A DNA stretch of 64,000 nt from an uncultured Actinomycetes bacterium. Its GTDB lineage: Bacteria; Actinomycetota; Actinomycetes; Nanopelagicales; Nanopelagicaceae. Below, in pieces: positions 1 through 64,000 of the stretch. Made by a program: the position numbers and the translations under genes. The notes below the pieces were generated by a model. It searched no databases, had not been told where the DNA came from, and saw nothing but the letters and a program-made list of their open reading frames with translations. The DNA lies in the NCBI GenBank assembly GCA_903834515.1, contig CAILJM010000036.1:62001-126000 (forward strand), read 5' to 3'. The stretch's first letter is position 1; each line of letters begins with the position of its first letter.

Positions 1-1
1 C

Positions 2-334
2 CTTCGCCGCAGCAACGTCGACACGGGGAATGCGCTTCGGATCGGCGACATAACGATCGATCAAGTTGCTCACTCGCTGACGCGCGAAGGTCGGACGATT
101 CCGCTCACTCGATTGGAATTCGATTTACTGGTTGCTCTGGCTAAGGAACCCGGTCGAGTATTTACTCGCGAAGCGTTACTGAGCGAGGTGTGGGGTTATC
201 AGCATGCAACCGATACCCGATTAGTAAATGTGCACGTCCAGCGCCTTCGCTCCAAGGTTGAGCGCGATCCTGATAATCCTGAACTCATTCAGACGGTGCG
301 AGGTGTGGGCTACAAGGCCGGCACGCTCAATTAG
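2..334 (+). CDS. mtrA: Response regulator, MtrA-like, 3' end (partial)
   Basis: Only the C-terminal 110 residues are in the window; the reading frame is open at the left edge, so the receiver domain lies upstream. What remains is an OmpR/PhoB winged-helix DNA-binding domain, with the helix beginning LTRLEFDLLVALA, the recognition region TREALLSEVWGY and the wing ending in QTVRGVGYKAG. It lies 21 bp ahead of an MtrB-like kinase, the usual actinobacterial mtrAB order, so it is most likely the regulator that controls cell-wall and division genes. The receiver Asp cannot be checked. MtrA rather than another OmpR-family regulator is inferred mainly from the neighbours (mtrB, comF, secA). Confidence 0.85.
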   Translation, partial: LRRSNVDTGNALRIGDITIDQVAHSLTREGRTIPLTRLEFDLLVALAKEPGRVFTREALLSEVWGYQHATDTRLVNVHVQRLRSKVERDPDNPELIQTVRGVGYKAGTLN

Positions 335-355
335 TGAAAATTTAGCGAATAACAC

Positions 356-1936
356 GTGAGAACATTTTTACGGCGATGGCGTAGATCAATCCTTATTCAG
401 GTGATTGGTTCTTCAGTCTTGATTTCGATCGTCGTAACGGCAATCGTTGGGACGATTCTCTATACGAAAATTAGTGCGGGTGTTTATCATGAGAAGAACA
501 ATGCAGCGATAGCCGAAGCCCAATCACTTGCCGATTACACGCAATCTCAACTCGATGCAACGCGATATCGAAACGATATTTCACTCGCCAAGGTCATTCA
601 AGGGATTTTTAGAGCTAGCGAGGTCAGCCCTACCACCTCAGTGCGTGAAACAATCATGCTCGCAACACCACCAACGGCAAAGACGTCAATGGTCTACCAA
701 GGTAGTTCGAATCGAGTACTTCTTAGCACCATCCCTGATTCACTTCGTGCACAAGTGCGACAGAATTTCTACTCCCAATCCCTGCGCGTCAAAATTCGAT
801 ATGCAAATCGTCCCGGAGTTGCCATCGATGCCATTGCAGTGGGACGTGTTGTGGGAATTCCACCAAGTTATATCTATGAGATTTATTACCTATTCCCGCT
901 CACACAACAGAGTCAACTCGTCGGCTTAATTCGTGGCTGGATGTTGGGAACTGGATTCGCTCTGGTTTTGATGATCGCGTTCATTACTTGGTATGTCGTT
1001 CGCAAGGTTGTACTTCCTGTACGCGAAGTAGCAGAAATTGCCGAGAAGTTGACCGAGGGTGACCTTGGAAGACGTCTGGCGATTCGAGGCGAAGATGAAA
1101 TGGGTCGCCTAGCGATTTCCTTTAATGAGATGGCGCTCTCCATGCAGCAGCAAATTTCCCGGCTGGAGAACCTCTCGCGATTGCAGCAACGCTTTGTTTC
1201 GGATGTCTCGCACGAGCTTCGAACCCCCCTCACCACTATCCGGATGGCATCACAGCTTCTTTACGATTCTCGAACCTCTCTTGGGCCAGCTGCCTCACGG
1301 AGCGCCGAACTTCTCATATCTCAGATTGATCGATTTGAAACTCTTCTTACCGATCTGCTCGAGGTCAGTCGCTTTGATGCGCGGGCTGCGATATTAGAGA
1401 CGAAGGATGTCGATCTGAAACCGCTCGTTCTTAAGGTTGTTGATCAGCTGCAAGCTCATGAAATAAGAGAATTTAGCTTTGTTGCCGCCGATCAGGAGTA
1501 TCGAGCACTCGTTGATGATCGACGGATTGAACGAATCGTCAGAAACCTAATATCTAACGCAATTGACCATAGTGAGAATAAGGGTGTTGTTGTCACGCTC
1601 GCTCAATCCGAACATGAAATCTCGATCGGTGTACGAGATTATGGGATTGGCTTTACCGAACGGGATTCTGAGCGGCTCTTCGACCGCTTCTGGCGCGCAG
1701 ATCCTTCGCGATCTCGCGTTCGCGGTGGAACCGGTCTGGGTCTTGCAATCGCACTCGATGATGCGAAGCTTCATCAAGGCTCGTTAAAGGCATGGGGGCG
1801 TCCGGGTTACGGGGCTCACTTTGTAGTTACACTTCCAAAGAATCCTGGAATTCCACTCACCTCTGAACCAATTAACATCATCCCTGCCGATCAACCATCC
1901 ACAATCCTCGCTGACTTTGATATCGACGACATTTAG
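356..1936 (+). CDS. mtrB: Two-component sensor histidine kinase MtrB-like
   Basis: 526-residue membrane histidine kinase. Transmembrane segments lie near residues 11-37 and 194-215 and enclose an extracytoplasmic sensor of about 155 residues. Then come a HAMP linker (about 216-268), the HisKA box VSDVSHELRTPLTT with the phosphorylated His near 286, and an ATPase domain with NLISNAIDHS (N box), RDYGIGF and GTGLGLA (G boxes). The GTG start follows the mtrA stop by 21 bp, so the two are probably co-transcribed. In most actinobacteria the lipoprotein gene lpqB follows directly; here the next gene is comF. MtrB senses envelope or division status in relatives; that role is inferred here. Confidence 0.9.
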   Translation: MRTFLRRWRRSILIQVIGSSVLISIVVTAIVGTILYTKISAGVYHEKNNAAIAEAQSLADYTQSQLDATRYRNDISLAKVIQGIFRASEVSPTTSVRETIMLATPPTAKTSMVYQGSSNRVLLSTIPDSLRAQVRQNFYSQSLRVKIRYANRPGVAIDAIAVGRVVGIPPSYIYEIYYLFPLTQQSQLVGLIRGWMLGTGFALVLMIAFITWYVVRKVVLPVREVAEIAEKLTEGDLGRRLAIRGEDEMGRLAISFNEMALSMQQQISRLENLSRLQQRFVSDVSHELRTPLTTIRMASQLLYDSRTSLGPAASRSAELLISQIDRFETLLTDLLEVSRFDARAAILETKDVDLKPLVLKVVDQLQAHEIREFSFVAADQEYRALVDDRRIERIVRNLISNAIDHSENKGVVVTLAQSEHEISIGVRDYGIGFTERDSERLFDRFWRADPSRSRVRGGTGLGLAIALDDAKLHQGSLKAWGRPGYGAHFVVTLPKNPGIPLTSEPINIIPADQPSTILADFDIDDI

Positions 1937-1955
1937 CATGTAGTACATAGAGGGA

Positions 1956-2690
1956 ATGATTCTCTCGGAGCTTCTCAAACTTCTCTATCCGCCAAGCTGT
2001 GTATCGTGTGGCAGATCGATTCTCGATGAAAGCGCTCTCTGCACGCCGTGCGAAAATACCCTTATTGATTTTCGAGAGCGACCATTAATAGCAAACCGCG
2101 CCTTGTATAGCTCATTCAATTATGGAGAAGTGGCATCAGATGTGATCTTGGCTGCTAAAGAGAGCCATGATCGCACTTGTGCGAAATATCTTGCCGAACG
2201 GATGGCTATCTCCTTTGCACAGATCGCGAATGAATTACCGCGGAGAAGTTATCTGCTGGTACCGATTCCATCATCGAGAGCAGCAGATCGACGGCGCGGA
2301 TTTGCCCATACCAAAATATTGACTTCACTTCTTATTAAGGCGATTGAGTCACGGCTGGTTCGGGAAAGGCAGGAAAGTCACGAAGCTTGGGAAGTCAGAA
2401 CCCTCGACCTTCTGATGCCAGCGCGGAGAGTCTCGGACCAAACTCTTCTCACCGCGCCAGAGCGCGCTAGAAATATGAGCGGTGCCTTTTCGCTTCGAAC
2501 TGATCTCATCCGGCGCCATGAGCAGAGCTTGAAACTGGGCCCGGGAATAATTCTGGTCGATGATTTGGTTACAACAGGAAGCACAATGAATGAGGGCATG
2601 AGGGCGTTTCGCTCGGCCTCACTTGACCCGGTGGCCATGCTCAGCGCCTGTGTGGCAGGGCGCTTTTTAGCGAATAAGATAGGGCGTTAG
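1956..2690 (+). CDS. comF: ComF family phosphoribosyltransferase-like protein
   Basis: 244 residues. The N-terminus has a zinc-ribbon-like pair of CxxC motifs (Cys15/Cys18 and Cys29/Cys32). The C-terminal half is a type I phosphoribosyltransferase fold with the PRPP loop [13 protein letters not shown]. ComF proteins work in DNA uptake or processing in competent bacteria; the actinobacterial role is not settled. The ATG is preceded by a GAGGGA ribosome-binding site. The gene sits between mtrB and secA, as in many actinobacteria, but the ribosome-hibernation factor gene hpf that commonly lies between comF and secA is absent. Confidence 0.88.
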
Positions 2691-2715
2691 CCAGTCAAGC
2701 AACGAAAGAGGAACA

Positions 2716-5397
2716 GTGGCACTTCTAGATAAGATCCTGCGCGCCGGTGAAGGTCGTGCCGTCCGCAACCTCGAAAAGATCGCCGCTGACGTGAATGGCT
2801 TCGAGTCAACAATCTCTGCGCTCAGTGATTCAGATTTGCAAGCACTTACCCCTAAATTTAAAGAACGGCTCGCAGCGGGCGAGGATCTCGACGATCTTCT
2901 GCCAGAAGCTTTTGCTGCAGTCCGCGAAGCCGCCAAGCGCACACTTGGTCAACGCCACTACGACGTTCAACTTATGGGTGGAGCAGCGCTTCATCTCGGC
3001 AATATCGCCGAAATGCGTACGGGTGAAGGAAAGACTCTTGTCTCAACACTCCCTGCTTATCTCAACGCATTAACAGGTAATGGCGTACACATTGTTACAA
3101 CAAATGATTATCTTGCAGAGCGCGATAGTGAGTGGATGGGACGTATCCACCGCTTCCTCGGCTTAAAAGTTGGCGTGATCCTCTCCAACATGACTCCTGC
3201 CGAACGTCGTGAGGCATACGCTGCCGATATCACCTATGGCACAAACAATGAATTTGGTTTCGATTACCTGCGAGATAACATGGCTTGGTCGATTGAAGAT
3301 TGTGTTCAACGCAAACACAACTTTGCGATCGTAGATGAGGTTGACTCGATTCTCATTGACGAAGCCCGAACTCCACTTATTATCTCTGGGCCTGCTGATA
3401 AACCAACTAAATGGTACGTTGAGTTTGCAACGATCGCCGAAAAGTTGCAGCGTGATACTCATTATGAGATCGATGAGAAGAAGCGAAATCTCTCAATAAC
3501 CGAAGCGGGCGTTACACGAGTGGAAGAGATTCTTGGAATCTCCAATCTCTATATCGCTGAAAATACTCCGATGATCGGGTATCTCAACAACGCGGTCCGC
3601 GCCAAAGAGCTCTTCAAGCGCGATAAAGATTACGTCGTAATGAGTGGTGAGCTTCTGATTGTTGATGAACATACCGGCCGCGTACTGTCTGGTCGACGTT
3701 ATTCCGAAGGACTGCACCAGGCACTCGAAGCGAAAGAGCGTATCGAGATCAAAGATGAAAACCAGACGCTGGCAACGATTACCCTGCAGAACTACTTCCG
3801 CTTGTACGAGAAGCTCTCTGGAATGACTGGTACCGCTATGACTGAGGCTGCAGAATTTATGCAGATTTACAAACTCGGTGTAATTCCAATTCCAACAAAC
3901 AAGACGAGCCAACGTGTTGATCAGCCTGATCTCATTTATAAATCCGAGATCGGAAAGTTCGCTGCAGTCACACAAGATATTGTTGAGAAGCATCGCAAAG
4001 GACAGCCAGTTCTCATCGGCACAGTCTCAGTCGAAAAGTCAGAGGAACTCTCGGCATTCCTTACAAAGAGTGGCGTCAAGCATGAGGTTCTCAATGCAAA
4101 GCAGCACGAGCGTGAAGCGGCGATCATTGCCCGCGCTGGTGTTAAAGGCGCTGTAACTGTTGCTACAAATATGGCGGGCCGCGGTACCGACATCATGCTT
4201 GGTGGAAACCCAGAATTCATGGCGGATTTCGAGATTCAACGTCGAGGTATCAGCCCAGTGGATCAGCCAACCGAGTACGAAGCGGCTTGGGGACCAGAAC
4301 TTGCAAAGCAGAAGGAAGCTGTCAAGAAAGAGCACGAAGAGGTAACCGCCTTAGGCGGCCTCTACGTTTTGGGTACAGAGCGACATGAATCTCGCCGTAT
4401 CGATAACCAGCTCCGTGGTCGTTCAGGCCGTCAAGGCGATCCAGGTGAGTCTCGCTTCTACCTATCGCTTCAAGATGACTTAATGCGCCGATTTAACTCG
4501 GGCCTTGTTGAGCGAGTTATGAGCGCATCTGGTCTTCCAGATGATCAACCTCTTGAATCAAAGATGGTCTCAAATGCAATCCGTTCGGCGCAGACTCAGG
4601 TGGAATCTCTTAACTTTGAAATGCGTAAGAATGTCTTAAAATATGACGATGTAATGAATCGTCAACGTGAAGTTATTTACTCCGAGCGTCGCGAAGTTCT
4701 TGAGGGTGAAGATATCTCAACGCAAGTCCAAACCTTTATGGATGAGACCATTACCGCATATGTGACATCTGCAACCGTCAGTGGATTCCCAGAGAACTGG
4801 GATCTTGAAACACTCTGGCAAGCACTCAAGTTGCTCTACCCAATCTCATTTACAGTCGAAGAAGTAAGTGCAGAAGTAGGCGGATTAGCAGGACTTGATT
4901 CTGATTTCCTCTTAACTAAGGTTTTGGAAGATGCACATGCTGCATATGCCAAGCGAGAAGAGACGCTCGGCGTCGAGGTTGTTCGCGAGCTTGAGCGCAA
5001 GGTACTTCTCTCAGTTCTTGATCGCAGATGGCGAGAGCACCTTTACGAAATGGATTACCTCCAAGAGGGAATCGGCCTTCGTGCTATGGCGCAACGCGAT
5101 CCACTTGTTGAGTACCAAAAAGAGGGCTACGAACTCTTCTCGGCAATGATGGATGGCATTAAGGAAGAACTCGTTGCCCTGCTATTCAATGTAGAGGTTG
5201 ATGTTCAACAGAGTGAGAATCATGTTGAGGTGACACCTAAGGGAGTTGGCGCTCCCGAGCAACCGGTCGTCTCAAACTTGGTCTACAGCGCAGCAGATGA
5301 GAGCGGAGAAGCTCAGAGTACTGGCGGCACATCTCGAAATGGTCCATGTCCTTGCGGCTCTGGTAAGAAGTACAAGCGCTGCCACGGCGCGGCCTAA
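2716..5397 (+). CDS. secA: Preprotein translocase ATPase SecA
   Basis: 893 residues, full length. The motor drives unfolded preproteins through SecYEG. Visible landmarks: Walker A near 101-109 ([10 protein letters not shown]), the DEAD-like box [15 protein letters not shown], the second nucleotide fold with [11 protein letters not shown] and [10 protein letters not shown], the helical scaffold and wing domains, and a C-terminal SEC-C zinc motif ([13 protein letters not shown]) that binds SecB or ribosomes in other species. Start is GTG at 2716 after AAAGAGGAA. It lies 25 bp after comF. As the copy carrying the zinc motif it is probably the housekeeping SecA1. Confidence 0.98.
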
Positions 5398-5420
5398 ACC
5401 TCTTACTTCTTACTTCATAT

Positions 5421-5960
5421 TTACAGCACTGCCAACTCGGTGCAGAGCCAGCGAAGGTCAACGCCTTCAAATCGCATTACGAGGGATCGCACTCGTTCGT
5501 CATAGCGCAGCGTGACAGTTACTTCTGCGACCCCTGCAATAGGTTGAGAGATATAGATTTTGCGAATCTTTGGGAGCGCAGATCTCACACGAATTGATTT
5601 CACGATTGATTCATAGGTTTTGCGGTGGGTCCATCTCGCCAACTGCATCGCAGATCGCTTACCGCTCCACACCTCAAGCAGACTCAGTAAATATCGGGAT
5701 ACCCACTGATCGATCTCCGGTAGATCTGCCAGCGAGGATGGTTTCGGTTGTATTTCAGGGTCAAACTCTTCACCCTCAAAGGTGATGGGAGTTGGCACGA
5801 GATATAGCTTTGAAGTGAGCGGTGAAACCGGGGCGCTCTCTTCCAGCGCTGGGGAGTATCCAAATAGATGCAGAGCTGGTTGCTCGAGGCCATTGAGTGG
5901 TCCGGCATAGGGGAAGTGGAGCTTCTTTGGTCGAAAGGGGCCAGTGTTCGTCGTGTTCAT
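5421..5960 (-). CDS. Rv3235-like (DUF6459) protein
   Basis: 179 residues from the ATG at 5960; upstream in-frame starts at 5993 and 5987 are possible. The C-terminal half, roughly from ADLPEIDQWVSRYLLSLLEVWSGKRSAMQLARW to the end, resembles the conserved actinobacterial Rv3235/DUF6459 family, which typically lies just downstream of secA: an RxxxQLxRW helix followed by a beta-rich segment. The N-terminal third is low in recognisable motifs. It converges on secA (23 bp apart) and is divergent from the SAF-domain gene. Molecular function is unknown. Confidence 0.75.
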   Translation of the reverse strand: MNTTNTGPFRPKKLHFPYAGPLNGLEQPALHLFGYSPALEESAPVSPLTSKLYLVPTPITFEGEEFDPEIQPKPSSLADLPEIDQWVSRYLLSLLEVWSGKRSAMQLARWTHRKTYESIVKSIRVRSALPKIRKIYISQPIAGVAEVTVTLRYDERVRSLVMRFEGVDLRWLCTELAVL

Positions 5961-6044
5961 GGCCCGAGCCTGGCGAACTGATCTCATCCACACTTCATAC
6001 TTTCGGATGATCTTTCAGCATGTAACGGATGCTTCTATGCCCTT

Positions 6045-6638
6045 ATGTTTCAACTCCCACATTTCTTTGCCCAACATTCAAGGCGAATCATCGCTATTGG
6101 GGCGATTACGCTCTCACTCCTTGCCGCATTCGCGTTAGCAGGTGCTTCACAGAACACCTCATCGATATGGGCCGCTGCTCATCAACTCGCCCCTGGTGCC
6201 ACGCTTCATGAAAGCGACCTCATTCAAGTGAACGCATCACTCGGTACGAATTCAAAATATTATTATCCGAGCACATCACGTTTGATAGGAAATGTTCTCA
6301 CTCGTACTGTTGGTAGTGGTGAATTCATTCCACTTAATGCTCTTGCCCAGGCTTCATCGGCTACTGATCTTCGTCAGCTTCCACTCGGCATTGAGAGAAG
6401 TGACTTACCGCCCGATCTGATGGCAGGTGAACGTGTTGATCTCTATGCACAACCGAAGGATCCGGGCCAATCCGCCGAGCTTGTCGCATCGGGAATTCAT
6501 ATTCAAAGCGTCGATAATAAATCACGGGATCTTGGTGGCGCCGTTACGGTGCTCTTCCTTCTCCATGATCGAGATGTATTAGGAGTCATCGATGCACTCG
6601 CTTCAAACAGAATTGTGGTGGTGCGAGATGCGCTCTGA
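6045..6638 (+). CDS. SAF-domain membrane-anchored protein (CpaB/RcpC-like)
   Basis: 197 residues with one N-terminal transmembrane helix (about 14-33) and a SAF domain starting at APGATLHESDLIQVNASL. The fold is seen in the Flp-pilus assembly protein CpaB/RcpC and in antifreeze or sialic-acid proteins. The gene overlaps the next by 11 nt, so the two are translationally linked. SAF-domain plus MinD-like pairs are common beside secA in actinobacteria, often without a complete Tad pilus locus; no pilin, secretin or secretion ATPase is seen nearby. A role in extracytoplasmic assembly is inferred only. Confidence 0.7.
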   Translation: MFQLPHFFAQHSRRIIAIGAITLSLLAAFALAGASQNTSSIWAAAHQLAPGATLHESDLIQVNASLGTNSKYYYPSTSRLIGNVLTRTVGSGEFIPLNALAQASSATDLRQLPLGIERSDLPPDLMAGERVDLYAQPKDPGQSAELVASGIHIQSVDNKSRDLGGAVTVLFLLHDRDVLGVIDALASNRIVVVRDAL

Positions 6639-7701
6639 AATTCCTCAACTTGAAGTCGTAACAGCTATCGCCGATGCTGACTTTGAAGATTTTGTTGCCC
6701 AACTTCTCTTCTCGCAAGGCTGGTCCATCATCTACCGAGCCTTCGATGCGCCGGCTCTCATGGATTTTCTCGCTTCAAGGCAATCGTTGCGAACCGTTGT
6801 GATCTATATGGCCGATCTTCCAGAATTTAATTCATCGATGTTGATGAGACATGAGGATGCTCCCTTTACCTTTATCTCCCTCGATGGAACTGAGTCCGCA
6901 GCACATGCCATCATGCAGAAAATCCGCTCCCAACTTCGATTGCCATTAGTACAGAGCGCTATCGCGACCAATTCCCAGGTGGAAGTCGAGCGTTCCCGCC
7001 CCGTAGCGCTCCCCAAAGTCATTACAGTCACGGGAAGTGGCGGAGCGCCGGGGAGAACCACTCTCGCTATCGCGCTCGGTCGCGAATTGGGTGCAACAGG
7101 TTCAGCAGGAGCCCCATTTATTGCGATGATCGATGCTGACTTTAAGTCGCAACGGCTATCCCGCAGAATCGAGCGAGATAGTGATGGCGCAACGAGAAAG
7201 AGGTCATCGGTCAGCTCGACGATCAATCTCATCCCACTTCTGGCATCAGAGAAACCAACCGCGCTACCGACACTTGCACCAGAGCAGATGGCGATAGTTG
7301 ATCTGGGCATTCTTCCGGCGCTAGGCGAGGTTGTGCATGATCGCCGATGGCATGGCAGCTTGGTCAGCACAATCCTTGAATCAACAACTCATCTCCTTTA
7401 TGTGGTCAGATCGACTGAGGAGAGCCTGGATGAGTTAGCTCGATTTCTTAAAGAGTTTCCGCTACTCCTGCGAAAAATTCCTATTACCTATATCTGCGTA
7501 CTCGTCGGGAACTCCCGAGAACTTCGCGAGTCGGAGGCTCGTTTCCTGACATTGACTACGGCAGAGAATCGATTCCTTATTCGGGAGAGCCAATTGCAAT
7601 CATCTGCCAATCCAGAGAGAGGCGGGTCGGGATCACCTCTTTCGCGCGCGACGAAGCCTGGGCGAGGTGAGGTTGGTAAGATCGCGCAGTCGCTGCGATA
7701 G
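6628..7701 (+). CDS. MinD/ParA-like P-loop ATPase (CpaE-like)
   Basis: 357 residues from ATG 6628, which overlaps the upstream stop; an ATG 12 codons earlier (6592) is also open but lies deeper in the SAF gene. Residues about 1-110 resemble a degenerate receiver-like domain as in CpaE. The ATPase domain begins ITVTGSGGAPGRTTLAIALG, a deviant Walker A in which the usual KGGxGKT is altered (Arg where the P-loop Lys is expected). The switch Asp region is MIDADFKSQRLSR. The altered P-loop makes true ATPase activity uncertain. It is presumably the cytoplasmic partner of the SAF protein. Confidence 0.7.
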   Translation: MRSEIPQLEVVTAIADADFEDFVAQLLFSQGWSIIYRAFDAPALMDFLASRQSLRTVVIYMADLPEFNSSMLMRHEDAPFTFISLDGTESAAHAIMQKIRSQLRLPLVQSAIATNSQVEVERSRPVALPKVITVTGSGGAPGRTTLAIALGRELGATGSAGAPFIAMIDADFKSQRLSRRIERDSDGATRKRSSVSSTINLIPLLASEKPTALPTLAPEQMAIVDLGILPALGEVVHDRRWHGSLVSTILESTTHLLYVVRSTEESLDELARFLKEFPLLLRKIPITYICVLVGNSRELRESEARFLTLTTAENRFLIRESQLQSSANPERGGSGSPLSRATKPGRGEVGKIAQSLR

Positions 7702-7760
7702 CTGCGATGAGAGCGGCTGCGGCTTTAGCCGAGTCTCCCATCTAGATTGGCGAGGTAACT

Positions 7761-9227
7761 GTGTCATCACGATATCCAGTCGATGCAACAGCGCTGACTC
7801 CCGATGATCAAGAGCGCATAAGTGAACTTATCGCCGAATGGCAATTGCTATCTGACCTCTCTTTTGCAGATCTCATTCTCTGGGTCCCAAAAAGGAAAGA
7901 TTATTTGAATTGGCCAACGGGCCATATTGCAATTGCACATACTCGCCCTACAACTGCCGCAACTGTATTTACGCACGATCTTGTTGGAAGAGAAATTAAT
8001 TGGGGAGATAATCCGCGAATCGATCAAGCGCTCTCCCAAGGTGAGATTATTCGTGACACCGAACCCGAGCAGATCGGCGAACTTCTCATAAAAGAGGAGA
8101 CGGTGCCTGTCCTCTTCAATGGCCACGTCATTGCCGTGATCTCGCGCCATCGGGATGCTGTACAGATGCGTTCGAAGTCGCGTCTGGAGATTAACTATCG
8201 GGAAATTGCACACAAGGTCTATCGAATGGTTGCCGAGAGCACCTTTCCGGTAGCCGGGAACATCTATCGCAGTGAATCCGCGCCTCGCGTAGGCGATGGG
8301 CTTCTCAGGCTTGATGGCAATGGCGTTGTGATGTACGCCAGCCCAAATGCGAGATCTGCGATTAGTCGCGCAGGTTGGTCTGGCGAGATTGAGAATCAAA
8401 ATCTTGGCTCGGTCTTCTCGGCAATCGATAATGGATCTCTTCCTACGGATGAGCCATGGTCTCTAGTAGTGAGTGGAAGAGATCTTCGACGAGATGATTT
8501 TGATAATGGGAGAGCCGTACTTGATCTTCTTGTCATCCCTATTATCGAAGGCGGCGATCGAATCGGTGCGATTGTCCTGGTGCATGATGTAACCGAATTG
8601 CGCAGACAGGATCGGGCACTCATCACCAAGGATGCAACGATTCGTGAAATCCACCACCGAGTTAAAAATAATTTACAGACAGTTTCGGCGCTCCTTCGAT
8701 TGCAGTCCCGGCGGGTTGAAGATCCAGTCGCCTCTGCAGCCTTAGCCGAAGCCGTCCGCAGAGTCGCCTCAATCGCCATCGTGCATGAGACCCTTTCTGG
8801 TTCCTCGGCAGAAGTTGTCCTCTTTGATGAGGTCTATGACCGCATTGTGCATAATGCGATTGAGTTGAGTTCCCGTCCAGTCACACTTTCAAAGGTCGGT
8901 GAATTTGGTAATTTTGATTCAAAGATTGCCACACCGCTCGCACTCGTGATAACTGAGTTAATTCACAATGCACTCGAACATGGTCTTGAGTCATCGGGGG
9001 ATTCGCTGAGCATCGATATCAGCCATACAGAGAACGAATGCATCGTGGTGGTGAGTGATAACGGCGTTGGACTTCCCATGGGATTTGATCTCGAGAATTC
9101 ATCTAACCTCGGACTCCAGATTGTTCGTACATTGACTGAAAATGAATTAAAGGGCAGTATCAAACTCACTCGGGTGGGGGATGCAACAGAAGCTGCACTC
9201 CGCTTCCCTCATGGAAAGGCACAATAA
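7761..9227 (+). CDS. pdtaS: Sensor histidine kinase PdtaS-like
   Basis: 488-residue soluble kinase. An N-terminal GAF-like domain (about 1-160) is followed by a PAS domain (about 180-285). The HisKA_2-type phosphoacceptor region reads IREIHHRVKNNLQTVSALLRLQSRR and the HATPase domain contains ITELIHNALEHG and VSDNGVGLP. This layout matches actinobacterial PdtaS, which signals to the ANTAR RNA-binding regulator PdtaR. PdtaR is not in the window. GTG start after GCGAGG. In many relatives a whiB gene lies next door; here dienelactone hydrolase follows after 1 bp. Confidence 0.88.
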   Translation: MSSRYPVDATALTPDDQERISELIAEWQLLSDLSFADLILWVPKRKDYLNWPTGHIAIAHTRPTTAATVFTHDLVGREINWGDNPRIDQALSQGEIIRDTEPEQIGELLIKEETVPVLFNGHVIAVISRHRDAVQMRSKSRLEINYREIAHKVYRMVAESTFPVAGNIYRSESAPRVGDGLLRLDGNGVVMYASPNARSAISRAGWSGEIENQNLGSVFSAIDNGSLPTDEPWSLVVSGRDLRRDDFDNGRAVLDLLVIPIIEGGDRIGAIVLVHDVTELRRQDRALITKDATIREIHHRVKNNLQTVSALLRLQSRRVEDPVASAALAEAVRRVASIAIVHETLSGSSAEVVLFDEVYDRIVHNAIELSSRPVTLSKVGEFGNFDSKIATPLALVITELIHNALEHGLESSGDSLSIDISHTENECIVVVSDNGVGLPMGFDLENSSNLGLQIVRTLTENELKGSIKLTRVGDATEAALRFPHGKAQ

Positions 9228-9228
9228 A

Positions 9229-9921
9229 ATGGCCGGAAATCACATCAAGTTTTCTGCAGATGGTAAGAGCGGCGCCGGATATATCGCAATCCCTGAATCA
9301 GGATCAGGTCCAGCAGTCATTGTGATTCAAGAGTGGTGGGGCTTAGTTGGCCACATTACCGAAATTGTTGATCGTTTTGCAGCAGCTGGATTTGTAGCAC
9401 TTGCGCCCGATCTCTATCACGGGCAGGCAGCATCTGAACCAGATGAGGCAAAAAAATTAATGATGGAGTTAGAGCTCAATCGCGCCGGTGAAGAGATCGT
9501 TACCGCTGCCAAGTACTTAACCAGCATGAAGAACACGACTTCCACTCACGTGGGTGTAGTGGGATTCTGCATGGGTGGTTCACTTGCAATCTGGTCGGGC
9601 ACCCTCTCAGACCGGATCACTGCAACTGTTGGCTTCTATCCTGGTGCTTCTTGGGAGCGCCACGCTCCACTCTGGAGTGCTTACAACGGCAAGCAAGCGA
9701 TGATCCATTGCGCGCAAGGGGATGGCACTTCTGCGGCTCCCGGTATCCAAGAGGCGCTCTCCGAGATTAACGCTTCTGGCGGCAAAGCCGTGGCTTTTGA
9801 CTACGCGGACACTGAGCACGCATTTTTCAATAATGATCGCCCAGAAGTCTTTAATGAGGTCGCTGCAAAATTGGCATGGGCTCGAACAATTAATTTCTTC
9901 GCGGAGCAACTCTCACTGTGA
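9229..9921 (+). CDS. Dienelactone hydrolase family protein
   Basis: 230 residues, alpha/beta hydrolase. The family's Glu is in IQEWWGL, the nucleophile is Cys in GFCMGGS (Cys replaces the Ser of other hydrolases), and the catalytic His is in DTEHAFFN. Family members open the lactone ring of dienelactone in catechol catabolism or act as general carboxylesterases; no other aromatic pathway genes are nearby, so the substrate is unknown. The ATG at 9229 follows GGAAAGG and starts one base after the pdtaS stop, suggesting coupling. Confidence 0.9.
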   Translation: MAGNHIKFSADGKSGAGYIAIPESGSGPAVIVIQEWWGLVGHITEIVDRFAAAGFVALAPDLYHGQAASEPDEAKKLMMELELNRAGEEIVTAAKYLTSMKNTTSTHVGVVGFCMGGSLAIWSGTLSDRITATVGFYPGASWERHAPLWSAYNGKQAMIHCAQGDGTSAAPGIQEALSEINASGGKAVAFDYADTEHAFFNNDRPEVFNEVAAKLAWARTINFFAEQLSL

Positions 9922-10004
9922 TTGATGCAAATCTTTTGCAAGTAGTACCGTCGATCGTTATTGATGCAATGAGTTCGCAACTCGCTAATTGCAGATCACC
10001 TATC

Positions 10005-10010
10005 TATTCT
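10005..10010 (+). promoter_or_regulatory. -10 element, leaderless cysK
   Basis: TATTCT ends 6 nt before the cysK ATG and no Shine-Dalgarno is visible, so transcription probably begins at or next to the A of the start codon. Confidence 0.6.
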
Positions 10011-10016
10011 TAGGCT

Positions 10017-10946
10017 ATGACTCTTTATAACAACATCACCGAAATCGTAGGTAATACTCCACTCGTCAAGATCAACAATATTACTGACGGTGCAAAGGCA
10101 AATGTCTTTGCAAAACTTGAGTTTTATAACCCAACGAGTACGGTAAAAGATCGCATCGGAATCGCGATGGTTGATGCAGCAGAGAAGAGTGGGCAACTCA
10201 AACCAGGTGGAACGATTGTCGAAGCAACATCAGGCAATACCGGCATCGCACTCGCAATGGTTGGCGCAGCACGTGGTTACAAGGTGATTCTTACAATGCC
10301 AGAATCAATGTCAAAGGAGCGCCGTGCACTGCTTCGAGCATTTGGCGCGGAGTTAGTTCTCACTCCGGCTCCTGAAGGCATGAATGGTGCGGTCGCGAAG
10401 GCTGAAGAACTCGGAAATGAGCCAGGATCAGTACTTGTTCGTCAATTCGCAAATGAAGCAAACCCAGCAATTCACCGTGCAACTACAGCGGAAGAAATCT
10501 GGCGTGATACAAATGGCGAAGTCGATATTTTCATCGCGGGTGTCGGCACAGGCGGCACGATCACTGGCGTAGGTGGACGTCTCAAAGAATTAAAGCCAAG
10601 CGTGAAGATCATCGCTGTTGAGCCAGAAGCTTCACCGCTGCTTAATGGCGGAAAGCCAGGACCACATCCAATTCAAGGTATTGGGGCTAACTTCATTCCA
10701 GAGATCCTTGATCGAAATGTTTATGATGAAGTCATCGATGCGCCAAATGATCAGACACTCGCCTTTGCGCGCCGCGCGGCAAAAGAGGAGGGAATTCTTG
10801 CCGGAATTTCTTCAGGTGCTGCACTGTGGGCCGCTCATCAGGTGGCAAATCGTCCAGAGAATGAAGGAAAGAATATTGTCGTCCTTCTCGCATCCTTCGG
10901 AGAGCGCTATCTTTCAACGGTTCTCTACGCAGATTTGATGGACTAA
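10017..10946 (+). CDS. cysK: Cysteine synthase (O-acetylserine sulfhydrylase)
   Basis: 309 residues. A PLP enzyme that makes cysteine from O-acetylserine and sulfide. The PLP lysine lies in [11 protein letters not shown], the substrate loop is [10 protein letters not shown] and the phosphate-binding glycine loop is [12 protein letters not shown]. The length is normal for CysK. cysE follows 10 bp downstream, so substrate supply and use are in one operon. The start has no ribosome-binding site and probably gives a leaderless transcript. Confidence 0.96.
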
Positions 10947-10949
10947 AGT
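10944..10949 (+). promoter_or_regulatory. Possible internal -10 element, cysE
   Basis: TAAAGT overlaps the cysK stop codon and ends 7 nt before the cysE ATG. It may allow separate leaderless transcription of cysE. Confidence 0.4.
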
Positions 10950-10956
10950 TCCTTTT

Positions 10957-11454
10957 ATGCCTTTCCATTTCAAAGAAGATCTGGAAAACGCGATTAAGCG
11001 CGATCCTGCCGCTCGAAGCAAACTAGAAGTTTTTTTGGTCTACCCCGGGGTCCACGCAATCTGGGGTTACCGATGGGCGAATTTCTTGTGGCGCCACAAT
11101 CTCAAGCTTGCCGCTCGAGTACATATGGCATGGGTTCGATCCGTCACCGGAATTGAGATTCACCCAGGCGCAACCATCGGCCGACGATTCTTCATTGATC
11201 ATGGCATGGGCGTGGTGATCGGAGAAACCTCGATAATTGGTGATGATGTTTTGATGTATCACGATGTAACTCTTGGGGCTCGCGGTTACATCATCGGCAA
11301 GCGCCATCCCACCATTGGCAACCGAGTGGTTCTCGGCGCTGGCGCGCGCATTATCGGAGACATCAAAGTCCACGATGACGCGACCGTTCCAACAAATGCC
11401 ACGATTGTGAAAGATCATGGCCCAAAATTCAGCGCGAGCAATTACTCTATCTAG
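10957..11454 (+). CDS. cysE: Serine O-acetyltransferase
   Basis: 165 residues, the short actinobacterial form that lacks most of the N-terminal helical domain of enteric CysE. It acetylates serine to O-acetylserine for CysK. The left-handed beta-helix is clear: IHPGATIGRRFFIDHG, then VIGETSIIGDDVLMYHDVTLG, with the acetyl-CoA-site residues of the family. It ends in SASNYSI, whose final Ile fits CysE tails that insert into the CysK active site to form the cysteine synthase complex; that interaction is inferred. Confidence 0.95.
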   Translation: MPFHFKEDLENAIKRDPAARSKLEVFLVYPGVHAIWGYRWANFLWRHNLKLAARVHMAWVRSVTGIEIHPGATIGRRFFIDHGMGVVIGETSIIGDDVLMYHDVTLGARGYIIGKRHPTIGNRVVLGAGARIIGDIKVHDDATVPTNATIVKDHGPKFSASNYSI

Positions 11455-11550
11455 ATGCGCGCTCTCTTCATCCTCGTATTAACTCTCGGCTCCCTTTTCT
11501 TGATGCTGATTCTTGCCAAGGGAGCGAGTTCATACCGTCCTAAAAAATAG
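11455..11550 (+). CDS. Small single-helix membrane protein (31 aa)
   Basis: A 31-codon frame whose ATG abuts the cysE stop codon. It encodes MRALFILVLTLGSLFLMLI, one hydrophobic helix, followed by a short polar tail ending YRPKK. Direct abutment suggests translation by reinitiation after cysE. Unrecognised. It could be a chance frame, but the composition (one helix plus basic tail) is typical of real small membrane proteins. Confidence 0.45.
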   Translation: MRALFILVLTLGSLFLMLILAKGASSYRPKK

Positions 11551-11560
11551 GGCGCTTGCC

Positions 11561-11610
11561 TATTATTGCTTGTTATTGCTTGTTATTGCTTGTTATTGCC
11601 TCTTATTGCC
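11561..11610. repeat. Five tandem 10-bp repeats (TGTTATTGCT type)
   Basis: Five consecutive decamers: TATTATTGCT, two TGTTATTGCT, TGTTATTGCC and TCTTATTGCC. The last one contains the stop codon of the minus-strand membrane gene. There are no spacers and the unit is too short for CRISPR; replication slippage is the simplest origin. Confidence 0.9.
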
Positions 11611-11965
11611 AGGCCCCAGCGATAATGAAATTAAGTACTGAAAGTCCAACCAAGGTCATCCAGCTATTCTTTGAGATTGATGACTTCTTTGAATCACGGA
11701 ATGCGATTCCAAGAATTGCTGCCAAGACGACGAATTTAATCCCAAATTTTGTATGGTTGAGAAGGGCGATTGTATTGTCGCTGTTGTGGCGCATTGCATT
11801 GATGACGATCATCGCAATTCCAAGGACCATAGCGGTCAGGCCAGCATGAATGACGCCATTCGGCACCTTTTTGACAGCTTTTCTACCTTCGGCGAGAAGG
11901 AGCCCAATCATTCCAAGGACTGTCAGTACGTGAAGCACAATGAGGATCGAATACGTAGTTTTCAT
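11603..11965 (-). CDS. Four-helix hypothetical membrane protein
   Basis: 120 residues with four predicted hydrophobic helices (about 5-25, 38-58, 70-90, 100-118) separated by short charged loops (AEGRKAVKKVPN; FRDSKKSSISKN). No catalytic motif is recognised. The ATG is preceded by TACCCT ending 7 nt upstream and no Shine-Dalgarno, so it is likely leaderless. It is followed immediately by the decamer repeat. Function unknown. Confidence 0.7.
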   Translation of the reverse strand: MKTTYSILIVLHVLTVLGMIGLLLAEGRKAVKKVPNGVIHAGLTAMVLGIAMIVINAMRHNSDNTIALLNHTKFGIKFVVLAAILGIAFRDSKKSSISKNSWMTLVGLSVLNFIIAGAWQ

Positions 11966-11972
11966 AACCCCA

Positions 11973-11978
11973 AGGGTA
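11973..11978 (-). promoter_or_regulatory. -10 element, leaderless membrane gene
   Basis: TACCCT on the minus strand ends 7 nt before the ATG at 11965. Confidence 0.45.
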
Positions 11979-11986
11979 CAGGCGAG

Positions 11987-12331
11987 TTATTGGGATTTAC
12001 GGCTCTTCTTGATTTGCAGCCAGAGCGTGTATGCAGAGGTGATCGCTAAACCGCCGATAATCAGGGCAAATATGAGCAGGGTTTGCCGAGATGCGTTGTG
12101 GGCGTAGTAGAGGATATAAAACTGAGGGAGTGCAAAATTTATCGCCGCCAGCCAACCCCACTTATTAACCTCGTGGAGTCGTCTCTTGACGACAGCAACG
12201 ACGAGTCGTGAAGTCGCAATGCCATAGAACCATGAGGTAGGTAAATCAATAATGAAATATATGAACCAATGGGCACCATATTTAGTGAGCGTCTTCCACA
12301 CTACATATGTGGCGACAAATGTGTAGAGCAC
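11987..12331 (-). CDS. Hypothetical membrane protein
   Basis: 114 residues from a GTG at 12331, with about three hydrophobic segments (IYFIIDLPTSWFYGIA; AAINFALPQFYILYY; LLIFALIIGGLAIT) and a basic tail. The frame stays open 27 codons further upstream, directly to the rhodanese-gene stop, but without an ATG, GTG or TTG, so a rare start or the GTG must be used. The run VATYVVWKTLTKYGAHWFI looks conserved-protein-like. Not recognised; it may be co-transcribed with trhO. Confidence 0.6.
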   Translation of the reverse strand: MLYTFVATYVVWKTLTKYGAHWFIYFIIDLPTSWFYGIATSRLVVAVVKRRLHEVNKWGWLAAINFALPQFYILYYAHNASRQTLLIFALIIGGLAITSAYTLWLQIKKSRKSQ

Positions 12332-12390
12332 TACCGTCGAAGCAAATGCTCTCTCCCAAAATCTCTGGCGAGAGGTTGGAGAAACGCTAA

Positions 12391-13299
12391 TCAGCCACTC
12401 ATCTCATGGTCGTGCTGCTTTGAGGGATCATGCGGGCAAGCACGCGTTGCAGCGTTGGCACCACATGGTTCGCATAGAAGTGCGAGCTGATGACAAGAGG
12501 CAGTTGTGCAGTTATAGAACTGACGGGTTGGTGCTTTGCAATTATCGCACTCACCGATCAGCGCTGGATTTGCGGCAAAATCAATAGATAGACGATTATC
12601 AAAGGTGTAAAGCGAACCTTCCCATAGCCCATCATTACCAAACTTATTTCCATAGCGAACAATGCCACCATCAATTTGATAGACCTCGTTGAAGCCTCGA
12701 TTCTTCATGACAACCGAGAGAATCTCACAACGAATACCACCAGTGCAGTATGTGACGATTGGCTTATCCTTGAGGTGGTCGTACTTTCCACTTTCAATTT
12801 CCTCGACAAATTGTTGAGATGAAGTCACATCAGGGACGATGGCGTTCTTAAACTTTCCGATCTTCGCTTCGAAAGCGTTACGACCGTCAAAGAAGACAAC
12901 CTCATCGCCACGTTCTGCAACAAGTTGATCTACTTGGAATGGCTTGAGGTGAATACCGCCACCTACGACGCCATTCTCATCAACTTTAATCTCATCGGGA
13001 TTTCCAAATGCAACAAGCTCTTTCTTCGCCTTCACGCTCAGGCGAGGGAATTCACTGCCAGTGCCCTCCGACCATTTGAAATCGATCTTACGAAAACCTG
13101 GATACTTCTTCGTCGCCTTCACATATTTTTTGAGAGCAGACATATCTCCACCCACTGTGCCATTAATACCGTGAGGGGAGACCAAAATTCGTCCCTTGAT
13201 TCCAAGGCTCTCACACAGCGTCTTCTGCCAGAGCATGACCGCTTGCGGGTCAGCTATCGGCGTGAAGCTGTAATAGAGAAGTACCTTCTGTAAATCCAT
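12391..13299 (-). CDS. trhO: tRNA uridine(34) hydroxylase / rhodanese-like protein
   Basis: 302 residues of the UPF0176/YceA family. TrhO hydroxylates wobble uridine (ho5U34) in tRNA. Order of domains: an N-terminal acylphosphatase-like region, then a rhodanese domain with the active-site loop YCTGGIRCE (Cys followed by TGGIR), and a cysteine-rich C-terminal tail (CDNCKAP, CEPC, CPHD) that likely binds zinc. TAGAAT lies 6 nt before the ATG with no Shine-Dalgarno, so the mRNA is probably leaderless. Confidence 0.93.
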   Translation of the reverse strand: MDLQKVLLYYSFTPIADPQAVMLWQKTLCESLGIKGRILVSPHGINGTVGGDMSALKKYVKATKKYPGFRKIDFKWSEGTGSEFPRLSVKAKKELVAFGNPDEIKVDENGVVGGGIHLKPFQVDQLVAERGDEVVFFDGRNAFEAKIGKFKNAIVPDVTSSQQFVEEIESGKYDHLKDKPIVTYCTGGIRCEILSVVMKNRGFNEVYQIDGGIVRYGNKFGNDGLWEGSLYTFDNRLSIDFAANPALIGECDNCKAPTRQFYNCTTASCHQLALLCEPCGANAATRACPHDPSKQHDHEMSG

Positions 13300-13305
13300 G
13301 GTCCA

Positions 13306-13311
13306 ATTCTA
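13306..13311 (-). promoter_or_regulatory. -10 element, leaderless trhO
   Basis: TAGAAT on the minus strand ends 6 nt before the ATG at 13299; the SulP stop codon is only 9 bp from the trhO start. Confidence 0.6.
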
Positions 13312-14565
13312 CCGAGTTTTGATTCTCACATGAACCCGCGATATCCAGTACGCGATTACACCTACGCCTATTCCCCAGATCAAATCCACTGAAATGACGA
13401 CTATTGCCGTCAGAATGAAGATGGCGGCATGGACTGGCGAGCCTCGAAAGATTTTGAGCATTGTGGCCTTATTGAATATTCTAAAACTTGTACCGATGAG
13501 GACTCCGGCGATTGCGGCTCGCGGAATCTGAGAGAAGAGTGGTGCAAGGAAGATAGTGATGAGCAATAAGAAAAGTGCATGGAGCATTGCTGCAACTCGA
13601 GAGTTAGCGTGGGAGCGGACGTTCACATTTGTTCTCGCGATTGCCCCAGTCGAAGGCATGCCGCCGGCAAGAGTCGCAAAAAGAGTTGCTAATCCCTGAC
13701 CCATGAGCTCTTGATTTGGCCGAAACTCTTGCTCCTTTGGAATATTCATTAACTCATCTGCAACTCGCGCGGCGAGTAGAGCCTCGATGGCAGCGAGAAG
13801 GGCGATAGAGAGCGCTGGATACAGAAGTGATGTGAAGTGGGAGCCAGCAAGATGTAATGGAGTCCACTCCGCAACGTTGCGGGGAAGTGAACCAATCTGA
13901 TCTGTTCTTATATTAAATACTTTCACAATCACCGTAGCGATGATCAGAGCAGCGAAACTCGCCGGCACATAGGGCTTTATATTGAATCGCTCTAGAAGCT
14001 TTACAAGGTTAAATTTTATGAGAAGCGTCAACGCAACAACAGCTAATGTCCACCAGTGAAGTCCGAGCGAAAGAGCGTTCTGCATCGTATGAAATGCAAC
14101 GGGAATGGTTCTCTCACCGGCTCCCTTTGCCACACCAAGTGCCGAAGGCAATTGTTGAAGTGCAATGACGACTGCAATCCCTACGGTGAATCCCTCTACA
14201 ACCGGCTCCGGAACTCGTTTAATCATTGCGCCAATCCGCAACGCGGCCATAACAAAAAGAATAATTGCAGCCATGGCGCCTAAAAGTGGAATTGCGCTCA
14301 CTCCAAATTTAGCGATAACTGGCAATAAGACGACAGTCATTGCTCCGGTCGGGCCGCTCACTTGAAAACGTGAACCTCCAAAGAGAGCGGCGATAAACCC
14401 AGCGATAATGGCGGTCGCAATTCCTGAGGCAGCTGACATGCCTGAGGTGATTCCAAAACCTATGGCAAGAGGAAGCGCGACAATCGAAACGGTAAGTCCT
14501 GCTACGAAATCTGCAACCCACTCCCGCCTCGTAGAGGGAAAGTCGCTACGTTGTAATAGACCCAC
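13309..14565 (-). CDS. SulP/SLC26 family anion transporter without STAS domain
   Basis: 418-residue multi-helix permease. The N-terminus has the SulP signature region (FVAGLTVSIVALPLAIGFGITSGM) and FGGSRFQVSGPTGAMTVVL, the substrate-site helix of the family. It ends at ISRVHVRIKTR, right after the membrane domain. The cytoplasmic STAS domain present in most SulP proteins is missing and no frame encoding it follows. Sulfate, bicarbonate or another anion are possible substrates. GTG start at 14565. It lies upstream of trhO on the same strand. Confidence 0.88.
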   Translation of the reverse strand: MGLLQRSDFPSTRREWVADFVAGLTVSIVALPLAIGFGITSGMSAASGIATAIIAGFIAALFGGSRFQVSGPTGAMTVVLLPVIAKFGVSAIPLLGAMAAIILFVMAALRIGAMIKRVPEPVVEGFTVGIAVVIALQQLPSALGVAKGAGERTIPVAFHTMQNALSLGLHWWTLAVVALTLLIKFNLVKLLERFNIKPYVPASFAALIIATVIVKVFNIRTDQIGSLPRNVAEWTPLHLAGSHFTSLLYPALSIALLAAIEALLAARVADELMNIPKEQEFRPNQELMGQGLATLFATLAGGMPSTGAIARTNVNVRSHANSRVAAMLHALFLLLITIFLAPLFSQIPRAAIAGVLIGTSFRIFNKATMLKIFRGSPVHAAIFILTAIVVISVDLIWGIGVGVIAYWISRVHVRIKTR

Positions 14566-14583
14566 CCTTGCAAGGTACTCCTC

Positions 14584-15336
14584 TTATCGCGATGTGTAAC
14601 CACCATCAACGACAAGTTGGGCACCTGTGATGAAAGAGGCTTTATCTGAGAGTAGAAAGAGAACCAGATCGGCAACTTCGTTAGCCGTTCCTAGGCGACC
14701 CATTGGATGGAGAGCGATAATTCCAGCCAGAGCTTCTTTGGGAAGAGTTCCAAGCAGCGGCGTATCAATATATCCAGGATGTACTGAGTTTATTCTGACC
14801 TTCTTATCGGCATAACTGATTGCAGCCGCCTTGGTCATCCCAGTTATTCCATGTTTAGCGGTAACGTAAGGAAGAGCGCCTCCATCACCAACGAGCCCCA
14901 AAATCGAAGATGTATTCACAATTGAACCACCTCCTGATTCGATGATTGCTGGAACTTCGAAGTGCATTCCATAAAAAACGGAGTCGAGATTGGTATGCAT
15001 AAGGGCCTTATAACCCTCAATATCAATATCTCCTACCGGACCCATTGGGCCGCCAACTCCAGCATTATTGAAAGCGAGATGCAGCCCGCCATACGTTTTC
15101 ACCGCGAGATCTACAGCTGCTTTCACATCATCTGCTTTACCGACATCCCCGCCAATCGCTACCGCTTCTCCGCCTGAAGAGACGATCTGTTCCACAACTT
15201 TCATTGCGGGCTCAAGGTGGACGTCATTGACGACTACCTTCGCACCATAGAGAGCGAGTTCAAGAGCAACTGCTTTTCCGATTCCTGAACCGCCGCCAGT
15301 AATAAGCGCCACTTTTCCTGCAAAATTCTTGTTCAT
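14584..15336 (-). CDS. SDR family oxidoreductase
   Basis: 250 residues. Classical short-chain dehydrogenase: nucleotide motif TGGGSGIGKA, NNAG motif, catalytic Ser in VNTSSILG and YVTAKHG (YxxxK). The ATG at 15336 is chosen because GAAGGA lies 7 nt upstream; a longer frame to 15369 exists. The ending GAQLVVDGGYTSR is typical of the 3-oxoacyl-ACP reductase or alcohol dehydrogenase-like group. Substrate unknown. Confidence 0.9.
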   Translation of the reverse strand: MNKNFAGKVALITGGGSGIGKAVALELALYGAKVVVNDVHLEPAMKVVEQIVSSGGEAVAIGGDVGKADDVKAAVDLAVKTYGGLHLAFNNAGVGGPMGPVGDIDIEGYKALMHTNLDSVFYGMHFEVPAIIESGGGSIVNTSSILGLVGDGGALPYVTAKHGITGMTKAAAISYADKKVRINSVHPGYIDTPLLGTLPKEALAGIIALHPMGRLGTANEVADLVLFLLSDKASFITGAQLVVDGGYTSR

Positions 15337-15380
15337 ATGAACATCCTTCGTCGATAGATGAGAACTCACCTATCTGCAAG

Positions 15381-15887
15381 CTAACACTCGTTCCTCACCG
15401 AAGCATCACTGACGATGATCGATTTCGCACCCGTCGCAGCGAGAAGTTCGGCAAAAGAAGTCGGAAATACGGCATGAGGATGTCCTGATGCCGCCCAGAC
15501 AACTTGATAATCGTTAAGCGCTACATCGATCAGGATTGTGGCGGGGTTTAGCCAGCCGATTGGTGCGACTCCACCAACGGAATAACCACTTCGCACTTTC
15601 ACGTAATTGGCATCAGCCCGACCAAGAGAGTCGATTCCCAAAGTTCTTGCCACGAGATCGGTATCTATGCGGTGCCGACCACTTGTAATGATGAGCACTG
15701 GTGATGAGTCCGGTAATTGAAAGACGAGTGAGGAAGCGATTTGCCCAACATCAACCCCGAGCGCAGAAGCGGCATCTTGTGCGGTACGCGCGCTCTCGCT
15801 CAAAACAGTGACTTCACCTTGAAGTCCAAGTGAATTTTTCGCTTCTATAAAGCGCTTTACGGCCGCTTTTTCCAACACGCCATCCAT
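15381..15887 (-). CDS. YbaK/EbsC family aminoacyl-tRNA deacylase
   Basis: 168 residues. The fold hydrolyses misacylated tRNAs such as Cys-tRNAPro. Family landmarks visible are TAQDAASALGVDVGQIASSLVF, the central GRHRIDTDLVARTLG and GGVAPIGW, the substrate-loop motif. TAGACT lies 6 nt before the ATG, with no ribosome-binding site. It is divergent from the aquaporin gene, whose start is only 52 bp away. Confidence 0.9.
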   Translation of the reverse strand: MDGVLEKAAVKRFIEAKNSLGLQGEVTVLSESARTAQDAASALGVDVGQIASSLVFQLPDSSPVLIITSGRHRIDTDLVARTLGIDSLGRADANYVKVRSGYSVGGVAPIGWLNPATILIDVALNDYQVVWAASGHPHAVFPTSFAELLAATGAKSIIVSDASVRNEC

Positions 15888-15893
15888 AGTGGA

Positions 15894-15899
15894 AGTCTA
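15894..15899 (-). promoter_or_regulatory. -10 element, leaderless ybaK-like gene
   Basis: TAGACT on the minus strand ends 6 nt before the ATG at 15887. Confidence 0.6.
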
Positions 15900-15927
15900 C
15901 AACCGCGATTTCTTTCTCTTCTGCCTT

Positions 15928-15933
15928 CATAAT
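15928..15933 (+). promoter_or_regulatory. -10 element, leaderless aquaporin gene
   Basis: CATAAT ends 6 nt before the ATG at 15940. It faces the ybaK-type -10 on the other strand, 28 bp away. Confidence 0.5.
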
Positions 15934-15939
15934 TGCCCC

Positions 15940-16665
15940 ATGACACATCTACTTCGTAAATCATTCGCAGAATTCCTTGGAACTGCACTTCTCATGGTCG
16001 CAGTTGTCGGCTCATCAATCATGGGCTTTAGCTCAACTCAGGATCCTGTATTGGCTCTCTTCATCACTGCCTTCACGATCATCCTCGCACTCGGTTGCGT
16101 GACCTTTATCTTCGGTTCGATCAGCGGTGGTTACTTCAACCCTGCTCTCACCTTTGCCGAGTTCATAGCGAAGCGCCTTGATATCTCAGAGCTCTTTGCC
16201 TATATCGCAGCCCAGCTCGTTGGTGCATTCGCCGGTACCGTCCTTGCAAATTACCTTGCTAATCAAAAGGCGATCTCTCACTCGACTCGTTCGGTGAAGG
16301 GACTTCACTCTTACATCACTGAAGTGCTCATCGTCGCTGGTCTAGTTCTCATTCTTCAGCTTCTTATTCACCAGTACAACGATCACCTTGCGCCGATCGC
16401 AATTCCAGCGTGGATCGGTAGCGCATTTCTCTTCACTGCCTCATTTAGCATTGCAAACCCTGCAGCAATCTTCGGCCGCATGTGGACGAACGCTCCTGGC
16501 GGTACTGACGTAAAGTCTGGCTTACTCTTGATCGCAGCAGATGTCATCGGAGTCGTCCTCGCCCTTGCCATCGTTGCAGTCTTGACCGCTGGAGACGATG
16601 ATCTAGATGGCCTGGCCTACCTCACTGAGGAAGAGTTTGTAGAAGCAACAGATCACACGATCTAA
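15940..16665 (+). CDS. MIP/aquaporin family channel
   Basis: 241 residues and six helices. The first half-helix loop has GGYFNPALTF and the second has SIANPAAIFGRMWT. In typical aquaporins the second NPA is followed by Arg (NPAR), part of the selectivity filter. Here an Ala follows and the first Arg is four residues later, as in a bacterial aquaporin group often linked to arsenic resistance; no ars gene is nearby. The acidic C-terminal tail (GDDDLDGLAYLTEEEF) is cytoplasmic. Start at 15940 rather than 15889 because of the -10 six bases upstream and the family N-terminus. A strong terminator follows. Confidence 0.88.
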   Translation: MTHLLRKSFAEFLGTALLMVAVVGSSIMGFSSTQDPVLALFITAFTIILALGCVTFIFGSISGGYFNPALTFAEFIAKRLDISELFAYIAAQLVGAFAGTVLANYLANQKAISHSTRSVKGLHSYITEVLIVAGLVLILQLLIHQYNDHLAPIAIPAWIGSAFLFTASFSIANPAAIFGRMWTNAPGGTDVKSGLLLIAADVIGVVLALAIVAVLTAGDDDLDGLAYLTEEEFVEATDHTI

Positions 16666-16674
16666 ATCCACTTC

Positions 16675-16722
16675 AAAAATCCCTCTCCAGCCTCGTAAGA
16701 AATGGGCTGGAGAGGGATTTTT
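16675..16722 (+). terminator. Rho-independent terminator after aquaporin gene
   Basis: An 18-bp inverted repeat built on CCCTCTCCAGCC / GGCTGGAGAGGG with flanking A and T runs and a 12-nt loop. The T-run serves the plus strand. Confidence 0.9.
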
Positions 16723-16734
16723 CATGAAATGGGG

Positions 16735-16740
16735 AATACT
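16735..16740 (+). promoter_or_regulatory. -10 element, leaderless amidotransferase gene
   Basis: AATACT ends 6 nt before the ATG at 16747, just after the aquaporin terminator. Confidence 0.45.
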
Positions 16741-16746
16741 TCTCCC

Positions 16747-17439
16747 ATGCGCATCCTCGCTATTCAAAATGATGAGACCGATCCACCACACCTTGCTGGG
16801 CGATGGCTTGAAGAACAAGGTCATGAAATCGTCGTGCTCCATGCCTATCGCGGTGAAGCGGTGCCGTCGACAGTGCCTGCTGATATCGATGCTCTCATGC
16901 CACTTGGTGGACATATGGGCGCACTCGATGATCACATCGCACCTTGGTTGGTCAATGAACGGGCGATGATTGTCGATGCCGCAAAGCGAGATATTCCAAT
17001 CTTTGCGATCTGCCTCGGTGCTCAACTCGTCGCTGCCTCGCTCGGCGGAGAAGTTCGTCGCTCGCCAGAAGCTGAGATCGGTATCTATGAGATCACATCG
17101 ACGCAAGTCGCTGATCCAGTCTTCGATCTCACTGCCGGAACTATCGCAGCCCAATGGCATGAAGATATTGTGACAAAGTTGCCGGAAGGTGCAGTACGAC
17201 TTGCTAGCAGCCCGCTCTGTGAAAACCAGATTTATAAATTTGGGCCAAAGAGTTATGCGGTGCAATTCCATCCCGAGATCGATGCTTCGATTATTAAGAC
17301 ATGGGAAGCGAATGCGGATAATGCCTTCATCGAATCTGGTAAATCCAGCGTTGAATCTGAAGTTGCTGCCGTCGAACCCCAACTCTTTGAGATCTGGAAA
17401 CCAACGGTTCAGCGTTGGGGAGCACTCATTAAGGAGTAA
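16747..17439 (+). CDS. Class I glutamine amidotransferase (GMP synthase-type domain)
   Basis: 230 residues. The nucleophile elbow is FAICLGAQLVA (Cys) and the His/Glu pair is in VQFHPEID. A stand-alone GATase1 domain like this resembles the amidotransferase half of GMP synthase but lacks the synthetase half, so it probably hydrolyses glutamine or a gamma-glutamyl compound. It lies near a gamma-glutamyl ligase-like gene and a class II amidotransferase; a link to amine metabolism is inferred. ATG 16747 is chosen over 16702, which is inside the terminator stem. Confidence 0.85.
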   Translation: MRILAIQNDETDPPHLAGRWLEEQGHEIVVLHAYRGEAVPSTVPADIDALMPLGGHMGALDDHIAPWLVNERAMIVDAAKRDIPIFAICLGAQLVAASLGGEVRRSPEAEIGIYEITSTQVADPVFDLTAGTIAAQWHEDIVTKLPEGAVRLASSPLCENQIYKFGPKSYAVQFHPEIDASIIKTWEANADNAFIESGKSSVESEVAAVEPQLFEIWKPTVQRWGALIKE

Positions 17440-17442
17440 TCC

Positions 17443-18204
17443 TTACTGAGCAGTCATTCCACCATCTGCTGAGACGATCGAGCCGGTCATAAAGGACGAC
17501 TCATCCGAAGCCAAGAAGAGCACTAGGTTTGCAATTTCTCGTGGAGTACCAGGTCGGCCAATCGGTTGGAACGAATCGATCGTCTTGTAGACATGGTCTA
17601 ATCCGCCAAGCATCTTTGCGTGGGCGTGGTTGATGGGCGTATCTACCCATCCTGGGCAGATTGCATTGCAACGAACTCCGCTCTTTGCATAATCAAGGGC
17701 GATACCTCGAGTAAACATCACGATTGCACCCTTTGAAGCAGAGTAGACACTGAGGTATGGCTCCGAGACAAGTCCGTTGACACTCGACATATTGACGATA
17801 GAGCCGCTTCCTTGCGCAAGCATTGCTGGCAAGACTGCGCGCGTGAGATACATAGCGCCTTTGATATTGACCGAGAGAGTTCTATCGATCGTCTCATTAC
17901 TCACTTCATGAAAGACTCCGGGGAGATTGACGCCCGCGTTATTTACCAAGATATCGATCGTGCCGAACTCTGTGATCGCATCAGCGACTACGGCATCACA
18001 CTGCTGGTAATCAGAGATATCGATCGCCGCCGCTTTTGCGTGGCCACCTGTGGTGCGAATGAATTGTGCTACCGACTCCGCCGCCGCGCCATTGATATCA
18101 GCACAGATCACAGTGGCGCCTTCTTCAGCTAACCGAATCGCACTCGCTTCGCCAATCCCTGAGCCAGCTCCAGTAACGATTGCAACCTTTTTATCAACGC
18201 GCAT
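17443..18204 (-). CDS. SDR family oxidoreductase
   Basis: 253 residues. TGAGSGIGEA nucleotide loop, NNAG, NMSSVNG and YSASKGA give a complete catalytic set. GAGGAG precedes the ATG by 8 nt. It converges on the amidotransferase gene with 3 bp between stops. It is about 36% to 45% alike by eye, not computed, to the SDR at 14584-15336; both end in a VDGGYT/ADGGMT motif. Substrate unknown. Confidence 0.9.
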   Translation of the reverse strand: MRVDKKVAIVTGAGSGIGEASAIRLAEEGATVICADINGAAAESVAQFIRTTGGHAKAAAIDISDYQQCDAVVADAITEFGTIDILVNNAGVNLPGVFHEVSNETIDRTLSVNIKGAMYLTRAVLPAMLAQGSGSIVNMSSVNGLVSEPYLSVYSASKGAIVMFTRGIALDYAKSGVRCNAICPGWVDTPINHAHAKMLGGLDHVYKTIDSFQPIGRPGTPREIANLVLFLASDESSFMTGSIVSADGGMTAQ

Positions 18205-18296
18205 CTCTTGCTCCTCTTAATGCTCTAGTTCTTCTAGATCTTCTAGCAAATTAGATCTGTAGTAGTGATTCTAGTGATTTACATGATTTTGGATAA

Positions 18297-18332
18297 AACT
18301 AAAGCCGCTGGGAATCCCAGCGGCTTTAGCGA
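18297..18332 (-). terminator. Terminator after APC permease
   Basis: CTAAAGCCGCTGGG / CCCAGCGGCTTTAG with a 3-nt loop. On the minus strand it is followed by TTTTATCC, so it ends the permease transcript. Confidence 0.85.
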
Positions 18333-18346
18333 GTAACTTTTCGAAA

Positions 18347-19837
18347 TTAATCGATGGTACGAACTGCACCCTTGAAGTGCTTCTTGGCGCCAAGTGCCCA
18401 CCAGAGAAGTGCTCCACCAATAACTACAAGGAAAGTAATTGGTGTGTAATTTGCAGCCTTGATGTTGAAGTCCTTGCTCCACCAGACACCTGCAGGTGTT
18501 GTTGGCATGATGAAGTAGATGGAGACGAAGACGATCTCCAAAACAGCAAGCGGAGCCATCCACTTCCACTTCTTTCCAAGGTTCCACTCGCCCTGCTGGA
18601 AGGAGTCACCCTTGCGCCAGCGGAGATAGATGGGAATTGCAAAGGAGCCAAAGAGGCCAATAACTGCCATCGATGTGACAGCGAAGAATGCAACGGCTGA
18701 CCAAAGGGCTGGCAGAGTTACGACAAGAGCTGCGGCACCGAGACCAAATGCGGCATGGGATGGGTTCTTGTTCTTATCAAGCTTTGTCCAGTACTTATTT
18801 CCAGGTACGGCCTTATCGCGTGAGAAGGCGAAGAGCATGCGAGAGCCTGCAGTGATACAAGACATTCCGCAGAAGAATTGACCGAGACAGGTAATGATCA
18901 AGATGATCTTTGCCCAACCGCCAGAGACAGCTGAGTCGAAGATTGCCTGTACCGCACCGCCAGCCTTCGTGATGCCAGCTTCGTCAGTTGCTGCGAAGAG
19001 GAATGAAAGTAGGAGTATCCACCCAGCAACTGCAGAGTAGGCAATCGACTTCCAGAGTCCTTGAGCAGCAGCCTTGCCAGCTTGGCCAGTCTCTTCTGAA
19101 ACGTGAGCTGAAGCATCAAAGCCGGTGATTGTGTATTGAGTGAGCAAGAAGCCCAAAGGCAATACATAGATCCAGAATGAACTGTGAGAGAAGCCGCTGT
19201 TGTTGATCTGGTGTGAGAAGACCCAATGTGCGCTTTGATGGCGAGTTGGGATCAAAATCAAAATCAAGATAATTGCGGCTACGCCAAAGACGTGAACCCA
19301 GACGTTGATTCCTTGCAACTTATGAATGAAGTTTGCGCCCCAGATATTCATGGCAATGTGGATGAGGAGGGTGATAAAGAAGACCAAGAAGATCGTCTTG
19401 AGATTGCCTGGATCGAAAGATTTGGAGTATTTATTTGCGGTGTAGGTGAAGAAGTTGGCGAAGCCGTAATCCACACCTGCTGTGACGGTGATTAATCCGA
19501 GGAGGTTCAACCATCCTGTGACCCAGCCGTGAATTGGCTTACCAAGGTTTAACGCCCAGTAATAAATTCCGCCGGCTGTTGGCATTGCTGAGACGAGCTC
19601 TGCCATAACCAATCCGATGAGCATGATGAGGCCTGCGATAACTGGCCAACCAAGGGAGATGGCAACAGGGCCACCGTTATTCCACGCTTGTGCAAAGGTC
19701 GTGAAGCAACCCGAGAGAATCGAGATGATCGAGAAGGAGATCGCGAAGTTGTGGAATCCGCTCCACTTTCGATCAAATTCCTGTTTATAGCCGAGTTCAG
19801 CAAGCTTGCGAGCATCAGCATCGTTTGAATTAACCAT
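18347..19837 (-). CDS. APC superfamily amino-acid/amine permease
   Basis: 496 residues and about twelve transmembrane helices. Early features: FHNFAISFSIISILSGCFTTF and ELVSAMPTAGGIYYWA, the unwound substrate helix of amino-acid/GABA/choline permeases. The start at 19837 is preferred over 19888 because the protein there begins MVNSNDADARKLAELGYKQ, the usual short cytoplasmic leader. It is divergent from the glutamine-synthetase-like gene and probably brings in its amine or amino-acid substrate. A terminator follows. Confidence 0.9.
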   Translation of the reverse strand: MVNSNDADARKLAELGYKQEFDRKWSGFHNFAISFSIISILSGCFTTFAQAWNNGGPVAISLGWPVIAGLIMLIGLVMAELVSAMPTAGGIYYWALNLGKPIHGWVTGWLNLLGLITVTAGVDYGFANFFTYTANKYSKSFDPGNLKTIFLVFFITLLIHIAMNIWGANFIHKLQGINVWVHVFGVAAIILILILIPTRHQSAHWVFSHQINNSGFSHSSFWIYVLPLGFLLTQYTITGFDASAHVSEETGQAGKAAAQGLWKSIAYSAVAGWILLLSFLFAATDEAGITKAGGAVQAIFDSAVSGGWAKIILIITCLGQFFCGMSCITAGSRMLFAFSRDKAVPGNKYWTKLDKNKNPSHAAFGLGAAALVVTLPALWSAVAFFAVTSMAVIGLFGSFAIPIYLRWRKGDSFQQGEWNLGKKWKWMAPLAVLEIVFVSIYFIMPTTPAGVWWSKDFNIKAANYTPITFLVVIGGALLWWALGAKKHFKGAVRTID

Positions 19838-20067
19838 TGAGCAATGTCCACCCTTCCTAGATGTTGGGAAAAGTGTGCAGTGAGTCACTCCGAATTACTA
19901 GTACCAAAGGGGGAAATAGGTCGACGATTTAGCGGGAATCCCCCCTTCAGTGAGGGTTCGATACGGGAAAAGCATTGTTCGCCCACGCTCAACCGAGTAG
20001 CCTCAAGCACCTCAGAGTCAGCCTTATTGCCTGGCCTGATTGCGCCTATCTCTCGAAAGGAGCCATC
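19838..20067. other. Divergent control region, permease / GS-like gene
   Basis: A 230-bp non-coding stretch between two outward-facing genes of the amine cluster. It holds an imperfect inverted repeat, AAGGGGGAA at 19907-19915 against TCCCCCCTT at 19940-19948, a plausible operator. No known factor site is recognised. Confidence 0.35.
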
Positions 20068-21414
20068 GTGCTCTCCCTGGAACAGCTCCGCGACGATATT
20101 GAAAATGGCCGGATCGATACCGTGGTCGTCGGCGTGACCGATATGCAGGGCCGCATGCAGGGTAAGCGGATCCACGCGCCCTTCTTCTTGGCCGATACTC
20201 TTCAAAACGGCACCGAGGGCTGCAATTACTTGTTGGCCGTCGATATCGACATGAATACGGTGCAGGGTTATGACGTCTCCTCATGGGAGACCGGTTACGC
20301 CGATATGGGCATGAGTCCAGATCTCAACACCCTTCGATACCTGCCATGGCATGAGGGAACAGCGATGGTTGTGGCAGATCTCGTAGATCACCACCGCGAG
20401 GGAATTTCAGTCTCGCCTCGCACAATCTTGAAACGCCAACTTGAAAGGCTCGACAGAGCGGGAATGGTCGCCATGTGTGGCACCGAACTCGAATTTATTG
20501 TCTTCAATAATACCTATGAAGAAGCGTGGGATAAGGGCTACACCGGACTGACTCCTGCGAATCAATACAACGTTGATTATTCCTTAACCGGAACCGCTCG
20601 CGTTGAAAAATTACTACGCGCGATTCGCCTCGGAATGGCTGGTGCGGGACTTACAGTGGAATCTGCGAAGGGCGAATGTAATTTAGGTCAGCATGAAATT
20701 GCCTTCCGTTATGAGGATGCGCTCGCTACCTGCGACAACCACTCGATTTACAAGATGGGTGCAAAAGAGATTGCATCACAGCAGGGATGCGCACTCACCT
20801 TCATGGCAAAGTTCAATGAGAAGGAAGGAAGCTCTTGCCACATTCACCTCTCATTCCGTGACAAGGATGGCGGTGCAGTCCTTGCCGGAGATGCTGGCGA
20901 TGGCATGAGCGAGCTTGGTCGTCATTACCTTGCTGGACTTCAGGCGCATCTTCGCGAGCTCTCTCTGCTCTTTGCGCCAAATATCAACTCTTATAAGCGT
21001 TACCAGCCAGGAACCTTTGCACCGACAGCGATTAAGTGGGGACGAGATAATCGCACCTGTGCACTTCGCCTCGTCGGCCAAGGCCACTCATTACGCGTTG
21101 AAAACCGTGTACCAGGTGGAGATGCAAACCCATATCTTGCGGTTGCGGGAATGGTTGCTGCCGGACTTGATGGAATTGAAAAGAAGCTAGCGCTGGAACC
21201 AATTTTCACCGGCAATGCTTACGCTCTTGATACATCACGCGTTCCAACATCGCTCCAGGAGGCTCGCGATCTCTGGGCAAATAGCACATGGGTGCGCGAT
21301 ACCTTTGGCGAAGATGTTCAAAAGCACTACACACATATGGCAGATACTGAACTCGATGCCTTTTCACGGGCAGTTACAGATTGGGAGCGATTCCGCGGAT
21401 TTGAGCGGATGTAA
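20068..21414 (+). CDS. Glutamine synthetase-like gamma-glutamyl-amine ligase
   Basis: 448 residues. GS fold with VGVTDMQGRMQGKR near the N-terminus, TELEFIVF and NEKEGSSCHIHLSF in the ammonium/glutamate region, and NSYKRYQPGTFAPTA later. The SSCHIH form in place of GSGMHxH, and the absence of a tyrosine adenylylation loop, mark the PuuA/GlnA3/GlnA4-like group that joins glutamate to amines (putrescine, polyamines, ethanolamine) rather than making glutamine. Start is GTG 20068 with AAAGGAG six bases upstream; a longer frame begins at 19975. The aldehyde dehydrogenase follows 3 bp later. Confidence 0.88.
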   Translation: MLSLEQLRDDIENGRIDTVVVGVTDMQGRMQGKRIHAPFFLADTLQNGTEGCNYLLAVDIDMNTVQGYDVSSWETGYADMGMSPDLNTLRYLPWHEGTAMVVADLVDHHREGISVSPRTILKRQLERLDRAGMVAMCGTELEFIVFNNTYEEAWDKGYTGLTPANQYNVDYSLTGTARVEKLLRAIRLGMAGAGLTVESAKGECNLGQHEIAFRYEDALATCDNHSIYKMGAKEIASQQGCALTFMAKFNEKEGSSCHIHLSFRDKDGGAVLAGDAGDGMSELGRHYLAGLQAHLRELSLLFAPNINSYKRYQPGTFAPTAIKWGRDNRTCALRLVGQGHSLRVENRVPGGDANPYLAVAGMVAAGLDGIEKKLALEPIFTGNAYALDTSRVPTSLQEARDLWANSTWVRDTFGEDVQKHYTHMADTELDAFSRAVTDWERFRGFERM

Positions 21415-21417
21415 ATC

Positions 21418-22782
21418 ATGAGCACATACACAATTATCAATCCAACCACTGAGACTGCTGTTCGAGATGTTGCCTTGGCAGATATCGCGCAGACCGATGC
21501 GATCATCATGAAGGCTGCAACAGCCTTTGAAACCTGGCGCAAAGTAAATCCTGGCGATCGAGCAAGATTGCTCCGTAAGTTTGCTGCCATTGTTGATGAC
21601 CACATTGAAGAACTCGCCCAACTTGAAGTGCTTAACTCTGGCCACACCATCGGCAATGCTCGCTGGGAAGCTGGCAATGTCCGTGATGTTCTAAACTATT
21701 ACAGCGCAGCGCCAGAACGGCTCTTCGGTCGACAGATTCCAGTACCTAACGGCATCGATGTCACGTTCAAAGAACCACTCGGAGTCGTCGGAATTATTGT
21801 TCCGTGGAACTTCCCAATGCCGATCGCCGGTTGGGGATTTGGCCCAGCATTGGCCGCTGGTAATACCGTTGTATTGAAGCCAGCTGAACTCACTCCACTT
21901 ACCGCTATTCGATTAGGCGAACTCGCACTCCTTGCTGGCATTCCAGAAGGCGTATTCAATGTGATTCCAGGTAAGGGATCTATCGTTGGCGAGCGTTTTG
22001 TGACAAATCCAATTGTCCGCAAAGTTGTCTTTACTGGTTCAACTACCGTTGGCAAACAGATCATGCGCGGAAGTGCAGATCAAGTGAAGCGCGTGACTCT
22101 CGAACTTGGCGGAAAGAGCGCAAATATAATCTTTGCAAATGCCGATATCGAGAAAGCCGCCGCAGGTGCACCAGGTGCGGTATTTGATAACGCTGGTCAG
22201 GATTGCTGCGCACGTTCTCGTATTCTGGTTGAGCGCTCTGTCTATGAGAAATTTATGTCCCACTTTGAGAGCGCAGTAAAGAAGTTTCGTGTCGAAGATC
22301 CATCGCTAGATTCTGCAGAGATGGGGCCGCTCATCTCGGCAGGACAACTCGCGCGGGTTAAAGAGTATGTACCTGACAATAGTGAGGTTGCATTCCAAGG
22401 CAGTAAGCCAGAAGGCCCTGGATATTGGTTTGCGCCAACGGTTCTCACTCCAAAAGATGAGAGCGATCGCGCATACCGTGAAGAAATATTTGGTCCAGTC
22501 GTATCAGTACTTCCATTTGAAGATGAAGCCGATGCGATTCGTATCGCCAACAACTCTGAATATGGACTCTCTGGGTCGATCTGGTCTCGCGATATTGGTC
22601 AGGCAGTTCGCGTCTCTCGCGCCGTTGAAGCTGGCAATCTCTCCGTCAACTCGAACTCATCGGTTCGCTATTGGACACCTTTTGGTGGCTACAAGCAATC
22701 TGGTTTGGGACGCGAGCTTGGACCAGATGCGCTCGACTCATTTACCGAGACGAAGAACGTCTTCTTCGATACTCAAGCCTAG
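21418..22782 (+). CDS. NAD(P)-dependent aldehyde dehydrogenase
   Basis: 454 residues. VPWNFPMP cofactor motif, FTGSTTVGK, catalytic Glu in TLELGGKSAN and catalytic Cys in NAGQDCCAR. Coupled to the gamma-glutamyl ligase gene, it most likely oxidises a gamma-glutamyl-aminoaldehyde or free aminoaldehyde, as PuuC does. The amine oxidase step of a Puu-like path is not seen in the window. Specificity is inferred from context. Confidence 0.9.
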   Translation: MSTYTIINPTTETAVRDVALADIAQTDAIIMKAATAFETWRKVNPGDRARLLRKFAAIVDDHIEELAQLEVLNSGHTIGNARWEAGNVRDVLNYYSAAPERLFGRQIPVPNGIDVTFKEPLGVVGIIVPWNFPMPIAGWGFGPALAAGNTVVLKPAELTPLTAIRLGELALLAGIPEGVFNVIPGKGSIVGERFVTNPIVRKVVFTGSTTVGKQIMRGSADQVKRVTLELGGKSANIIFANADIEKAAAGAPGAVFDNAGQDCCARSRILVERSVYEKFMSHFESAVKKFRVEDPSLDSAEMGPLISAGQLARVKEYVPDNSEVAFQGSKPEGPGYWFAPTVLTPKDESDRAYREEIFGPVVSVLPFEDEADAIRIANNSEYGLSGSIWSRDIGQAVRVSRAVEAGNLSVNSNSSVRYWTPFGGYKQSGLGRELGPDALDSFTETKNVFFDTQA

Positions 22783-22793
22783 TTAATCAAACC

Positions 22794-22843
22794 AACTCAC
22801 GTACTTTCGGGAACTCACGTACTTTCGGGAACTCAAGTACTTT
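22794..22843. repeat. Tandem 18-bp repeat (2.8 copies)
   Basis: Two identical copies of AACTCACGTACTTTCGGG and a partial third with one change (AACTCAAGTACTTT). They fill the gap between the aldehyde dehydrogenase stop and the next promoter. Confidence 0.9.
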
Positions 22844-22855
22844 AGAAAAAAGGAA

Positions 22856-22861
22856 TAGACT
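22856..22861 (+). promoter_or_regulatory. -10 element, leaderless class II amidotransferase
   Basis: TAGACT ends 7 nt before the ATG at 22869. Confidence 0.45.
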
Positions 22862-22868
22862 TACTCAC

Positions 22869-23609
22869 ATGTGTCGCTTAATGGGTTATGTATCGCAGAA
22901 GGATTACTCCTTATCTGAATTTGCCGGTCCCCACTTCGAGGATTTCGCTGCGCTCTCATCTAGGCATTGCGATGGCTGGGGAGTCGTCGAGCTTGAGGCT
23001 GGAACCACGCAGCCAACTCTCGTCGTCGAACCTACCCAGGCAAGCACAAGCGAGAAATTCAAGAAGATCGCAGTCGATACAAAGAGCAATGGTTCATTGC
23101 TCCACCTTCGCTGGGCGACTTCTGGCTTATCCGTCAAAGAGGGAAATACTCACCCATTCACACATGGCGAAATATCTTTCATCCATAATGGCGGCGTCAT
23201 GCCATCAAACTCAATGGATGCATTTATCGACGCTGATCTCTTTGAGGGAATGCGCGGGGATACCGATAGTGAGCGCTACTTCGCGACGATTATTACCGAG
23301 GTACGTAAGCTCGGCCTCGTCGACGGAATTGTTGCTGCGGTCCGTCTTATCCGCGAAAAATGTGATTATTCGAGCCTCAATGCGATGATTCTTACACCTC
23401 ATCAGATGATCATTGTGAATGAGCACAACTTTAAGCGAATTCCTGCCGGTGAAACCGAAGAGTATTACGACCTTTATTATCGAAAGGATGCTGACGGGGT
23501 ACTCGTGGCATCGAGTGGCTGGGATCAGACTGGGTGGACCATGATTGATAATCATCGTGCGCTTGTCATCGATCGGGTTACCTTCGATATTGAAGAATTT
23601 GTTTTGTGA
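22869..23609 (+). CDS. Class II glutamine amidotransferase
   Basis: 246 residues. Starts MCRLMGY, so the N-terminal nucleophile Cys2 is exposed after Met removal. HLRWATSG, NTHPFTHG and FIHNGGV form the glutamine pocket of the Ntn-hydrolase fold (YafJ/EgtC-like). A stand-alone enzyme of this type hydrolyses glutamine or gamma-glutamyl amides, and here could release glutamate from gamma-glutamylated intermediates made by the neighbour ligase. That role is inferred. A longer frame to 22671 lies inside the aldehyde dehydrogenase and is rejected. Confidence 0.88.
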   Translation: MCRLMGYVSQKDYSLSEFAGPHFEDFAALSSRHCDGWGVVELEAGTTQPTLVVEPTQASTSEKFKKIAVDTKSNGSLLHLRWATSGLSVKEGNTHPFTHGEISFIHNGGVMPSNSMDAFIDADLFEGMRGDTDSERYFATIITEVRKLGLVDGIVAAVRLIREKCDYSSLNAMILTPHQMIIVNEHNFKRIPAGETEEYYDLYYRKDADGVLVASSGWDQTGWTMIDNHRALVIDRVTFDIEEFVL

Positions 23610-24538
23610 GTAGTCGCCACACCTTTTCAAAGAATTCTTGGCTTCCTGGGTTTGTAGCCCTTGGCATTGCATGGGGAAGTTCCTTCCTCTTTATTAAGTG
23701 GGGCCTCGTCACTCTCACGGCAGTTGGTGTTGCATTTCTTCGTTGTTCGATTGGGGCGTTAACACTTCTCGCTTTCTCACTGGCCACTAAGACCAAGTTG
23801 CCCAATAAACCTAGACATTGGTTACACCTCGCTGTTGTTGCCTTCTTGCTCAATGCTGGGCCGGGTTACCTCTTCGCTGTAGGTGAGACACATGTCAGTA
23901 GCGTGATGGCAGGTTTGCTCAATGCGACGACGCCATTAATGACGGTTATCGTCATTACATTTGCCTTTCGTGAACAGAAGATCAATCGCGACCAATCAAT
24001 CGGCGTTGCCATCGGGTTCCTAGGAATCGCACTCCTGACAGGTGCTTTTAACGGATTGCCCGGTAGTGACTGGAAGGGAATCCTCGGTCTACTTCTGGCG
24101 ACATTCCTCTACGGAATTTCGGCACCGTACTCCAAACGCTTTGTCGCGCCACTGCACTACAGCTCAACCGCACTTGCCACTGGCCAAGTAATCTCTGCCG
24201 CCGTTCTACTCGCACCCTTTGCGCTCATTGGTGGCATCACTCACTCTTCCTGGAATGCAAAGTCGCTCTGGGGCATGCTCGCACTTGGGGCGATTGGCAC
24301 CGGCTTCGCCTACATCTGGAACTTCCGGAATGTTCGCTTGGCGGGGAGCGCGGTCGCTAGCACCGTCACCTACATGACTCCGCTCGTCGCGACGCTCCTC
24401 GGAATCTGGCTTTTAAACGAGCCATTTAAGATCACGCAACTCTTTGGCGGATCCCTCGTCTTGCTCTCGGCAGCTCTCGTCCAAAAGAAGTTCTCTCTGA
24501 CCGATAAGTTCAGCAAAAAGTTCAGCAAAAAGTTATAG
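23606..24538 (+). CDS. DMT superfamily (EamA) transporter
   Basis: 310 residues with ten helices in two EamA repeats (about 10-140 and 155-290). The GTG start overlaps the amidotransferase stop (GTGA). Family members export amino acids or metabolites. The tail DKFSKKFSKKL comes from a duplicated 12-bp unit. Confidence 0.87.
   Translation: MSSRHTFSKNSWLPGFVALGIAWGSSFLFIKWGLVTLTAVGVAFLRCSIGALTLLAFSLATKTKLPNKPRHWLHLAVVAFLLNAGPGYLFAVGETHVSSVMAGLLNATTPLMTVIVITFAFREQKINRDQSIGVAIGFLGIALLTGAFNGLPGSDWKGILGLLLATFLYGISAPYSKRFVAPLHYSSTALATGQVISAAVLLAPFALIGGITHSSWNAKSLWGMLALGAIGTGFAYIWNFRNVRLAGSAVASTVTYMTPLVATLLGIWLLNEPFKITQLFGGSLVLLSAALVQKKFSLTDKFSKKFSKKL
24506..24535. repeat. Tandem 12-bp repeat at gene end
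   Basis: AAGTTCAGCAAA occurs twice, then a partial AAGTTA that enters the stop codon of the EamA gene. It encodes KFSKKFSKKL. Confidence 0.85.
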
Positions 24539-24643
24539 CCAAAATCGACCAATCGGGCTTGCCTGAGATTTCAGGGGTAGTACGGTTCTCCCTGTATCTG
24601 TTCACGCTTCTTCGGATGCCCTCTCCAACCTGGAGGTCAACTC

Positions 24644-26077
24644 ATGTCAAGCTCACCACAAACTCACGAACACAAGCTCGCACCAAATGTCCTGGGACTT
24701 TTTGAGTCAGCGGTAATGGGTGTTGCAGGATCAGCTCCTGCATATTCCATCGCAGCCTCAACCGCTCTCTTGGTAGGTGCAGTTGGTCTTGCTGGTCCCG
24801 CAGCTCTTCTTTACTGTGGAATCGCAATGTTTGGAATCGTCTTTGCTTTCAATTACCTTGGTCGCACCGAATCTAACTCTGGTGCAACATATGCCTGGGT
24901 TCGTCGTGGTCTCCACCCAGCACTCGGATATATCGCTGGTTGGTCACTTCTTATGTGTTCTTCCATATTCATGGTGGCGGCAACCCTGCCGGCTGGGTCT
25001 TCTTTCCTTGGGCTCTTCTCTGAAAAGCTATCGAACAGCAAGGGATGGGTAACGCTCTTTGGAACTGTCTTCTTCCTTTTGATGGTTGCAGCAGTCGCCT
25101 TCGGCGTAACGATCACCGCAAAAGTTCAAGTTCTTATGTCAACGATTGAAGTTGGCCTCCTTGCACTCTTCGCGATCCTGGCAATCTTTCATGGCACAAA
25201 GACTCACACATTCTCTTGGCATTGGTTCTCGCCAACATCCTTTGGTACTTCTCAGAAGTTCTTTGCTGGCGCACTTGTCGCCGCTTTCTATTACTGGGGT
25301 TGGGATGTAACTGCGAACTTGAACGAAGAGACAAAGGGATCACACAAGACCCCTGGTCAAGGAGCGATCATCGGCATGATCATCACCTTCATGCTCTTTG
25401 AAGTCTTTACAGTTGGATCAAATATGGTCCTCAGCGATAAGGACATCGCAGATAACTCTGCAAATATTCTCGGCGTCTTGGGTCAAAAGGTATGGCCTGG
25501 CACTCCTGGTAAGTTGATTGTCGTTGCAGTGCTTCTCTCAACAGTTGCAACTCTTGAGACTCAACTGATTCAGGTAACTCGTACCATGTTCTCAATGGGT
25601 CGCGATGGCACACTTGCTCGTTCATTCGGCAAGGTCCATAAGAAGTACCAGACACCGATTGTCGCAACAATGACAATTACTGTGGTCGGCATCGGACTCT
25701 TCGTCGGTTCACAATTCATCGGATCACTTGGCACCATCATGACTGATGCAATTGCTGCGATTGGCGTCCAGATTTCGATCTACTATGCGTTAGCCGGTTT
25801 CTCGGTCGTAGTTCTTTTCCGAAAGATGATCTTCAAGAGCTTTAAGAATTTCATCCTTATGGGCCTATGGCCACTCATCGGCGCACTCTTCATGAGCATC
25901 ATGTTCATCAAGGTCATCCCTACCCTCGATACCCTGACAAAGGTTGTCGGCTTTGGAACCATCGCTTTGGGATTGATCCCAATGCTCTGGTACTGGTCGC
26001 GCGGACATGTCTACTTCAAGATGCCAACAAAGGCTGAGCGTCTTGCTGTACTTCACGAGTTCGAGCACAACCTCTAA
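24644..26077 (+). CDS. APC superfamily amino-acid permease
   Basis: 477 residues, twelve or so helices. ESAVMGVAGSAPAYSIAAST is the typical first helix and TESNSGATYAWVRRG the following loop. GGAGGT lies 8 nt before the ATG. A second APC permease near the amine cluster, different in family from the one at 18347-19837. Substrate probably an amino acid or polyamine. A terminator follows. Confidence 0.9.
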   Translation: MSSSPQTHEHKLAPNVLGLFESAVMGVAGSAPAYSIAASTALLVGAVGLAGPAALLYCGIAMFGIVFAFNYLGRTESNSGATYAWVRRGLHPALGYIAGWSLLMCSSIFMVAATLPAGSSFLGLFSEKLSNSKGWVTLFGTVFFLLMVAAVAFGVTITAKVQVLMSTIEVGLLALFAILAIFHGTKTHTFSWHWFSPTSFGTSQKFFAGALVAAFYYWGWDVTANLNEETKGSHKTPGQGAIIGMIITFMLFEVFTVGSNMVLSDKDIADNSANILGVLGQKVWPGTPGKLIVVAVLLSTVATLETQLIQVTRTMFSMGRDGTLARSFGKVHKKYQTPIVATMTITVVGIGLFVGSQFIGSLGTIMTDAIAAIGVQISIYYALAGFSVVVLFRKMIFKSFKNFILMGLWPLIGALFMSIMFIKVIPTLDTLTKVVGFGTIALGLIPMLWYWSRGHVYFKMPTKAERLAVLHEFEHNL

Positions 26078-26091
26078 ACCTCAACAAAGTT

Positions 26092-26130
26092 CAACTGCCG
26101 CTTCCAAGAAATTGGGGCGGCAGTTTTTCT
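26092..26130 (+). terminator. Terminator after APC permease
   Basis: AACTGCCGC / GCGGCAGTT stem with a 14-16 nt loop followed by a T-rich run. Confidence 0.85.
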
Positions 26131-26137
26131 TTTACCG

Positions 26138-26143
26138 TACCCT
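26138..26143 (+). promoter_or_regulatory. -10 element, leaderless TRIC-like gene
   Basis: TACCCT ends 6 nt before the GTG at 26150. Confidence 0.5.
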
Positions 26144-26149
26144 TATCGT

Positions 26150-26782
26150 GTGATTACGACTCCGCTAGTCAATGGGTTAGACCTTGTAGCAACCTTCGCC
26201 TTCGCTCTTGTGGGTGCTCGGGTAGCGGCGGCAAAGGGATTGGATTACGGCGGAATCCTTCTGATTTCAGCAGTTTCGTCATTGACGGGTGGAACATTCC
26301 GAAATGTATTTCTTGGGCAACGTCCACCATGGATATTGCATGCGTGGCTCTTCTCTGCAGTTCTACTCGCCTTTGTTGTCACGGTGATCGCAAAGAATGT
26401 AAAGCCAGTCGGTAGATTTATGTTATCCCTTGATACCTTCGGCCTAGCGGTCGCTACCGCCTCCAGCGCAAATTATGCGATTTCATATGGAGCCGGATTT
26501 GTTGGTGCACTTGTTCTTGCCGTGCTTGGCGCAGTGCTTGGGGGACTTCTACGCGATCTCTTCTGCCAAGTAGAGCCAGTACTTCTTCATCGCGAGACGA
26601 TCGGAACATCATGCTTTGCCGGCGCGCTGCTCTATCTCACTCTTCAACACTTCGATTTTTCAACATTGATATGCGCCTTTTCATCAGGAGTCGTAGTCAT
26701 TCTCGTTCGCGAGCTATCAATCCACTTTGATTGGGACCTCCCAAAGTTGATTCATGAGCGCCATGAGCGCCATGAGCTCTAG
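26150..26782 (+). CDS. TRIC/UPF0126 family cation channel
   Basis: 210 residues in two homologous three-helix repeats, with the glycine-rich motif SSLTGGTFRNVFLG in the first and LGAVLGGLLRDLFC in the second, characteristic of prokaryotic trimeric intracellular cation (TRIC) channels. They conduct monovalent cations. GTG start, probably leaderless. Its 3' end encodes HERHERHEL from a triplicated 9-mer and overlaps the next gene. Confidence 0.87.
   Translation: MITTPLVNGLDLVATFAFALVGARVAAAKGLDYGGILLISAVSSLTGGTFRNVFLGQRPPWILHAWLFSAVLLAFVVTVIAKNVKPVGRFMLSLDTFGLAVATASSANYAISYGAGFVGALVLAVLGAVLGGLLRDLFCQVEPVLLHRETIGTSCFAGALLYLTLQHFDFSTLICAFSSGVVVILVRELSIHFDWDLPKLIHERHERHEL
26753..26779. repeat. 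Three tandem 9-bp repeats at a gene overlap
   Basis: CATGAGCGC twice and CATGAGCTC once. They encode HERHERHEL at the end of the TRIC gene and, in the +1 frame, MSAMSAMSS at the front of the ROK gene, giving it three successive ATG codons. Confidence 0.9.
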
Positions 26783-27533
26783 TGCAATGATGACTCTTGC
26801 AATCGACTGCGGAGGGTTGAGTCTCAAGGCCTCTGTTCTCGATGGTCAGGGCACTTTGCATGCCCAGCCGATCTCAATTCCTACGCCGTATCCACTCTCA
26901 CCGAGCCGTTTGATATCTGCATTTGGTGAGTTAGCCGCATCTCTACCCGACTTTGATCGCATCACGATCGGGATGCCAGGAATGATTCGACATGGTGTTG
27001 TCGTGCACACCCCGCATTACATCAACACAAAAGGTCCGCTGACGAGGGTCGAGCCGGAGCTGCTCTCTCAATGGCGCGGTTTTGATATGCAGAGCGCGGT
27101 GTCGAAACATTTTGGAAAACCTGCCCTCGTACTTAACGATGCTGAAGTACATGCGGCTGGCTTAATCAGTGGATCTGGACTTGAAGTAGTAATGACGCTC
27201 GGCACGGGACTTGGCTTTGCGATGTTTGATGGCGGAAAACTTGCACCTCACTTTGAGTTATCCCATGCACCGGTGAGACGCTCAACGAGCTATGACACAT
27301 GGATTGGTGAGCATGAACGTCGCCGACTTGGGGATACCTTCTGGTCACGGCGCATTAAATCCATGGTGGAAGAGTTACGACCTGTTTTTTGGTGGGACAA
27401 ACTCTTCATTGGTGGGGGAAATTCACGTCGAATCAAACCAGATATCTTGAGCAAACTCGGTGATGATGTCGTTATTGTCTCTAACACTGCGGGAATTCTC
27501 GGCGGAGTTCGTGCCTGGGAGCTAGAAGATTAA
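26754..27533 (+). CDS. ROK family kinase (polyphosphate glucokinase-like)
   Basis: 259 residues from the first ATG; 26763, 26772, 26787 and 26790 are also possible starts, and the family N-terminus (MTLAIDCGG) favours 26787 or 26790. IDCGGLSLKASV is the phosphate-1 loop, LVLNDAEVHAAG carries the catalytic Asp and LGTGLGFAMF the phosphate-2 loop. The closest architecture is the actinobacterial polyphosphate/ATP glucokinase PPGK. The zinc-binding Cys cluster of other ROK proteins is absent, as in PPGK. Glucose is the likely substrate. Confidence 0.8.
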   Translation: MSAMSAMSSSAMMTLAIDCGGLSLKASVLDGQGTLHAQPISIPTPYPLSPSRLISAFGELAASLPDFDRITIGMPGMIRHGVVVHTPHYINTKGPLTRVEPELLSQWRGFDMQSAVSKHFGKPALVLNDAEVHAAGLISGSGLEVVMTLGTGLGFAMFDGGKLAPHFELSHAPVRRSTSYDTWIGEHERRRLGDTFWSRRIKSMVEELRPVFWWDKLFIGGGNSRRIKPDILSKLGDDVVIVSNTAGILGGVRAWELED

Positions 27534-27612
27534 TCACATCACTCACAAGAACTAGAGTGATAGCACCTTCGATTGGTTAAGTACGACCCCAGTGCCCTGA
27601 AAGAATGGCACT

Positions 27613-28836
27613 ATGAAACGCGTTGACGGAGAGCAGCTCAAAAAAGTATTTGCATCGCTTCCCAAGAACCCGAGAGTCTTGGTCTCAGGAAATTTTGGAA
27701 CCCCTAAGGAGTTACTCGCCCTCTTTGACTCGGTTGTGCCTGAGTACACGCTCCATATGCTCAATGCTCAGCCTGGAATCCCAGATCGCCCTGGAGTGAG
27801 GTACGAGACTGCTTTCGTTGGTCTTGGTATGCGTGGATCAGAACGGCTCAACTACATTCCATCCCGTCTCTCACTACTGCCGGTAATGCTCCGAGATGAA
27901 TTGGCTCCGGATGTTGTTTTGTTACACACCTCAGAACCAAGGTTCGACACCGTCTCACTGGGTATTGAGGTAAATATCCTTCCCGCTGCTATTGAGTCAG
28001 CCCGCGAGCATGGCGGACTCGTTGTAGCCCAAGCAAATGCCAACATGCCGTATACCTATGGTGACGCGCAGGTTTACGAGAACGAGATCGACTTTCTCTT
28101 CACTCATGAAGAGCCCCTCAATGTCCATACTCCAGCGCCGATATCGGATATTGCCCATAACATCGGCTCAAAAATTGCAGAACTCGTTCCATCCGGATCA
28201 ACGCTCCAGTTAGGGATCGGGTCAGTGCCAGATGCCGTCGTTGAAAGAATGACAAATCGAAAAGAACTTCGCATCTGGACCGAGATGTTTTCAGATGGCG
28301 TACTCAATCTTGAAAAAGTTGGCGCACTCGATACCGAAATTCCCATTACCGCCTCATTCATCTTTGGCTCCAACGAGCTCTACACATGGTTACATATGAA
28401 TCGGCGGGTTCGCATGCTCCGTACCGAGAAGACAAACGATCCATCATTGATCGCCAAACAAGCGAAGATGACATCGATCAATGCGGCGCTTCAGGTTGAC
28501 TTACTCGACCAAGCAAATGCTTCGCGGGTACGCGACAAGATCTATTCGGGTTTCGGTGGTTCGACAGACTTTATTGTCGGCGCCCTTCACAGTCGAGGAG
28601 GAAAGTCTTTTATGACGCTTCCTTCCTGGCATGCAAAGACAAATACCTCTAAGATTGTTCCGATGATCACAGAAGGGGTTACGAGCTTCCAGCACTCATA
28701 TGTCGTCACCGAGCAAGGTATTGCAACCTGCTTTGGTCACTCAGAGTCCGAGCAGGCTCAAAATCTCATTAACTTTGCCGCTCATCCTGATGCGAAACCC
28801 GCGCTACGTGCGGCAGCGTCGAAGATGGGTCTCTAA
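27613..28836 (+). CDS. Acetyl-CoA hydrolase/transferase family protein
   Basis: 407 residues, two CoA-transferase domains. QLGIGSVPDAVVERM is followed by WTEMFSDGVLNLEKVG, with the Glu likely to form the CoA thioester, then GFGGSTDFIVGA. Family members move CoA between acetyl-CoA and acids such as 4-hydroxybutyrate, or hydrolyse acetyl-CoA. A weak -10 (AAGAAT) lies 6 nt upstream of the ATG. A link to amine/GABA breakdown upstream is possible but unproven. Confidence 0.88.
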   Translation: MKRVDGEQLKKVFASLPKNPRVLVSGNFGTPKELLALFDSVVPEYTLHMLNAQPGIPDRPGVRYETAFVGLGMRGSERLNYIPSRLSLLPVMLRDELAPDVVLLHTSEPRFDTVSLGIEVNILPAAIESAREHGGLVVAQANANMPYTYGDAQVYENEIDFLFTHEEPLNVHTPAPISDIAHNIGSKIAELVPSGSTLQLGIGSVPDAVVERMTNRKELRIWTEMFSDGVLNLEKVGALDTEIPITASFIFGSNELYTWLHMNRRVRMLRTEKTNDPSLIAKQAKMTSINAALQVDLLDQANASRVRDKIYSGFGGSTDFIVGALHSRGGKSFMTLPSWHAKTNTSKIVPMITEGVTSFQHSYVVTEQGIATCFGHSESEQAQNLINFAAHPDAKPALRAAASKMGL

Positions 28837-28839
28837 AAG

Positions 28840-29076
28840 CTAGTTAATGAAGGCGTAGGCGAGGGCGATAAGCCCAATGATGAACCAGGCTAGGCGAACG
28901 CTCTTTTTGTGTAGTGAGGGCTGTAGCGATGGCACAAAAGTCGAGAGCAGTAATAGTGAGCCAGGAATCACGATAGCCAGGCTATGAATTGCGATATGTG
29001 GTTGTGCTCGTTGGTAATCCCAATTAATTAATCCGGTTGCGATCATTGCATAGGCCCACATGCGAAGGTTATTCAT
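28840..29076 (-). CDS. Small two-helix membrane protein
   Basis: 78 residues with hydrophobic segments near 32-49 and 60-76. GAGAGG precedes the ATG by 9 nt. It converges on the CoA-transferase gene, 3 bp apart. Not recognised. Confidence 0.6.
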   Translation of the reverse strand: MNNLRMWAYAMIATGLINWDYQRAQPHIAIHSLAIVIPGSLLLLSTFVPSLQPSLHKKSVRLAWFIIGLIALAYAFIN

Positions 29077-29102
29077 GATGTAAGCCTCTCATAATCACGG
29101 CA

Positions 29103-29138
29103 TAAAAATGGGAGGCATTGATTATGCCTCCCATTTTT
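29103..29138 (-). terminator. Bidirectional-looking terminator
   Basis: AAAAATGGGAGGCA / TGCCTCCCATTTTT with a 7-nt loop. It follows the rhodopsin remnant on the minus strand. Confidence 0.9.
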
Positions 29139-29155
29139 ATTACTAACTCTTTGCC

Positions 29156-29355
29156 TTAGTGAGCGTCTGCCATGCCTTCAGCCGCTGACTTCATACGAGC
29201 GATCTTGAAGATTGTTAGACCGAATACACACTTTGCGAGTACATCCGCGATTGTGTAACCAATCTGACGATCTGTGAAGAGTGATGCCATCTGGCTCATT
29301 GAAGGATTCTTCACGAGGATTGGGATTATTTCGCTGCGAGAGTTAACCTCAAAAA
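29156..29355 (-). pseudogene. C-terminal remnant of a microbial rhodopsin gene
   Basis: On the minus strand an open frame ends in TAA at 29156-29158 and translates, over its last 60 or so codons, to a segment containing QIGYTIADVLAKCVFGLTIF and then KIARMKSAAEG. This matches helix G of type 1 rhodopsins: Asp four residues before the Lys that would bind retinal (ADxxxK), then FGLxIF, as in proteorhodopsin and actinorhodopsin. Helices A to F are absent; upstream the frame runs into the DUF4389 gene. The longest ATG product would be 47 residues (from 29299). A terminator follows. It looks like the decayed end of an actinorhodopsin gene; short expressed use cannot be excluded. Confidence 0.7.
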
Positions 29356-29940
29356 TTAAAGACCGAAGGATGGATACTCGTCGGAGACGAGGGCAACTGC
29401 ATATCCGTAGACACGGTTCCAGTAATCAATTGTTCCGAGCGCTGTCATTGCAGCCCATTCAGGCATGGTGCCTGTGGCCGCAGTAATAATCCAAGCAAGG
29501 ATCGTGGTAACTATCGTCAACAGAAGATAGATGACTCCTACGATGTAGAGGGGGATTGCGAAGATCCACTTAACCAGCGGGAGTCCGCGACTCAGTGTCG
29601 CACCACCTTCAACATCAGGGAATATCACTGCGATATTTTCATTGCGCTCAATCGAAGGAAAATCATCTGTGAGCAAGAGCGCATACGCTGCAACTCGTGT
29701 GCTGAGCTCCATCATCGCGTGATTGAATGTGAGTGCATAACTCGGATAGATACCCCGGAAGAGAAGAGCCATGACGACGGGTGCGGTGATCACTATTGTC
29801 GAGATACCCCAGTGGCTCATCTGGCTAAAGGCTGCAACAAATATCGCAACTGGTGCAACCAAGATCCAACGAAAGAGAACGGTCTGTCGGTTTCGATTGG
29901 TTAATTGAACGTCAATATGGGTTTCAACCTGAGTGCTCAT
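29356..29940 (-). CDS. DUF4389 membrane protein
   Basis: 194 residues. DUF4389 family features: FRGIYPSYALTFN, LTDDFPS and a closing EYPSFGL, with about four hydrophobic helices (25-42, 48-65, 125-148, 150-165). Function unknown. TAGAAT ends 6 nt before the ATG with no ribosome-binding site. Its stop is next to the rhodopsin remnant, so a recombination joint may lie there. Confidence 0.85.
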   Translation of the reverse strand: MSTQVETHIDVQLTNRNRQTVLFRWILVAPVAIFVAAFSQMSHWGISTIVITAPVVMALLFRGIYPSYALTFNHAMMELSTRVAAYALLLTDDFPSIERNENIAVIFPDVEGGATLSRGLPLVKWIFAIPLYIVGVIYLLLTIVTTILAWIITAATGTMPEWAAMTALGTIDYWNRVYGYAVALVSDEYPSFGL

Positions 29941-29946
29941 GCCCTG

Positions 29947-29952
29947 ATTCTA
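29947..29952 (-). promoter_or_regulatory. -10 element, leaderless DUF4389 gene
   Basis: TAGAAT on the minus strand ends 6 nt before the ATG at 29940. Confidence 0.6.
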
Positions 29953-29979
29953 GGACGGGTAGAGACGGGTGAGGACGGA

Positions 29980-30741
29980 TTAGAGCACTTTGGAGAGAAA
30001 ACTCTTCGTTCGCTCCTGAGTTGGATTGCTTAAGATCTCGACCGGCTTGCCTGCTTCAACGACGACCCCGCCATCCATGAAGACAAGAGAATCCGCAACC
30101 TCACGCGCAAAGCCCATTTCGTGAGTTACAACGATCATTGTCATTCCACTGGCGGCGAGTTCCTTCATGACATCCAGAACTTCACCGACCAACTCTGGAT
30201 CAAGGGCAGATGTCGGCTCATCAAAGAGCATAAGTTGCGGTTTCATAGCCAGGGATCGCGCTATCGCCACACGTTGCTGCTGTCCACCAGAAAGGTGTGC
30301 CGGGTAATGATAAAGCTTTTCAGCGAGTCCAACCCGAGCTAATAACTTCTTGCTTTCGACTTGGGCATCACTTGTATTGATACCTTGGACGCGCACCATA
30401 CCGACCGTGACATTTTCTAGTGCGGTCATATGTGGGAAGAGATTAAATTTCTGGAAGACCATTCCGATGCCACTTCGCTGTGTTGCCGCCTCGCGTGCCT
30501 TCAATTCGTAGAGTTTTCCAGCATGCTCTCGATAACCAATAAGTGTGCCATCAACGGTGATACGTCCAGAGTTAATTTTCTCAAGGTGGTTGATACAACG
30601 CAGGAAGGTTGATTTACCGGATCCAGATGGGCCGACTAGGCACATCACTTCACCGTGCGCTACTTCAAGGGATATGCCACGCAGGACGTGGTTACTACCA
30701 AATGACTTATGTACTTCTTCCGCAATCACCATGGGAGTCAT
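29980..30741 (-). CDS. Polar amino-acid ABC transporter ATP-binding protein
   Basis: 253 residues, GlnQ/HisP-like. Walker [11 protein letters not shown]-loop region [12 protein letters not shown], signature [12 protein letters not shown] and Walker [13 protein letters not shown]. Its ATG overlaps the permease stop (ATGA). Third gene of the operon binding protein, permease, ATPase. Confidence 0.95.
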
Positions 30742-31616
30742 GAGGCCATCGCAATCAGGGCTGAGTGCCCGCGAGCAAATCGCTTCTCTACGAAGTACTG
30801 AATAATCATTAAGACGGTTGTAAAAAATAAGTACCAGGCAGAAGCCACAAGCAGAAGTGGAATCGGGTTATATGTCTCTGTTGAGATATCTCGAGTTCGC
30901 GCATACAAATCGGTAACTAGTGGGACTGCCGTTACAAGCGATGTCGTCTTCAACATCGAAACTATTTCATTGCCGGTTGGCGGAATAATGATGCGCATAG
31001 CTTGTGGGATTACGACGTAACGCATCGTTGTCCACCAACTCATACCAATCGCAGTTGCGGCTTCCTCTTGACCTGAATCAACAGAGAGCAGTCCGGCTCG
31101 CACAATCTCTGCCATGTATGCGGCTTCGTTGAGCGAGAGACCAATAACCGCGATCCAAAAGAGCGAGAACTGTTGTGAAATGGTTTGATGAAAACCAAGA
31201 TAGAAATTATGAAAATGAATGTCGGGGATTCCGATAAAGAATGAATGATAAATAGTCGAAAGAAGTCCCCAGAAAACCAGTTGCACATAGACCGGTGTAC
31301 CACGGAAGGCCCAGATAAAGAGCCAAGAAACGGCGCGAAATACTGGGTTCGGAGAGCGACGCATAACTGCGAATGAGACTCCTAAGATAATTGCAAAGAA
31401 CATTGAGAGCGCAGTGAGTGCGAGCGTTACTCCCGCTGCTTTTACGACGCGGGGATCAAAAATATATTGAGCAAAAGCTTTCCAGTCGTAGGCGCCACGG
31501 TGCGAAGCGTCAACGACAAAGGCCGCTGAAATTGCGACCAAAAACAGTGCCACTGCCCACCGGATTGGGTGGCGCAGCGGCACTGCCTTGATAGGTTCGT
31601 GATTAGTTGAGGGCAC
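30738..31616 (-). CDS. Polar amino-acid ABC transporter permease
   Basis: 292 residues. HisM/GlnP type with about six helices and the conserved loop [29 protein letters not shown], the EAA motif that docks on the ATPase. Only one permease is encoded, so it presumably acts as a homodimer. Its start overlaps the binding-protein stop by 14 nt. Confidence 0.94.
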
Positions 31617-32457
31617 CGTTTATGCCAAATGTGGAGACTGATCCTGCTTGAACGCCCCACTTCTTCAAGATTTTGGAATACGTTCCATCTGCGTAGACAT
31701 CTGCAAGTGCGAGCGAGAATGCCTTTGCAAGAGTTGAGCCCTTAACGACGGGGATTCCGTAAGGAGCTGCGCCGTAGATTGCGCCAGAGAGAACTAACTT
31801 TCCCTTTGATTGAAGGACGCCATCAGCGGTTACAGGAGAGTCAGCAGAGAATGCATTAGCGCGGCCAAGGACTACTGCTGATACAGCGGCATCTTGCGCA
31901 TCGTAAGTGAGGATTGTGATTGCCTTCTTGCCGGCCTTCACGCATACATCTGACTTTGCCTTTGCATCATCGGCTTCGGTTGAACCAGTCTGCACTGCGA
32001 CAGTGAGTCCGCACGCGTTATTTGGATCGACGAGCTTTCCCTTAGGGGCCGCCCATTGGATTCCCGCTGTGAAGTAATTTGCAAAATCAAATTGCGCTTC
32101 GCGCTCTTTTGTATCTGTGAATGATGAGATTCCAGCATCGTACTTTCCACCCTTGATTGCAGGAAGGATCGCATCAAATGTAGCGACTGTGTACTTTACC
32201 TTTACGCCAAGCTTGGCTGCAATTGCATTTGTAAGCTCAATGCCCCAACCGATTGGGTTGCCCTTTGCATCTTTAAATTCATTTGGCCGGTAGGTCGCAT
32301 CAACTGCAAAACGAATGACGCCAGCTTTCTTGATGCTCGCCGGAAGAAATGACTTCGCTGTTTGGCTAGTTGCAGCGATCGCTCCAATTTGAGATGCAAA
32401 AACTGCGGCAACTGTGAGGCCAGCTACTGCAGCAATCTTCTTAGATTGTGTGAACAA
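31603..32457 (-). CDS. Polar amino-acid ABC transporter substrate-binding protein
   Basis: 284 residues of the SBP_bac_3 family. N-terminal signal sequence (MFTQSKKIAAVAGLTVAAVFA... to about residue 29) without a clear lipobox Cys. Mature part has ATYRPNEFKDAKGNPIGWGIEL, the amino-acid pocket region. AAGGAGT precedes the ATG. The ligand is a polar amino acid or related compound. Confidence 0.93.
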   Translation of the reverse strand: MFTQSKKIAAVAGLTVAAVFASQIGAIAATSQTAKSFLPASIKKAGVIRFAVDATYRPNEFKDAKGNPIGWGIELTNAIAAKLGVKVKYTVATFDAILPAIKGGKYDAGISSFTDTKEREAQFDFANYFTAGIQWAAPKGKLVDPNNACGLTVAVQTGSTEADDAKAKSDVCVKAGKKAITILTYDAQDAAVSAVVLGRANAFSADSPVTADGVLQSKGKLVLSGAIYGAAPYGIPVVKGSTLAKAFSLALADVYADGTYSKILKKWGVQAGSVSTFGINGALN

Positions 32458-32546
32458 GAGTGTGACTCCTTAATAGTTCAAAAGTGGGATATCTCGCCGA
32501 CAACGCTGATCGGTAGGTGGTGAAGTCTACCCGCCATTTTTACGCG

Positions 32547-32552
32547 TAAAGT
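32547..32552 (+). promoter_or_regulatory. -10 element, leaderless mmuM
   Basis: TAAAGT ends 6 nt before the ATG at 32559. Confidence 0.6.
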
Positions 32553-32558
32553 TGGGCT

Positions 32559-33422
32559 ATGCCTGCACACGTGATCCTGCTCGATGGTGGACTTTCAACG
32601 GCGCTCGAGGAGCTCGGTGCTCGTCTAGATACCTCACTCTGGTCGGGGGAGTTGTTGCGAACTCATCGCAACCAGATCCGGGCCGCCCATAAATCCTTTG
32701 TTGATGCTGGCGCAAAGATTCTGATCACGAGCTCCTATCAAATTACCTACCCAGGTTGTATCGCCCGCGGTTGGACTCACAATGAGGTGACCGATGCATT
32801 GCGTGCTTCTACCGAGTTAGCGAGATTTGATGGGGTGAAGGTAGCGGCATCGGTCGGACCGTATGGCGCATACCTGGCCGATGGTTCAGAGTACCGCGGT
32901 AATTATGGCTTAAGCCGCGAAGAATTAAAGGAGTTTCATCGAGATCGTTTGAGAGTCTTGATTGCCTCGCAACCAGATTATTTGGCGATTGAGACAATTC
33001 CAGAACTCACCGAGGCTAAGGCGATCTTGGATCTACTTGTGGAGTTGGACTCCACGATTCCATTCTGGATCTCCTTCTCTTGCCGCAACGAGAGTGAACT
33101 TTCTTCGGGGGAGTCATTTTCAGAGACCGCTTTACTGGTAACAGGCGCCAAGAACTCTGTCGGTGTCGGAATTAACTGCACAGCGCCGATCTTGATTGCA
33201 CCCCTCATGAAATCTGTAGCCGAAGGAACTCCCTTTGTTCTCTACCCGAACTCGGGTCGTGAGTGGGATGCCCTCAATAAGCGATGGCTCGGCGAACAGA
33301 GCACTGCATTCACGCCCGCTCAGATTCAAGAGTGGGAGTCACTTGGGGCGAGGATTATCGGCGGATGCTGCGGTGTCGGCCCATCAGATATCGCCGTACT
33401 TAATAATTTCATCCAGCAGTAA
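32559..33422 (+). CDS. mmuM: Homocysteine S-methyltransferase
   Basis: 287 residues. Begins ILLDGGLSTALEELG; zinc ligands are Cys in GINCTAP and the pair in IGGCCGVGP, which activate the homocysteine thiol. It transfers methyl from S-methylmethionine or SAM to homocysteine to make methionine. It needs neither cobalamin nor folate. Leaderless start inferred from the -10. No methionine transporter is adjacent, though the amino-acid ABC operon diverges upstream. Confidence 0.93.
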   Translation: MPAHVILLDGGLSTALEELGARLDTSLWSGELLRTHRNQIRAAHKSFVDAGAKILITSSYQITYPGCIARGWTHNEVTDALRASTELARFDGVKVAASVGPYGAYLADGSEYRGNYGLSREELKEFHRDRLRVLIASQPDYLAIETIPELTEAKAILDLLVELDSTIPFWISFSCRNESELSSGESFSETALLVTGAKNSVGVGINCTAPILIAPLMKSVAEGTPFVLYPNSGREWDALNKRWLGEQSTAFTPAQIQEWESLGARIIGGCCGVGPSDIAVLNNFIQQ

Positions 33423-33436
33423 TCGCCCGCCTCAGA

Positions 33437-33442
33437 TAAATT
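33437..33442 (+). promoter_or_regulatory. -10 element, leaderless small gene
   Basis: TAAATT ends 6 nt before the ATG at 33449. Confidence 0.5.
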
Positions 33443-33448
33443 TCCCTC

Positions 33449-33619
33449 ATGCTAGGTGGGATCAATAACTCGATGTTCTTCGAAGCCTTTGGGGGTTTCG
33501 TAATCTTGCCTATCTTCGTTCTCTTCCTGCGTTGGGCATTTCCATCAAAGAAAGATCATGCAGAGATCGCACGTCGTAAAGCTATTAAGAGATCCCTTCG
33601 CGAATTGAAGAAGAAGTAA
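33449..33619 (+). CDS. Small membrane protein with basic tail (56 aa)
   Basis: 56 residues: a hydrophobic helix (about 12-31, FEAFGGFVILPIFVLFLRWA) and a strongly basic tail with many Lys and Arg (ARRKAIKRSLRELKKK). A leaderless -10 lies upstream and the SDR start follows the stop by 3 bp, which supports a real gene in an operon. Unrecognised; it could be a membrane-tethered helper. Confidence 0.6.
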   Translation: MLGGINNSMFFEAFGGFVILPIFVLFLRWAFPSKKDHAEIARRKAIKRSLRELKKK

Positions 33620-33622
33620 CTC

Positions 33623-34324
33623 ATGGGAGTTGCAATTGTTACTGGCGGTTCCCGCGGTCTCGGATATGAGACTGCTCGCGCGCTGACAGATGCTGGACAT
33701 CGCGTAGTTCTCGTAGCAAAAGATCCAGAGCGCTTATCTCAATCGGCAGCAAGATTGAATTGTGAGTATCGCGCAGTTGACCTGGGTGATATTGATTCGG
33801 CGCGAACTGTTTTTCAAGAGATCCTTGAGACCTTTGGCACTCCCGAGATTCTCGTACTCGCCCACGGCGTGATGAGCGAAAAGATGTCAAAGACACTTCG
33901 CACAACAAATGAAGAGTGGCGCCGGGTAATGGCGATCAACTTGGACTCGGTATTTACGGCGATAAACATTCTTGGTGCAGCGATGGCGCAGGCTCGCAAT
34001 GGTCGCATCATCGTTTATTCAGCATGCCTTGGTCGCATGTCAGGACCGGGGAATGCCGGTGGATTGGCGCCGTATCGAATCAGCAAAGCCGGAGTAAATG
34101 CCTTAGTGCGAAATCTTGCACACGAGACCGCGCATGGCACCCGTGGATTGCTTGTTGATGCGATCTGTCCAAATCACACTCGTACCGATATGGGTGGCCC
34201 GGATGCGCCGCTTTCAATTGAAGAGGGTGCAGATACTGCAATCTGGTTGGCAACACGGCCATTTGATCCAGCAGTCGATAAGACTGGCTTCCTGTGGGAA
34301 GAGCGCAGAATTATCGACTGGTAA
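33623..34324 (+). CDS. SDR family oxidoreductase
   Basis: 233 residues. TGGSRGLGYE cofactor loop, YSACLGRMSG with Ser, and YRISKAG (YxxxK). The NNAG motif is replaced by LAHGV. Typical SDR fold, with a closing KTGFLWEERRIIDW. GAAGAAG lies upstream. Substrate unknown. Confidence 0.87.
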   Translation: MGVAIVTGGSRGLGYETARALTDAGHRVVLVAKDPERLSQSAARLNCEYRAVDLGDIDSARTVFQEILETFGTPEILVLAHGVMSEKMSKTLRTTNEEWRRVMAINLDSVFTAINILGAAMAQARNGRIIVYSACLGRMSGPGNAGGLAPYRISKAGVNALVRNLAHETAHGTRGLLVDAICPNHTRTDMGGPDAPLSIEEGADTAIWLATRPFDPAVDKTGFLWEERRIIDW

Positions 34325-34338
34325 GTCAGACCAATCAA

Positions 34339-35235
34339 TTAGTTAAGTTTGCTATCAAGAAAGCCGTTGACGATTCGTGAGAAGCGTTCTGGCTCTTCAA
34401 CATGTGGCATATGTGCCGATAATGGGAATTGCTCCCACAGAACATCGGGAATTCGGCGATGAATCTCTTGGACCATTCCTGGTGTCGCCTCATCGTATGC
34501 GCCATTTATCAAAAGCGTAGGCACGGCGATCTTGTGGAGATCGTCGTGGATATCCCAACTCTTTAATGAACCAATGCACAAGAACTCCGATGGGCCGTTC
34601 ATCGTGTGATAAACGGTTGGGTCTTCCTCAATCTGCGCAAAAGAGTCAAGGACATCTTGCGGGAAAGGAATACGACAGACGTGGCGTTGATAATAAATAT
34701 CCATTGCAGCTTGAAATTCCGCTGATGTGTAATCGTTTGCGGCTTCTGCAGCTTTGAGCGCAGCTTCAACTTCTACAGGCAAGAGTGCGCGAAGTTTTGC
34801 AGCCTCAGAACTCCAGATCGCCATGCTCGCCGGCGAGTCGGCAACGATGAGCGCCTTCAATCCTGGGCGATCGAAGGTTGCATATTGCATGCCGAGCATT
34901 CCGCCCCACGATTGACCAATGATCGCAAAATTATCTGCGATACCAAGATGTTGTGTGAGAAGAGTGAGTTCCTCCATAAAAAGTTCTGGCGTCCAGAACT
35001 CAGATGGTGCATCCGGCAGATGTGTGGAGAGACCGCACCCAAGCTGGTCGTACAAAATTGCTGGCCGACCTGTGGAAGCGATCGCATCAGCGATAGCGAT
35101 AACGTAGTTATGCGCCGCTCCAGGCCCGCCGTGAAGAACTACAACGGGTGTCTTAGCGCTGGAAAGGTCACCGACGATTCGATACCAAGTCTCGCCATGC
35201 TGCCATTTCATTGTTGCTGGGCTCTGCTGTGTCAT
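34339..35235 (-). CDS. Proline iminopeptidase-family alpha/beta hydrolase
   Basis: 298 residues. Oxyanion HGGPG motif, nucleophile GQSWGG, Asp in INGAYDEATPG and His in LSAHMPHVEEPERF. These match the proline iminopeptidase/L-amino-acid amidase group (S33). It lies 8 bp downstream of the acetamidase gene on the same strand, so a joint role in cleaving amides or N-terminal residues is plausible. Confidence 0.88.
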   Translation of the reverse strand: MTQQSPATMKWQHGETWYRIVGDLSSAKTPVVVLHGGPGAAHNYVIAIADAIASTGRPAILYDQLGCGLSTHLPDAPSEFWTPELFMEELTLLTQHLGIADNFAIIGQSWGGMLGMQYATFDRPGLKALIVADSPASMAIWSSEAAKLRALLPVEVEAALKAAEAANDYTSAEFQAAMDIYYQRHVCRIPFPQDVLDSFAQIEEDPTVYHTMNGPSEFLCIGSLKSWDIHDDLHKIAVPTLLINGAYDEATPGMVQEIHRRIPDVLWEQFPLSAHMPHVEEPERFSRIVNGFLDSKLN

Positions 35236-35243
35236 ATGCGTAT

Positions 35244-36206
35244 TTAAGCAACCTTAAAGGGTTTTGGACAGGCAGAAATCTTAGGAACTTCCATCTTCGC
35301 AATCACCGTGCCTTGTGCTGGGTGGACCGCTTGCGCGATACCGAGGTTCCCCTGAACTGATAAGAAGATGAAAGCCTCACTCATCGTGAAACCCCAATGA
35401 TCAACGAGAAGTTTCGCCGCCTCTTCGCATGCAATCTGCATCGCTTCATAGAGTGTTTCGACGGCAGAGACGCCATGCGTGATCCAGGAGGTTGAAGTCT
35501 CTGTTACCGGGTATTCGGTACCTATTCCTTTGATGAGATCGGTCGAGATCAAAACATCGCCGGCAATCTCGATGCCGGTCCCACATATTTCACCATCACC
35601 CATGGATGCGTGCATGTCGCCCATGGACAGCAGTGCACCGTCATGCTTTACAGGCAGGTGAATCGTTGAACCGATCGTGTTCTTGTTGTTATCGAGGTTT
35701 CCGCCATGCTTACCCGCGGGCATAGTTGGGATTTCACCGCTCGCCGGCGCAACACCTATGACTCCTAACATGGGTGAGGCTGGGAATGAGACCCGATCGT
35801 TCATACGTACAACGCCATCATTGACATCGAAGAACTGGGCGAATGGCTCCGCTGCTAAGTGAGCAAGTTGGCCATCGCCTGAATATGTACGAGCTACACC
35901 TCTGGTTCCAGGACGAATATCGTGAAGCGTTACCGAGAGTGTGTCACCTGGCGTTGCGCCACTTACAAAGATTGGTCCAGTTGCTGGATTAATGAACGCG
36001 CTATCGATTGGCAAGAGTGCATTCTCGGCTCCAGTGATCGCACCTCGATAACAATCCCAGGTTTGAACATGGATGAACTCGCCAGGCAATACCACTAAAC
36101 CCGGTTGATGGGAAGAGCTAAAAGAAAAAAAGTGGTGATCGCGAGAGAGATAGTGAGAAGCCGCTGGGAAGAGAGCAGATGGTGAATTGTTAACTTTGTG
36201 TTCCAT
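35244..36206 (-). CDS. Acetamidase/formamidase family amidohydrolase (copy 1)
   Basis: 320 residues from ATG 36206; a frame to 36269 exists but has no clear ribosome-binding site. FmdA/AmdA family: ETWDCY-like VQTWDCYRG, ATGPIFVSGATPGDTLSV, GVIGVAPASGE, HGGNLDN and MGDMHASMGDGEICGTGIE (metal-site region). It hydrolyses short aliphatic amides to acid and ammonia. Divergent from the Opp-type transporter operon whose far end carries a second copy. Confidence 0.92.
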   Translation of the reverse strand: MEHKVNNSPSALFPAASHYLSRDHHFFSFSSSHQPGLVVLPGEFIHVQTWDCYRGAITGAENALLPIDSAFINPATGPIFVSGATPGDTLSVTLHDIRPGTRGVARTYSGDGQLAHLAAEPFAQFFDVNDGVVRMNDRVSFPASPMLGVIGVAPASGEIPTMPAGKHGGNLDNNKNTIGSTIHLPVKHDGALLSMGDMHASMGDGEICGTGIEIAGDVLISTDLIKGIGTEYPVTETSTSWITHGVSAVETLYEAMQIACEEAAKLLVDHWGFTMSEAFIFLSVQGNLGIAQAVHPAQGTVIAKMEVPKISACPKPFKVA

Positions 36207-36289
36207 TCTCTGAAAACCCCATTTTCCTCGTGCGAATACTTTGCAGTAGTGAGAGCATAAGCCCCTCATCGTCCCATTGGAGGTTCTGC

Positions 36290-38005
36290 GTGCGTCGTCG
36301 TTCGATAGTTCTCAATTCACTTATCGGAGTTGCAGCCCTTGCTGCCTCTGCACTTATTGGAGGAGCCTCATCTCAGGCTGCTTCTGATGGTGGCATGGCT
36401 CCATTTGATCCTGCACATGCAGGCGGCACAATTAAGTTAGTCGCGAATGCAGCTGCTGGTTCACTCGACCCAAAGATTAACTACACCGGTCAATACTGGG
36501 AGCTCTACCAAGCTTCGTATGACGGTCTCCTTGGATTCCGCTACGGCGACGGCAAGGCCTCTTTCCAAGTTGTGCCAGATCTCGCAACGGCTCTTCCTGT
36601 AATGAGCAATGGCGGAAAGACACTTACTTTCACCCTTCGCAGTGGAATCAAGTTCTCAAATGGTCAGCCTGTAACTGTTGCTGATGTGAAGGCATCGTTT
36701 GAGCGAATCTTTAAAGTCTCATCACCAACCGCTGGCTCTTTCTACAATGGAATCGTCGGAGCGACTGCCTGCTTGGCAAAGCCTGCGACATGTAAGTTGG
36801 ATCAAGGCGTTGTCGTCGATGCAAAGACAAACAAGATCGTCATCAACCTCACTGCACCAGATGAGACAATCATTTCAAAGCTCGCAGTACCTCACGCTGT
36901 GATTAACCCAGCCTCATCGCCTGCTAAGGATGCTGGAACAACTCCAATTCCAACCACAGGTGCTTATATGTTCAAGTCTTACGACCCAAATAAGTCTCTT
37001 ATCATGGTCCGTAACCCTTACTTCAAAGAGTGGTCACACGATGCACAGCCATCAGGTTACCCAGATCAGATCGAGTACCAGTTTGGTGTCACACCAACAG
37101 CTCAGGTAACTGCTGTTGAGAACAACCAAGCAAACTGGGTCTACGATCCAATCCCATCAGATCGACTCAACGAGATCGGCACCAAGTACGCAACACAGGT
37201 ACACGTCAATCCATTGACCGCCATGTGGTACTTGCCAATGAACGTCAACATCGCACCATTTAACAATGTAAAGGCACGTCAGGCCGTTAACTACGCTATC
37301 GATCGCGCTGCAATGGTGAAGATCTTCGGTGGTTCACAACTCGCCGCCCCAGTATGTTCATTCTTGCCACCTAACTTCCCTGGCCACGTCGATTACTGTG
37401 GTTACACAAAGGGCGCAACACCTGACAAGCCAGCCAAGGCTTGGTCTGCTCCAGATCTCGAGCTCGCAAAGAAGCTCGTAAAGGATTCTGGAACTGCCGG
37501 TCAGGCTGTTGGAATCGTTGTCTCTGATGACGATGTCAATAAGCAGATGGGTGTTTACCTCCAATCAGTTCTTAACTCAATTGGTTACAAGGCAACAGTG
37601 AAGCCAATCTCTGGAAATATTCAATTCACATATATCCAGAACACCAAGAACAAAGTTCAGATCTCAGTGACTCAGTGGTATCAGGATTACCCTGCTGCAT
37701 CTGACTTCTTGAATGTTCTCCTTGGTTGCGCATCATTCACGCCAAACTCTGATTCATCAATCAACATGGCTGGATATTGCAACAAGTCATTCGACGCTCA
37801 GATGTCAAAGGCGATGTCACTAGGTCTCACAGACCCAACCGCTGCCAACAAACTCTGGGGTCAACTTGATCAGCAGGTTATGAAGGATGCACCAGTTGCA
37901 GTTGCCTTCACACCTAAGCAGCTCGACTTCATCTCATCTGGAACGAAGAATTACCACTTCTCACTCCAGTACAAGATGTTCGTTGATCAATTGCAGACTA
38001 AGTAA
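36290..38005 (+). CDS. Opp/Dpp-type ABC transporter substrate-binding protein
   Basis: 571 residues from GTG 36290, which has GGAGG 7 nt upstream. Signal peptide: basic MRRRS, hydrophobic core to about residue 30 ending SSQA. SBP_bac_5 family with YDGLLGFRYG and LRSGIKFSNGQPVTVADVKASFERI. It captures peptides or similar ligands outside the membrane. The four following genes complete the importer. Flanking acetamidases suggest an amide-bearing ligand. Confidence 0.93.
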   Translation: MRRRSIVLNSLIGVAALAASALIGGASSQAASDGGMAPFDPAHAGGTIKLVANAAAGSLDPKINYTGQYWELYQASYDGLLGFRYGDGKASFQVVPDLATALPVMSNGGKTLTFTLRSGIKFSNGQPVTVADVKASFERIFKVSSPTAGSFYNGIVGATACLAKPATCKLDQGVVVDAKTNKIVINLTAPDETIISKLAVPHAVINPASSPAKDAGTTPIPTTGAYMFKSYDPNKSLIMVRNPYFKEWSHDAQPSGYPDQIEYQFGVTPTAQVTAVENNQANWVYDPIPSDRLNEIGTKYATQVHVNPLTAMWYLPMNVNIAPFNNVKARQAVNYAIDRAAMVKIFGGSQLAAPVCSFLPPNFPGHVDYCGYTKGATPDKPAKAWSAPDLELAKKLVKDSGTAGQAVGIVVSDDDVNKQMGVYLQSVLNSIGYKATVKPISGNIQFTYIQNTKNKVQISVTQWYQDYPAASDFLNVLLGCASFTPNSDSSINMAGYCNKSFDAQMSKAMSLGLTDPTAANKLWGQLDQQVMKDAPVAVAFTPKQLDFISSGTKNYHFSLQYKMFVDQLQTK

Positions 38006-38039
38006 TTACCAGAAAGGCAACAGGTAGCCTCTAAGCACC

Positions 38040-39056
38040 GTGTCACTTAAAGAGAATAGTGAAGCGATCTTCTCCGAATCTCCGGGGAAGATCGCTTTGC
38101 GTACCCTTCGAAAAGATAAGCGTTCGGTTATCTCGCTCTCTATCTTGGGCTTCATCATCGCCATCTCTTTATTGGCGCCTGTTTATGCACATTTCATCGC
38201 GCATACCAATCCCTTCAACTCCAGCTTAGATGCGACGACTCATGTCGGCGGAAAGGTAGTTCCGGTATTAGAAGCATCGACAACCGGACTTGGATTGGGT
38301 GTTACACCGATCGGACCAACGTGGAATCCAACTGGATACTTCCTCGGCGCTGACGGTCAGGGTCGTGACGTGATGGCGAGACTTCTCTACGGTGGACGAA
38401 ATACCCTCTTAATCGGCGCTTCCGCAGGAATTATTTGTATCGTCTTGGCGCTGCTCATTGGCGTTATCGCCGGCTATCGAAAGGGTTGGATCGACTCCAT
38501 TCTCTCTCGATTGCTCGATGTCATCTGGGCCTTCCCGGTATACCTCTTGGCAATCAGTCTCTCAGTCGTCTTACTTACCTCCGGTTTGAAGCTTGGCTTC
38601 ATTCACGTGGGGCCGGGCTCCTTTGCGCTCCCTATTTTGATTATTGGAATCGTCTATATTCCTTATGTTGCTAGGCCAATCCGCGCACAGGTGCTCAGCC
38701 TTCGCGAGCGTGAATTTGTCCGCGCGGCAGTTGGCATCGGCGCAAAAGATTCCACGATTATCTTCCGTGAGATCTTGCCAAATATTATTCCGAGTGTTCT
38801 GGTCTTTGTTCCGATCATCATTGCACTCTGCATGCTCACCGAATCTGCACTCTCATTCTTATCTATCGGTGTGCAACCACCACAGGCATCGTGGGGAACC
38901 ATCATCAATGATGGACTCGCCTTGTTATATACCCGCCCTTGGGTAGGTATCGCACCGGGTCTCTTTATCGTGCTCACTGCTGCATCACTTAACTTATATG
39001 GTGATGCTGTACGTGATGCACTTGATCCAAAGACGCGTTCACGAGGTGATGCATGA
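38040..39056 (+). CDS. Opp/Dpp-type ABC transporter permease (DppC-like)
   Basis: 338 residues. N-terminal OppC-type segment (LRKDKRSVISLSILGFIIAIS), then about five further helices and the EAA loop FVRAAVGIGAKDSTIIFREILPN. GTG start. It precedes the DppB-like permease, the reverse of the usual dppB-dppC order. Confidence 0.93.
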   Translation: MSLKENSEAIFSESPGKIALRTLRKDKRSVISLSILGFIIAISLLAPVYAHFIAHTNPFNSSLDATTHVGGKVVPVLEASTTGLGLGVTPIGPTWNPTGYFLGADGQGRDVMARLLYGGRNTLLIGASAGIICIVLALLIGVIAGYRKGWIDSILSRLLDVIWAFPVYLLAISLSVVLLTSGLKLGFIHVGPGSFALPILIIGIVYIPYVARPIRAQVLSLREREFVRAAVGIGAKDSTIIFREILPNIIPSVLVFVPIIIALCMLTESALSFLSIGVQPPQASWGTIINDGLALLYTRPWVGIAPGLFIVLTAASLNLYGDAVRDALDPKTRSRGDA

Positions 39057-40021
39057 TTTCATTTATCGCCCGTCGTTTTAGCGCCATGATCTTCGTATTA
39101 GTGTCAATCTCGATTCTTGTCTTCTTGATCTTCTTTGCAACCCCAGGTGTTGATCCTGCGGCACGCATCGCCGGTCGAAATGCTGATCAGCAAACGTTGA
39201 TGCAAGTTCGCCACTCATTTGAGCTAGATAAGCCGCTGCCGATTCGATACCTCTCGATGATGCGACACCTCTTTGTTGCACGTGACCTCACTTCATATGT
39301 GAATCGTGGTGCAAAGGTGCTGCCACAACTTTCGCAAGCAATCCCAGCTACCTTCTCGTTAGTCATCGGGGCTGCAATTATTTGGCTCTTATTTGGTCTC
39401 ATATTTGGAGTTTTGGCTGCAAGTTCTAAGAAGAAGTGGCTTGATCCGACTATCTCTTTCTTGGGAATCGTAGGCGTCTCGTTGCCAGTCTTTTGGCTCG
39501 GGGAAGTCGTCAATCTCCTCACTCAATCCAAGCTCCACGGCTCGGTATTTAGATGGGTGCCGCCACTTGGATATGTCGGCTTGAGCGTCGATCCGTGGCA
39601 ATGGTTCTTGCATCTACTGCTCCCGTGGATGACCCTCGCCGTGCTCTATGCAGGCATTTATGTGCGCGTGCTTCGAAGCGAGATCCTCGTTGTGATGTCA
39701 GAGGATTACATCAAGACCGAGCGAGCAAAGGGTGCGAGTGAGAAGCGGATTCTCTATAAGCATGCGACTCGCATGTCCCTCATTACGATCGTTTCACTCT
39801 TTGGTCTCGACTTTGGTGCCCTCGTTGGTGGCTACGCATTGCTGACAGAGGTCGTCTTCGGCATTCAAGGCGTCGGTAAGTTGACCTTTGATTCGCTCCA
39901 AAACTTTGACTTACCAGTCATCATGGCGACCGTCATGTATGCCTCATTCTTTGTCGTCTTTATGAATGCTGTTGTGGATGTCCTCTACGCAGTATTAGAT
40001 CCGCGGGTGCGTCGTGCATAA
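39053..40021 (+). CDS. Opp/Dpp-type ABC transporter permease (DppB-like)
   Basis: 322 residues and six helices; FIARRFSAMIFVLVSISILVF at the N-terminus and the EAA loop EDYIKTERAKGASEKRILYKHATR. Its ATG overlaps the preceding stop (ATGA). Confidence 0.93.
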   Translation: MISFIARRFSAMIFVLVSISILVFLIFFATPGVDPAARIAGRNADQQTLMQVRHSFELDKPLPIRYLSMMRHLFVARDLTSYVNRGAKVLPQLSQAIPATFSLVIGAAIIWLLFGLIFGVLAASSKKKWLDPTISFLGIVGVSLPVFWLGEVVNLLTQSKLHGSVFRWVPPLGYVGLSVDPWQWFLHLLLPWMTLAVLYAGIYVRVLRSEILVVMSEDYIKTERAKGASEKRILYKHATRMSLITIVSLFGLDFGALVGGYALLTEVVFGIQGVGKLTFDSLQNFDLPVIMATVMYASFFVVFMNAVVDVLYAVLDPRVRRA

Positions 40022-40988
40022 CGAAAATATCCTTGAAGTTAAAGACCTGCGCGTATCTTTTGATACCCGTCGCGGTGAAGTTCGTGCCGTAAATGGACTC
40101 TCCTTCGAACTCAAAGCTGGCCAAACACTTGGCATCGTCGGCGAATCAGGATCTGGTAAATCAGTATCGATGAATGCAGTGATGGGATTAGTTCGCGATT
40201 CAAATGTTCGCATCTCCGGTGAGGTCATCTTTAAAGGCGAAGATCTACTTAAGCGAAGCGATAATGAGATGCGCGCGATCCGCGGCAAAGAGATCGCGAT
40301 GGTATTTCAGGATCCAATGACAGCGTTGACGCCGGTCTACACAGTCGGTTGGCATATCGTTGAGCAGATCAGATTGCACACGCAGATGAGCAAGAAAGAA
40401 GCTCGAGATCGCGCAATTGAGATACTCGATGAAGTTGGTATCCCAGATCCAAAGCGTCGCGTAGATCAATATCCGCATGAGTTTTCGGGTGGAATGCGCC
40501 AACGTGCAATCATCGCAATGGCACTCTCACTCAACCCTGCGCTCTTGATTGCCGATGAGCCAACCACAGCGCTTGATGTAACGATCCAGGCGCAGATTCT
40601 CGATCTTTTGATGCGCTTGCAAGAGCAACACAACTCTTCGATTATCATCATTACTCACGATATGGGCGTGGTCTCAGAGATCGCCGACGAGGTTCTTGTG
40701 ATGTACGCGGGTCGGCCGGTCGAGCGCGCAACAAAGAGTGATCTCTTTGCGAACCCAAGACATCCATATACCCAGGGGTTGATGAACTCGGTCCCGCGCC
40801 TTGATCGCGTCCGGTCAGAGCGACTTGAAGCGATTCCTGGACAGCCAGCATCGCTGCTCAATCTCCCGGTTGGTTGCTCGTTCTCAAATCGTTGTCCAAA
40901 GGCGCATGATGCCTGCAAAGTACGTCCAGAGTTCAAAGCAGATGCACAGGGCCACGGCGTTGCATGTGTATTAGAGGGAGGTAACTGA
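40014..40988 (+). CDS. Opp/Dpp-type ABC transporter ATPase (DppD-like)
   Basis: 324 residues. Walker A GESGSGKS, signature FSGGMRQRAIIA, Walker B LLIADEPTTALD and a C-terminal oligopeptide-type extension with CSFSNRCPKAHDAC, the Cys motif that binds a cluster or zinc in some homologues. It overlaps the permease end by 8 nt (GTG start). Confidence 0.94.
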   Translation: MHNENILEVKDLRVSFDTRRGEVRAVNGLSFELKAGQTLGIVGESGSGKSVSMNAVMGLVRDSNVRISGEVIFKGEDLLKRSDNEMRAIRGKEIAMVFQDPMTALTPVYTVGWHIVEQIRLHTQMSKKEARDRAIEILDEVGIPDPKRRVDQYPHEFSGGMRQRAIIAMALSLNPALLIADEPTTALDVTIQAQILDLLMRLQEQHNSSIIIITHDMGVVSEIADEVLVMYAGRPVERATKSDLFANPRHPYTQGLMNSVPRLDRVRSERLEAIPGQPASLLNLPVGCSFSNRCPKAHDACKVRPEFKADAQGHGVACVLEGGN

Positions 40989-41950
40989 TGAGTGATGTCA
41001 TCCTCTCGATTCGAGGGTTAGCAAAGAATTATGAACTCAGTGGTGCACTCGCTCGTCGCAAGGAAGTCGTCCACGCCGTTGAGAATGTCAATCTTGAGAT
41101 TCGCGAAGGAGAAACGCTCGGAATTGTCGGCGAATCTGGATGCGGCAAATCGACGCTCGGTCGAATGATCGTTCGGCTTGAGCAACCAACTGCTGGCGAG
41201 ATTCTCTTTGAGGGCCATGATCTTGCGAAAGAGCCTAAGAAGAAGTTGCGTGCTCTTCGTAAGCGCTTCCAGATGATTTTCCAGGACCCTTACGCAGCTC
41301 TCAATCCACGTCGCCAGATCGGTCAGATAGTTGAAGAGCCACTGCGTGTTCATGGCGTTGGCAAAGAAGAGCGTCGTGCAATTGCAAAAGATTTGTTAAA
41401 GCGCGTCGGACTCGACGAGGGTGCCTACGAAAAGTATCCACACGAGTTCTCTGGCGGGCAACGTCAACGCGTAGTTATTGCTCGCGCACTTGCGCTCAAT
41501 CCTCGACTCGTCGTTGCAGATGAGCCAGTCTCAGCCCTGGATGTATCGATCCAAGCCCAAGTTCTTAATCTCTTTAAAGATCTTCAGAAAGAGTTAAACC
41601 TCACCTATGTATTTATCGCGCACGATCTAGGCGTCGTTCGCCACGTCTCTGATCGAATCGCAGTGATGTATTTAGGCAAGGTAGTTGAGCTCGCCGAGGC
41701 GGATGTGCTCTACGAGAGCCCAGCTCACCCATATTCGCAGGCTTTACTTTCGGCTAACCCACGAATGGGAGCCGACGATAAGCGCGAACGGATCATTCTC
41801 AAGGGCGATATCCCTAACCCAATCAACCGCCCAAGCGGTTGTGCATTTAACCCGCGCTGTCCAAAGGCTGCCGATATTTGTCGAACCGAATCACCAGAGC
41901 TCATGACGATCGGGACTCGTCAAGTTGCTTGCCACTTCCCAACTCTTTAA
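40988..41950 (+). CDS. Opp/Dpp-type ABC transporter ATPase (DppF-like)
   Basis: 320 residues. Walker A GESGCGKST, Q loop MIFQDPYAALNPRR, signature FSGGQRQRVVIA, Walker B LVVADEPVSALD, C-terminal CAFNPRCPKAADIC. ATG overlaps the previous stop by 1 nt, with GGGAGG upstream. Confidence 0.94.
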   Translation: MSDVILSIRGLAKNYELSGALARRKEVVHAVENVNLEIREGETLGIVGESGCGKSTLGRMIVRLEQPTAGEILFEGHDLAKEPKKKLRALRKRFQMIFQDPYAALNPRRQIGQIVEEPLRVHGVGKEERRAIAKDLLKRVGLDEGAYEKYPHEFSGGQRQRVVIARALALNPRLVVADEPVSALDVSIQAQVLNLFKDLQKELNLTYVFIAHDLGVVRHVSDRIAVMYLGKVVELAEADVLYESPAHPYSQALLSANPRMGADDKRERIILKGDIPNPINRPSGCAFNPRCPKAADICRTESPELMTIGTRQVACHFPTL

Positions 41951-41999
41951 CAGACCGAACCCCCATATCCCAACGATCAAGTAGTAACGAGGAGCAAGA

Positions 42000-42911
42000 A
42001 TGACAATCAAGATCAGCAGAGATCAACATGTATGGGCATTCGCTGCGGATATGGAGCCAGTCGTTACCGTTGACCCAGGCACAACTCTTGAGATCGAAAC
42101 ATGGGATTGCTTCACCGGCCAAGTGCAAAGTGAGTCAGACACCATCGCCACGCTCGATATGAACCGCGTGAATAGTGCGACCGGCCCAATCGCGGTAAAG
42201 GGTGCAGAGCCAGGCGATTCACTGTCGGTGACACTCCTTGATATTCGTCCAGGCAAGCAAGGGGCGGGCATGGTATTTCCTGCATGGGGACAACTTCACG
42301 AGAAAGCGAAGGCCCCTTACACAAAGATCTTTAAAGTTGAAGATGGCATCATCCACATGAACGATCACGTCTCATGGCCACAGCGTCCGATGTTTGGCGT
42401 AATCGGTGTTGCACCAGCGAGCGGAACGATCGGAACATTTGAAGCAGCACGCCACGGTGGAAACATGGACGATAACGAAAACCGAATTGGCGCGACTATT
42501 CACCTCCCAGTTTTCCAACCAGGCGGCCAACTTGCCATCGGGGATATGCACGCATCAATGGGTGATGGTGAAATTTCTGGCACCGGTGTCGAGATCGGTG
42601 GAACCGCGACGATTAAAGTCGATCTCATTAAAGGAAAGTCGGGCGGATGGCCGATCACTGAAGCGAAGGATTACTGGATTACGCACGGTACTAGCGTTGA
42701 CAATATTGATGAGGCCTTGGCAAATGCCTGCGAAGAGGCAGCGAAACTCTTGGTTGATGAGTGGGGCTTCACGATGGAAGATGCCTTCATCTTTCTCTCA
42801 GTCACAAGTGATCTCGGTATCGCCCAGTACTGCCACCCATCTCCTGGCAGCGTAATTGCCAAAATGCGGGTACCAAAGCTTTCTGCAACACCAAGACCCT
42901 TCAAACTTTAA
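42000..42911 (+). CDS. Acetamidase/formamidase family amidohydrolase (copy 2)
   Basis: 303 residues, clearly paralogous to the copy at 35244-36206 along its length: ETWDCFTGQVQ, ATGPIAVKGAEPGDSLSVTLLDIRPG, GVIGVAPASGTIG, HGGNMDDNENRIGATIHLP and GDMHASMGDGEISGTGVEIGG. GAGGAG precedes the ATG. It lies 49 bp after the DppF-like gene on the same strand and is likely part of the operon. Products would be ammonia and a short acid. Confidence 0.93.
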   Translation: MTIKISRDQHVWAFAADMEPVVTVDPGTTLEIETWDCFTGQVQSESDTIATLDMNRVNSATGPIAVKGAEPGDSLSVTLLDIRPGKQGAGMVFPAWGQLHEKAKAPYTKIFKVEDGIIHMNDHVSWPQRPMFGVIGVAPASGTIGTFEAARHGGNMDDNENRIGATIHLPVFQPGGQLAIGDMHASMGDGEISGTGVEIGGTATIKVDLIKGKSGGWPITEAKDYWITHGTSVDNIDEALANACEEAAKLLVDEWGFTMEDAFIFLSVTSDLGIAQYCHPSPGSVIAKMRVPKLSATPRPFKL

Positions 42912-42988
42912 TAGTTCAAAGGTCTGCCTCTATCCCAGTACGCTTGGTACTCTCAATATTGAGTCAAAAGTGTAATGAGGAGACAGCG

Positions 42989-43549
42989 TTGAAAAGAGTT
43001 TCAGTGGCAGGTAAGAGCGCAATTTCATTAGCGGTAGCAATGGCCTTTTCGATTCTTCCGTTCGGTGATGTGAGTTCTCACGCCACTACAGACGGCGTAG
43101 CGCTTGTGAACCTTCATCAGACATTTACCGACCCTGCTGGTTCGATCGTCATCACTGGCATCATCGGCGATTACGGCTCAGTTGTGGGTGCAGACCTTAA
43201 GGGCAATCTCTCACAGAAGAGTCCAACCCCGGCCGTCTTATTTAAGCTTAAAAAGGGCACCATCTTGGTCAATACCGCAGAGATGAACAAGGCACTTGCG
43301 GTAGCCCCAGCGGTTCAGAACGACACATGCTCGTTCTCGGTCAGCGGTAAGACGCTCACCCTCCCAATCATCAAGGGAACCGGTGCATATAAAGCGATCA
43401 CTGGAAAGTTCAACGCATCAGTTGCTTCCGGTGGAATCACGCCAACTTTGACTAGCGGCGTGAACAAGGGCAAGTGCGACTTCTCAAATAAGTACCCACC
43501 AGTAGCTAGTTTCTTCACCTTGATCGCCTCTGGCGCAGTCAGCTACTAA
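42989..43549 (+). CDS. Secreted protein of unknown function
   Basis: 186 residues from a TTG at 42989, chosen because GAGGAGA lies 7 nt upstream; the ATG-like frame to 42944 lacks one. Signal sequence: KRVSVAGKSAISLAVAMAFSILPFG, cleavage near SSHA. The mature part is a beta-rich domain with two Cys (NDTCSFSV, GKCDFS) that may form a disulfide. The sequence GTGAYKAITGKFNA recalls dirigent-like or allene-oxide-cyclase-like beta-barrels seen in actinobacteria, but this is weak. Confidence 0.65.
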   Translation: MKRVSVAGKSAISLAVAMAFSILPFGDVSSHATTDGVALVNLHQTFTDPAGSIVITGIIGDYGSVVGADLKGNLSQKSPTPAVLFKLKKGTILVNTAEMNKALAVAPAVQNDTCSFSVSGKTLTLPIIKGTGAYKAITGKFNASVASGGITPTLTSGVNKGKCDFSNKYPPVASFFTLIASGAVSY

Positions 43550-43560
43550 AACCCATTTCA

Positions 43561-44220
43561 ATGTATATCCCGCCAGCGTATGAGGTCTCGGATTGGAAAG
43601 AGATCACCTCTTTTGTTGCGCAGGCACGTGCTGGTGAATTTGTCACAGTCAACAAAGATGGCACGCCAGCGGCCACAACCTTGCCTTTCACCTGGTACCC
43701 ACAGCAACCAGACCCGACTGATCCGCAACCAGATTACGGTCGCGCGACTACTCACATGGCACGTGCAAACTCACAATGGCGAGATATCGAAGATGGCGCA
43801 CCTGCGTTAATCATCGTGCATGGCCCAGGGGCATATGTCTCGCCTACGAACTACGCGAGCACCAAAACCACAGGAAAGAATGTTGGCACATGGGATTATC
43901 AACTCGTCCATTTGCGAGGGACTGTCGAAGTCATACACGAGCCGGATGAGATCATGCAGATCGTGAGCGATTTACAACGAGATCACGAGGCAGAACGAGA
44001 AGAGCCATGGGACCTAGCCACAGCCAATCAAGAGTTTTTGCAAGAGATGATTCGTCACGTAGTTGGCTTTACTGTAAAGATCACAAGCGTTGAGGCGAAG
44101 TATAAGTTAGATCAGAAGAACGATCGAAGTGATCGCTTAACAATCATCAGTGACCTCGAGAAGAGCGATCGCCCCACCGATAAAATGATCGCAGCGCAGA
44201 TGAAGCGGAATTTAGGCTAG
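43561..44220 (+). CDS. PaiB-like FMN-binding protein
   Basis: 219 residues. Starts MYIPPAYEVSDW, the hallmark of PaiB/transcriptional-regulator-like proteins. FVTVNKDGTPAATTLPF and HMARANSQW form the split-barrel flavin pocket, and VGFTVKITSVEAKYKLDQ the conserved C-terminal segment. PaiB was first described as a negative regulator of sporulation genes; a flavin-linked role is more likely here. It overlaps the next gene's stop by 4 nt (convergent). Confidence 0.9.
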   Translation: MYIPPAYEVSDWKEITSFVAQARAGEFVTVNKDGTPAATTLPFTWYPQQPDPTDPQPDYGRATTHMARANSQWRDIEDGAPALIIVHGPGAYVSPTNYASTKTTGKNVGTWDYQLVHLRGTVEVIHEPDEIMQIVSDLQRDHEAEREEPWDLATANQEFLQEMIRHVVGFTVKITSVEAKYKLDQKNDRSDRLTIISDLEKSDRPTDKMIAAQMKRNLG

Positions 44221-45029
44221 AACTTACTTTTTACGTCTCTTTTTTCAAAGAGAAGATCATGCTTTCTCAAAAAAGCCATCAATCGCTCTCGCTTCAACTC
44301 ATTACTCCAGATCATCAGTAGATAACCTATCCCGCAGTAGAGAACTAGCTCGGATAAAGTCCCGATCCAGTCGCCTTTTCCGGTTACCTCTTTGGTGAAT
44401 TTCTCTATACCCTCGAATTGCATCGGCGTATCGAATAATCCGTGCATCAAAATAGGAATCCAGATACTTCTAGTAAAGAGCATGATCCCCACAGCCATAT
44501 AACCAAATGAAGCTGCACTGCAGACTTGGGTGAGTGTGTAGGAGAGCGATTGTCCACCCCAGATGACATTTCCGAGATGGAGCAATCCAAAGTGGATAGA
44601 GGAGATAATTGCGGCGACTTGAATCCCATATCTTTCAAGTGATGCAAAAATCAATCCACGGCTGAAGAAATCTTCATCGACGCCGATAGCCAATGCGAAA
44701 GAGAGGCCTTCGATGACGCTGAAAATGGAATAGTTATTGATCCCTGAACGAATAATTGAAGGCAGGGAAAGGTAGGCCAGGATCAGAAGTGCCACGAGCA
44801 GACGCTTGCGATTGATGCGAAGCGTGAATCTCTTCATGACATCGGGATAGAGCCACCAGATTTCAATGAGAGTAAGTAGAGACGAAAGCGTTCTATCAAG
44901 AGTGATCTGCCAATATCGAGAGACTGGTAGATCTTGAAAGCGAATGAAATAGAAGGCGTAAATATTGAGCAGCGTCCCAATGACGATAACGAGGACGGCC
45001 TTAATCAACTCATAGCGTTGTGATCTCAT
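44217..45029 (-). CDS. CPBP family intramembrane metalloprotease
   Basis: 270 residues from ATG 45029, which has TATGGT 6 nt upstream; a longer frame to 45179 overlaps the HD gene. About seven helices. The CPBP motifs are present in altered form: VDEDFFSRGL (EDxxxR instead of EExxxR), SIHFGLLHLGN and ILMHGLFD. The second acidic residue is Asp in place of Glu, which may alter activity. Such proteases handle prenylated or small membrane substrates elsewhere. Confidence 0.78.
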   Translation of the reverse strand: MRSQRYELIKAVLVIVIGTLLNIYAFYFIRFQDLPVSRYWQITLDRTLSSLLTLIEIWWLYPDVMKRFTLRINRKRLLVALLILAYLSLPSIIRSGINNYSIFSVIEGLSFALAIGVDEDFFSRGLIFASLERYGIQVAAIISSIHFGLLHLGNVIWGGQSLSYTLTQVCSAASFGYMAVGIMLFTRSIWIPILMHGLFDTPMQFEGIEKFTKEVTGKGDWIGTLSELVLYCGIGYLLMIWSNELKRERLMAFLRKHDLLFEKRDVKSKF

Positions 45030-45035
45030 AGTGAA

Positions 45036-45041
45036 ACCATA
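45036..45041 (-). promoter_or_regulatory. -10 element, leaderless CPBP gene
   Basis: TATGGT on the minus strand ends 6 nt before the ATG at 45029. Confidence 0.5.
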
Positions 45042-45079
45042 ATCCCGCCCACCGACATTCGTGGCCAACGGAAAGCCCC

Positions 45080-45673
45080 TTAGGCTTTCATAACCCCGAT
45101 CGCTAGGCGTAATGGATTGATGATCGCGGGTGTCAGCCCAGCACTTTCGAATAGTCCAAGCATTGACTCGTAGTACCAAATAATCGACTCTTTGTCGGAG
45201 TTAAACCGATCCCAAATTCGATCACCGAAAGTTTGGCAATCAGTCGCAATCGATCGTGCGTTATGCAATTTGTCGGCAGCTGTTACGAGCAAGAGATCGA
45301 GATCAGCTGAGTGAAGGTGAGCAAGATGCGCTTCTTTGCGATCACGCCAAGGCGCCTTCTCTTCTGGGTTCTCGGTGAGTGAGTCACTACATCCCCGGAC
45401 GATCGATTCGACACGATCACCGAAGAGTTCCTTGATCTCAGCCAATCGTGGTTCGCCTCCGCAATCTTCTGGGACGTCATGAAGCAGCCCTGCAATCGCT
45501 TGATCCTCATCACCCATTGCCTCAAGAATGATAGAGGCGACTCCGAGTGGATGGGAGATATAGGGGATCGAGGTGGACTTACGAGATTGCTCGCCATGGG
45601 CGCTTATTGCGTAGAGGAGTGCATCGGTAAATCGAGCCGATAACACCATATGCGATGTATGTGATTCGGTCAT
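45080..45673 (-). CDS. HD-domain phosphohydrolase (SpoT-hydrolase-like)
   Basis: 197 residues. A stand-alone HD domain of the RelA/SpoT hydrolase type: YISHPLGVASIILE, AGLLHDVPEDCGG (HDxxED) and VTAADKLHNARSI. No synthetase, TGS or ACT domain, so it is a small (p)ppGpp hydrolase-like protein or a hydrolase of another nucleotide. GAAAGAAGG precedes the ATG. An internal ATG at 45649 is an alternative start. Confidence 0.85.
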   Translation of the reverse strand: MTESHTSHMVLSARFTDALLYAISAHGEQSRKSTSIPYISHPLGVASIILEAMGDEDQAIAGLLHDVPEDCGGEPRLAEIKELFGDRVESIVRGCSDSLTENPEEKAPWRDRKEAHLAHLHSADLDLLLVTAADKLHNARSIATDCQTFGDRIWDRFNSDKESIIWYYESMLGLFESAGLTPAIINPLRLAIGVMKA

Positions 45674-45802
45674 TTCTGCCTTCTTTCTCTAGGAAAGTTT
45701 CAGGGGCAGAACTCGCGGCTCTTAACCCCTACAACTCAGAAACCTACAGAAGACCACTGACATCCATCCGCCGAGAGGCCATTGATTGCGCCCGGGCAGA
45801 GC

Positions 45803-47275
45803 CTAGATATCGCCACGATCCAACCCCGCCAATACCTCGACTGCGCGAGCCTGCAGTAGTTCGACATCTTTAAGCCGATCAATCCCCGCTAGTTGTTGCG
45901 CCATCCGGTGATTCTTCGAGAAGGTCGCGCGATTTTCGATCAAGAAATTCCAGTACAGCGTCGTGAATGGACATGCATCGTCACCGCTTCGCTTCTTCGG
46001 GTCGTAGGCACATCCCTTGCAGTAATCGCTCATCTTCGAGATGTAAGACCCGCCCGATACATATGGCTTGGTCATCATCGCGCCGCCATCGGCATGCATT
46101 CCCATCCCGATCACATTTGGGACCATGACCCAATCCGATGCGTCGATGAAGTTCTCACGCATCCAGATCAAAAATTCTTGGGGATTTACCCCAGTAAGTA
46201 GCGCAAGATTGCTCAACACCATGAGGCGAGGGATGTGGTGCGTCCAGGCTCGTTCTTCAATCTCGCCCACAATATGCTGTAAACAATTCATCGAAGTCTT
46301 GCGTGAATCCTTCAATAGTGGCAATAACTTTCGTACGCCTCCTAGTTCATTGCGATCTTTAAAGCCCTCATCAAAGTGCCAATAAATCCCGTTGATATAT
46401 TCGCGCCAACCGATGATTTGGCGGATAAATCCTTCTGCCCCAGCGATCGGGATATCTCCCTTGGCATATCGCTTAAGTGCGGCGGTGATAACTTCTGATG
46501 GATGAAGTAATCCCACATTGAGATATGGGCTCAAAAGCGAGTGATGAAGCGCCCAATTCTCAGTCGTCATTGCATCTTCGTATGGCCCAAAGAATGGGAA
46601 ATGATGTTCTAAGAAGTAATCCAATTGTCTTCTGGCACCCACCCGAGTCGTCGCCCACGCGCTCGCTGGATCAATCCCCAGCCGCGACGCAACCTCGCGA
46701 TCGATCTCATCTGATTCATGCACTAAATACGCTGGATAGGAGTAGTTCTTTGGGGGCGGCAGACGATTTTCTTTATCGAAATTCCAGCGGCCACCCTCAG
46801 GTTCGCCATCGTTAACCAGGATCCCGAGCCGGATGCGTTGGGCCCGATAGAAGTTCTCCATGAGGTAGCTCTTCTGTCTATCAGCCCACACAGCAAACAA
46901 AGTCCGCGATGTTAAGAAGAAATCATTTTCGACATACTGAACGCCAAACTCCTTCAGAGCGTGAAACTGTCGATGCGAGGAAGGCTCGGCAGACCAGATC
47001 GGTAGCCCCGGATAACTCTGTTGAGCTTCCTTTAAACCATCGATCGTCGTAGGTGCCTGTATATATAAGACCGTGAATCCTCGGTCGCGCATCTCTTGGG
47101 CAAAGTGCATCGCCGCAGAGATCAAGAAGTAGAGGCGCACCTTGTGCCAATTACTGCCCGAGACCATGCGTTGGCTCTCGACCATCACGATGAGATCGGC
47201 CGCCGCATCCGCCGCGTTCAACACCCCAAAATCTGGGTGCAGGTGATCAAAGGGGATATAGAGAATCCGTTTCAC
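45803..47275 (-). CDS. FeS-type cryptochrome/photolyase-related protein
   Basis: 490 residues of the bacterial cryptochrome/(6-4) photolyase group (FeS-BCP, PhrB-like). N-terminal Rossmann-like region ([16 protein letters not shown]), FAD-binding helical domain ([24 protein letters not shown]) and Cys residues in [19 protein letters not shown] and CPFTTLYW, consistent with a [4Fe-4S] cluster. It repairs UV lesions or senses light. GTG start overlaps the DUF2256 stop (GTGA). Confidence 0.92.
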
Positions 47276-47415
47276 TTTCCGGAGCTACATTTCTTGCTGC
47301 AGTATTTAACGTTCTCCCAATCACGCGCCCACTTCTTGCGCCACTCAAAGGGCAGACCGCATGTCGCACATATCTTCGGCGTATAGCCATTCTTAACTTG
47401 TGCGACGCGAGCCAT
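47272..47415 (-). CDS. DUF2256 small zinc-finger-like protein
   Basis: 47 residues. [18 protein letters not shown] then [10 protein letters not shown]: the four Cys and the PFxWRKKW core define DUF2256. The family is almost always next to photolyase-related genes. It overlaps the photolyase start by 4 nt, so the two are translationally coupled. Probably a metal-binding accessory protein; its function is unknown. Confidence 0.92.
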
Positions 47416-47424
47416 GCATGGAGT

Positions 47425-47517
47425 TTAAACCAGTTCCTTCAAACAAATGCATGGATCCTGTCGGCAGACAAGGCAACTACGCGTTGATTCCTTCTCTTTC
47501 GTATCGGTGCTCATCAT
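47425..47517 (-). CDS. Cysteine-rich small ORF (30 aa)
   Basis: 30 residues ending RSCLVCRQDPCICLKELV: four Cys in the pattern CxxCx4CxC, which suits a metal site. AGAGAAGAG lies just upstream of paired ATG codons. It ends 9 bp before the DUF2256 gene on the same strand, so it may be the first gene of the photolyase operon. Not recognised, and chance cannot be ruled out for so short a frame. Confidence 0.45.
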   Translation of the reverse strand: MMSTDTKEKESTRSCLVCRQDPCICLKELV

Positions 47518-47662
47518 TTTCTCTTCTCTCAAGAGTGCGCTCTCGCCGGCTGGCTCGAATCTGCAAACTTGTGTTAGCGAGGCTACCTCTCAATGTTGGG
47601 GAAATGAGTCACGGTTATCTCAAGATATTCTCTTTCGCCCTGCCACCGTAGAGCGATCAAAG

Positions 47663-47668
47663 TAGAAT
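47663..47668 (+). promoter_or_regulatory. -10 element, leaderless SOUL gene
   Basis: TAGAAT ends 6 nt before the ATG at 47675. Confidence 0.6.
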
Positions 47669-47674
47669 CAAAAT

Positions 47675-48223
47675 ATGACCCAGCGACAAGAATTCCGTGC
47701 ACTAAGAAGTTATCCAGGCTTCGAGCTTCGTGAATATAAGCCATGCGTCATCGCCGAGGTGAGAGTCTCGGCCCAGTATTCGACTGCAACCAATGCGGCA
47801 TTTGGCTCACTCTTTAAATATATTTCAAAGGGCAATAAGAGCGCGACAAAGATCGCGATGACAGCACCCGTGATTGCGGCACAGAACACCGAAAAAGGTG
47901 CAACCGATGAATGGTTTATCTCTTTTGTGATGCCATCGGATAGCAATATCGGCCATCTTCCTCACCCTAACGATTCACAAGTCGTGCTTCGTCAATTAGA
48001 AACCGAGACCTGTGTAGCCAGCTCTTTTCGAGGAAAGGCAACAGCAGAGCTATCCGAGCAGAAGGCAAAAGAGCTTCGAGCTGCAGCCGCTAAAGAAAAT
48101 ATCGCGCTCTCGGATGAGATTCGAATCTGTCGCTTTGACCCGCCATTTAAGCCGGGCTTCATGCAGTACAACGAGATCGTGATACCGATTGTGAAGGAAG
48201 AACCGCGACTTCGGCTGGTCTAA
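47675..48223 (+). CDS. SOUL family heme-binding protein
   Basis: 182 residues. YPGFELREYKPCVIAEVRV is the typical N-terminus, KIAMTAPVIA the SOUL signature and MQYNEIVIPI the conserved tail. SOUL proteins bind heme or tetrapyrroles; the bacterial role is unclear. It diverges from the photolyase operon. Confidence 0.9.
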   Translation: MTQRQEFRALRSYPGFELREYKPCVIAEVRVSAQYSTATNAAFGSLFKYISKGNKSATKIAMTAPVIAAQNTEKGATDEWFISFVMPSDSNIGHLPHPNDSQVVLRQLETETCVASSFRGKATAELSEQKAKELRAAAAKENIALSDEIRICRFDPPFKPGFMQYNEIVIPIVKEEPRLRLV

Positions 48224-48291
48224 CCCCAACCCATTTATCTCGGTTCGATATTCAGATCTATACTTCACAAATCTAAAGTGAAGGGAAACCC

Positions 48292-48675
48292 ATGCTCTCA
48301 TTGGGAATGATCACGATCGTCGTCGATGATTATGACGCGGCTATAACGCACTATGTCGATGACCTTGGTTTTTCACTTATCGAAGACACTTCGCTCACAC
48401 CCGACAAGCGCTGGGTCGTAGTTGCTCCCGGCACCGAGGGTTCAAAGATACTTTTGGCAAAAGCTAGTAACGAAGTCCAAATCCAAGCGATCGGTAATTC
48501 AACCGGCGGCCGCGTGGGCTTCTTTCTCTACACATCAGATTTCAAGCAGACCCACCAATGGTTGATATCAAGGGGAGTCGAAATGACCGAAACCCCACGC
48601 CAGGAAGAGTTTGGCCAAGTGGTCGTATTTAAAGATAAGTACGGCAACAAATGGGATTTGATCGAGCAGTCTTAA
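48292..48675 (+). CDS. VOC superfamily (glyoxalase-like) protein
   Basis: 127 residues: two beta-alpha-beta-beta-beta modules, with MITIVVDDYDAAITHYVDDLGF at the front and VVVFKDKYGNKWDLIEQ at the end. It is one of the small VOC proteins often called glyoxalase, but the substrate is unknown. GAAGGGAAA precedes the ATG. A decayed copy of its last third lies at 49819-49893. Confidence 0.9.
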   Translation: MLSLGMITIVVDDYDAAITHYVDDLGFSLIEDTSLTPDKRWVVVAPGTEGSKILLAKASNEVQIQAIGNSTGGRVGFFLYTSDFKQTHQWLISRGVEMTETPRQEEFGQVVVFKDKYGNKWDLIEQS

Positions 48676-49742
48676 TTGCTAAAGACTTTAATCGAACCGC
48701 TGTAACACGCCACCCAGGTGGTCGAAGTCGGGGCGTCATAGGTAATGCCGATTGGATGGATGCACGGTTTGACGGTTTGAATGATGCTCATATCCGAGGC
48801 GTTAACCTTGGCGACGGTATCGCTGTCGTAGTTCACTACAAAGATAGAAGTGCCGTCGGATGAGATTGCAAGCGATCTCGCTCCTTCGCCGGTTTTTACT
48901 GACCCGATAGCTTTATTCTTCTTCAAATCCCAGGCAACAACTTTCCCCGCGGAATTTAGCGTGACATACATCTTTGAATTATCTGGTGAGAGCACTACCG
49001 CTCGGGGATTAAGTCCCACTGGAATTCGCTTCTGTGTAAAATCAGAGAGGTTAATTTCATGAACACTGATGCCACCCATTTCAGCTACATAAGCCTTCTT
49101 TGAATCAGAAGAGATGACTATTCCACGCGGATAGGCGCCTATCTTGAGTTGCTTCACGGTTTTCTGAGCGGCGATTGAGATCACATCAAGGGTGTAGGAG
49201 CACCAATTCGCAACCAACAAATATTTATTATCTGGGGTAATCGCAATTCCCTTGGGCATAGATCCAACCGGGTAAAGACCATCGATCGTGAATTTGGTGA
49301 GGTTAATCCGGTAAACAAAACTTGGATCGATATCACTGGCCGGTGAACAAACGTCAGTTCCTTCTTCACCAAAGCCCGCGCCATATATCGCATAATTTGT
49401 GACGTAAAGGTATTTGCCATCAGGGGAGAAGGTTCCCTCCACCGGTGACCCTTTATACGTGCCAGAGTATTGGGTATAACCAAAGTCGCGTAGCTTTACC
49501 GAATCAGAGACTCGTTTGATGAGTTGCTGGGTCTTGCCGTCATAGATCGTAACAGAGTGCGTGTACATCATGTTCTGCGCACTCACTAATCCCATGCCCG
49601 ATGAGGTCACTGATTTGGGGCTAATGCCACCGGTGATGGTCTTTACCAAAACCATCTTGGTCTGGTTTGAGAGAACGTCGGCGTTAGCCACATGAGGCAG
49701 GCTCACTGCGAAAGCTAAAACCACGATCATCAGCCGACGCAT
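48672..49742 (-). CDS. Secreted YncE-like beta-propeller protein
   Basis: 356 residues from ATG 49742, which gives a good signal peptide (MRRLMIVVLAFAVSLPHVANA); ATGs at 49781 and 49817 are possible. The mature protein has seven or so YVTN-type repeats with GTFSPDGKYLYVTNY, AITPDNKYLLVANW, VISSDSKKAYVAEM and VLSPDNSKMYVTLN. Such extracytoplasmic propellers bind ligands or partners. It overlaps the VOC stop by 4 nt (convergent). Confidence 0.87.
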   Translation of the reverse strand: MRRLMIVVLAFAVSLPHVANADVLSNQTKMVLVKTITGGISPKSVTSSGMGLVSAQNMMYTHSVTIYDGKTQQLIKRVSDSVKLRDFGYTQYSGTYKGSPVEGTFSPDGKYLYVTNYAIYGAGFGEEGTDVCSPASDIDPSFVYRINLTKFTIDGLYPVGSMPKGIAITPDNKYLLVANWCSYTLDVISIAAQKTVKQLKIGAYPRGIVISSDSKKAYVAEMGGISVHEINLSDFTQKRIPVGLNPRAVVLSPDNSKMYVTLNSAGKVVAWDLKKNKAIGSVKTGEGARSLAISSDGTSIFVVNYDSDTVAKVNASDMSIIQTVKPCIHPIGITYDAPTSTTWVACYSGSIKVFSN

Positions 49743-49818
49743 ACCCTGAGCGTAGCTGGATTTAGAGTTGACGACCGTCATAGATGACTTTTGAGCAGGT
49801 CCAGCAAAGTCTGGCAAC

Positions 49819-49893
49819 AGGGGAGTCGAAATGACTGAAACCTCATGTCAGGAAGAGTCTTGTTTATTGGATCTCATTGAGAAAGTGTCTTAA
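49819..49893 (+). pseudogene. Decayed duplicate of the VOC gene 3' end
   Basis: Translates in frame as RGVEMTETSCQEESCLLDLIE, then KVS and stop. It matches the end of the intact VOC gene (48574-48675: RGVEMTETPRQEEF ... WDLIEQS) with a deletion of about 30 bases and several substitutions. Upstream homology fades at once, so only a fragment is left. Confidence 0.8.
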
Positions 49894-49908
49894 TAGTTTC
49901 AATTCCGT

Positions 49909-49926
49909 GACCCGGTGATTAAGAGT
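49909..49926. repeat. 18-nt copy of tRNA-Lys anticodon-arm sequence
   Basis: GACCCGGTGATTAAGAGT is identical to 50518-50535, inside the tRNA-Lys gene. The two copies flank the UPF0114 gene as direct repeats. It may be an att-like scar of integration or a duplication end. Confidence 0.85.
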
Positions 49927-49937
49927 TATAGGAAGAC

Positions 49938-50453
49938 CTAGCGTTCGGACTTATGCCGATCTGCCAAATTATCCATGACGGCAAAGAGCACTCCTGAAAT
50001 CACAAAGGTAATGTGAATACCGATTCGCCATCCTTCGCGCTTGGCGTCGAAGCTGCCTTCTTGCATGAAATCCTTTAAGAGCTCGATAACTGAGATCGCG
50101 ACCAATGATCCAATGAGCTTGATCTTCAGTCCGCTGTAATCAACATGACCCATCCAATGGGGACGATCAACTGCGCCTTCGGCGACTGAGATTTTTGATA
50201 CGAAGTTCTCATAGCCAGCAAAAAGAATAATGATGATGAGATTACCGAGCAGGACGGTATCGAGTAGTTCCAATACCTGAAGGGTTATCTCACTTGAGGT
50301 AAGTGAAGTGATGTGAGAGACCATGTGCCAGAAAGAGGCGAAGAAGCGGTAAAGAATTGGGAAGAGCGCGGCGAGTAGGCCCAGATAAAGAGGCGCCAAC
50401 AACCATCTTCCAGCAAAGATTGTCTTTTCGAGTAGATGCTCTAATTTGTTCAT
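49938..50453 (-). CDS. UPF0114 (TIGR00645) membrane protein
   Basis: 171 residues. LLEKTIFAGRWLLAPLYLGL, then LLDTVLLGNLIIIILFAGYENFVSK and VDYSGLKIKLIGSLVAISVIELL, the conserved blocks of the UPF0114/YqhA family. Four helices. Function unknown. It lies between the two 18-nt tRNA-Lys repeats, so it could have come in with them. GGAGCGAG precedes the ATG. Confidence 0.9.
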   Translation of the reverse strand: MNKLEHLLEKTIFAGRWLLAPLYLGLLAALFPILYRFFASFWHMVSHITSLTSSEITLQVLELLDTVLLGNLIIIILFAGYENFVSKISVAEGAVDRPHWMGHVDYSGLKIKLIGSLVAISVIELLKDFMQEGSFDAKREGWRIGIHITFVISGVLFAVMDNLADRHKSER

Positions 50454-50492
50454 ATTCGCGACTCGCTCCTTTGGACACGTAGCGGCAGAAAG

Positions 50493-50565
50493 TGCGTTGT
50501 GAGGGACTCGAACCCCCGACCCGGTGATTAAGAGTCACCTGCTCTACCAACTGAGCTAACAACGC
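50493..50565 (-). tRNA. tRNA-Lys (CTT)
   Basis: Cloverleaf: acceptor GCGTTGT/ACAACGC, D arm AGCTCAGTTGGTAGAGCA, anticodon stem GGTGA/TCACC with loop CTCTTAA (anticodon CTT) and T arm GGGGGTTCGAGTCCCTC. Discriminator A; CCA not encoded. Confidence 0.96.
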
Positions 50566-50654
50566 GGGATTTATCTATGAAGTTGTACTGCTTTACTGCA
50601 AGAGCAGACCCTATCAGCGCTGCCCCGTTTGGGCGAAAACGCCCACCTTTAGGC

Positions 50655-51496
<842 letters not shown>

Positions 51497-51534
51497 GAAG
51501 TTTGCTCTCCGTCAGGTCGGGGGTTAAATAATGG

Positions 51535-51608
51535 GGTGATCGACGGGGCTCGAACCCGCGACATCTCGGACCACAACCGAGTGCTCTACCAGCTGAGCTA
51601 CGACCACC
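51535..51608 (-). tRNA. tRNA-His (GTG)
   Basis: Extra 5' G (G-1) paired with discriminator C, acceptor GTGGTCG/CGATCAC, D arm AGCTCAGCTGGTAGAGCA, anticodon stem CTCGG/CCGAG with loop TTGTGGT (GTG) and T arm GCGGGTTCGAGCCCCGT. Confidence 0.96.
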
Positions 51609-51649
51609 ATGGTGTTGTGCTTGTCAGTGCGAGCGTAAGTGTAATGGTT

Positions 51650-52201
51650 TTAGGCGGGCAGAAAAATCTGGCTGCGGTAATAGCCCAACTCGTCGATCGA
51701 ATCCCGAATATCGCCCAAGGCGCGGTGGTTGCCGGTCTTCTTTGGGGCGGCAAAGTAGGACTTTGGGTACCAGCGGCGGGCCAGCTCCTTAATCGTGCTG
51801 ACATCGATGGTCCGATAGTGCAGGTAGGCGGCAAGCTCGGGGAGGTCACGGTTGATGAAGCTACGGTCGACCGATACGGAGTTGCCGGCCAGCGGTGATT
51901 TGCCCGCCCCTGGGGCATATTTATTGAGATAGGCGAGGATCTGGGTCTGGGCATCCTCTAATTCGACCCCGCCTGAGATCTCGGTGATGAGCCCGGAATC
52001 GGTATGCATCTGGCGGACAAAGTCGTTCATGCCATCGAGCTGCTCTTGGCTGGCCCGGATCACCAGATCGACACCCTCTCCCAGGACATTGAGCTGGGAA
52101 TCTGTGACCAGGACGGCGATCTCGACCAGCACATCTTTCGCGAGATCTAGCCCTGTCATTTCGCAGTCGATCCAGATTAAGTTAGGCGCATCGTTACTCA
52201 T
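51650..52201 (-). CDS. orn: Oligoribonuclease
   Basis: 183 residues from ATG 52201. A DEDDh 3'-5' exonuclease: WIDCEMTGLDL (Asp, Glu), SVDRSFINRDLPEL and NHRALGDIRDSIDEL (His, Asp). It degrades dinucleotides and pGpG. It sits beside tRNA-His, as in many actinobacteria. No clear ribosome-binding site. Confidence 0.95.
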   Translation of the reverse strand: MSNDAPNLIWIDCEMTGLDLAKDVLVEIAVLVTDSQLNVLGEGVDLVIRASQEQLDGMNDFVRQMHTDSGLITEISGGVELEDAQTQILAYLNKYAPGAGKSPLAGNSVSVDRSFINRDLPELAAYLHYRTIDVSTIKELARRWYPKSYFAAPKKTGNHRALGDIRDSIDELGYYRSQIFLPA

Positions 52202-52259
52202 ATATAGGTAAGGGTAGGGCATTTTCCGATCGCGGGCGGTGAGAGGTTTTGGAGAGGAT

Positions 52260-52292
52260 CTTCACTCCTCGTTCACCTTCTGTTAACCAACT
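52260..52292 (+). promoter_or_regulatory. PHO-box-like repeats upstream of pstC
   Basis: Three consecutive 11-nt units: CTTCACTCCTC, GTTCACCTTCT, GTTAACCAACT. They match the GTTCACC-type 11-nt direct repeats bound by PhoP in actinobacteria. They lie 39 bp before the pstC start. Confidence 0.65.
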
Positions 52293-52331
52293 GCACGCTT
52301 TTTAGCGGCCGATTCGAGGGAGGATCCGCAG

Positions 52332-53318
52332 GTGAGTTCATCTGTAATTGAGCGGGCGGTCCCTGAAAAACGAGTCTTGACGACAAAACCTCGTCCTTCT
52401 GATGTCGCCTTTCGTGCAACCCTCAACGTCATGTCCTATTCCTCTTTACTTATCCTTGCTGCGATCGGTGGCTTCTTAGCTTTCCGAGGCTTTGGCGCTT
52501 TTAAAGAGAATGGTTTTGGCTTTATTACGCATTCCGATTGGTCCTCGATCGTTGATAACAGCGGAAAAGAAGTTAATACCTTTGGCATGGCAGCGATGAT
52601 TACCGGAACGTTGATAATTTCAACAATTGCTCTCGTTATTGGTGTTCCTATTTCAGTTCTTACTGCGCTCTTCCTCACTTTTTATGCGCCAGAGAAGATT
52701 AAGCGTGCTCTTGTCACTGTTGTAGACCTGATGGCTTCTTTCCCGTCAATTCTGTACGGCTTGTGGGGCTTCATCGTGCTTTCGCCAATGGCAACCTACT
52801 GGGCGAAATTAATCTATAAATATTTACATTGGATTCCTTTCCTTAACGTTCCAAGCCCTGCATTTGAACGTTCACCATTCTTGGCCGGAATCGTTCTCTC
52901 CATCATGATCATCCCAATCGTTACATCGGTCTCGCGCGAAATCTTTGGCCAGACCCCGCTCGATCGCATTCAGGCTGCATATGCTCTCGGAGCAACTCGT
53001 TGGGGAATGATTCGTGCAGTTGTTCTTCCATTCGGCGCATCAGGTGTCGTGGGCGGTGCAATGCTCGGGCTTGGTCGCGCTCTCGGCGAGACCGTTGCTG
53101 TTTACTCCGTATTAAATATCGTTTTCAAGATCAACTGGCATATTTTGTATGGCTACGGCGGAAACATCGCGTCGATGATTGTCCAGAAATTTGGTGAGGC
53201 TTCGTTTACAGAGAAGAAGGCGCTTTTAGCTGCTGGATTTGTACTCTTTGTGATGACCTTGCTCGTAAATATGGTTGCCAACACGGTCGTTCAACGCGCA
53301 GTTAAGTCAGGTAAGTAA
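52332..53318 (+). CDS. pstC: Phosphate ABC transporter permease PstC
   Basis: 328 residues and six helices. LTALFLTFYAPEKIKRALVTVVDLMASFPSILYGLWG and the EAA loop QAAYALGATRWGMIRAVVLPFGASGV. GTG start. First gene of pstCAB, unlike the common pstSCAB order. Confidence 0.95.
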   Translation: MSSSVIERAVPEKRVLTTKPRPSDVAFRATLNVMSYSSLLILAAIGGFLAFRGFGAFKENGFGFITHSDWSSIVDNSGKEVNTFGMAAMITGTLIISTIALVIGVPISVLTALFLTFYAPEKIKRALVTVVDLMASFPSILYGLWGFIVLSPMATYWAKLIYKYLHWIPFLNVPSPAFERSPFLAGIVLSIMIIPIVTSVSREIFGQTPLDRIQAAYALGATRWGMIRAVVLPFGASGVVGGAMLGLGRALGETVAVYSVLNIVFKINWHILYGYGGNIASMIVQKFGEASFTEKKALLAAGFVLFVMTLLVNMVANTVVQRAVKSGK

Positions 53319-53319
53319 A

Positions 53320-54387
53320 ATGACAACTACAACTATTCCGCACCACGAAACTGTTTATCCAAAGCGTCCGTGGAAAGCAACGAAGGCTGACCTCATTCCG
53401 GTTTTCGCAGCACTTGCTGTCGCCGCTCTCCTTGATTATGCGGTCGTCGCTATTACTCCAATGAAGGGCAAGCTTGCTTATGCACTTTTGTTCTTCGTAT
53501 TTGGGGCTGGCTTCCAAATGGCGCTCAAGTGGAAGAAGCTTGGTCGACGCGCTGCAGTCGATTCACTCGCTGGATCGGTCGCAATTTCAGGTGCAGTCAT
53601 TGCATTCGTTCCAGTGTTGAGTTTGCTTGAAACAACGATCGTCAAGGGTGCCAAAGGATTGAGCCTTGGCTTCTTCATTCATGATATGTCTGTCGCCAAC
53701 TACCAGAGTCCATTGAGTGAGGGTGGAGTAGTCCAAGCAATCGTTGGGACTCTCTATTTGATTCTTATTGCGACCGCGATTTCACTTCCACTCTCGCTTT
53801 TGACCGCGCTTTACCTGACTGAGATTAAAGGTAAAGCCTCTGGCTTTATTCAGTTCTTGGTCCAGGCAATGTCAGGTATCCCGTCTGTGGTCGCAGGTAT
53901 CTTCATCTACTCAGCACTTCTCCTGACTACAAGTCTTCGTGGTTCGACGATCATGGCGGCACTTGCACTCGCAATCTTGATGATCCCTACCGTCACCCGA
54001 ACCGCTCAGGAAGTTCTTCTTCTGGTACCTGCAGATCTTCGAGAGGCAGGCCTTGCTCTCGGTGCGACACAGTGGAAGACCGTCGCAACGATCGTGGTCC
54101 CAGCCGCCCGAAACGGACTCATCACCGCTGTGATTCTTGGCGTTGCTCGTATCGCTGGCGAGACAGCACCGCTGCTCTTTACGCTCGGCGTGAGTAACAA
54201 AATCAACTGGAACCCTTTCTCTGGCGGCCAGTCAGCACTACCTTATTACGTATGGAGCGGTCTAGGCGATGGCACCGAGCTCGGCATAGATCGTGCTTGG
54301 AGTGGAATTTTGGTTCTCCTAATTGTTGTACTTAGCCTCTTTGCAACAGCTCGAATATTCGGTACCCGAAAAGTGAAGATCAAGTAA
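53320..54387 (+). CDS. pstA: Phosphate ABC transporter permease PstA
   Basis: 355 residues from ATG 53320, one base after the pstC stop; a longer frame to 53275 lies inside pstC. N-terminal pair of helices (about 25-45 and 50-66), then the six-helix core with FLVQAMSGIPSVVAGIFIYS and EAA loop LALGATQWKTVATIVVPAAR. The N-terminal extension is usual in actinobacteria. Confidence 0.94.
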   Translation: MTTTTIPHHETVYPKRPWKATKADLIPVFAALAVAALLDYAVVAITPMKGKLAYALLFFVFGAGFQMALKWKKLGRRAAVDSLAGSVAISGAVIAFVPVLSLLETTIVKGAKGLSLGFFIHDMSVANYQSPLSEGGVVQAIVGTLYLILIATAISLPLSLLTALYLTEIKGKASGFIQFLVQAMSGIPSVVAGIFIYSALLLTTSLRGSTIMAALALAILMIPTVTRTAQEVLLLVPADLREAGLALGATQWKTVATIVVPAARNGLITAVILGVARIAGETAPLLFTLGVSNKINWNPFSGGQSALPYYVWSGLGDGTELGIDRAWSGILVLLIVVLSLFATARIFGTRKVKIK

Positions 54388-55257
54388 ATGGAAACGAGAG
54401 TACGAATGAGCACAGATAACTCATCACAGCCAAATTCATTGGCCGGTGTGGCAGCAGCTCGTCACCGCGAGCCAGGCAGCGCACCACTTGGTTCTGGTCT
54501 AGAGGCTCGTGGAGTCCATGCTTGGTTTGGTAGTCATCATGCGCTCGAAGGTGTTTCGCTGGACTTCGCGGCGGGCACGGTCACCGCACTGATCGGACCA
54601 TCAGGCTGCGGTAAGTCAACATTTATTCGCACACTTAACCGTATGCATGAGTTCATTCCATCTGCAGCAATGGCTGGTGAAGTATTGCTCGATGGCAAAG
54701 ATATTTATGCACCGGGTACTGATGTAACAAAGATTCGCTTACAAATCGGAATGGTCTTCCAGAAGCCAAACCCATTCCCATCGATGACAATCGGTGAGAA
54801 CGTTCTCGCTGGACTCAAACTCGCACAGATCAAGAGCGATCGCAACAAGGATGAGCTTCTAGAAGAATGCTTGACTCGTGCTGGTCTCTGGCAAGAAGTC
54901 AAGGATCGTCTCGGCGCACATGCTGGCGGATTATCTGGTGGACAACAGCAGCGTCTTTGTATCGCGCGTTCACTTGCAGTGAATCCAAAGGTTTTGTTGA
55001 TGGATGAGCCATGTTCTGCTCTTGATCCAGGGTCAACTCTTCGTATCGAAGATACGATCTCACAACTTTCAAAGACAATGACGATCGTCATCGTTACCCA
55101 CAATATGCAGCAGGCCGCCCGTGTATCTGATTACACCGCCTTCTTCTTGGCAGATGGTGGACCTGGCCAGATGGTTGAAGTTGGACCTACCAATGAGATG
55201 TTCTCTCGTCCAAAGGATGAGCGGACCGAGAACTACGTATCAGGTCGATTCGGCTAA
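54388..55257 (+). CDS. pstB: Phosphate ABC transporter ATP-binding protein PstB
   Basis: 289 residues. Walker [20 protein letters not shown] (PstB-specific), Q loop [10 protein letters not shown], signature [12 protein letters not shown] and Walker [16 protein letters not shown] immediately after the pstA stop; a second ATG at 54406 (with GAGAG upstream) is also good. A terminator follows. Confidence 0.96.
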
Positions 55258-55293
55258 TACTCAGGTAAAAGCTCAACCGTTCGATTGGCTTCT

Positions 55294-55338
55294 CAAGCCC
55301 GGCGCCTAGATCCAACAGGCACCGGGCTTGTTTGCTTT
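55294..55338 (+). terminator. Terminator after pstB
   Basis: CAAGCCCGG / CCGGGCTTG stem with a long loop (19 nt), then TTTGCTTT. It separates pstCAB from pstS. Confidence 0.75.
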
Positions 55339-55340
55339 CT

Positions 55341-55373
55341 GTTCATCTTCGGTTCATGGCTGATTCAGGCCGA
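55341..55373 (+). promoter_or_regulatory. PHO-box-like repeats upstream of pstS
   Basis: GTTCATCTTCG, GTTCATGGCTG and ATTCAGGCCGA at exact 11-nt spacing, the third degenerate. Equivalent to those ahead of pstC, so pstS likely has its own phosphate-controlled promoter. Confidence 0.65.
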
Positions 55374-55461
55374 GTCGGTCCCGTGTTTATTCCATTTCTT
55401 ACAGTTCCACTACGTACAACCCACGTCCAGATCTATCCAGGTCCCTTATGAAAGGTAGTTC

Positions 55462-56613
55462 ATGAAGCTTTCACGCTCATTGACACTTGCAACGGCAGCT
55501 GCGTCAGCAGTTGTATTGGCTTTCGCTCCATCAGCACAAGCTGCACAGACACTTACAGTTGGCGGCGCATCATCAGTAAAGAGCGTAGTAAACGCTTGCG
55601 TACCAACACTTCCTTCTTCAGTTTCATTTGCTTATGACAGCCAGTCTTCAGGCGTCGGACAGTCAAACATGGAAACCGGCAAGTATGACTTTGCCTTCTC
55701 AGATTCAGCACACACAGCATCACAATCAGGTACAGCGATCAACGCTTCTGAAATCCACGTTCCAGCGTATGTCTGGCCAATCGGAGTTCAGTACAACCTC
55801 AACACAAAGAAGCAGATTGCAATCTCTGCAGCAAACGTTGCGAAGATCTTCGCAGGCAAGATCAAGATGTGGAACGATCCAGCACTCGTTGCAGATAACA
55901 GCCGCACAATCTCAGTTGTTAACTATCGCAAGGATGCAAAGGGCAACATTGTCAAGGATGCAAAGGGCAACCCACAGGTTCTCTCAACTCGCACCGTCTC
56001 ACAGAACGTCACACTTCCTGCACAGCCAATCACCGTTATCTATCGCTCTGATTCATCAGGTACAACTGATAACTTCACAACAGCATTCACAAAGATTGAT
56101 TCAGCTGACTGGGCAACACATGCCAAGGTCTTCTCTTCAATCAACCCAAAGACTGTAACTTCTGATCCAATTCACTTCCAGGGCGCTTCAGGCTCTGCTG
56201 GTGTTGCAGCTCTTGCTGGTAAGACAAAGTACTCAATCACATACGCAGAGACCAGCTTTGCTGCTGCAAACGGATTGAAGCTCGCTGCTGTTATCAACAA
56301 CGGCGACCTCGTTCTTCCAACATCTGATGCAGCTAACGGCTTCATCGCAACACAGAAGATCGACAGCAACTCAGGAATCGTTACCTACGATTACTTGAAC
56401 GCTAACCACGGTGTTTATCCATTCACAGTTGTCACCTACGCACTTGCTCTTACAAAGTATGGCAATGCAACAAAGGCTGGCGCTGTTAAGGATGCAATCG
56501 AATACCTCGCCTTCAAGTGCACAAAGAATGCGGATTACGGTTTCACAACTATCGATCCAAATTCACCACTAGGTAAGGTCACATCAGCTCAGATCGCAAA
56601 GCTCGGAGCATAA
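55462..56613 (+). CDS. pstS: Phosphate-binding protein PstS
   Basis: 383 residues. Signal sequence MKLSRSLTLATAAASAVVLAFA ending AQA; no lipobox Cys, so it may be released or otherwise anchored. LTVGGASSVKSVV is the N-terminal phosphate loop, FAFSDSAH and YRSDSSGTTDNF (SGT) the ligand loops. It lies at the 3' end of the pst locus with its own PHO boxes. A 24-bp duplication adds KDAKGNIVKDAKGN near residues 157-170. Confidence 0.93.
   Translation: MKLSRSLTLATAAASAVVLAFAPSAQAAQTLTVGGASSVKSVVNACVPTLPSSVSFAYDSQSSGVGQSNMETGKYDFAFSDSAHTASQSGTAINASEIHVPAYVWPIGVQYNLNTKKQIAISAANVAKIFAGKIKMWNDPALVADNSRTISVVNYRKDAKGNIVKDAKGNPQVLSTRTVSQNVTLPAQPITVIYRSDSSGTTDNFTTAFTKIDSADWATHAKVFSSINPKTVTSDPIHFQGASGSAGVAALAGKTKYSITYAETSFAAANGLKLAAVINNGDLVLPTSDAANGFIATQKIDSNSGIVTYDYLNANHGVYPFTVVTYALALTKYGNATKAGAVKDAIEYLAFKCTKNADYGFTTIDPNSPLGKVTSAQIAKLGA
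55930..55971. repeat. 24-bp period duplication inside pstS
   Basis: AAGGATGCAAAGGGCAAC occurs at 55930-55947 and 55954-55971. It encodes KDAKGN twice in a surface-loop-like stretch. Confidence 0.85.
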
Positions 56614-56654
56614 TCACCATCATTAAGTAGTTTCTTACTTAACCTGTAAACGAG

Positions 56655-56694
56655 AGAACCCCGCCACTTCGAGGGAATGGCGGGGTTTTTTCAT
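56655..56694 (+). terminator. Terminator after pstS
   Basis: AACCCCGCCA / TGGCGGGGTT stem with a T run. Confidence 0.9.
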
Positions 56695-56747
56695 GCCAAT
56701 AAATCCAGTAAACCCAATTACGGTGGACGATTTTCGAGAGAATATTG

Positions 56748-56821
56748 CGCGCCCGGCTGGAATCGAACCAGCGGCCTACCGCTTAGAAGGCGGTCGCTCT
56801 ATCCGACTGAGCTACGGGCAC
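56748..56821 (-). tRNA. tRNA-Arg (TCT)
   Basis: Acceptor GTGCCCG/CGGGCGC with one G-U pair, D arm AGCTCAGTCGGATAGAGC, anticodon stem ACCGC/GCGGT with loop CTTCTAA (TCT), T arm GCTGGTTCGATTCCAGC. Discriminator G. Confidence 0.95.
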
Positions 56822-56859
56822 CTGACTTACCGGATTAATTCTACTTGGAGAGAACACAG

Positions 56860-56865
56860 TAGAGT
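56860..56865 (+). promoter_or_regulatory. -10 element, near-leaderless ettA
   Basis: TAGAGT ends 8 nt before the ATG at 56874. Confidence 0.4.
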
Positions 56866-56873
56866 TCCGCACT

Positions 56874-58541
56874 ATGGCTGAGTTCATTTATACGATGAAG
56901 AAGGCGCGTAAAGCGCACGGCGAGAAGGTCATCCTCGATGACGTCACACTTGCCTTTTATCCCGGCGCGAAGATCGGTGTAGTCGGTCCTAACGGCGCGG
57001 GTAAGTCGACGGTCCTGCAGATTATGGCGGGCCTTCAGACCGCCTCAAATGGCGAAGCATTCCTATCGCCCGGATACACAGTCGGCATCCTCTTGCAGGA
57101 GCCACACCTCGATGAGGATAAGACGGTTTTAGAGAATGTCCAGATGGGCGTTGGCGAGACGATGGCGATGATGAATCGCTTCAATGCGATCTCAGAAGAG
57201 ATGGCTAACCCCGATGCCGATTATGACCGCCTCCTGGCCGAGATGGGTACCTTGCAGGAGCAGCTCGATCATCGCAATGCTTGGGATCTTGATTCTCAAC
57301 TTGAACAAGCGATGGATGCACTTCGCTGCCCACCTGGCGATGCAGATGTAAAGGTTCTCTCTGGTGGCGAGAAGCGTCGCGTAGCGCTCTGCAAACTTCT
57401 GCTCGAAGCACCAGATCTACTTCTGCTTGATGAACCTACTAACCATTTGGATGCCGAATCAGTACTTTGGCTCGAACAACATCTCTCGAAATATCCAGGC
57501 ACTGTCGTCGCGATCACGCACGATCGTTACTTCTTGGACAACGTCGCAGAGTGGATTCTTGAACTCGACCGCGGTCGCGCCTATCCATACGAGGGTAATT
57601 ACTCGACCTACCTTGAGACTAAGGCAACTCGTTTGAAGATCGAGGGCCAGAAAGATGCGAAGCGCGCCAAGCGTCTCGCCGAAGAACTTGAATGGGTTCG
57701 TATGAACTCAAAGGGTCGTCAGACCAAGTCGAAGGCTCGTCTTGCCCGTTATGAAGAGATGGCAGCCGAGGCTGACAAGACTCGTAAGTTGGATTTCGAA
57801 GAGATTCAGATTCCACCTGGCCCACGCCTTGGAAACGTTGTTGTCGAAGTAGAACATTTGAAGAAGGGCTTCGGCGAGCGTCTACTCATCGATGATCTCT
57901 CATTCACCTTGCCACGCAACGGCATCGTTGGAGTTATCGGGCCGAACGGTGCTGGTAAGACAACGCTCTTCAAGACGATTCTTGGCCTCGAAGGGCCAGA
58001 TAGTGGCAATGTAAAGATCGGTGAAACTGTAAAGATCGCGTATGTAGATCAGAGCCGCGCCGGTATCGACCCCAATAAGAGTCTCTGGGAAGTTGTCTCT
58101 GATGGGCTCGACTTCATGAAGGTCGGCAATGTCGAGATGCCTTCGCGCGCCTACGTTTCAGCCTTTGGTTTCAAAGGACCAGATCAGCAGAAGCCAGCAG
58201 GAGTTCTCTCTGGTGGAGAACGTAACCGTCTCAACCTTGCACTCACGTTGAAGCAGGGCGGAAACCTCTTACTTCTCGATGAGCCAACGAATGACCTCGA
58301 CGTTGAAACTCTTGGTTCACTTGAAAATGCACTCCTTGAGTTCCCGGGTTGTGCTGTGGTGATCTCGCACGATCGCTGGTTCTTGGATCGCATCGCAACG
58401 CACATCTTGGCTTACGAAGGTGACTCACAATGGTTCTGGTTCGAAGGAAACTTCGAGTCCTACGAAGAAAATAAGATCAAGCGGCTTGGAGCAGAAGCGG
58501 CGCGACCACATCGTGTCACTTATCGAAAGCTCACTCGTTAA
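56874..58541 (+). CDS. ettA: Energy-dependent translational throttle protein EttA
   Basis: 555 residues, ABC-F protein with no membrane domain. First ATPase: GPNGAGKST, LSGGEKRRVALC, LLLDEPTNHLD; the arm follows; linker with KRLAEELEWVRMNSKGRQTKSKARL; second ATPase: GPNGAGKTT, LSGGERNRLNLA, LLLDEPTNDLD. It binds the ribosomal E site and gates the first elongation step by ATP level. The thioesterase ATG overlaps its stop (TAATG). Confidence 0.95.
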   Translation: MAEFIYTMKKARKAHGEKVILDDVTLAFYPGAKIGVVGPNGAGKSTVLQIMAGLQTASNGEAFLSPGYTVGILLQEPHLDEDKTVLENVQMGVGETMAMMNRFNAISEEMANPDADYDRLLAEMGTLQEQLDHRNAWDLDSQLEQAMDALRCPPGDADVKVLSGGEKRRVALCKLLLEAPDLLLLDEPTNHLDAESVLWLEQHLSKYPGTVVAITHDRYFLDNVAEWILELDRGRAYPYEGNYSTYLETKATRLKIEGQKDAKRAKRLAEELEWVRMNSKGRQTKSKARLARYEEMAAEADKTRKLDFEEIQIPPGPRLGNVVVEVEHLKKGFGERLLIDDLSFTLPRNGIVGVIGPNGAGKTTLFKTILGLEGPDSGNVKIGETVKIAYVDQSRAGIDPNKSLWEVVSDGLDFMKVGNVEMPSRAYVSAFGFKGPDQQKPAGVLSGGERNRLNLALTLKQGGNLLLLDEPTNDLDVETLGSLENALLEFPGCAVVISHDRWFLDRIATHILAYEGDSQWFWFEGNFESYEENKIKRLGAEAARPHRVTYRKLTR

Positions 58542-58963
58542 TGCGACATATAGCAAAGGTGCATGTGCGATGGGATGACCAAGATGCATTTGGCCACGTC
58601 AATAACGCCAAGTATCTGACATATGTCCAAGAAGCCCGTGTAGAGATGCTCTGGCGTTCTCGTACAAATGCTGGGCTTGAGCCAATGCTCTCTGACATGG
58701 TTGTTGCCCGCGCAGAAGTTGATTACCTGCTCCCGATTTACGAAGGTGCAATCGATATCGATTGCGAGATCTGGGTTGGAAAAGTTGGCGGCGCATCCTT
58801 TGAGATGAATTACGAACTCAAGAGTGCTGCGGGTCTTCATGCGCGAGTGAAGACGGTCCAAGTTGGCGTCGATATGGTGACGAAGAAATCTCGTCGTCTC
58901 AACGAGGTCGAACGTGAATATTTACTTCAGCACCAAGAGTTGCCTGAGACTGATGGCATCTAA
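58541..58963 (+). CDS. Hotdog-fold acyl-CoA thioesterase
   Basis: 140 residues. VRWDDQDAFGHVNNAKYLTYVQEARVEML, the 4HBT signature with the catalytic Asp; EVDYLLPI and KTVQVGVD later. Hydrolyses acyl-CoA or similar thioesters; substrate unknown. Coupled to ettA and to the MFS gene. Confidence 0.92.
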   Translation: MRHIAKVHVRWDDQDAFGHVNNAKYLTYVQEARVEMLWRSRTNAGLEPMLSDMVVARAEVDYLLPIYEGAIDIDCEIWVGKVGGASFEMNYELKSAAGLHARVKTVQVGVDMVTKKSRRLNEVEREYLLQHQELPETDGI

Positions 58964-60233
58964 GAAGCACAAAATTCACCCGGCGTGGATCGCCTTTGGC
59001 GTCACATTCCTGACCCTCGCAGCTAGCGCAGGTTATCGCTCTGCACCGTCTGTCTTGATCGTTCCTCTTCAAGATGCCTTCGGATGGTCGCGGGCAACGA
59101 TTTCATTAGCAATCAGTATCAATGTCCTTCTCTTTGGTATCACTGCGCCATTTGCAGCAGCGCTGATGGAGCGATTTACCGTGCGACGCGTTGTGATGTC
59201 AGCGCTCACTACCGTGGGCCTCGGTTCACTCTCAACGATTTTTATCACTCGGCCGTGGCACCTCATGCTCTTGTGGGGGGTTGTTGTTGGCATCGGGACT
59301 GGATCAATGGCTCTGGTCTTTGCGGCGAATATCGCCAATCGTTGGTTCATAGCAAAGAAGGGGCTAGTAATTGGGATGCTCACCGCAGCATCTGCAACTG
59401 GCCAACTCATATTCCTGCCGACGCTCTCATCACTTGCCACTCATCACGGGTGGAAGACAGTGGGCATCACTGTCGGTTGTGCATCACTTGCACTAGTTCC
59501 GTTGATCTTTCTCTTCCTTAAAGAGAGTCCGGTCGCTGAAGGAACAACTCCTTACGGTGCGCCTTCAGATTGGGTCGCACCAGTTCTCGTTAAGCGCAAT
59601 GCAGCCGCCGAGGCGCTGAGTGCACTTCGCGAGGGATCGAAGAAGCGAGATTTTTGGTATCTCACACTTTCATTTTTGGTCTGCGGACTTTCGACCAGTG
59701 GATTAGTTGGTACACACTTCATACCAGCATCCCATGATCACGGCATGGCAGAAGTTACTGCCGCGAGCCTACTCGCGCTGATTGGCGTATTCGATGTTGT
59801 CGGAACCATCTTCTCGGGGTATCTCACTGATCGCGTTGATCCACGCAAGCTTCTCTTCTTCTATTACTTCTTGCGCGGTCTCTCACTCTTCTTGCTGCCT
59901 TCAATTCTCTTCTCATCACTTCATGCATCTACCTTGGTATTTATTATCTTTTATGGCCTTGATTGGGTAGCGACCGTCCCGCCGACGATTGTGCTATGCC
60001 GTAATGTGCTTGGACCAAACCGCGGAACTGTCGTATATGGCTGGGTCTTTGCAGCGCATCAGATCGGTGGATCTATCGCCGCGGAAGGGGCAGCACTCCT
60101 TCGCGTAAAATTTGGCAACTATGCCCTCGCTTTTTATATTGCAGGCATTCTCTGCCTCGGCGCCTCATATATTGTTTTGCAGATAGGTAAGCCATCCAAA
60201 CGGGCAACCAAGAGAGCACAGGTTTCTGCGTGA
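58953..60233 (+). CDS. Major facilitator superfamily transporter
   Basis: 426 residues, twelve helices. Begins MASKKHKIHPAWIAFGVTFLTL; ATG 58953 overlaps the thioesterase stop by 11 nt. Features of the monocarboxylate/OFA-like group: FGWSRATISLAISINVLLFG and LTDRVDPRKLLFFYYFLRG in the central loop. Substrate unknown, perhaps a carboxylate. Confidence 0.9.
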   Translation: MASKKHKIHPAWIAFGVTFLTLAASAGYRSAPSVLIVPLQDAFGWSRATISLAISINVLLFGITAPFAAALMERFTVRRVVMSALTTVGLGSLSTIFITRPWHLMLLWGVVVGIGTGSMALVFAANIANRWFIAKKGLVIGMLTAASATGQLIFLPTLSSLATHHGWKTVGITVGCASLALVPLIFLFLKESPVAEGTTPYGAPSDWVAPVLVKRNAAAEALSALREGSKKRDFWYLTLSFLVCGLSTSGLVGTHFIPASHDHGMAEVTAASLLALIGVFDVVGTIFSGYLTDRVDPRKLLFFYYFLRGLSLFLLPSILFSSLHASTLVFIIFYGLDWVATVPPTIVLCRNVLGPNRGTVVYGWVFAAHQIGGSIAAEGAALLRVKFGNYALAFYIAGILCLGASYIVLQIGKPSKRATKRAQVSA

Positions 60234-60640
60234 GCGAGCAGACGTTCTACGAAAAGATCGGCGGACATCAAGTCTTCGCTGATTTGGCTTCACATTTTTA
60301 TGCACTTGTTGCAATCGATCCGATCTTGCGTCCGATGTATCCACCAACAGATTTGCATGGAGCAGGCGAACGCTTGATGATGTTTTTAGAACAGTACTGG
60401 GGTGGACCAACGACGTATTCGGAAACTCGTGGACATCCACGGCTTCGGATGCGCCATGCAGGATTTCACATCGATAGTGCAGCGCGAGATGCATGGCTGC
60501 GTTGCATGAAGAGCGCTGTTGATGAGATTGAGTGTGCGCCAGAACTGAAGACCCAACTCTGGGAGTATATGGAAGGCGCAGCGCAGTTCATGGTGAATCA
60601 ACCTGACCCCACTGAAGGTGATTCACTCCCTATCGCTTAG
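60230..60640 (+). CDS. glbO: Truncated hemoglobin, group II (GlbO-like)
   Basis: 136 residues. FYEKIGGHQVFADLASHFY, MYPPTDLHGAGERLMMFLEQYWGGP, proximal His in RMRHAGFHI and conserved Trp in RDAWLRCM (G8). Binds oxygen or handles NO/peroxide. GTG start overlaps the MFS stop (GTGA). Confidence 0.93.
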   Translation: MSEQTFYEKIGGHQVFADLASHFYALVAIDPILRPMYPPTDLHGAGERLMMFLEQYWGGPTTYSETRGHPRLRMRHAGFHIDSAARDAWLRCMKSAVDEIECAPELKTQLWEYMEGAAQFMVNQPDPTEGDSLPIA

Positions 60641-61181
60641 ATTGAGATTTATTACCAATCTTTAAGATCTCACCATTACGTAGATACCAAAGGGTTCCAT
60701 CTTCACTGCGTACTGTCGTGATTCGAAGACCGACAGATTCAACAATGCCTTTGACATCAAGTACTTCAACAAGATCGCCAACACCATATTGATCTTCGAT
60801 CAACATGAAGATACCGGCCAGAATGTCGCGAACGATCGTCTGGGCACCAAGTCCAAGGGCAACACCAATAACACCAGCTGATGCAACGACGGGTCCGAGG
60901 TTCAATCCGAATTCGCTGAGCACCATCGAGAGTGCGACCAACCAGATCAGACCGTTGAGGGTCGAGCGAAGAATGGTTCCGGTTGTCTGAGCCCGTTCGC
61001 GCTGACGTGCAGCGGTGCGTTGTGGGCCGGGGACAAAGTCGGCGTTGGCGATCCGGTTCATGGCACGGGTGATCGCCCGGCCGCCGATGATCTGTAGGCA
61101 GATGGCGACCACGAGGATGGCGAGGATATGGAGCGGGGCCCCGCTAAACCAGGTGTAGAAATGGTGAATATTGAGTTTCAT
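60630..61181 (-). CDS. Small-conductance mechanosensitive channel (MscS family)
   Basis: 183 residues. Two N-terminal helices (about 15-36 and 75-95), then the pore helix ASAGVIGVALGLGAQTIVRDILAG and the first part of the cytoplasmic beta domain ending at TLWYLRNGEILKIGNKS. The C-terminal cage domain of MscS is largely missing, which is common in actinobacterial homologues. It overlaps the globin stop by 11 nt (convergent). Confidence 0.9.
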   Translation of the reverse strand: MKLNIHHFYTWFSGAPLHILAILVVAICLQIIGGRAITRAMNRIANADFVPGPQRTAARQRERAQTTGTILRSTLNGLIWLVALSMVLSEFGLNLGPVVASAGVIGVALGLGAQTIVRDILAGIFMLIEDQYGVGDLVEVLDVKGIVESVGLRITTVRSEDGTLWYLRNGEILKIGNKSQSKR

Positions 61182-61318
61182 GATGTGAAGACTCTATCTA
61201 AAATCCCGAAAATACAGATATTTTGCAGGGGAGTAGGGCAGTATTTCCTCTAGTGCGCACTGGTTGTGCGCCAGCTCATGTCAGCCAAACATGGGCCAGT
61301 TCGCAGGGAGATAGTTCG

Positions 61319-61852
61319 GTGAGTCAGACACTAGTTCTGAACGCCACCTATGAGCCTCTAGGTGTCGTCTCGGATCGACGAGCGCTTATCCTCGTCTTGA
61401 ATCAACGTGCCACGGTTGTAGAAGACTCTGAGATTATTTTGCATTACTCAGGTGGCGAGATGGCTCTGCCTGCAGTCATTCGTCTCACCAAGTTTGTGAA
61501 GATTCCGTATCGTCATGCGATCCCGTTATCAAGACGCGCAGTCTTTGCGCGCGATGGCGGCAAGTGTGTCTACTGCAGTGCACCAGCGACATCGATCGAT
61601 CACGTGATTCCACGAAGTCGTGGCGGAGCACATCATTGGGAGAACGTCGTGGCGGCATGTCACAAGTGCAATCATCAAAAGGCTGATCGGATGTTGAAAG
61701 AGATCGGCTGGAAATTGCGCTCGCTACCACGCGAACCTGCCGGTGCCGCTTGGCGAATTCTTGGAACTGGACGATCCGACGAACGTTGGCACGCATACCT
61801 TGAGCCATATGGTGTTGCCGCTGGGTTCGGGGCCAGTGCTGCGACCGCCTAA
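61319..61852 (+). CDS. HNH endonuclease family protein
   Basis: 177 residues from GTG 61319 (GGGAG upstream). TLVLNATYEPLGVV is the family N-terminus; the HNH/zinc domain is CVYCSAPATSIDHVIPRSRGG, then HHWENVVAACHKCNHQKADR. Widespread in actinobacteria outside mobile elements; role unclear, perhaps in DNA repair. Confidence 0.92.
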   Translation: MSQTLVLNATYEPLGVVSDRRALILVLNQRATVVEDSEIILHYSGGEMALPAVIRLTKFVKIPYRHAIPLSRRAVFARDGGKCVYCSAPATSIDHVIPRSRGGAHHWENVVAACHKCNHQKADRMLKEIGWKLRSLPREPAGAAWRILGTGRSDERWHAYLEPYGVAAGFGASAATA

Positions 61853-61861
61853 TCCCCGTAA

Positions 61862-61867
61862 TAGGAT
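61862..61867 (+). promoter_or_regulatory. -10 element, leaderless small membrane gene
   Basis: TAGGAT ends 6 nt before the ATG at 61874. Confidence 0.55.
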
Positions 61868-61873
61868 TACCGC

Positions 61874-62080
61874 ATGATCTCGCATCTCTTCTCAACACTT
61901 TTGCATGTATCGGCTCAAGAGGATGGCGCACTGCCTGGTCCAGGGCTTACCGCTTTTCAGACACTTCTCTACTTCTTCATCACACCGGTGGCGATATTCG
62001 CCGGCATCTCGGTAATTGTTTTGATCGCCTCTGCTGATCGCTCTAAGAGTGGCAAGAGCGATCTCAGCAGAATTGATTAA
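61874..62080 (+). CDS. Small membrane protein (68 aa)
   Basis: 68 residues: short hydrophilic N-terminus with GALPGPGLTAFQTLLYFFITPVA leading into a hydrophobic helix to about residue 52, and a polar tail (ADRSKSGKSDLSRID). The PG-LT-QTLLYF motif and position before the aminopeptidase look conserved in actinobacteria. Function unknown. Confidence 0.75.
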   Translation: MISHLFSTLLHVSAQEDGALPGPGLTAFQTLLYFFITPVAIFAGISVIVLIASADRSKSGKSDLSRID

Positions 62081-62086
62081 CTACTT

Positions 62087-64000
62087 TTAAGCATCCTTCG
62101 CTTGAGCGCGCAGTGCGCGTGCCAAGTGATCACGGTTTTCACTGACAAAGCGAACAAGTGCAGCAGGCGCATCTTTATGTGCCGTAAGCCAATTGTCAGT
62201 CTTTGCAAGAACTTCGTCGGTGATGATGTAGCGCGGATACATATATTCGACGATTGATCCCGCCATCTCAAAGCCATGCTCATCCCAAGTCTTGAGAAGA
62301 GTATCGAAATATGGATCAACGAATTCTGCCAAGAGTTCGCGGTGCGCTGGGCGTTGGAATCCAGCCATCTTTGATTGGCGAATCTGAGTGCCAGTCTCAA
62401 CCTTGTAGATCGCATCCCATGCGCTCTTCTTTGCAGCCATTGTTGGCTGTGCAGCGAGAGCCTTCTGGAAGGCAGCGTTACCAGGGATCGTGTTATCGGC
62501 ATCGAGCAGTTTCTGGAGTTCTTCCTGATCAAAGTTCCCGGTCTCGGCAAGGTAAGTGCCGAGTGACCAACGAAGATCGTTATCGAGGAGTAACCCCGTG
62601 AGAGAGCCATCGAAGATCGCACGAAGTTGAGCAACCTGTGCAGGAGTTGATGCAAGTGATCCAAAGATCTTGGCTAGCTGTAACTGCTTATCACTGCCAG
62701 GCTTCTCGGTCGCCAAAATTGCGTAGACCGCATCGGCGGCACGCTCTTTGAGTGCAGCGCGATGAGCTGGCGAGGCATAACTCTCGACGGTCAGAGAGAT
62801 CTTCATGCCAGCTCCACTCACAGAGCTGATGTGATCTTCACCGATTAACCCTGAAAGAGCGATATCAATCCACTCAGTCGTCGAAATCTCTGCATCACGA
62901 GTCATATCCCAAGCGGCAGACCACCACAATGCGCGAGCAAGTGAATCATCAATCTTGCCGAGGTAACTCTTCAGTGTCTCGACTGAGCGAGCATCTAGGC
63001 GCCATTTTCCGTATGACAAATCGAGATCATTGATCAAAACGATATCTGCGGCCGGCTGGCCCGTGAGCGCCGTTGCCTCTGTGCTTGCACCATCGACATC
63101 AATTTCCGTCGTCGAGCGACGAACTACCCGATCGCCTTGTACGTCGAAGAGTCCGACAGAAAGACGGTGCGGACGAAGTTCTTTCGAACCTGCAGGGACG
63201 GTAGGCGCCTCTTGCAAAACTTTGAGCGATTCGTACTTGGTACCCGACGCATCGAGTGTGATCTCCGGGCGGAGCGTATTTACTCCAGCAGTGCGAAGCC
63301 AGGTATCAACCCACGGTGAAAGATCGCGGCCACTTGACTCGGTGAGTGCATTGAGAAGATCATCGAGTGTGGTGTTACCCCATGCATGCTTCTTAAAGTA
63401 ATTACGCAAGCCCTCGAGGAACTTTTCACGCCCGCAGTAATGTACGAGTTGAGCTAATACAGAGGCACCCTTTGCGTAAGAGATGCCATCAAAGTTAGCG
63501 GCAGCGGTCTCTATATCGGATGGGTCCGTGATGATCGGGTGTGTGGTGACGAGTTGGTCTTGGTCGTATGCCCAGTTCTTGGAATCAATATTGAAACCAG
63601 TCCACGACTCTTTGAAACGAGTGCACTCGGCTAGGGCGAGAGCGGATGACCACTCTGCGAATGATTCATTGAGCCAGAGGTCATTCCACCATTGCATCGT
63701 CACGAGGTTTCCGAACCACATATGGGCCATCTCGTGCAGGATTACATGGGCACGTCGTTCAAACATGCGATCGGTGACCTTGGATCTGAAGACGAGGAGC
63801 TCTTCGAGGAAGGTGACGCAACCTGAGTTCTCCATAGCGCCCCAGTTGTAATCCACGACAGCAATCTGGTCATACTTTTCAAAGGGATATTCGATTCCAA
63901 ATACTTCTTCGAAGTAGGCAAAACCTTGCTTGGTAATTAAGAAGACATCATCAGGGTCCATGAACTCTGCGAGTGATTTACGCGCATACATGCCAAGAGG
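62087..64000 (-). CDS. pepN: Aminopeptidase N (partial, N-terminus beyond window)
   Basis: About 637 C-terminal residues; the frame is open at the right edge. M1 zinc motif HEMAHMWFGN and NESFAEW (zinc Glu) are present, so the catalytic domain is largely complete, followed by the ERAP1-like helical domain. The GAMEN motif appears as WGAMENSGC. It removes N-terminal residues from peptides in the cytoplasm. The stop converges on the small membrane gene, 6 bp apart. Confidence 0.95.
   Translation of the reverse strand, partial: PLGMYARKSLAEFMDPDDVFLITKQGFAYFEEVFGIEYPFEKYDQIAVVDYNWGAMENSGCVTFLEELLVFRSKVTDRMFERRAHVILHEMAHMWFGNLVTMQWWNDLWLNESFAEWSSALALAECTRFKESWTGFNIDSKNWAYDQDQLVTTHPIITDPSDIETAAANFDGISYAKGASVLAQLVHYCGREKFLEGLRNYFKKHAWGNTTLDDLLNALTESSGRDLSPWVDTWLRTAGVNTLRPEITLDASGTKYESLKVLQEAPTVPAGSKELRPHRLSVGLFDVQGDRVVRRSTTEIDVDGASTEATALTGQPAADIVLINDLDLSYGKWRLDARSVETLKSYLGKIDDSLARALWWSAAWDMTRDAEISTTEWIDIALSGLIGEDHISSVSGAGMKISLTVESYASPAHRAALKERAADAVYAILATEKPGSDKQLQLAKIFGSLASTPAQVAQLRAIFDGSLTGLLLDNDLRWSLGTYLAETGNFDQEELQKLLDADNTIPGNAAFQKALAAQPTMAAKKSAWDAIYKVETGTQIRQSKMAGFQRPAHRELLAEFVDPYFDTLLKTWDEHGFEMAGSIVEYMYPRYIITDEVLAKTDNWLTAHKDAPAALVRFVSENRDHLARALRAQAKDA

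Follow-up and report, generated by a model that had tools for sequence, protein, structure and literature searches.

A replaced retinal module and the stump of its actinorhodopsin gene in a Nanopelagicaceae genome

The window considered here is the whole 64,000-nucleotide stretch that was analysed, part of one contig from an uncultured member of the Nanopelagicaceae whose genome (G000) is represented by a single draft assembly of one strain (1.48 Mb in 39 contigs, 94.8% complete). Near its middle, a small membrane-protein gene, a hairpin, the tail of an actinorhodopsin gene, a DUF4389 gene and an ABC transporter gene follow one another (Table 1). Read on the minus strand, positions 29156-29329 give IIPILVKNPSMSQMASLFTDRQIGYTIADVLAKCVFGLTIFKIARMKSAAEGMADAH, then a stop codon; within this reading, 29156-29326 is the 3' end of an actinorhodopsin gene, with 56 codons and a stop, including the helix G with its Asp-x3-Lys spacing. 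A first-pass annotation, made from the letters of the DNA, had placed a helix-G peptide on this strand, and it is found there. The interval proposed for it (29156-29355) holds as far as 29326, whereas the remaining 29327-29355 is not rhodopsin, and its length, given as 47 residues, has to be corrected to 52 residues from the first GTG or 56 homologous codons.

Table 1. Features at the former retinal-module site, with their positions in the window
Feature	Position	Strand	Basis
78-aa membrane-protein gene, intact, follows actinorhodopsin in relatives	28840..29076	-	synteny; hydrophobicity judged by eye
Terminator-like hairpin after the rhodopsin gene, also in relatives	29104..29140	-	folding, z -6.35
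Actinorhodopsin 3' remnant: end of helix F, helix G with IADVLAK, basic tail, stop	29156..29326	-	homology
Short non-rhodopsin stretch, breakpoint to DUF4389 stop codon	29327..29355	-	homology to four relatives ends at 29326
Replacement segment, 653 bp, contains the DUF4389 gene	29327..29979		synteny and nucleotide alignment
DUF4389 gene, 194 aa, in the gap left by the retinal module	29356..29940	-	PF14333, 34.3 bits
ABC transporter ATP-binding gene, conserved neighbour past the lost module	29980..30741	-	synteny, alignment

The identity of the remnant was examined by searches with its 52-residue part. Among PDB entries, 32 sequences were returned at E values up to 10, nearly all of them rhodopsins by name, and the best solved structure was 9hfk (E 1.9e-10), aligned to helix G. 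The segment IADVLAKCVFG of the remnant aligns with helix G of solved rhodopsins, and the retinal lysine of the D-x3-K arrangement is present, DxxxK being referred to as the retinal-binding motif in one published account (PMC6794327). When 60 genomes were searched (its own and 59 relatives), matches were obtained in 26, its own included; within the genus, 21 of 31 other genomes matched, with E values down to 1e-28, and the best match in a relative was the intact actinorhodopsin of G015, at 94% identity over 52 of 52 residues. The earlier reading of a rhodopsin relic with its D-x3-K helix G preserved is therefore well founded. The Pfam model Bac_rhodopsin scored the fragment below threshold, at 15 bits (E 0.017) where 24.6 is the cut-off and at 12 bits when the genome was searched, and NCBIfam models gave nothing for it, results which are put down to its shortness. 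In kind, site and neighbours, the tail agrees with the G015 gene and thus with the actinorhodopsin (ActR) of acI/Nanopelagicaceae, but it retains only the last 56 of 257 codons, without a start and without helices A to F. Instead of the seven helices (about 257 aa) of a functional actinorhodopsin, 56 codons are left, with the DUF4389 gene upstream.

An intact 257-aa actinorhodopsin occupies the same site in four close relatives (G015, G003, G016 and G012), which substantiates the earlier suggestion that helices A to F were lost. In all four, the gene order is the 78-aa gene, rhodopsin, blh and two genes with lycopene-cyclase domains. The blh product cleaves beta-carotene to retinal. Beyond the cyclases, the ABC transporter follows directly in G015 and G003, as in the window, and a gene further along in G016 and G012; the Blh and the cyclase pair of G015 were named by NCBIfam models with scores above their cut-offs. 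In nucleotide alignments of the window with these relatives, homology stops at 29326 in all four and resumes at 29980 (G015, locus L077) or 29981 (G003, locus L085), the two with the transporter at that place. Between these points, the window has 653 bp where L077 has 2410 bp and L085 2399 bp, and the roughly 2.4 kb in the relatives comprises blh, crtYc, crtYd and rhodopsin from its first codon to codon 201 or so. Considering that 2.4 kb of the relatives is replaced by 653 bp, the retinal module has disappeared as one unit, probably through a single event. The loss of the rhodopsin had been correctly recognized and its extent understated, since blh and two cyclase genes are gone as well. A complete rhodopsin interrupted by a frameshift, named in the first-pass annotation as one of the findings that would overturn it, is excluded, as the DNA upstream of 29326 is the DUF4389 gene and has no rhodopsin homology.

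On the other flank, a CoA-transferase-like gene (27613-28836) lies between the 78-aa gene and a neighbour that we take to be a sugar-kinase-like gene; L077 has no such gene there, and the two flanking genes adjoin. Together with the replaced module, this indicates a site that exchanges genes on both sides.

No donor was found for the piece with the DUF4389 gene, whose nearest homologue is 79% identical. In four genomes of the set (G013, G026, G024 and G022), DUF4389 adjoins a gene of 492 to 493 aa. A gene of that type is also present in the window, at 7761-9227, without DUF4389 beside it. A shift of DUF4389 from this usual place within the same genome was considered and rejected, because the clade mates G015, G003 and G012 have no DUF4389 beside their copies of the 492- to 493-aa gene. 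At E 1e-10, DUF4389 is absent from the G015, G003 and G016 genomes, and G012 has one elsewhere, 53% identical. DUF4389 is thus more probably a gain at the rhodopsin site than a gene that has moved.

The rest of the genome was searched for the missing functions. Neither another rhodopsin-family match nor, with the Blh family model PF15461, any Blh was found in the 94.8% complete assembly, so that the retinal source on which a functional actinorhodopsin depends was not detected by that search. No heliorhodopsin was found either, although 4 of the 38 genomes searched have one. A rhodopsin moved elsewhere in the genome and a heliorhodopsin serving as replacement are both rejected on these grounds. 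What has been kept, on contig C23, is crtB with one adjoining lycopene-cyclase pair, and crtI- and crtE-like genes, named from their sequence, lie near it. The four intact relatives each have two cyclase pairs, one close to crtB and the other within the rhodopsin module. With one pair and the crt genes kept and Blh absent, the genome has lost its dedicated retinal module and probably retains general carotenoid synthesis. The comparison with related genomes and the search for a retinal pathway had been proposed in the first-pass annotation, and both bear out its reading: an intact ortholog stands at the same site in four relatives, and no functional copy exists elsewhere in the assembly.

These observations make it highly probable that an actinorhodopsin gene survives here as a stump and that the retinal module was lost by replacement, most simply through one recombination event. 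The ancestral order would have been the 78-aa gene, actinorhodopsin, blh, the crtYc/crtYd lycopene-cyclase pair and the ABC transporter. In the replacement, a stretch of about 2.4 kb that began within rhodopsin codon 201-202 and reached the end of crtYd would have given way to 653 bp with DUF4389; the pump, the retinal-forming enzyme and the cyclase pair of the module would thereby have disappeared together, while the general carotenoid genes stayed elsewhere. A terminator beside the relic had been noted earlier, and a strong hairpin is indeed found 3' of the rhodopsin gene, both in the window and in each of the six relatives that were folded (z from -5.2 to -8.4), its stem letters varying among genomes with pairing kept. 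It went unlisted in a simple consensus terminator scan, probably because its T run lies inside the stem. Since it is now downstream of DUF4389, this old rhodopsin terminator would be able to end the DUF4389 transcript, in whose 3' part the tail, which has no start signal of its own, most likely lies untranslated.

It is very unlikely that the join between DUF4389 and the rhodopsin tail is false and that a chimeric assembly conceals a module still present as a whole. Draft assemblies in the genus do often break at rhodopsin modules, and the rhodopsins of several relatives are cut by contig ends. However, such an artefact would take two wrong joins separated by 653 bp, no other part of the genome contains the remainder of the module, and the contig is 130 kb long with the gene order of relatives on both sides.

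Replacement of the module in this genome has counterparts elsewhere in the genus. In four other genomes (G027, G026, G025 and G001), the same module is broken in place with leftovers of its ends, although at breakpoints other than those in G000. The break in G027 connects crtYd, near residue 66, with about residue 178 of the rhodopsin, and a similar tail stays in frame; relative to the sister genome G006, whose blocks are 92-94% identical, 2.2 kb is missing and the join has a 7-base overlap, which suggests microhomology. The corresponding join in G026 links crtYd, again near residue 66, to about residue 78 of the rhodopsin. The crtYd genes of G026 (L078, 9069-9137) and G027 (L082, 9117-9227) are thus broken at almost the same place, with rhodopsin breakpoints 100 codons apart, and the near-identical crtYd breakpoint may reflect either a shared weak point or chance. 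The blh of G025 breaks off near residue 153 (L221, 1851-2354) and the crtYc of G001 near residue 41 (L222, 664-882), both inside contigs and followed by unrelated genes; neither genome has a rhodopsin match, and both retain the opposite end of the module, not the rhodopsin tail. By tree and neighbours, the losses in G000 and G027 are separate events. Given these four further genomes, erosion of the module is recurrent in the genus.

Among 80 loci from a contig scan, which may omit the genome of the query itself, the rhodopsins truncated in continuous DNA were L101 (G026) and L106 (G027), and the remaining short ones start no more than 28 bases from a contig end. Contig ends also make three genomes uninformative, as the module of G018 and G031 and the rhodopsin of G002 run into them. 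G004, G013, G014 and G017 have neither rhodopsin nor Blh and only one cyclase pair, and no rhodopsin, Blh or cyclase pair was found in G005, whose genome is 63% complete.

To place the loss in time, a tree of rpoB was used. From 30 genomes asked, 20 matched and 10 gave no match at the threshold, G012 among the latter; G018 was left out as too short, and 19 rows were used. This tree makes G016 the sister of G000 (98/93), in a starred group to which G003 and G015 also belong. Because all three are intact, the loss falls on the own branch of G000. The remnant has no private residue among 57 codons compared with 75 other tails, and its median pN/pS is 0.18 against the 24 nearest tails, which include the G027 relic (L106) and among which values run from 0.18 to 0.31. 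In a five-genome comparison, 9 changes are private to G000; 7 are synonymous and the other two lie in one codon. The tail is thus undecayed, in line with the earlier suggestion of a probably recent loss. In terms of sequence, either the cut may be young relative to the split from G016 or the tail may still be constrained, and the data fit both.

The tail might still be made as a short one-helix peptide that carries the retinal lysine and is unable to pump, a reading we consider highly improbable. The open frame, a pN/pS like that of intact genes, the predominance of synonymous private changes and the in-frame tail of G027 speak for it. On the other side, the first possible start (GTG, 29314) is an internal Val codon of the intact gene and has no visible ribosome-binding motif before it, whereas the 78-aa gene has GAGAGG; with no Blh, a source of retinal is not obvious; the conservation is accounted for just as well by recent loss; and G025 and G001 have kept the opposite end of the module. 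That a hydrophobic stretch should look like helix G by chance, as the sub-threshold Pfam score might have suggested, has practically no likelihood and is refuted by the 94% identity to an intact actinorhodopsin at the same site and the DNA homology up to 29326. A broader conjecture, in which the tail would remain under selection either as a 3' region and terminator taken over by DUF4389 or as a one-helix peptide, and in which the genus would repeatedly discard the module as costing more than it yields in some lakes, is regarded as improbable.

Loss of the pump as part of a replaced module leaves its small neighbour in place. The 78-aa gene, whose homologue in L077 lies at 6131-6364, occurs in 20 of 31 other genomes of the genus, all 20 with a rhodopsin (tail) match, and in none of 9 same-genus genomes without one; it is intact after pump loss in both G000 and G027. 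Its product matched nothing consistent in Pfam and nothing in NCBIfam, and may be viewed as a candidate accessory of actinorhodopsin.

Patchiness of rhodopsin and blh is already known in the acI group. According to Kang et al. 2017 (PMC5301498), rhodopsin occurs in all four acI genomes studied, retinal synthesis is complete in only two tribes, and rhodopsin without blh is widespread. Both cases are eroded retinal pathways from one bacterial group; in the published one, rhodopsin stays and blh is missing, whereas in G000 rhodopsin, blh and the cyclase pair of the module are all missing and a stump is left. Actinorhodopsin is described in a 2025 paper as also scrambling phospholipids without retinal (PMC12805836), which would explain why an opsin could be kept without blh; in G000, even the opsin has been lost. 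No rhodopsin stump in Nanopelagicaceae was reported in the titles and abstract openings searched. The genome is an unusually clear case of recent loss, not an unprecedented one.

Rhodopsins are believed to support streamlined lake bacteria where food is scarce, and lineages that discard the pump reveal the conditions under which it brings no profit. The species of this one genus, several of which have the module broken at different points, form a set of recent losses that can be compared with light, depth and lake chemistry.
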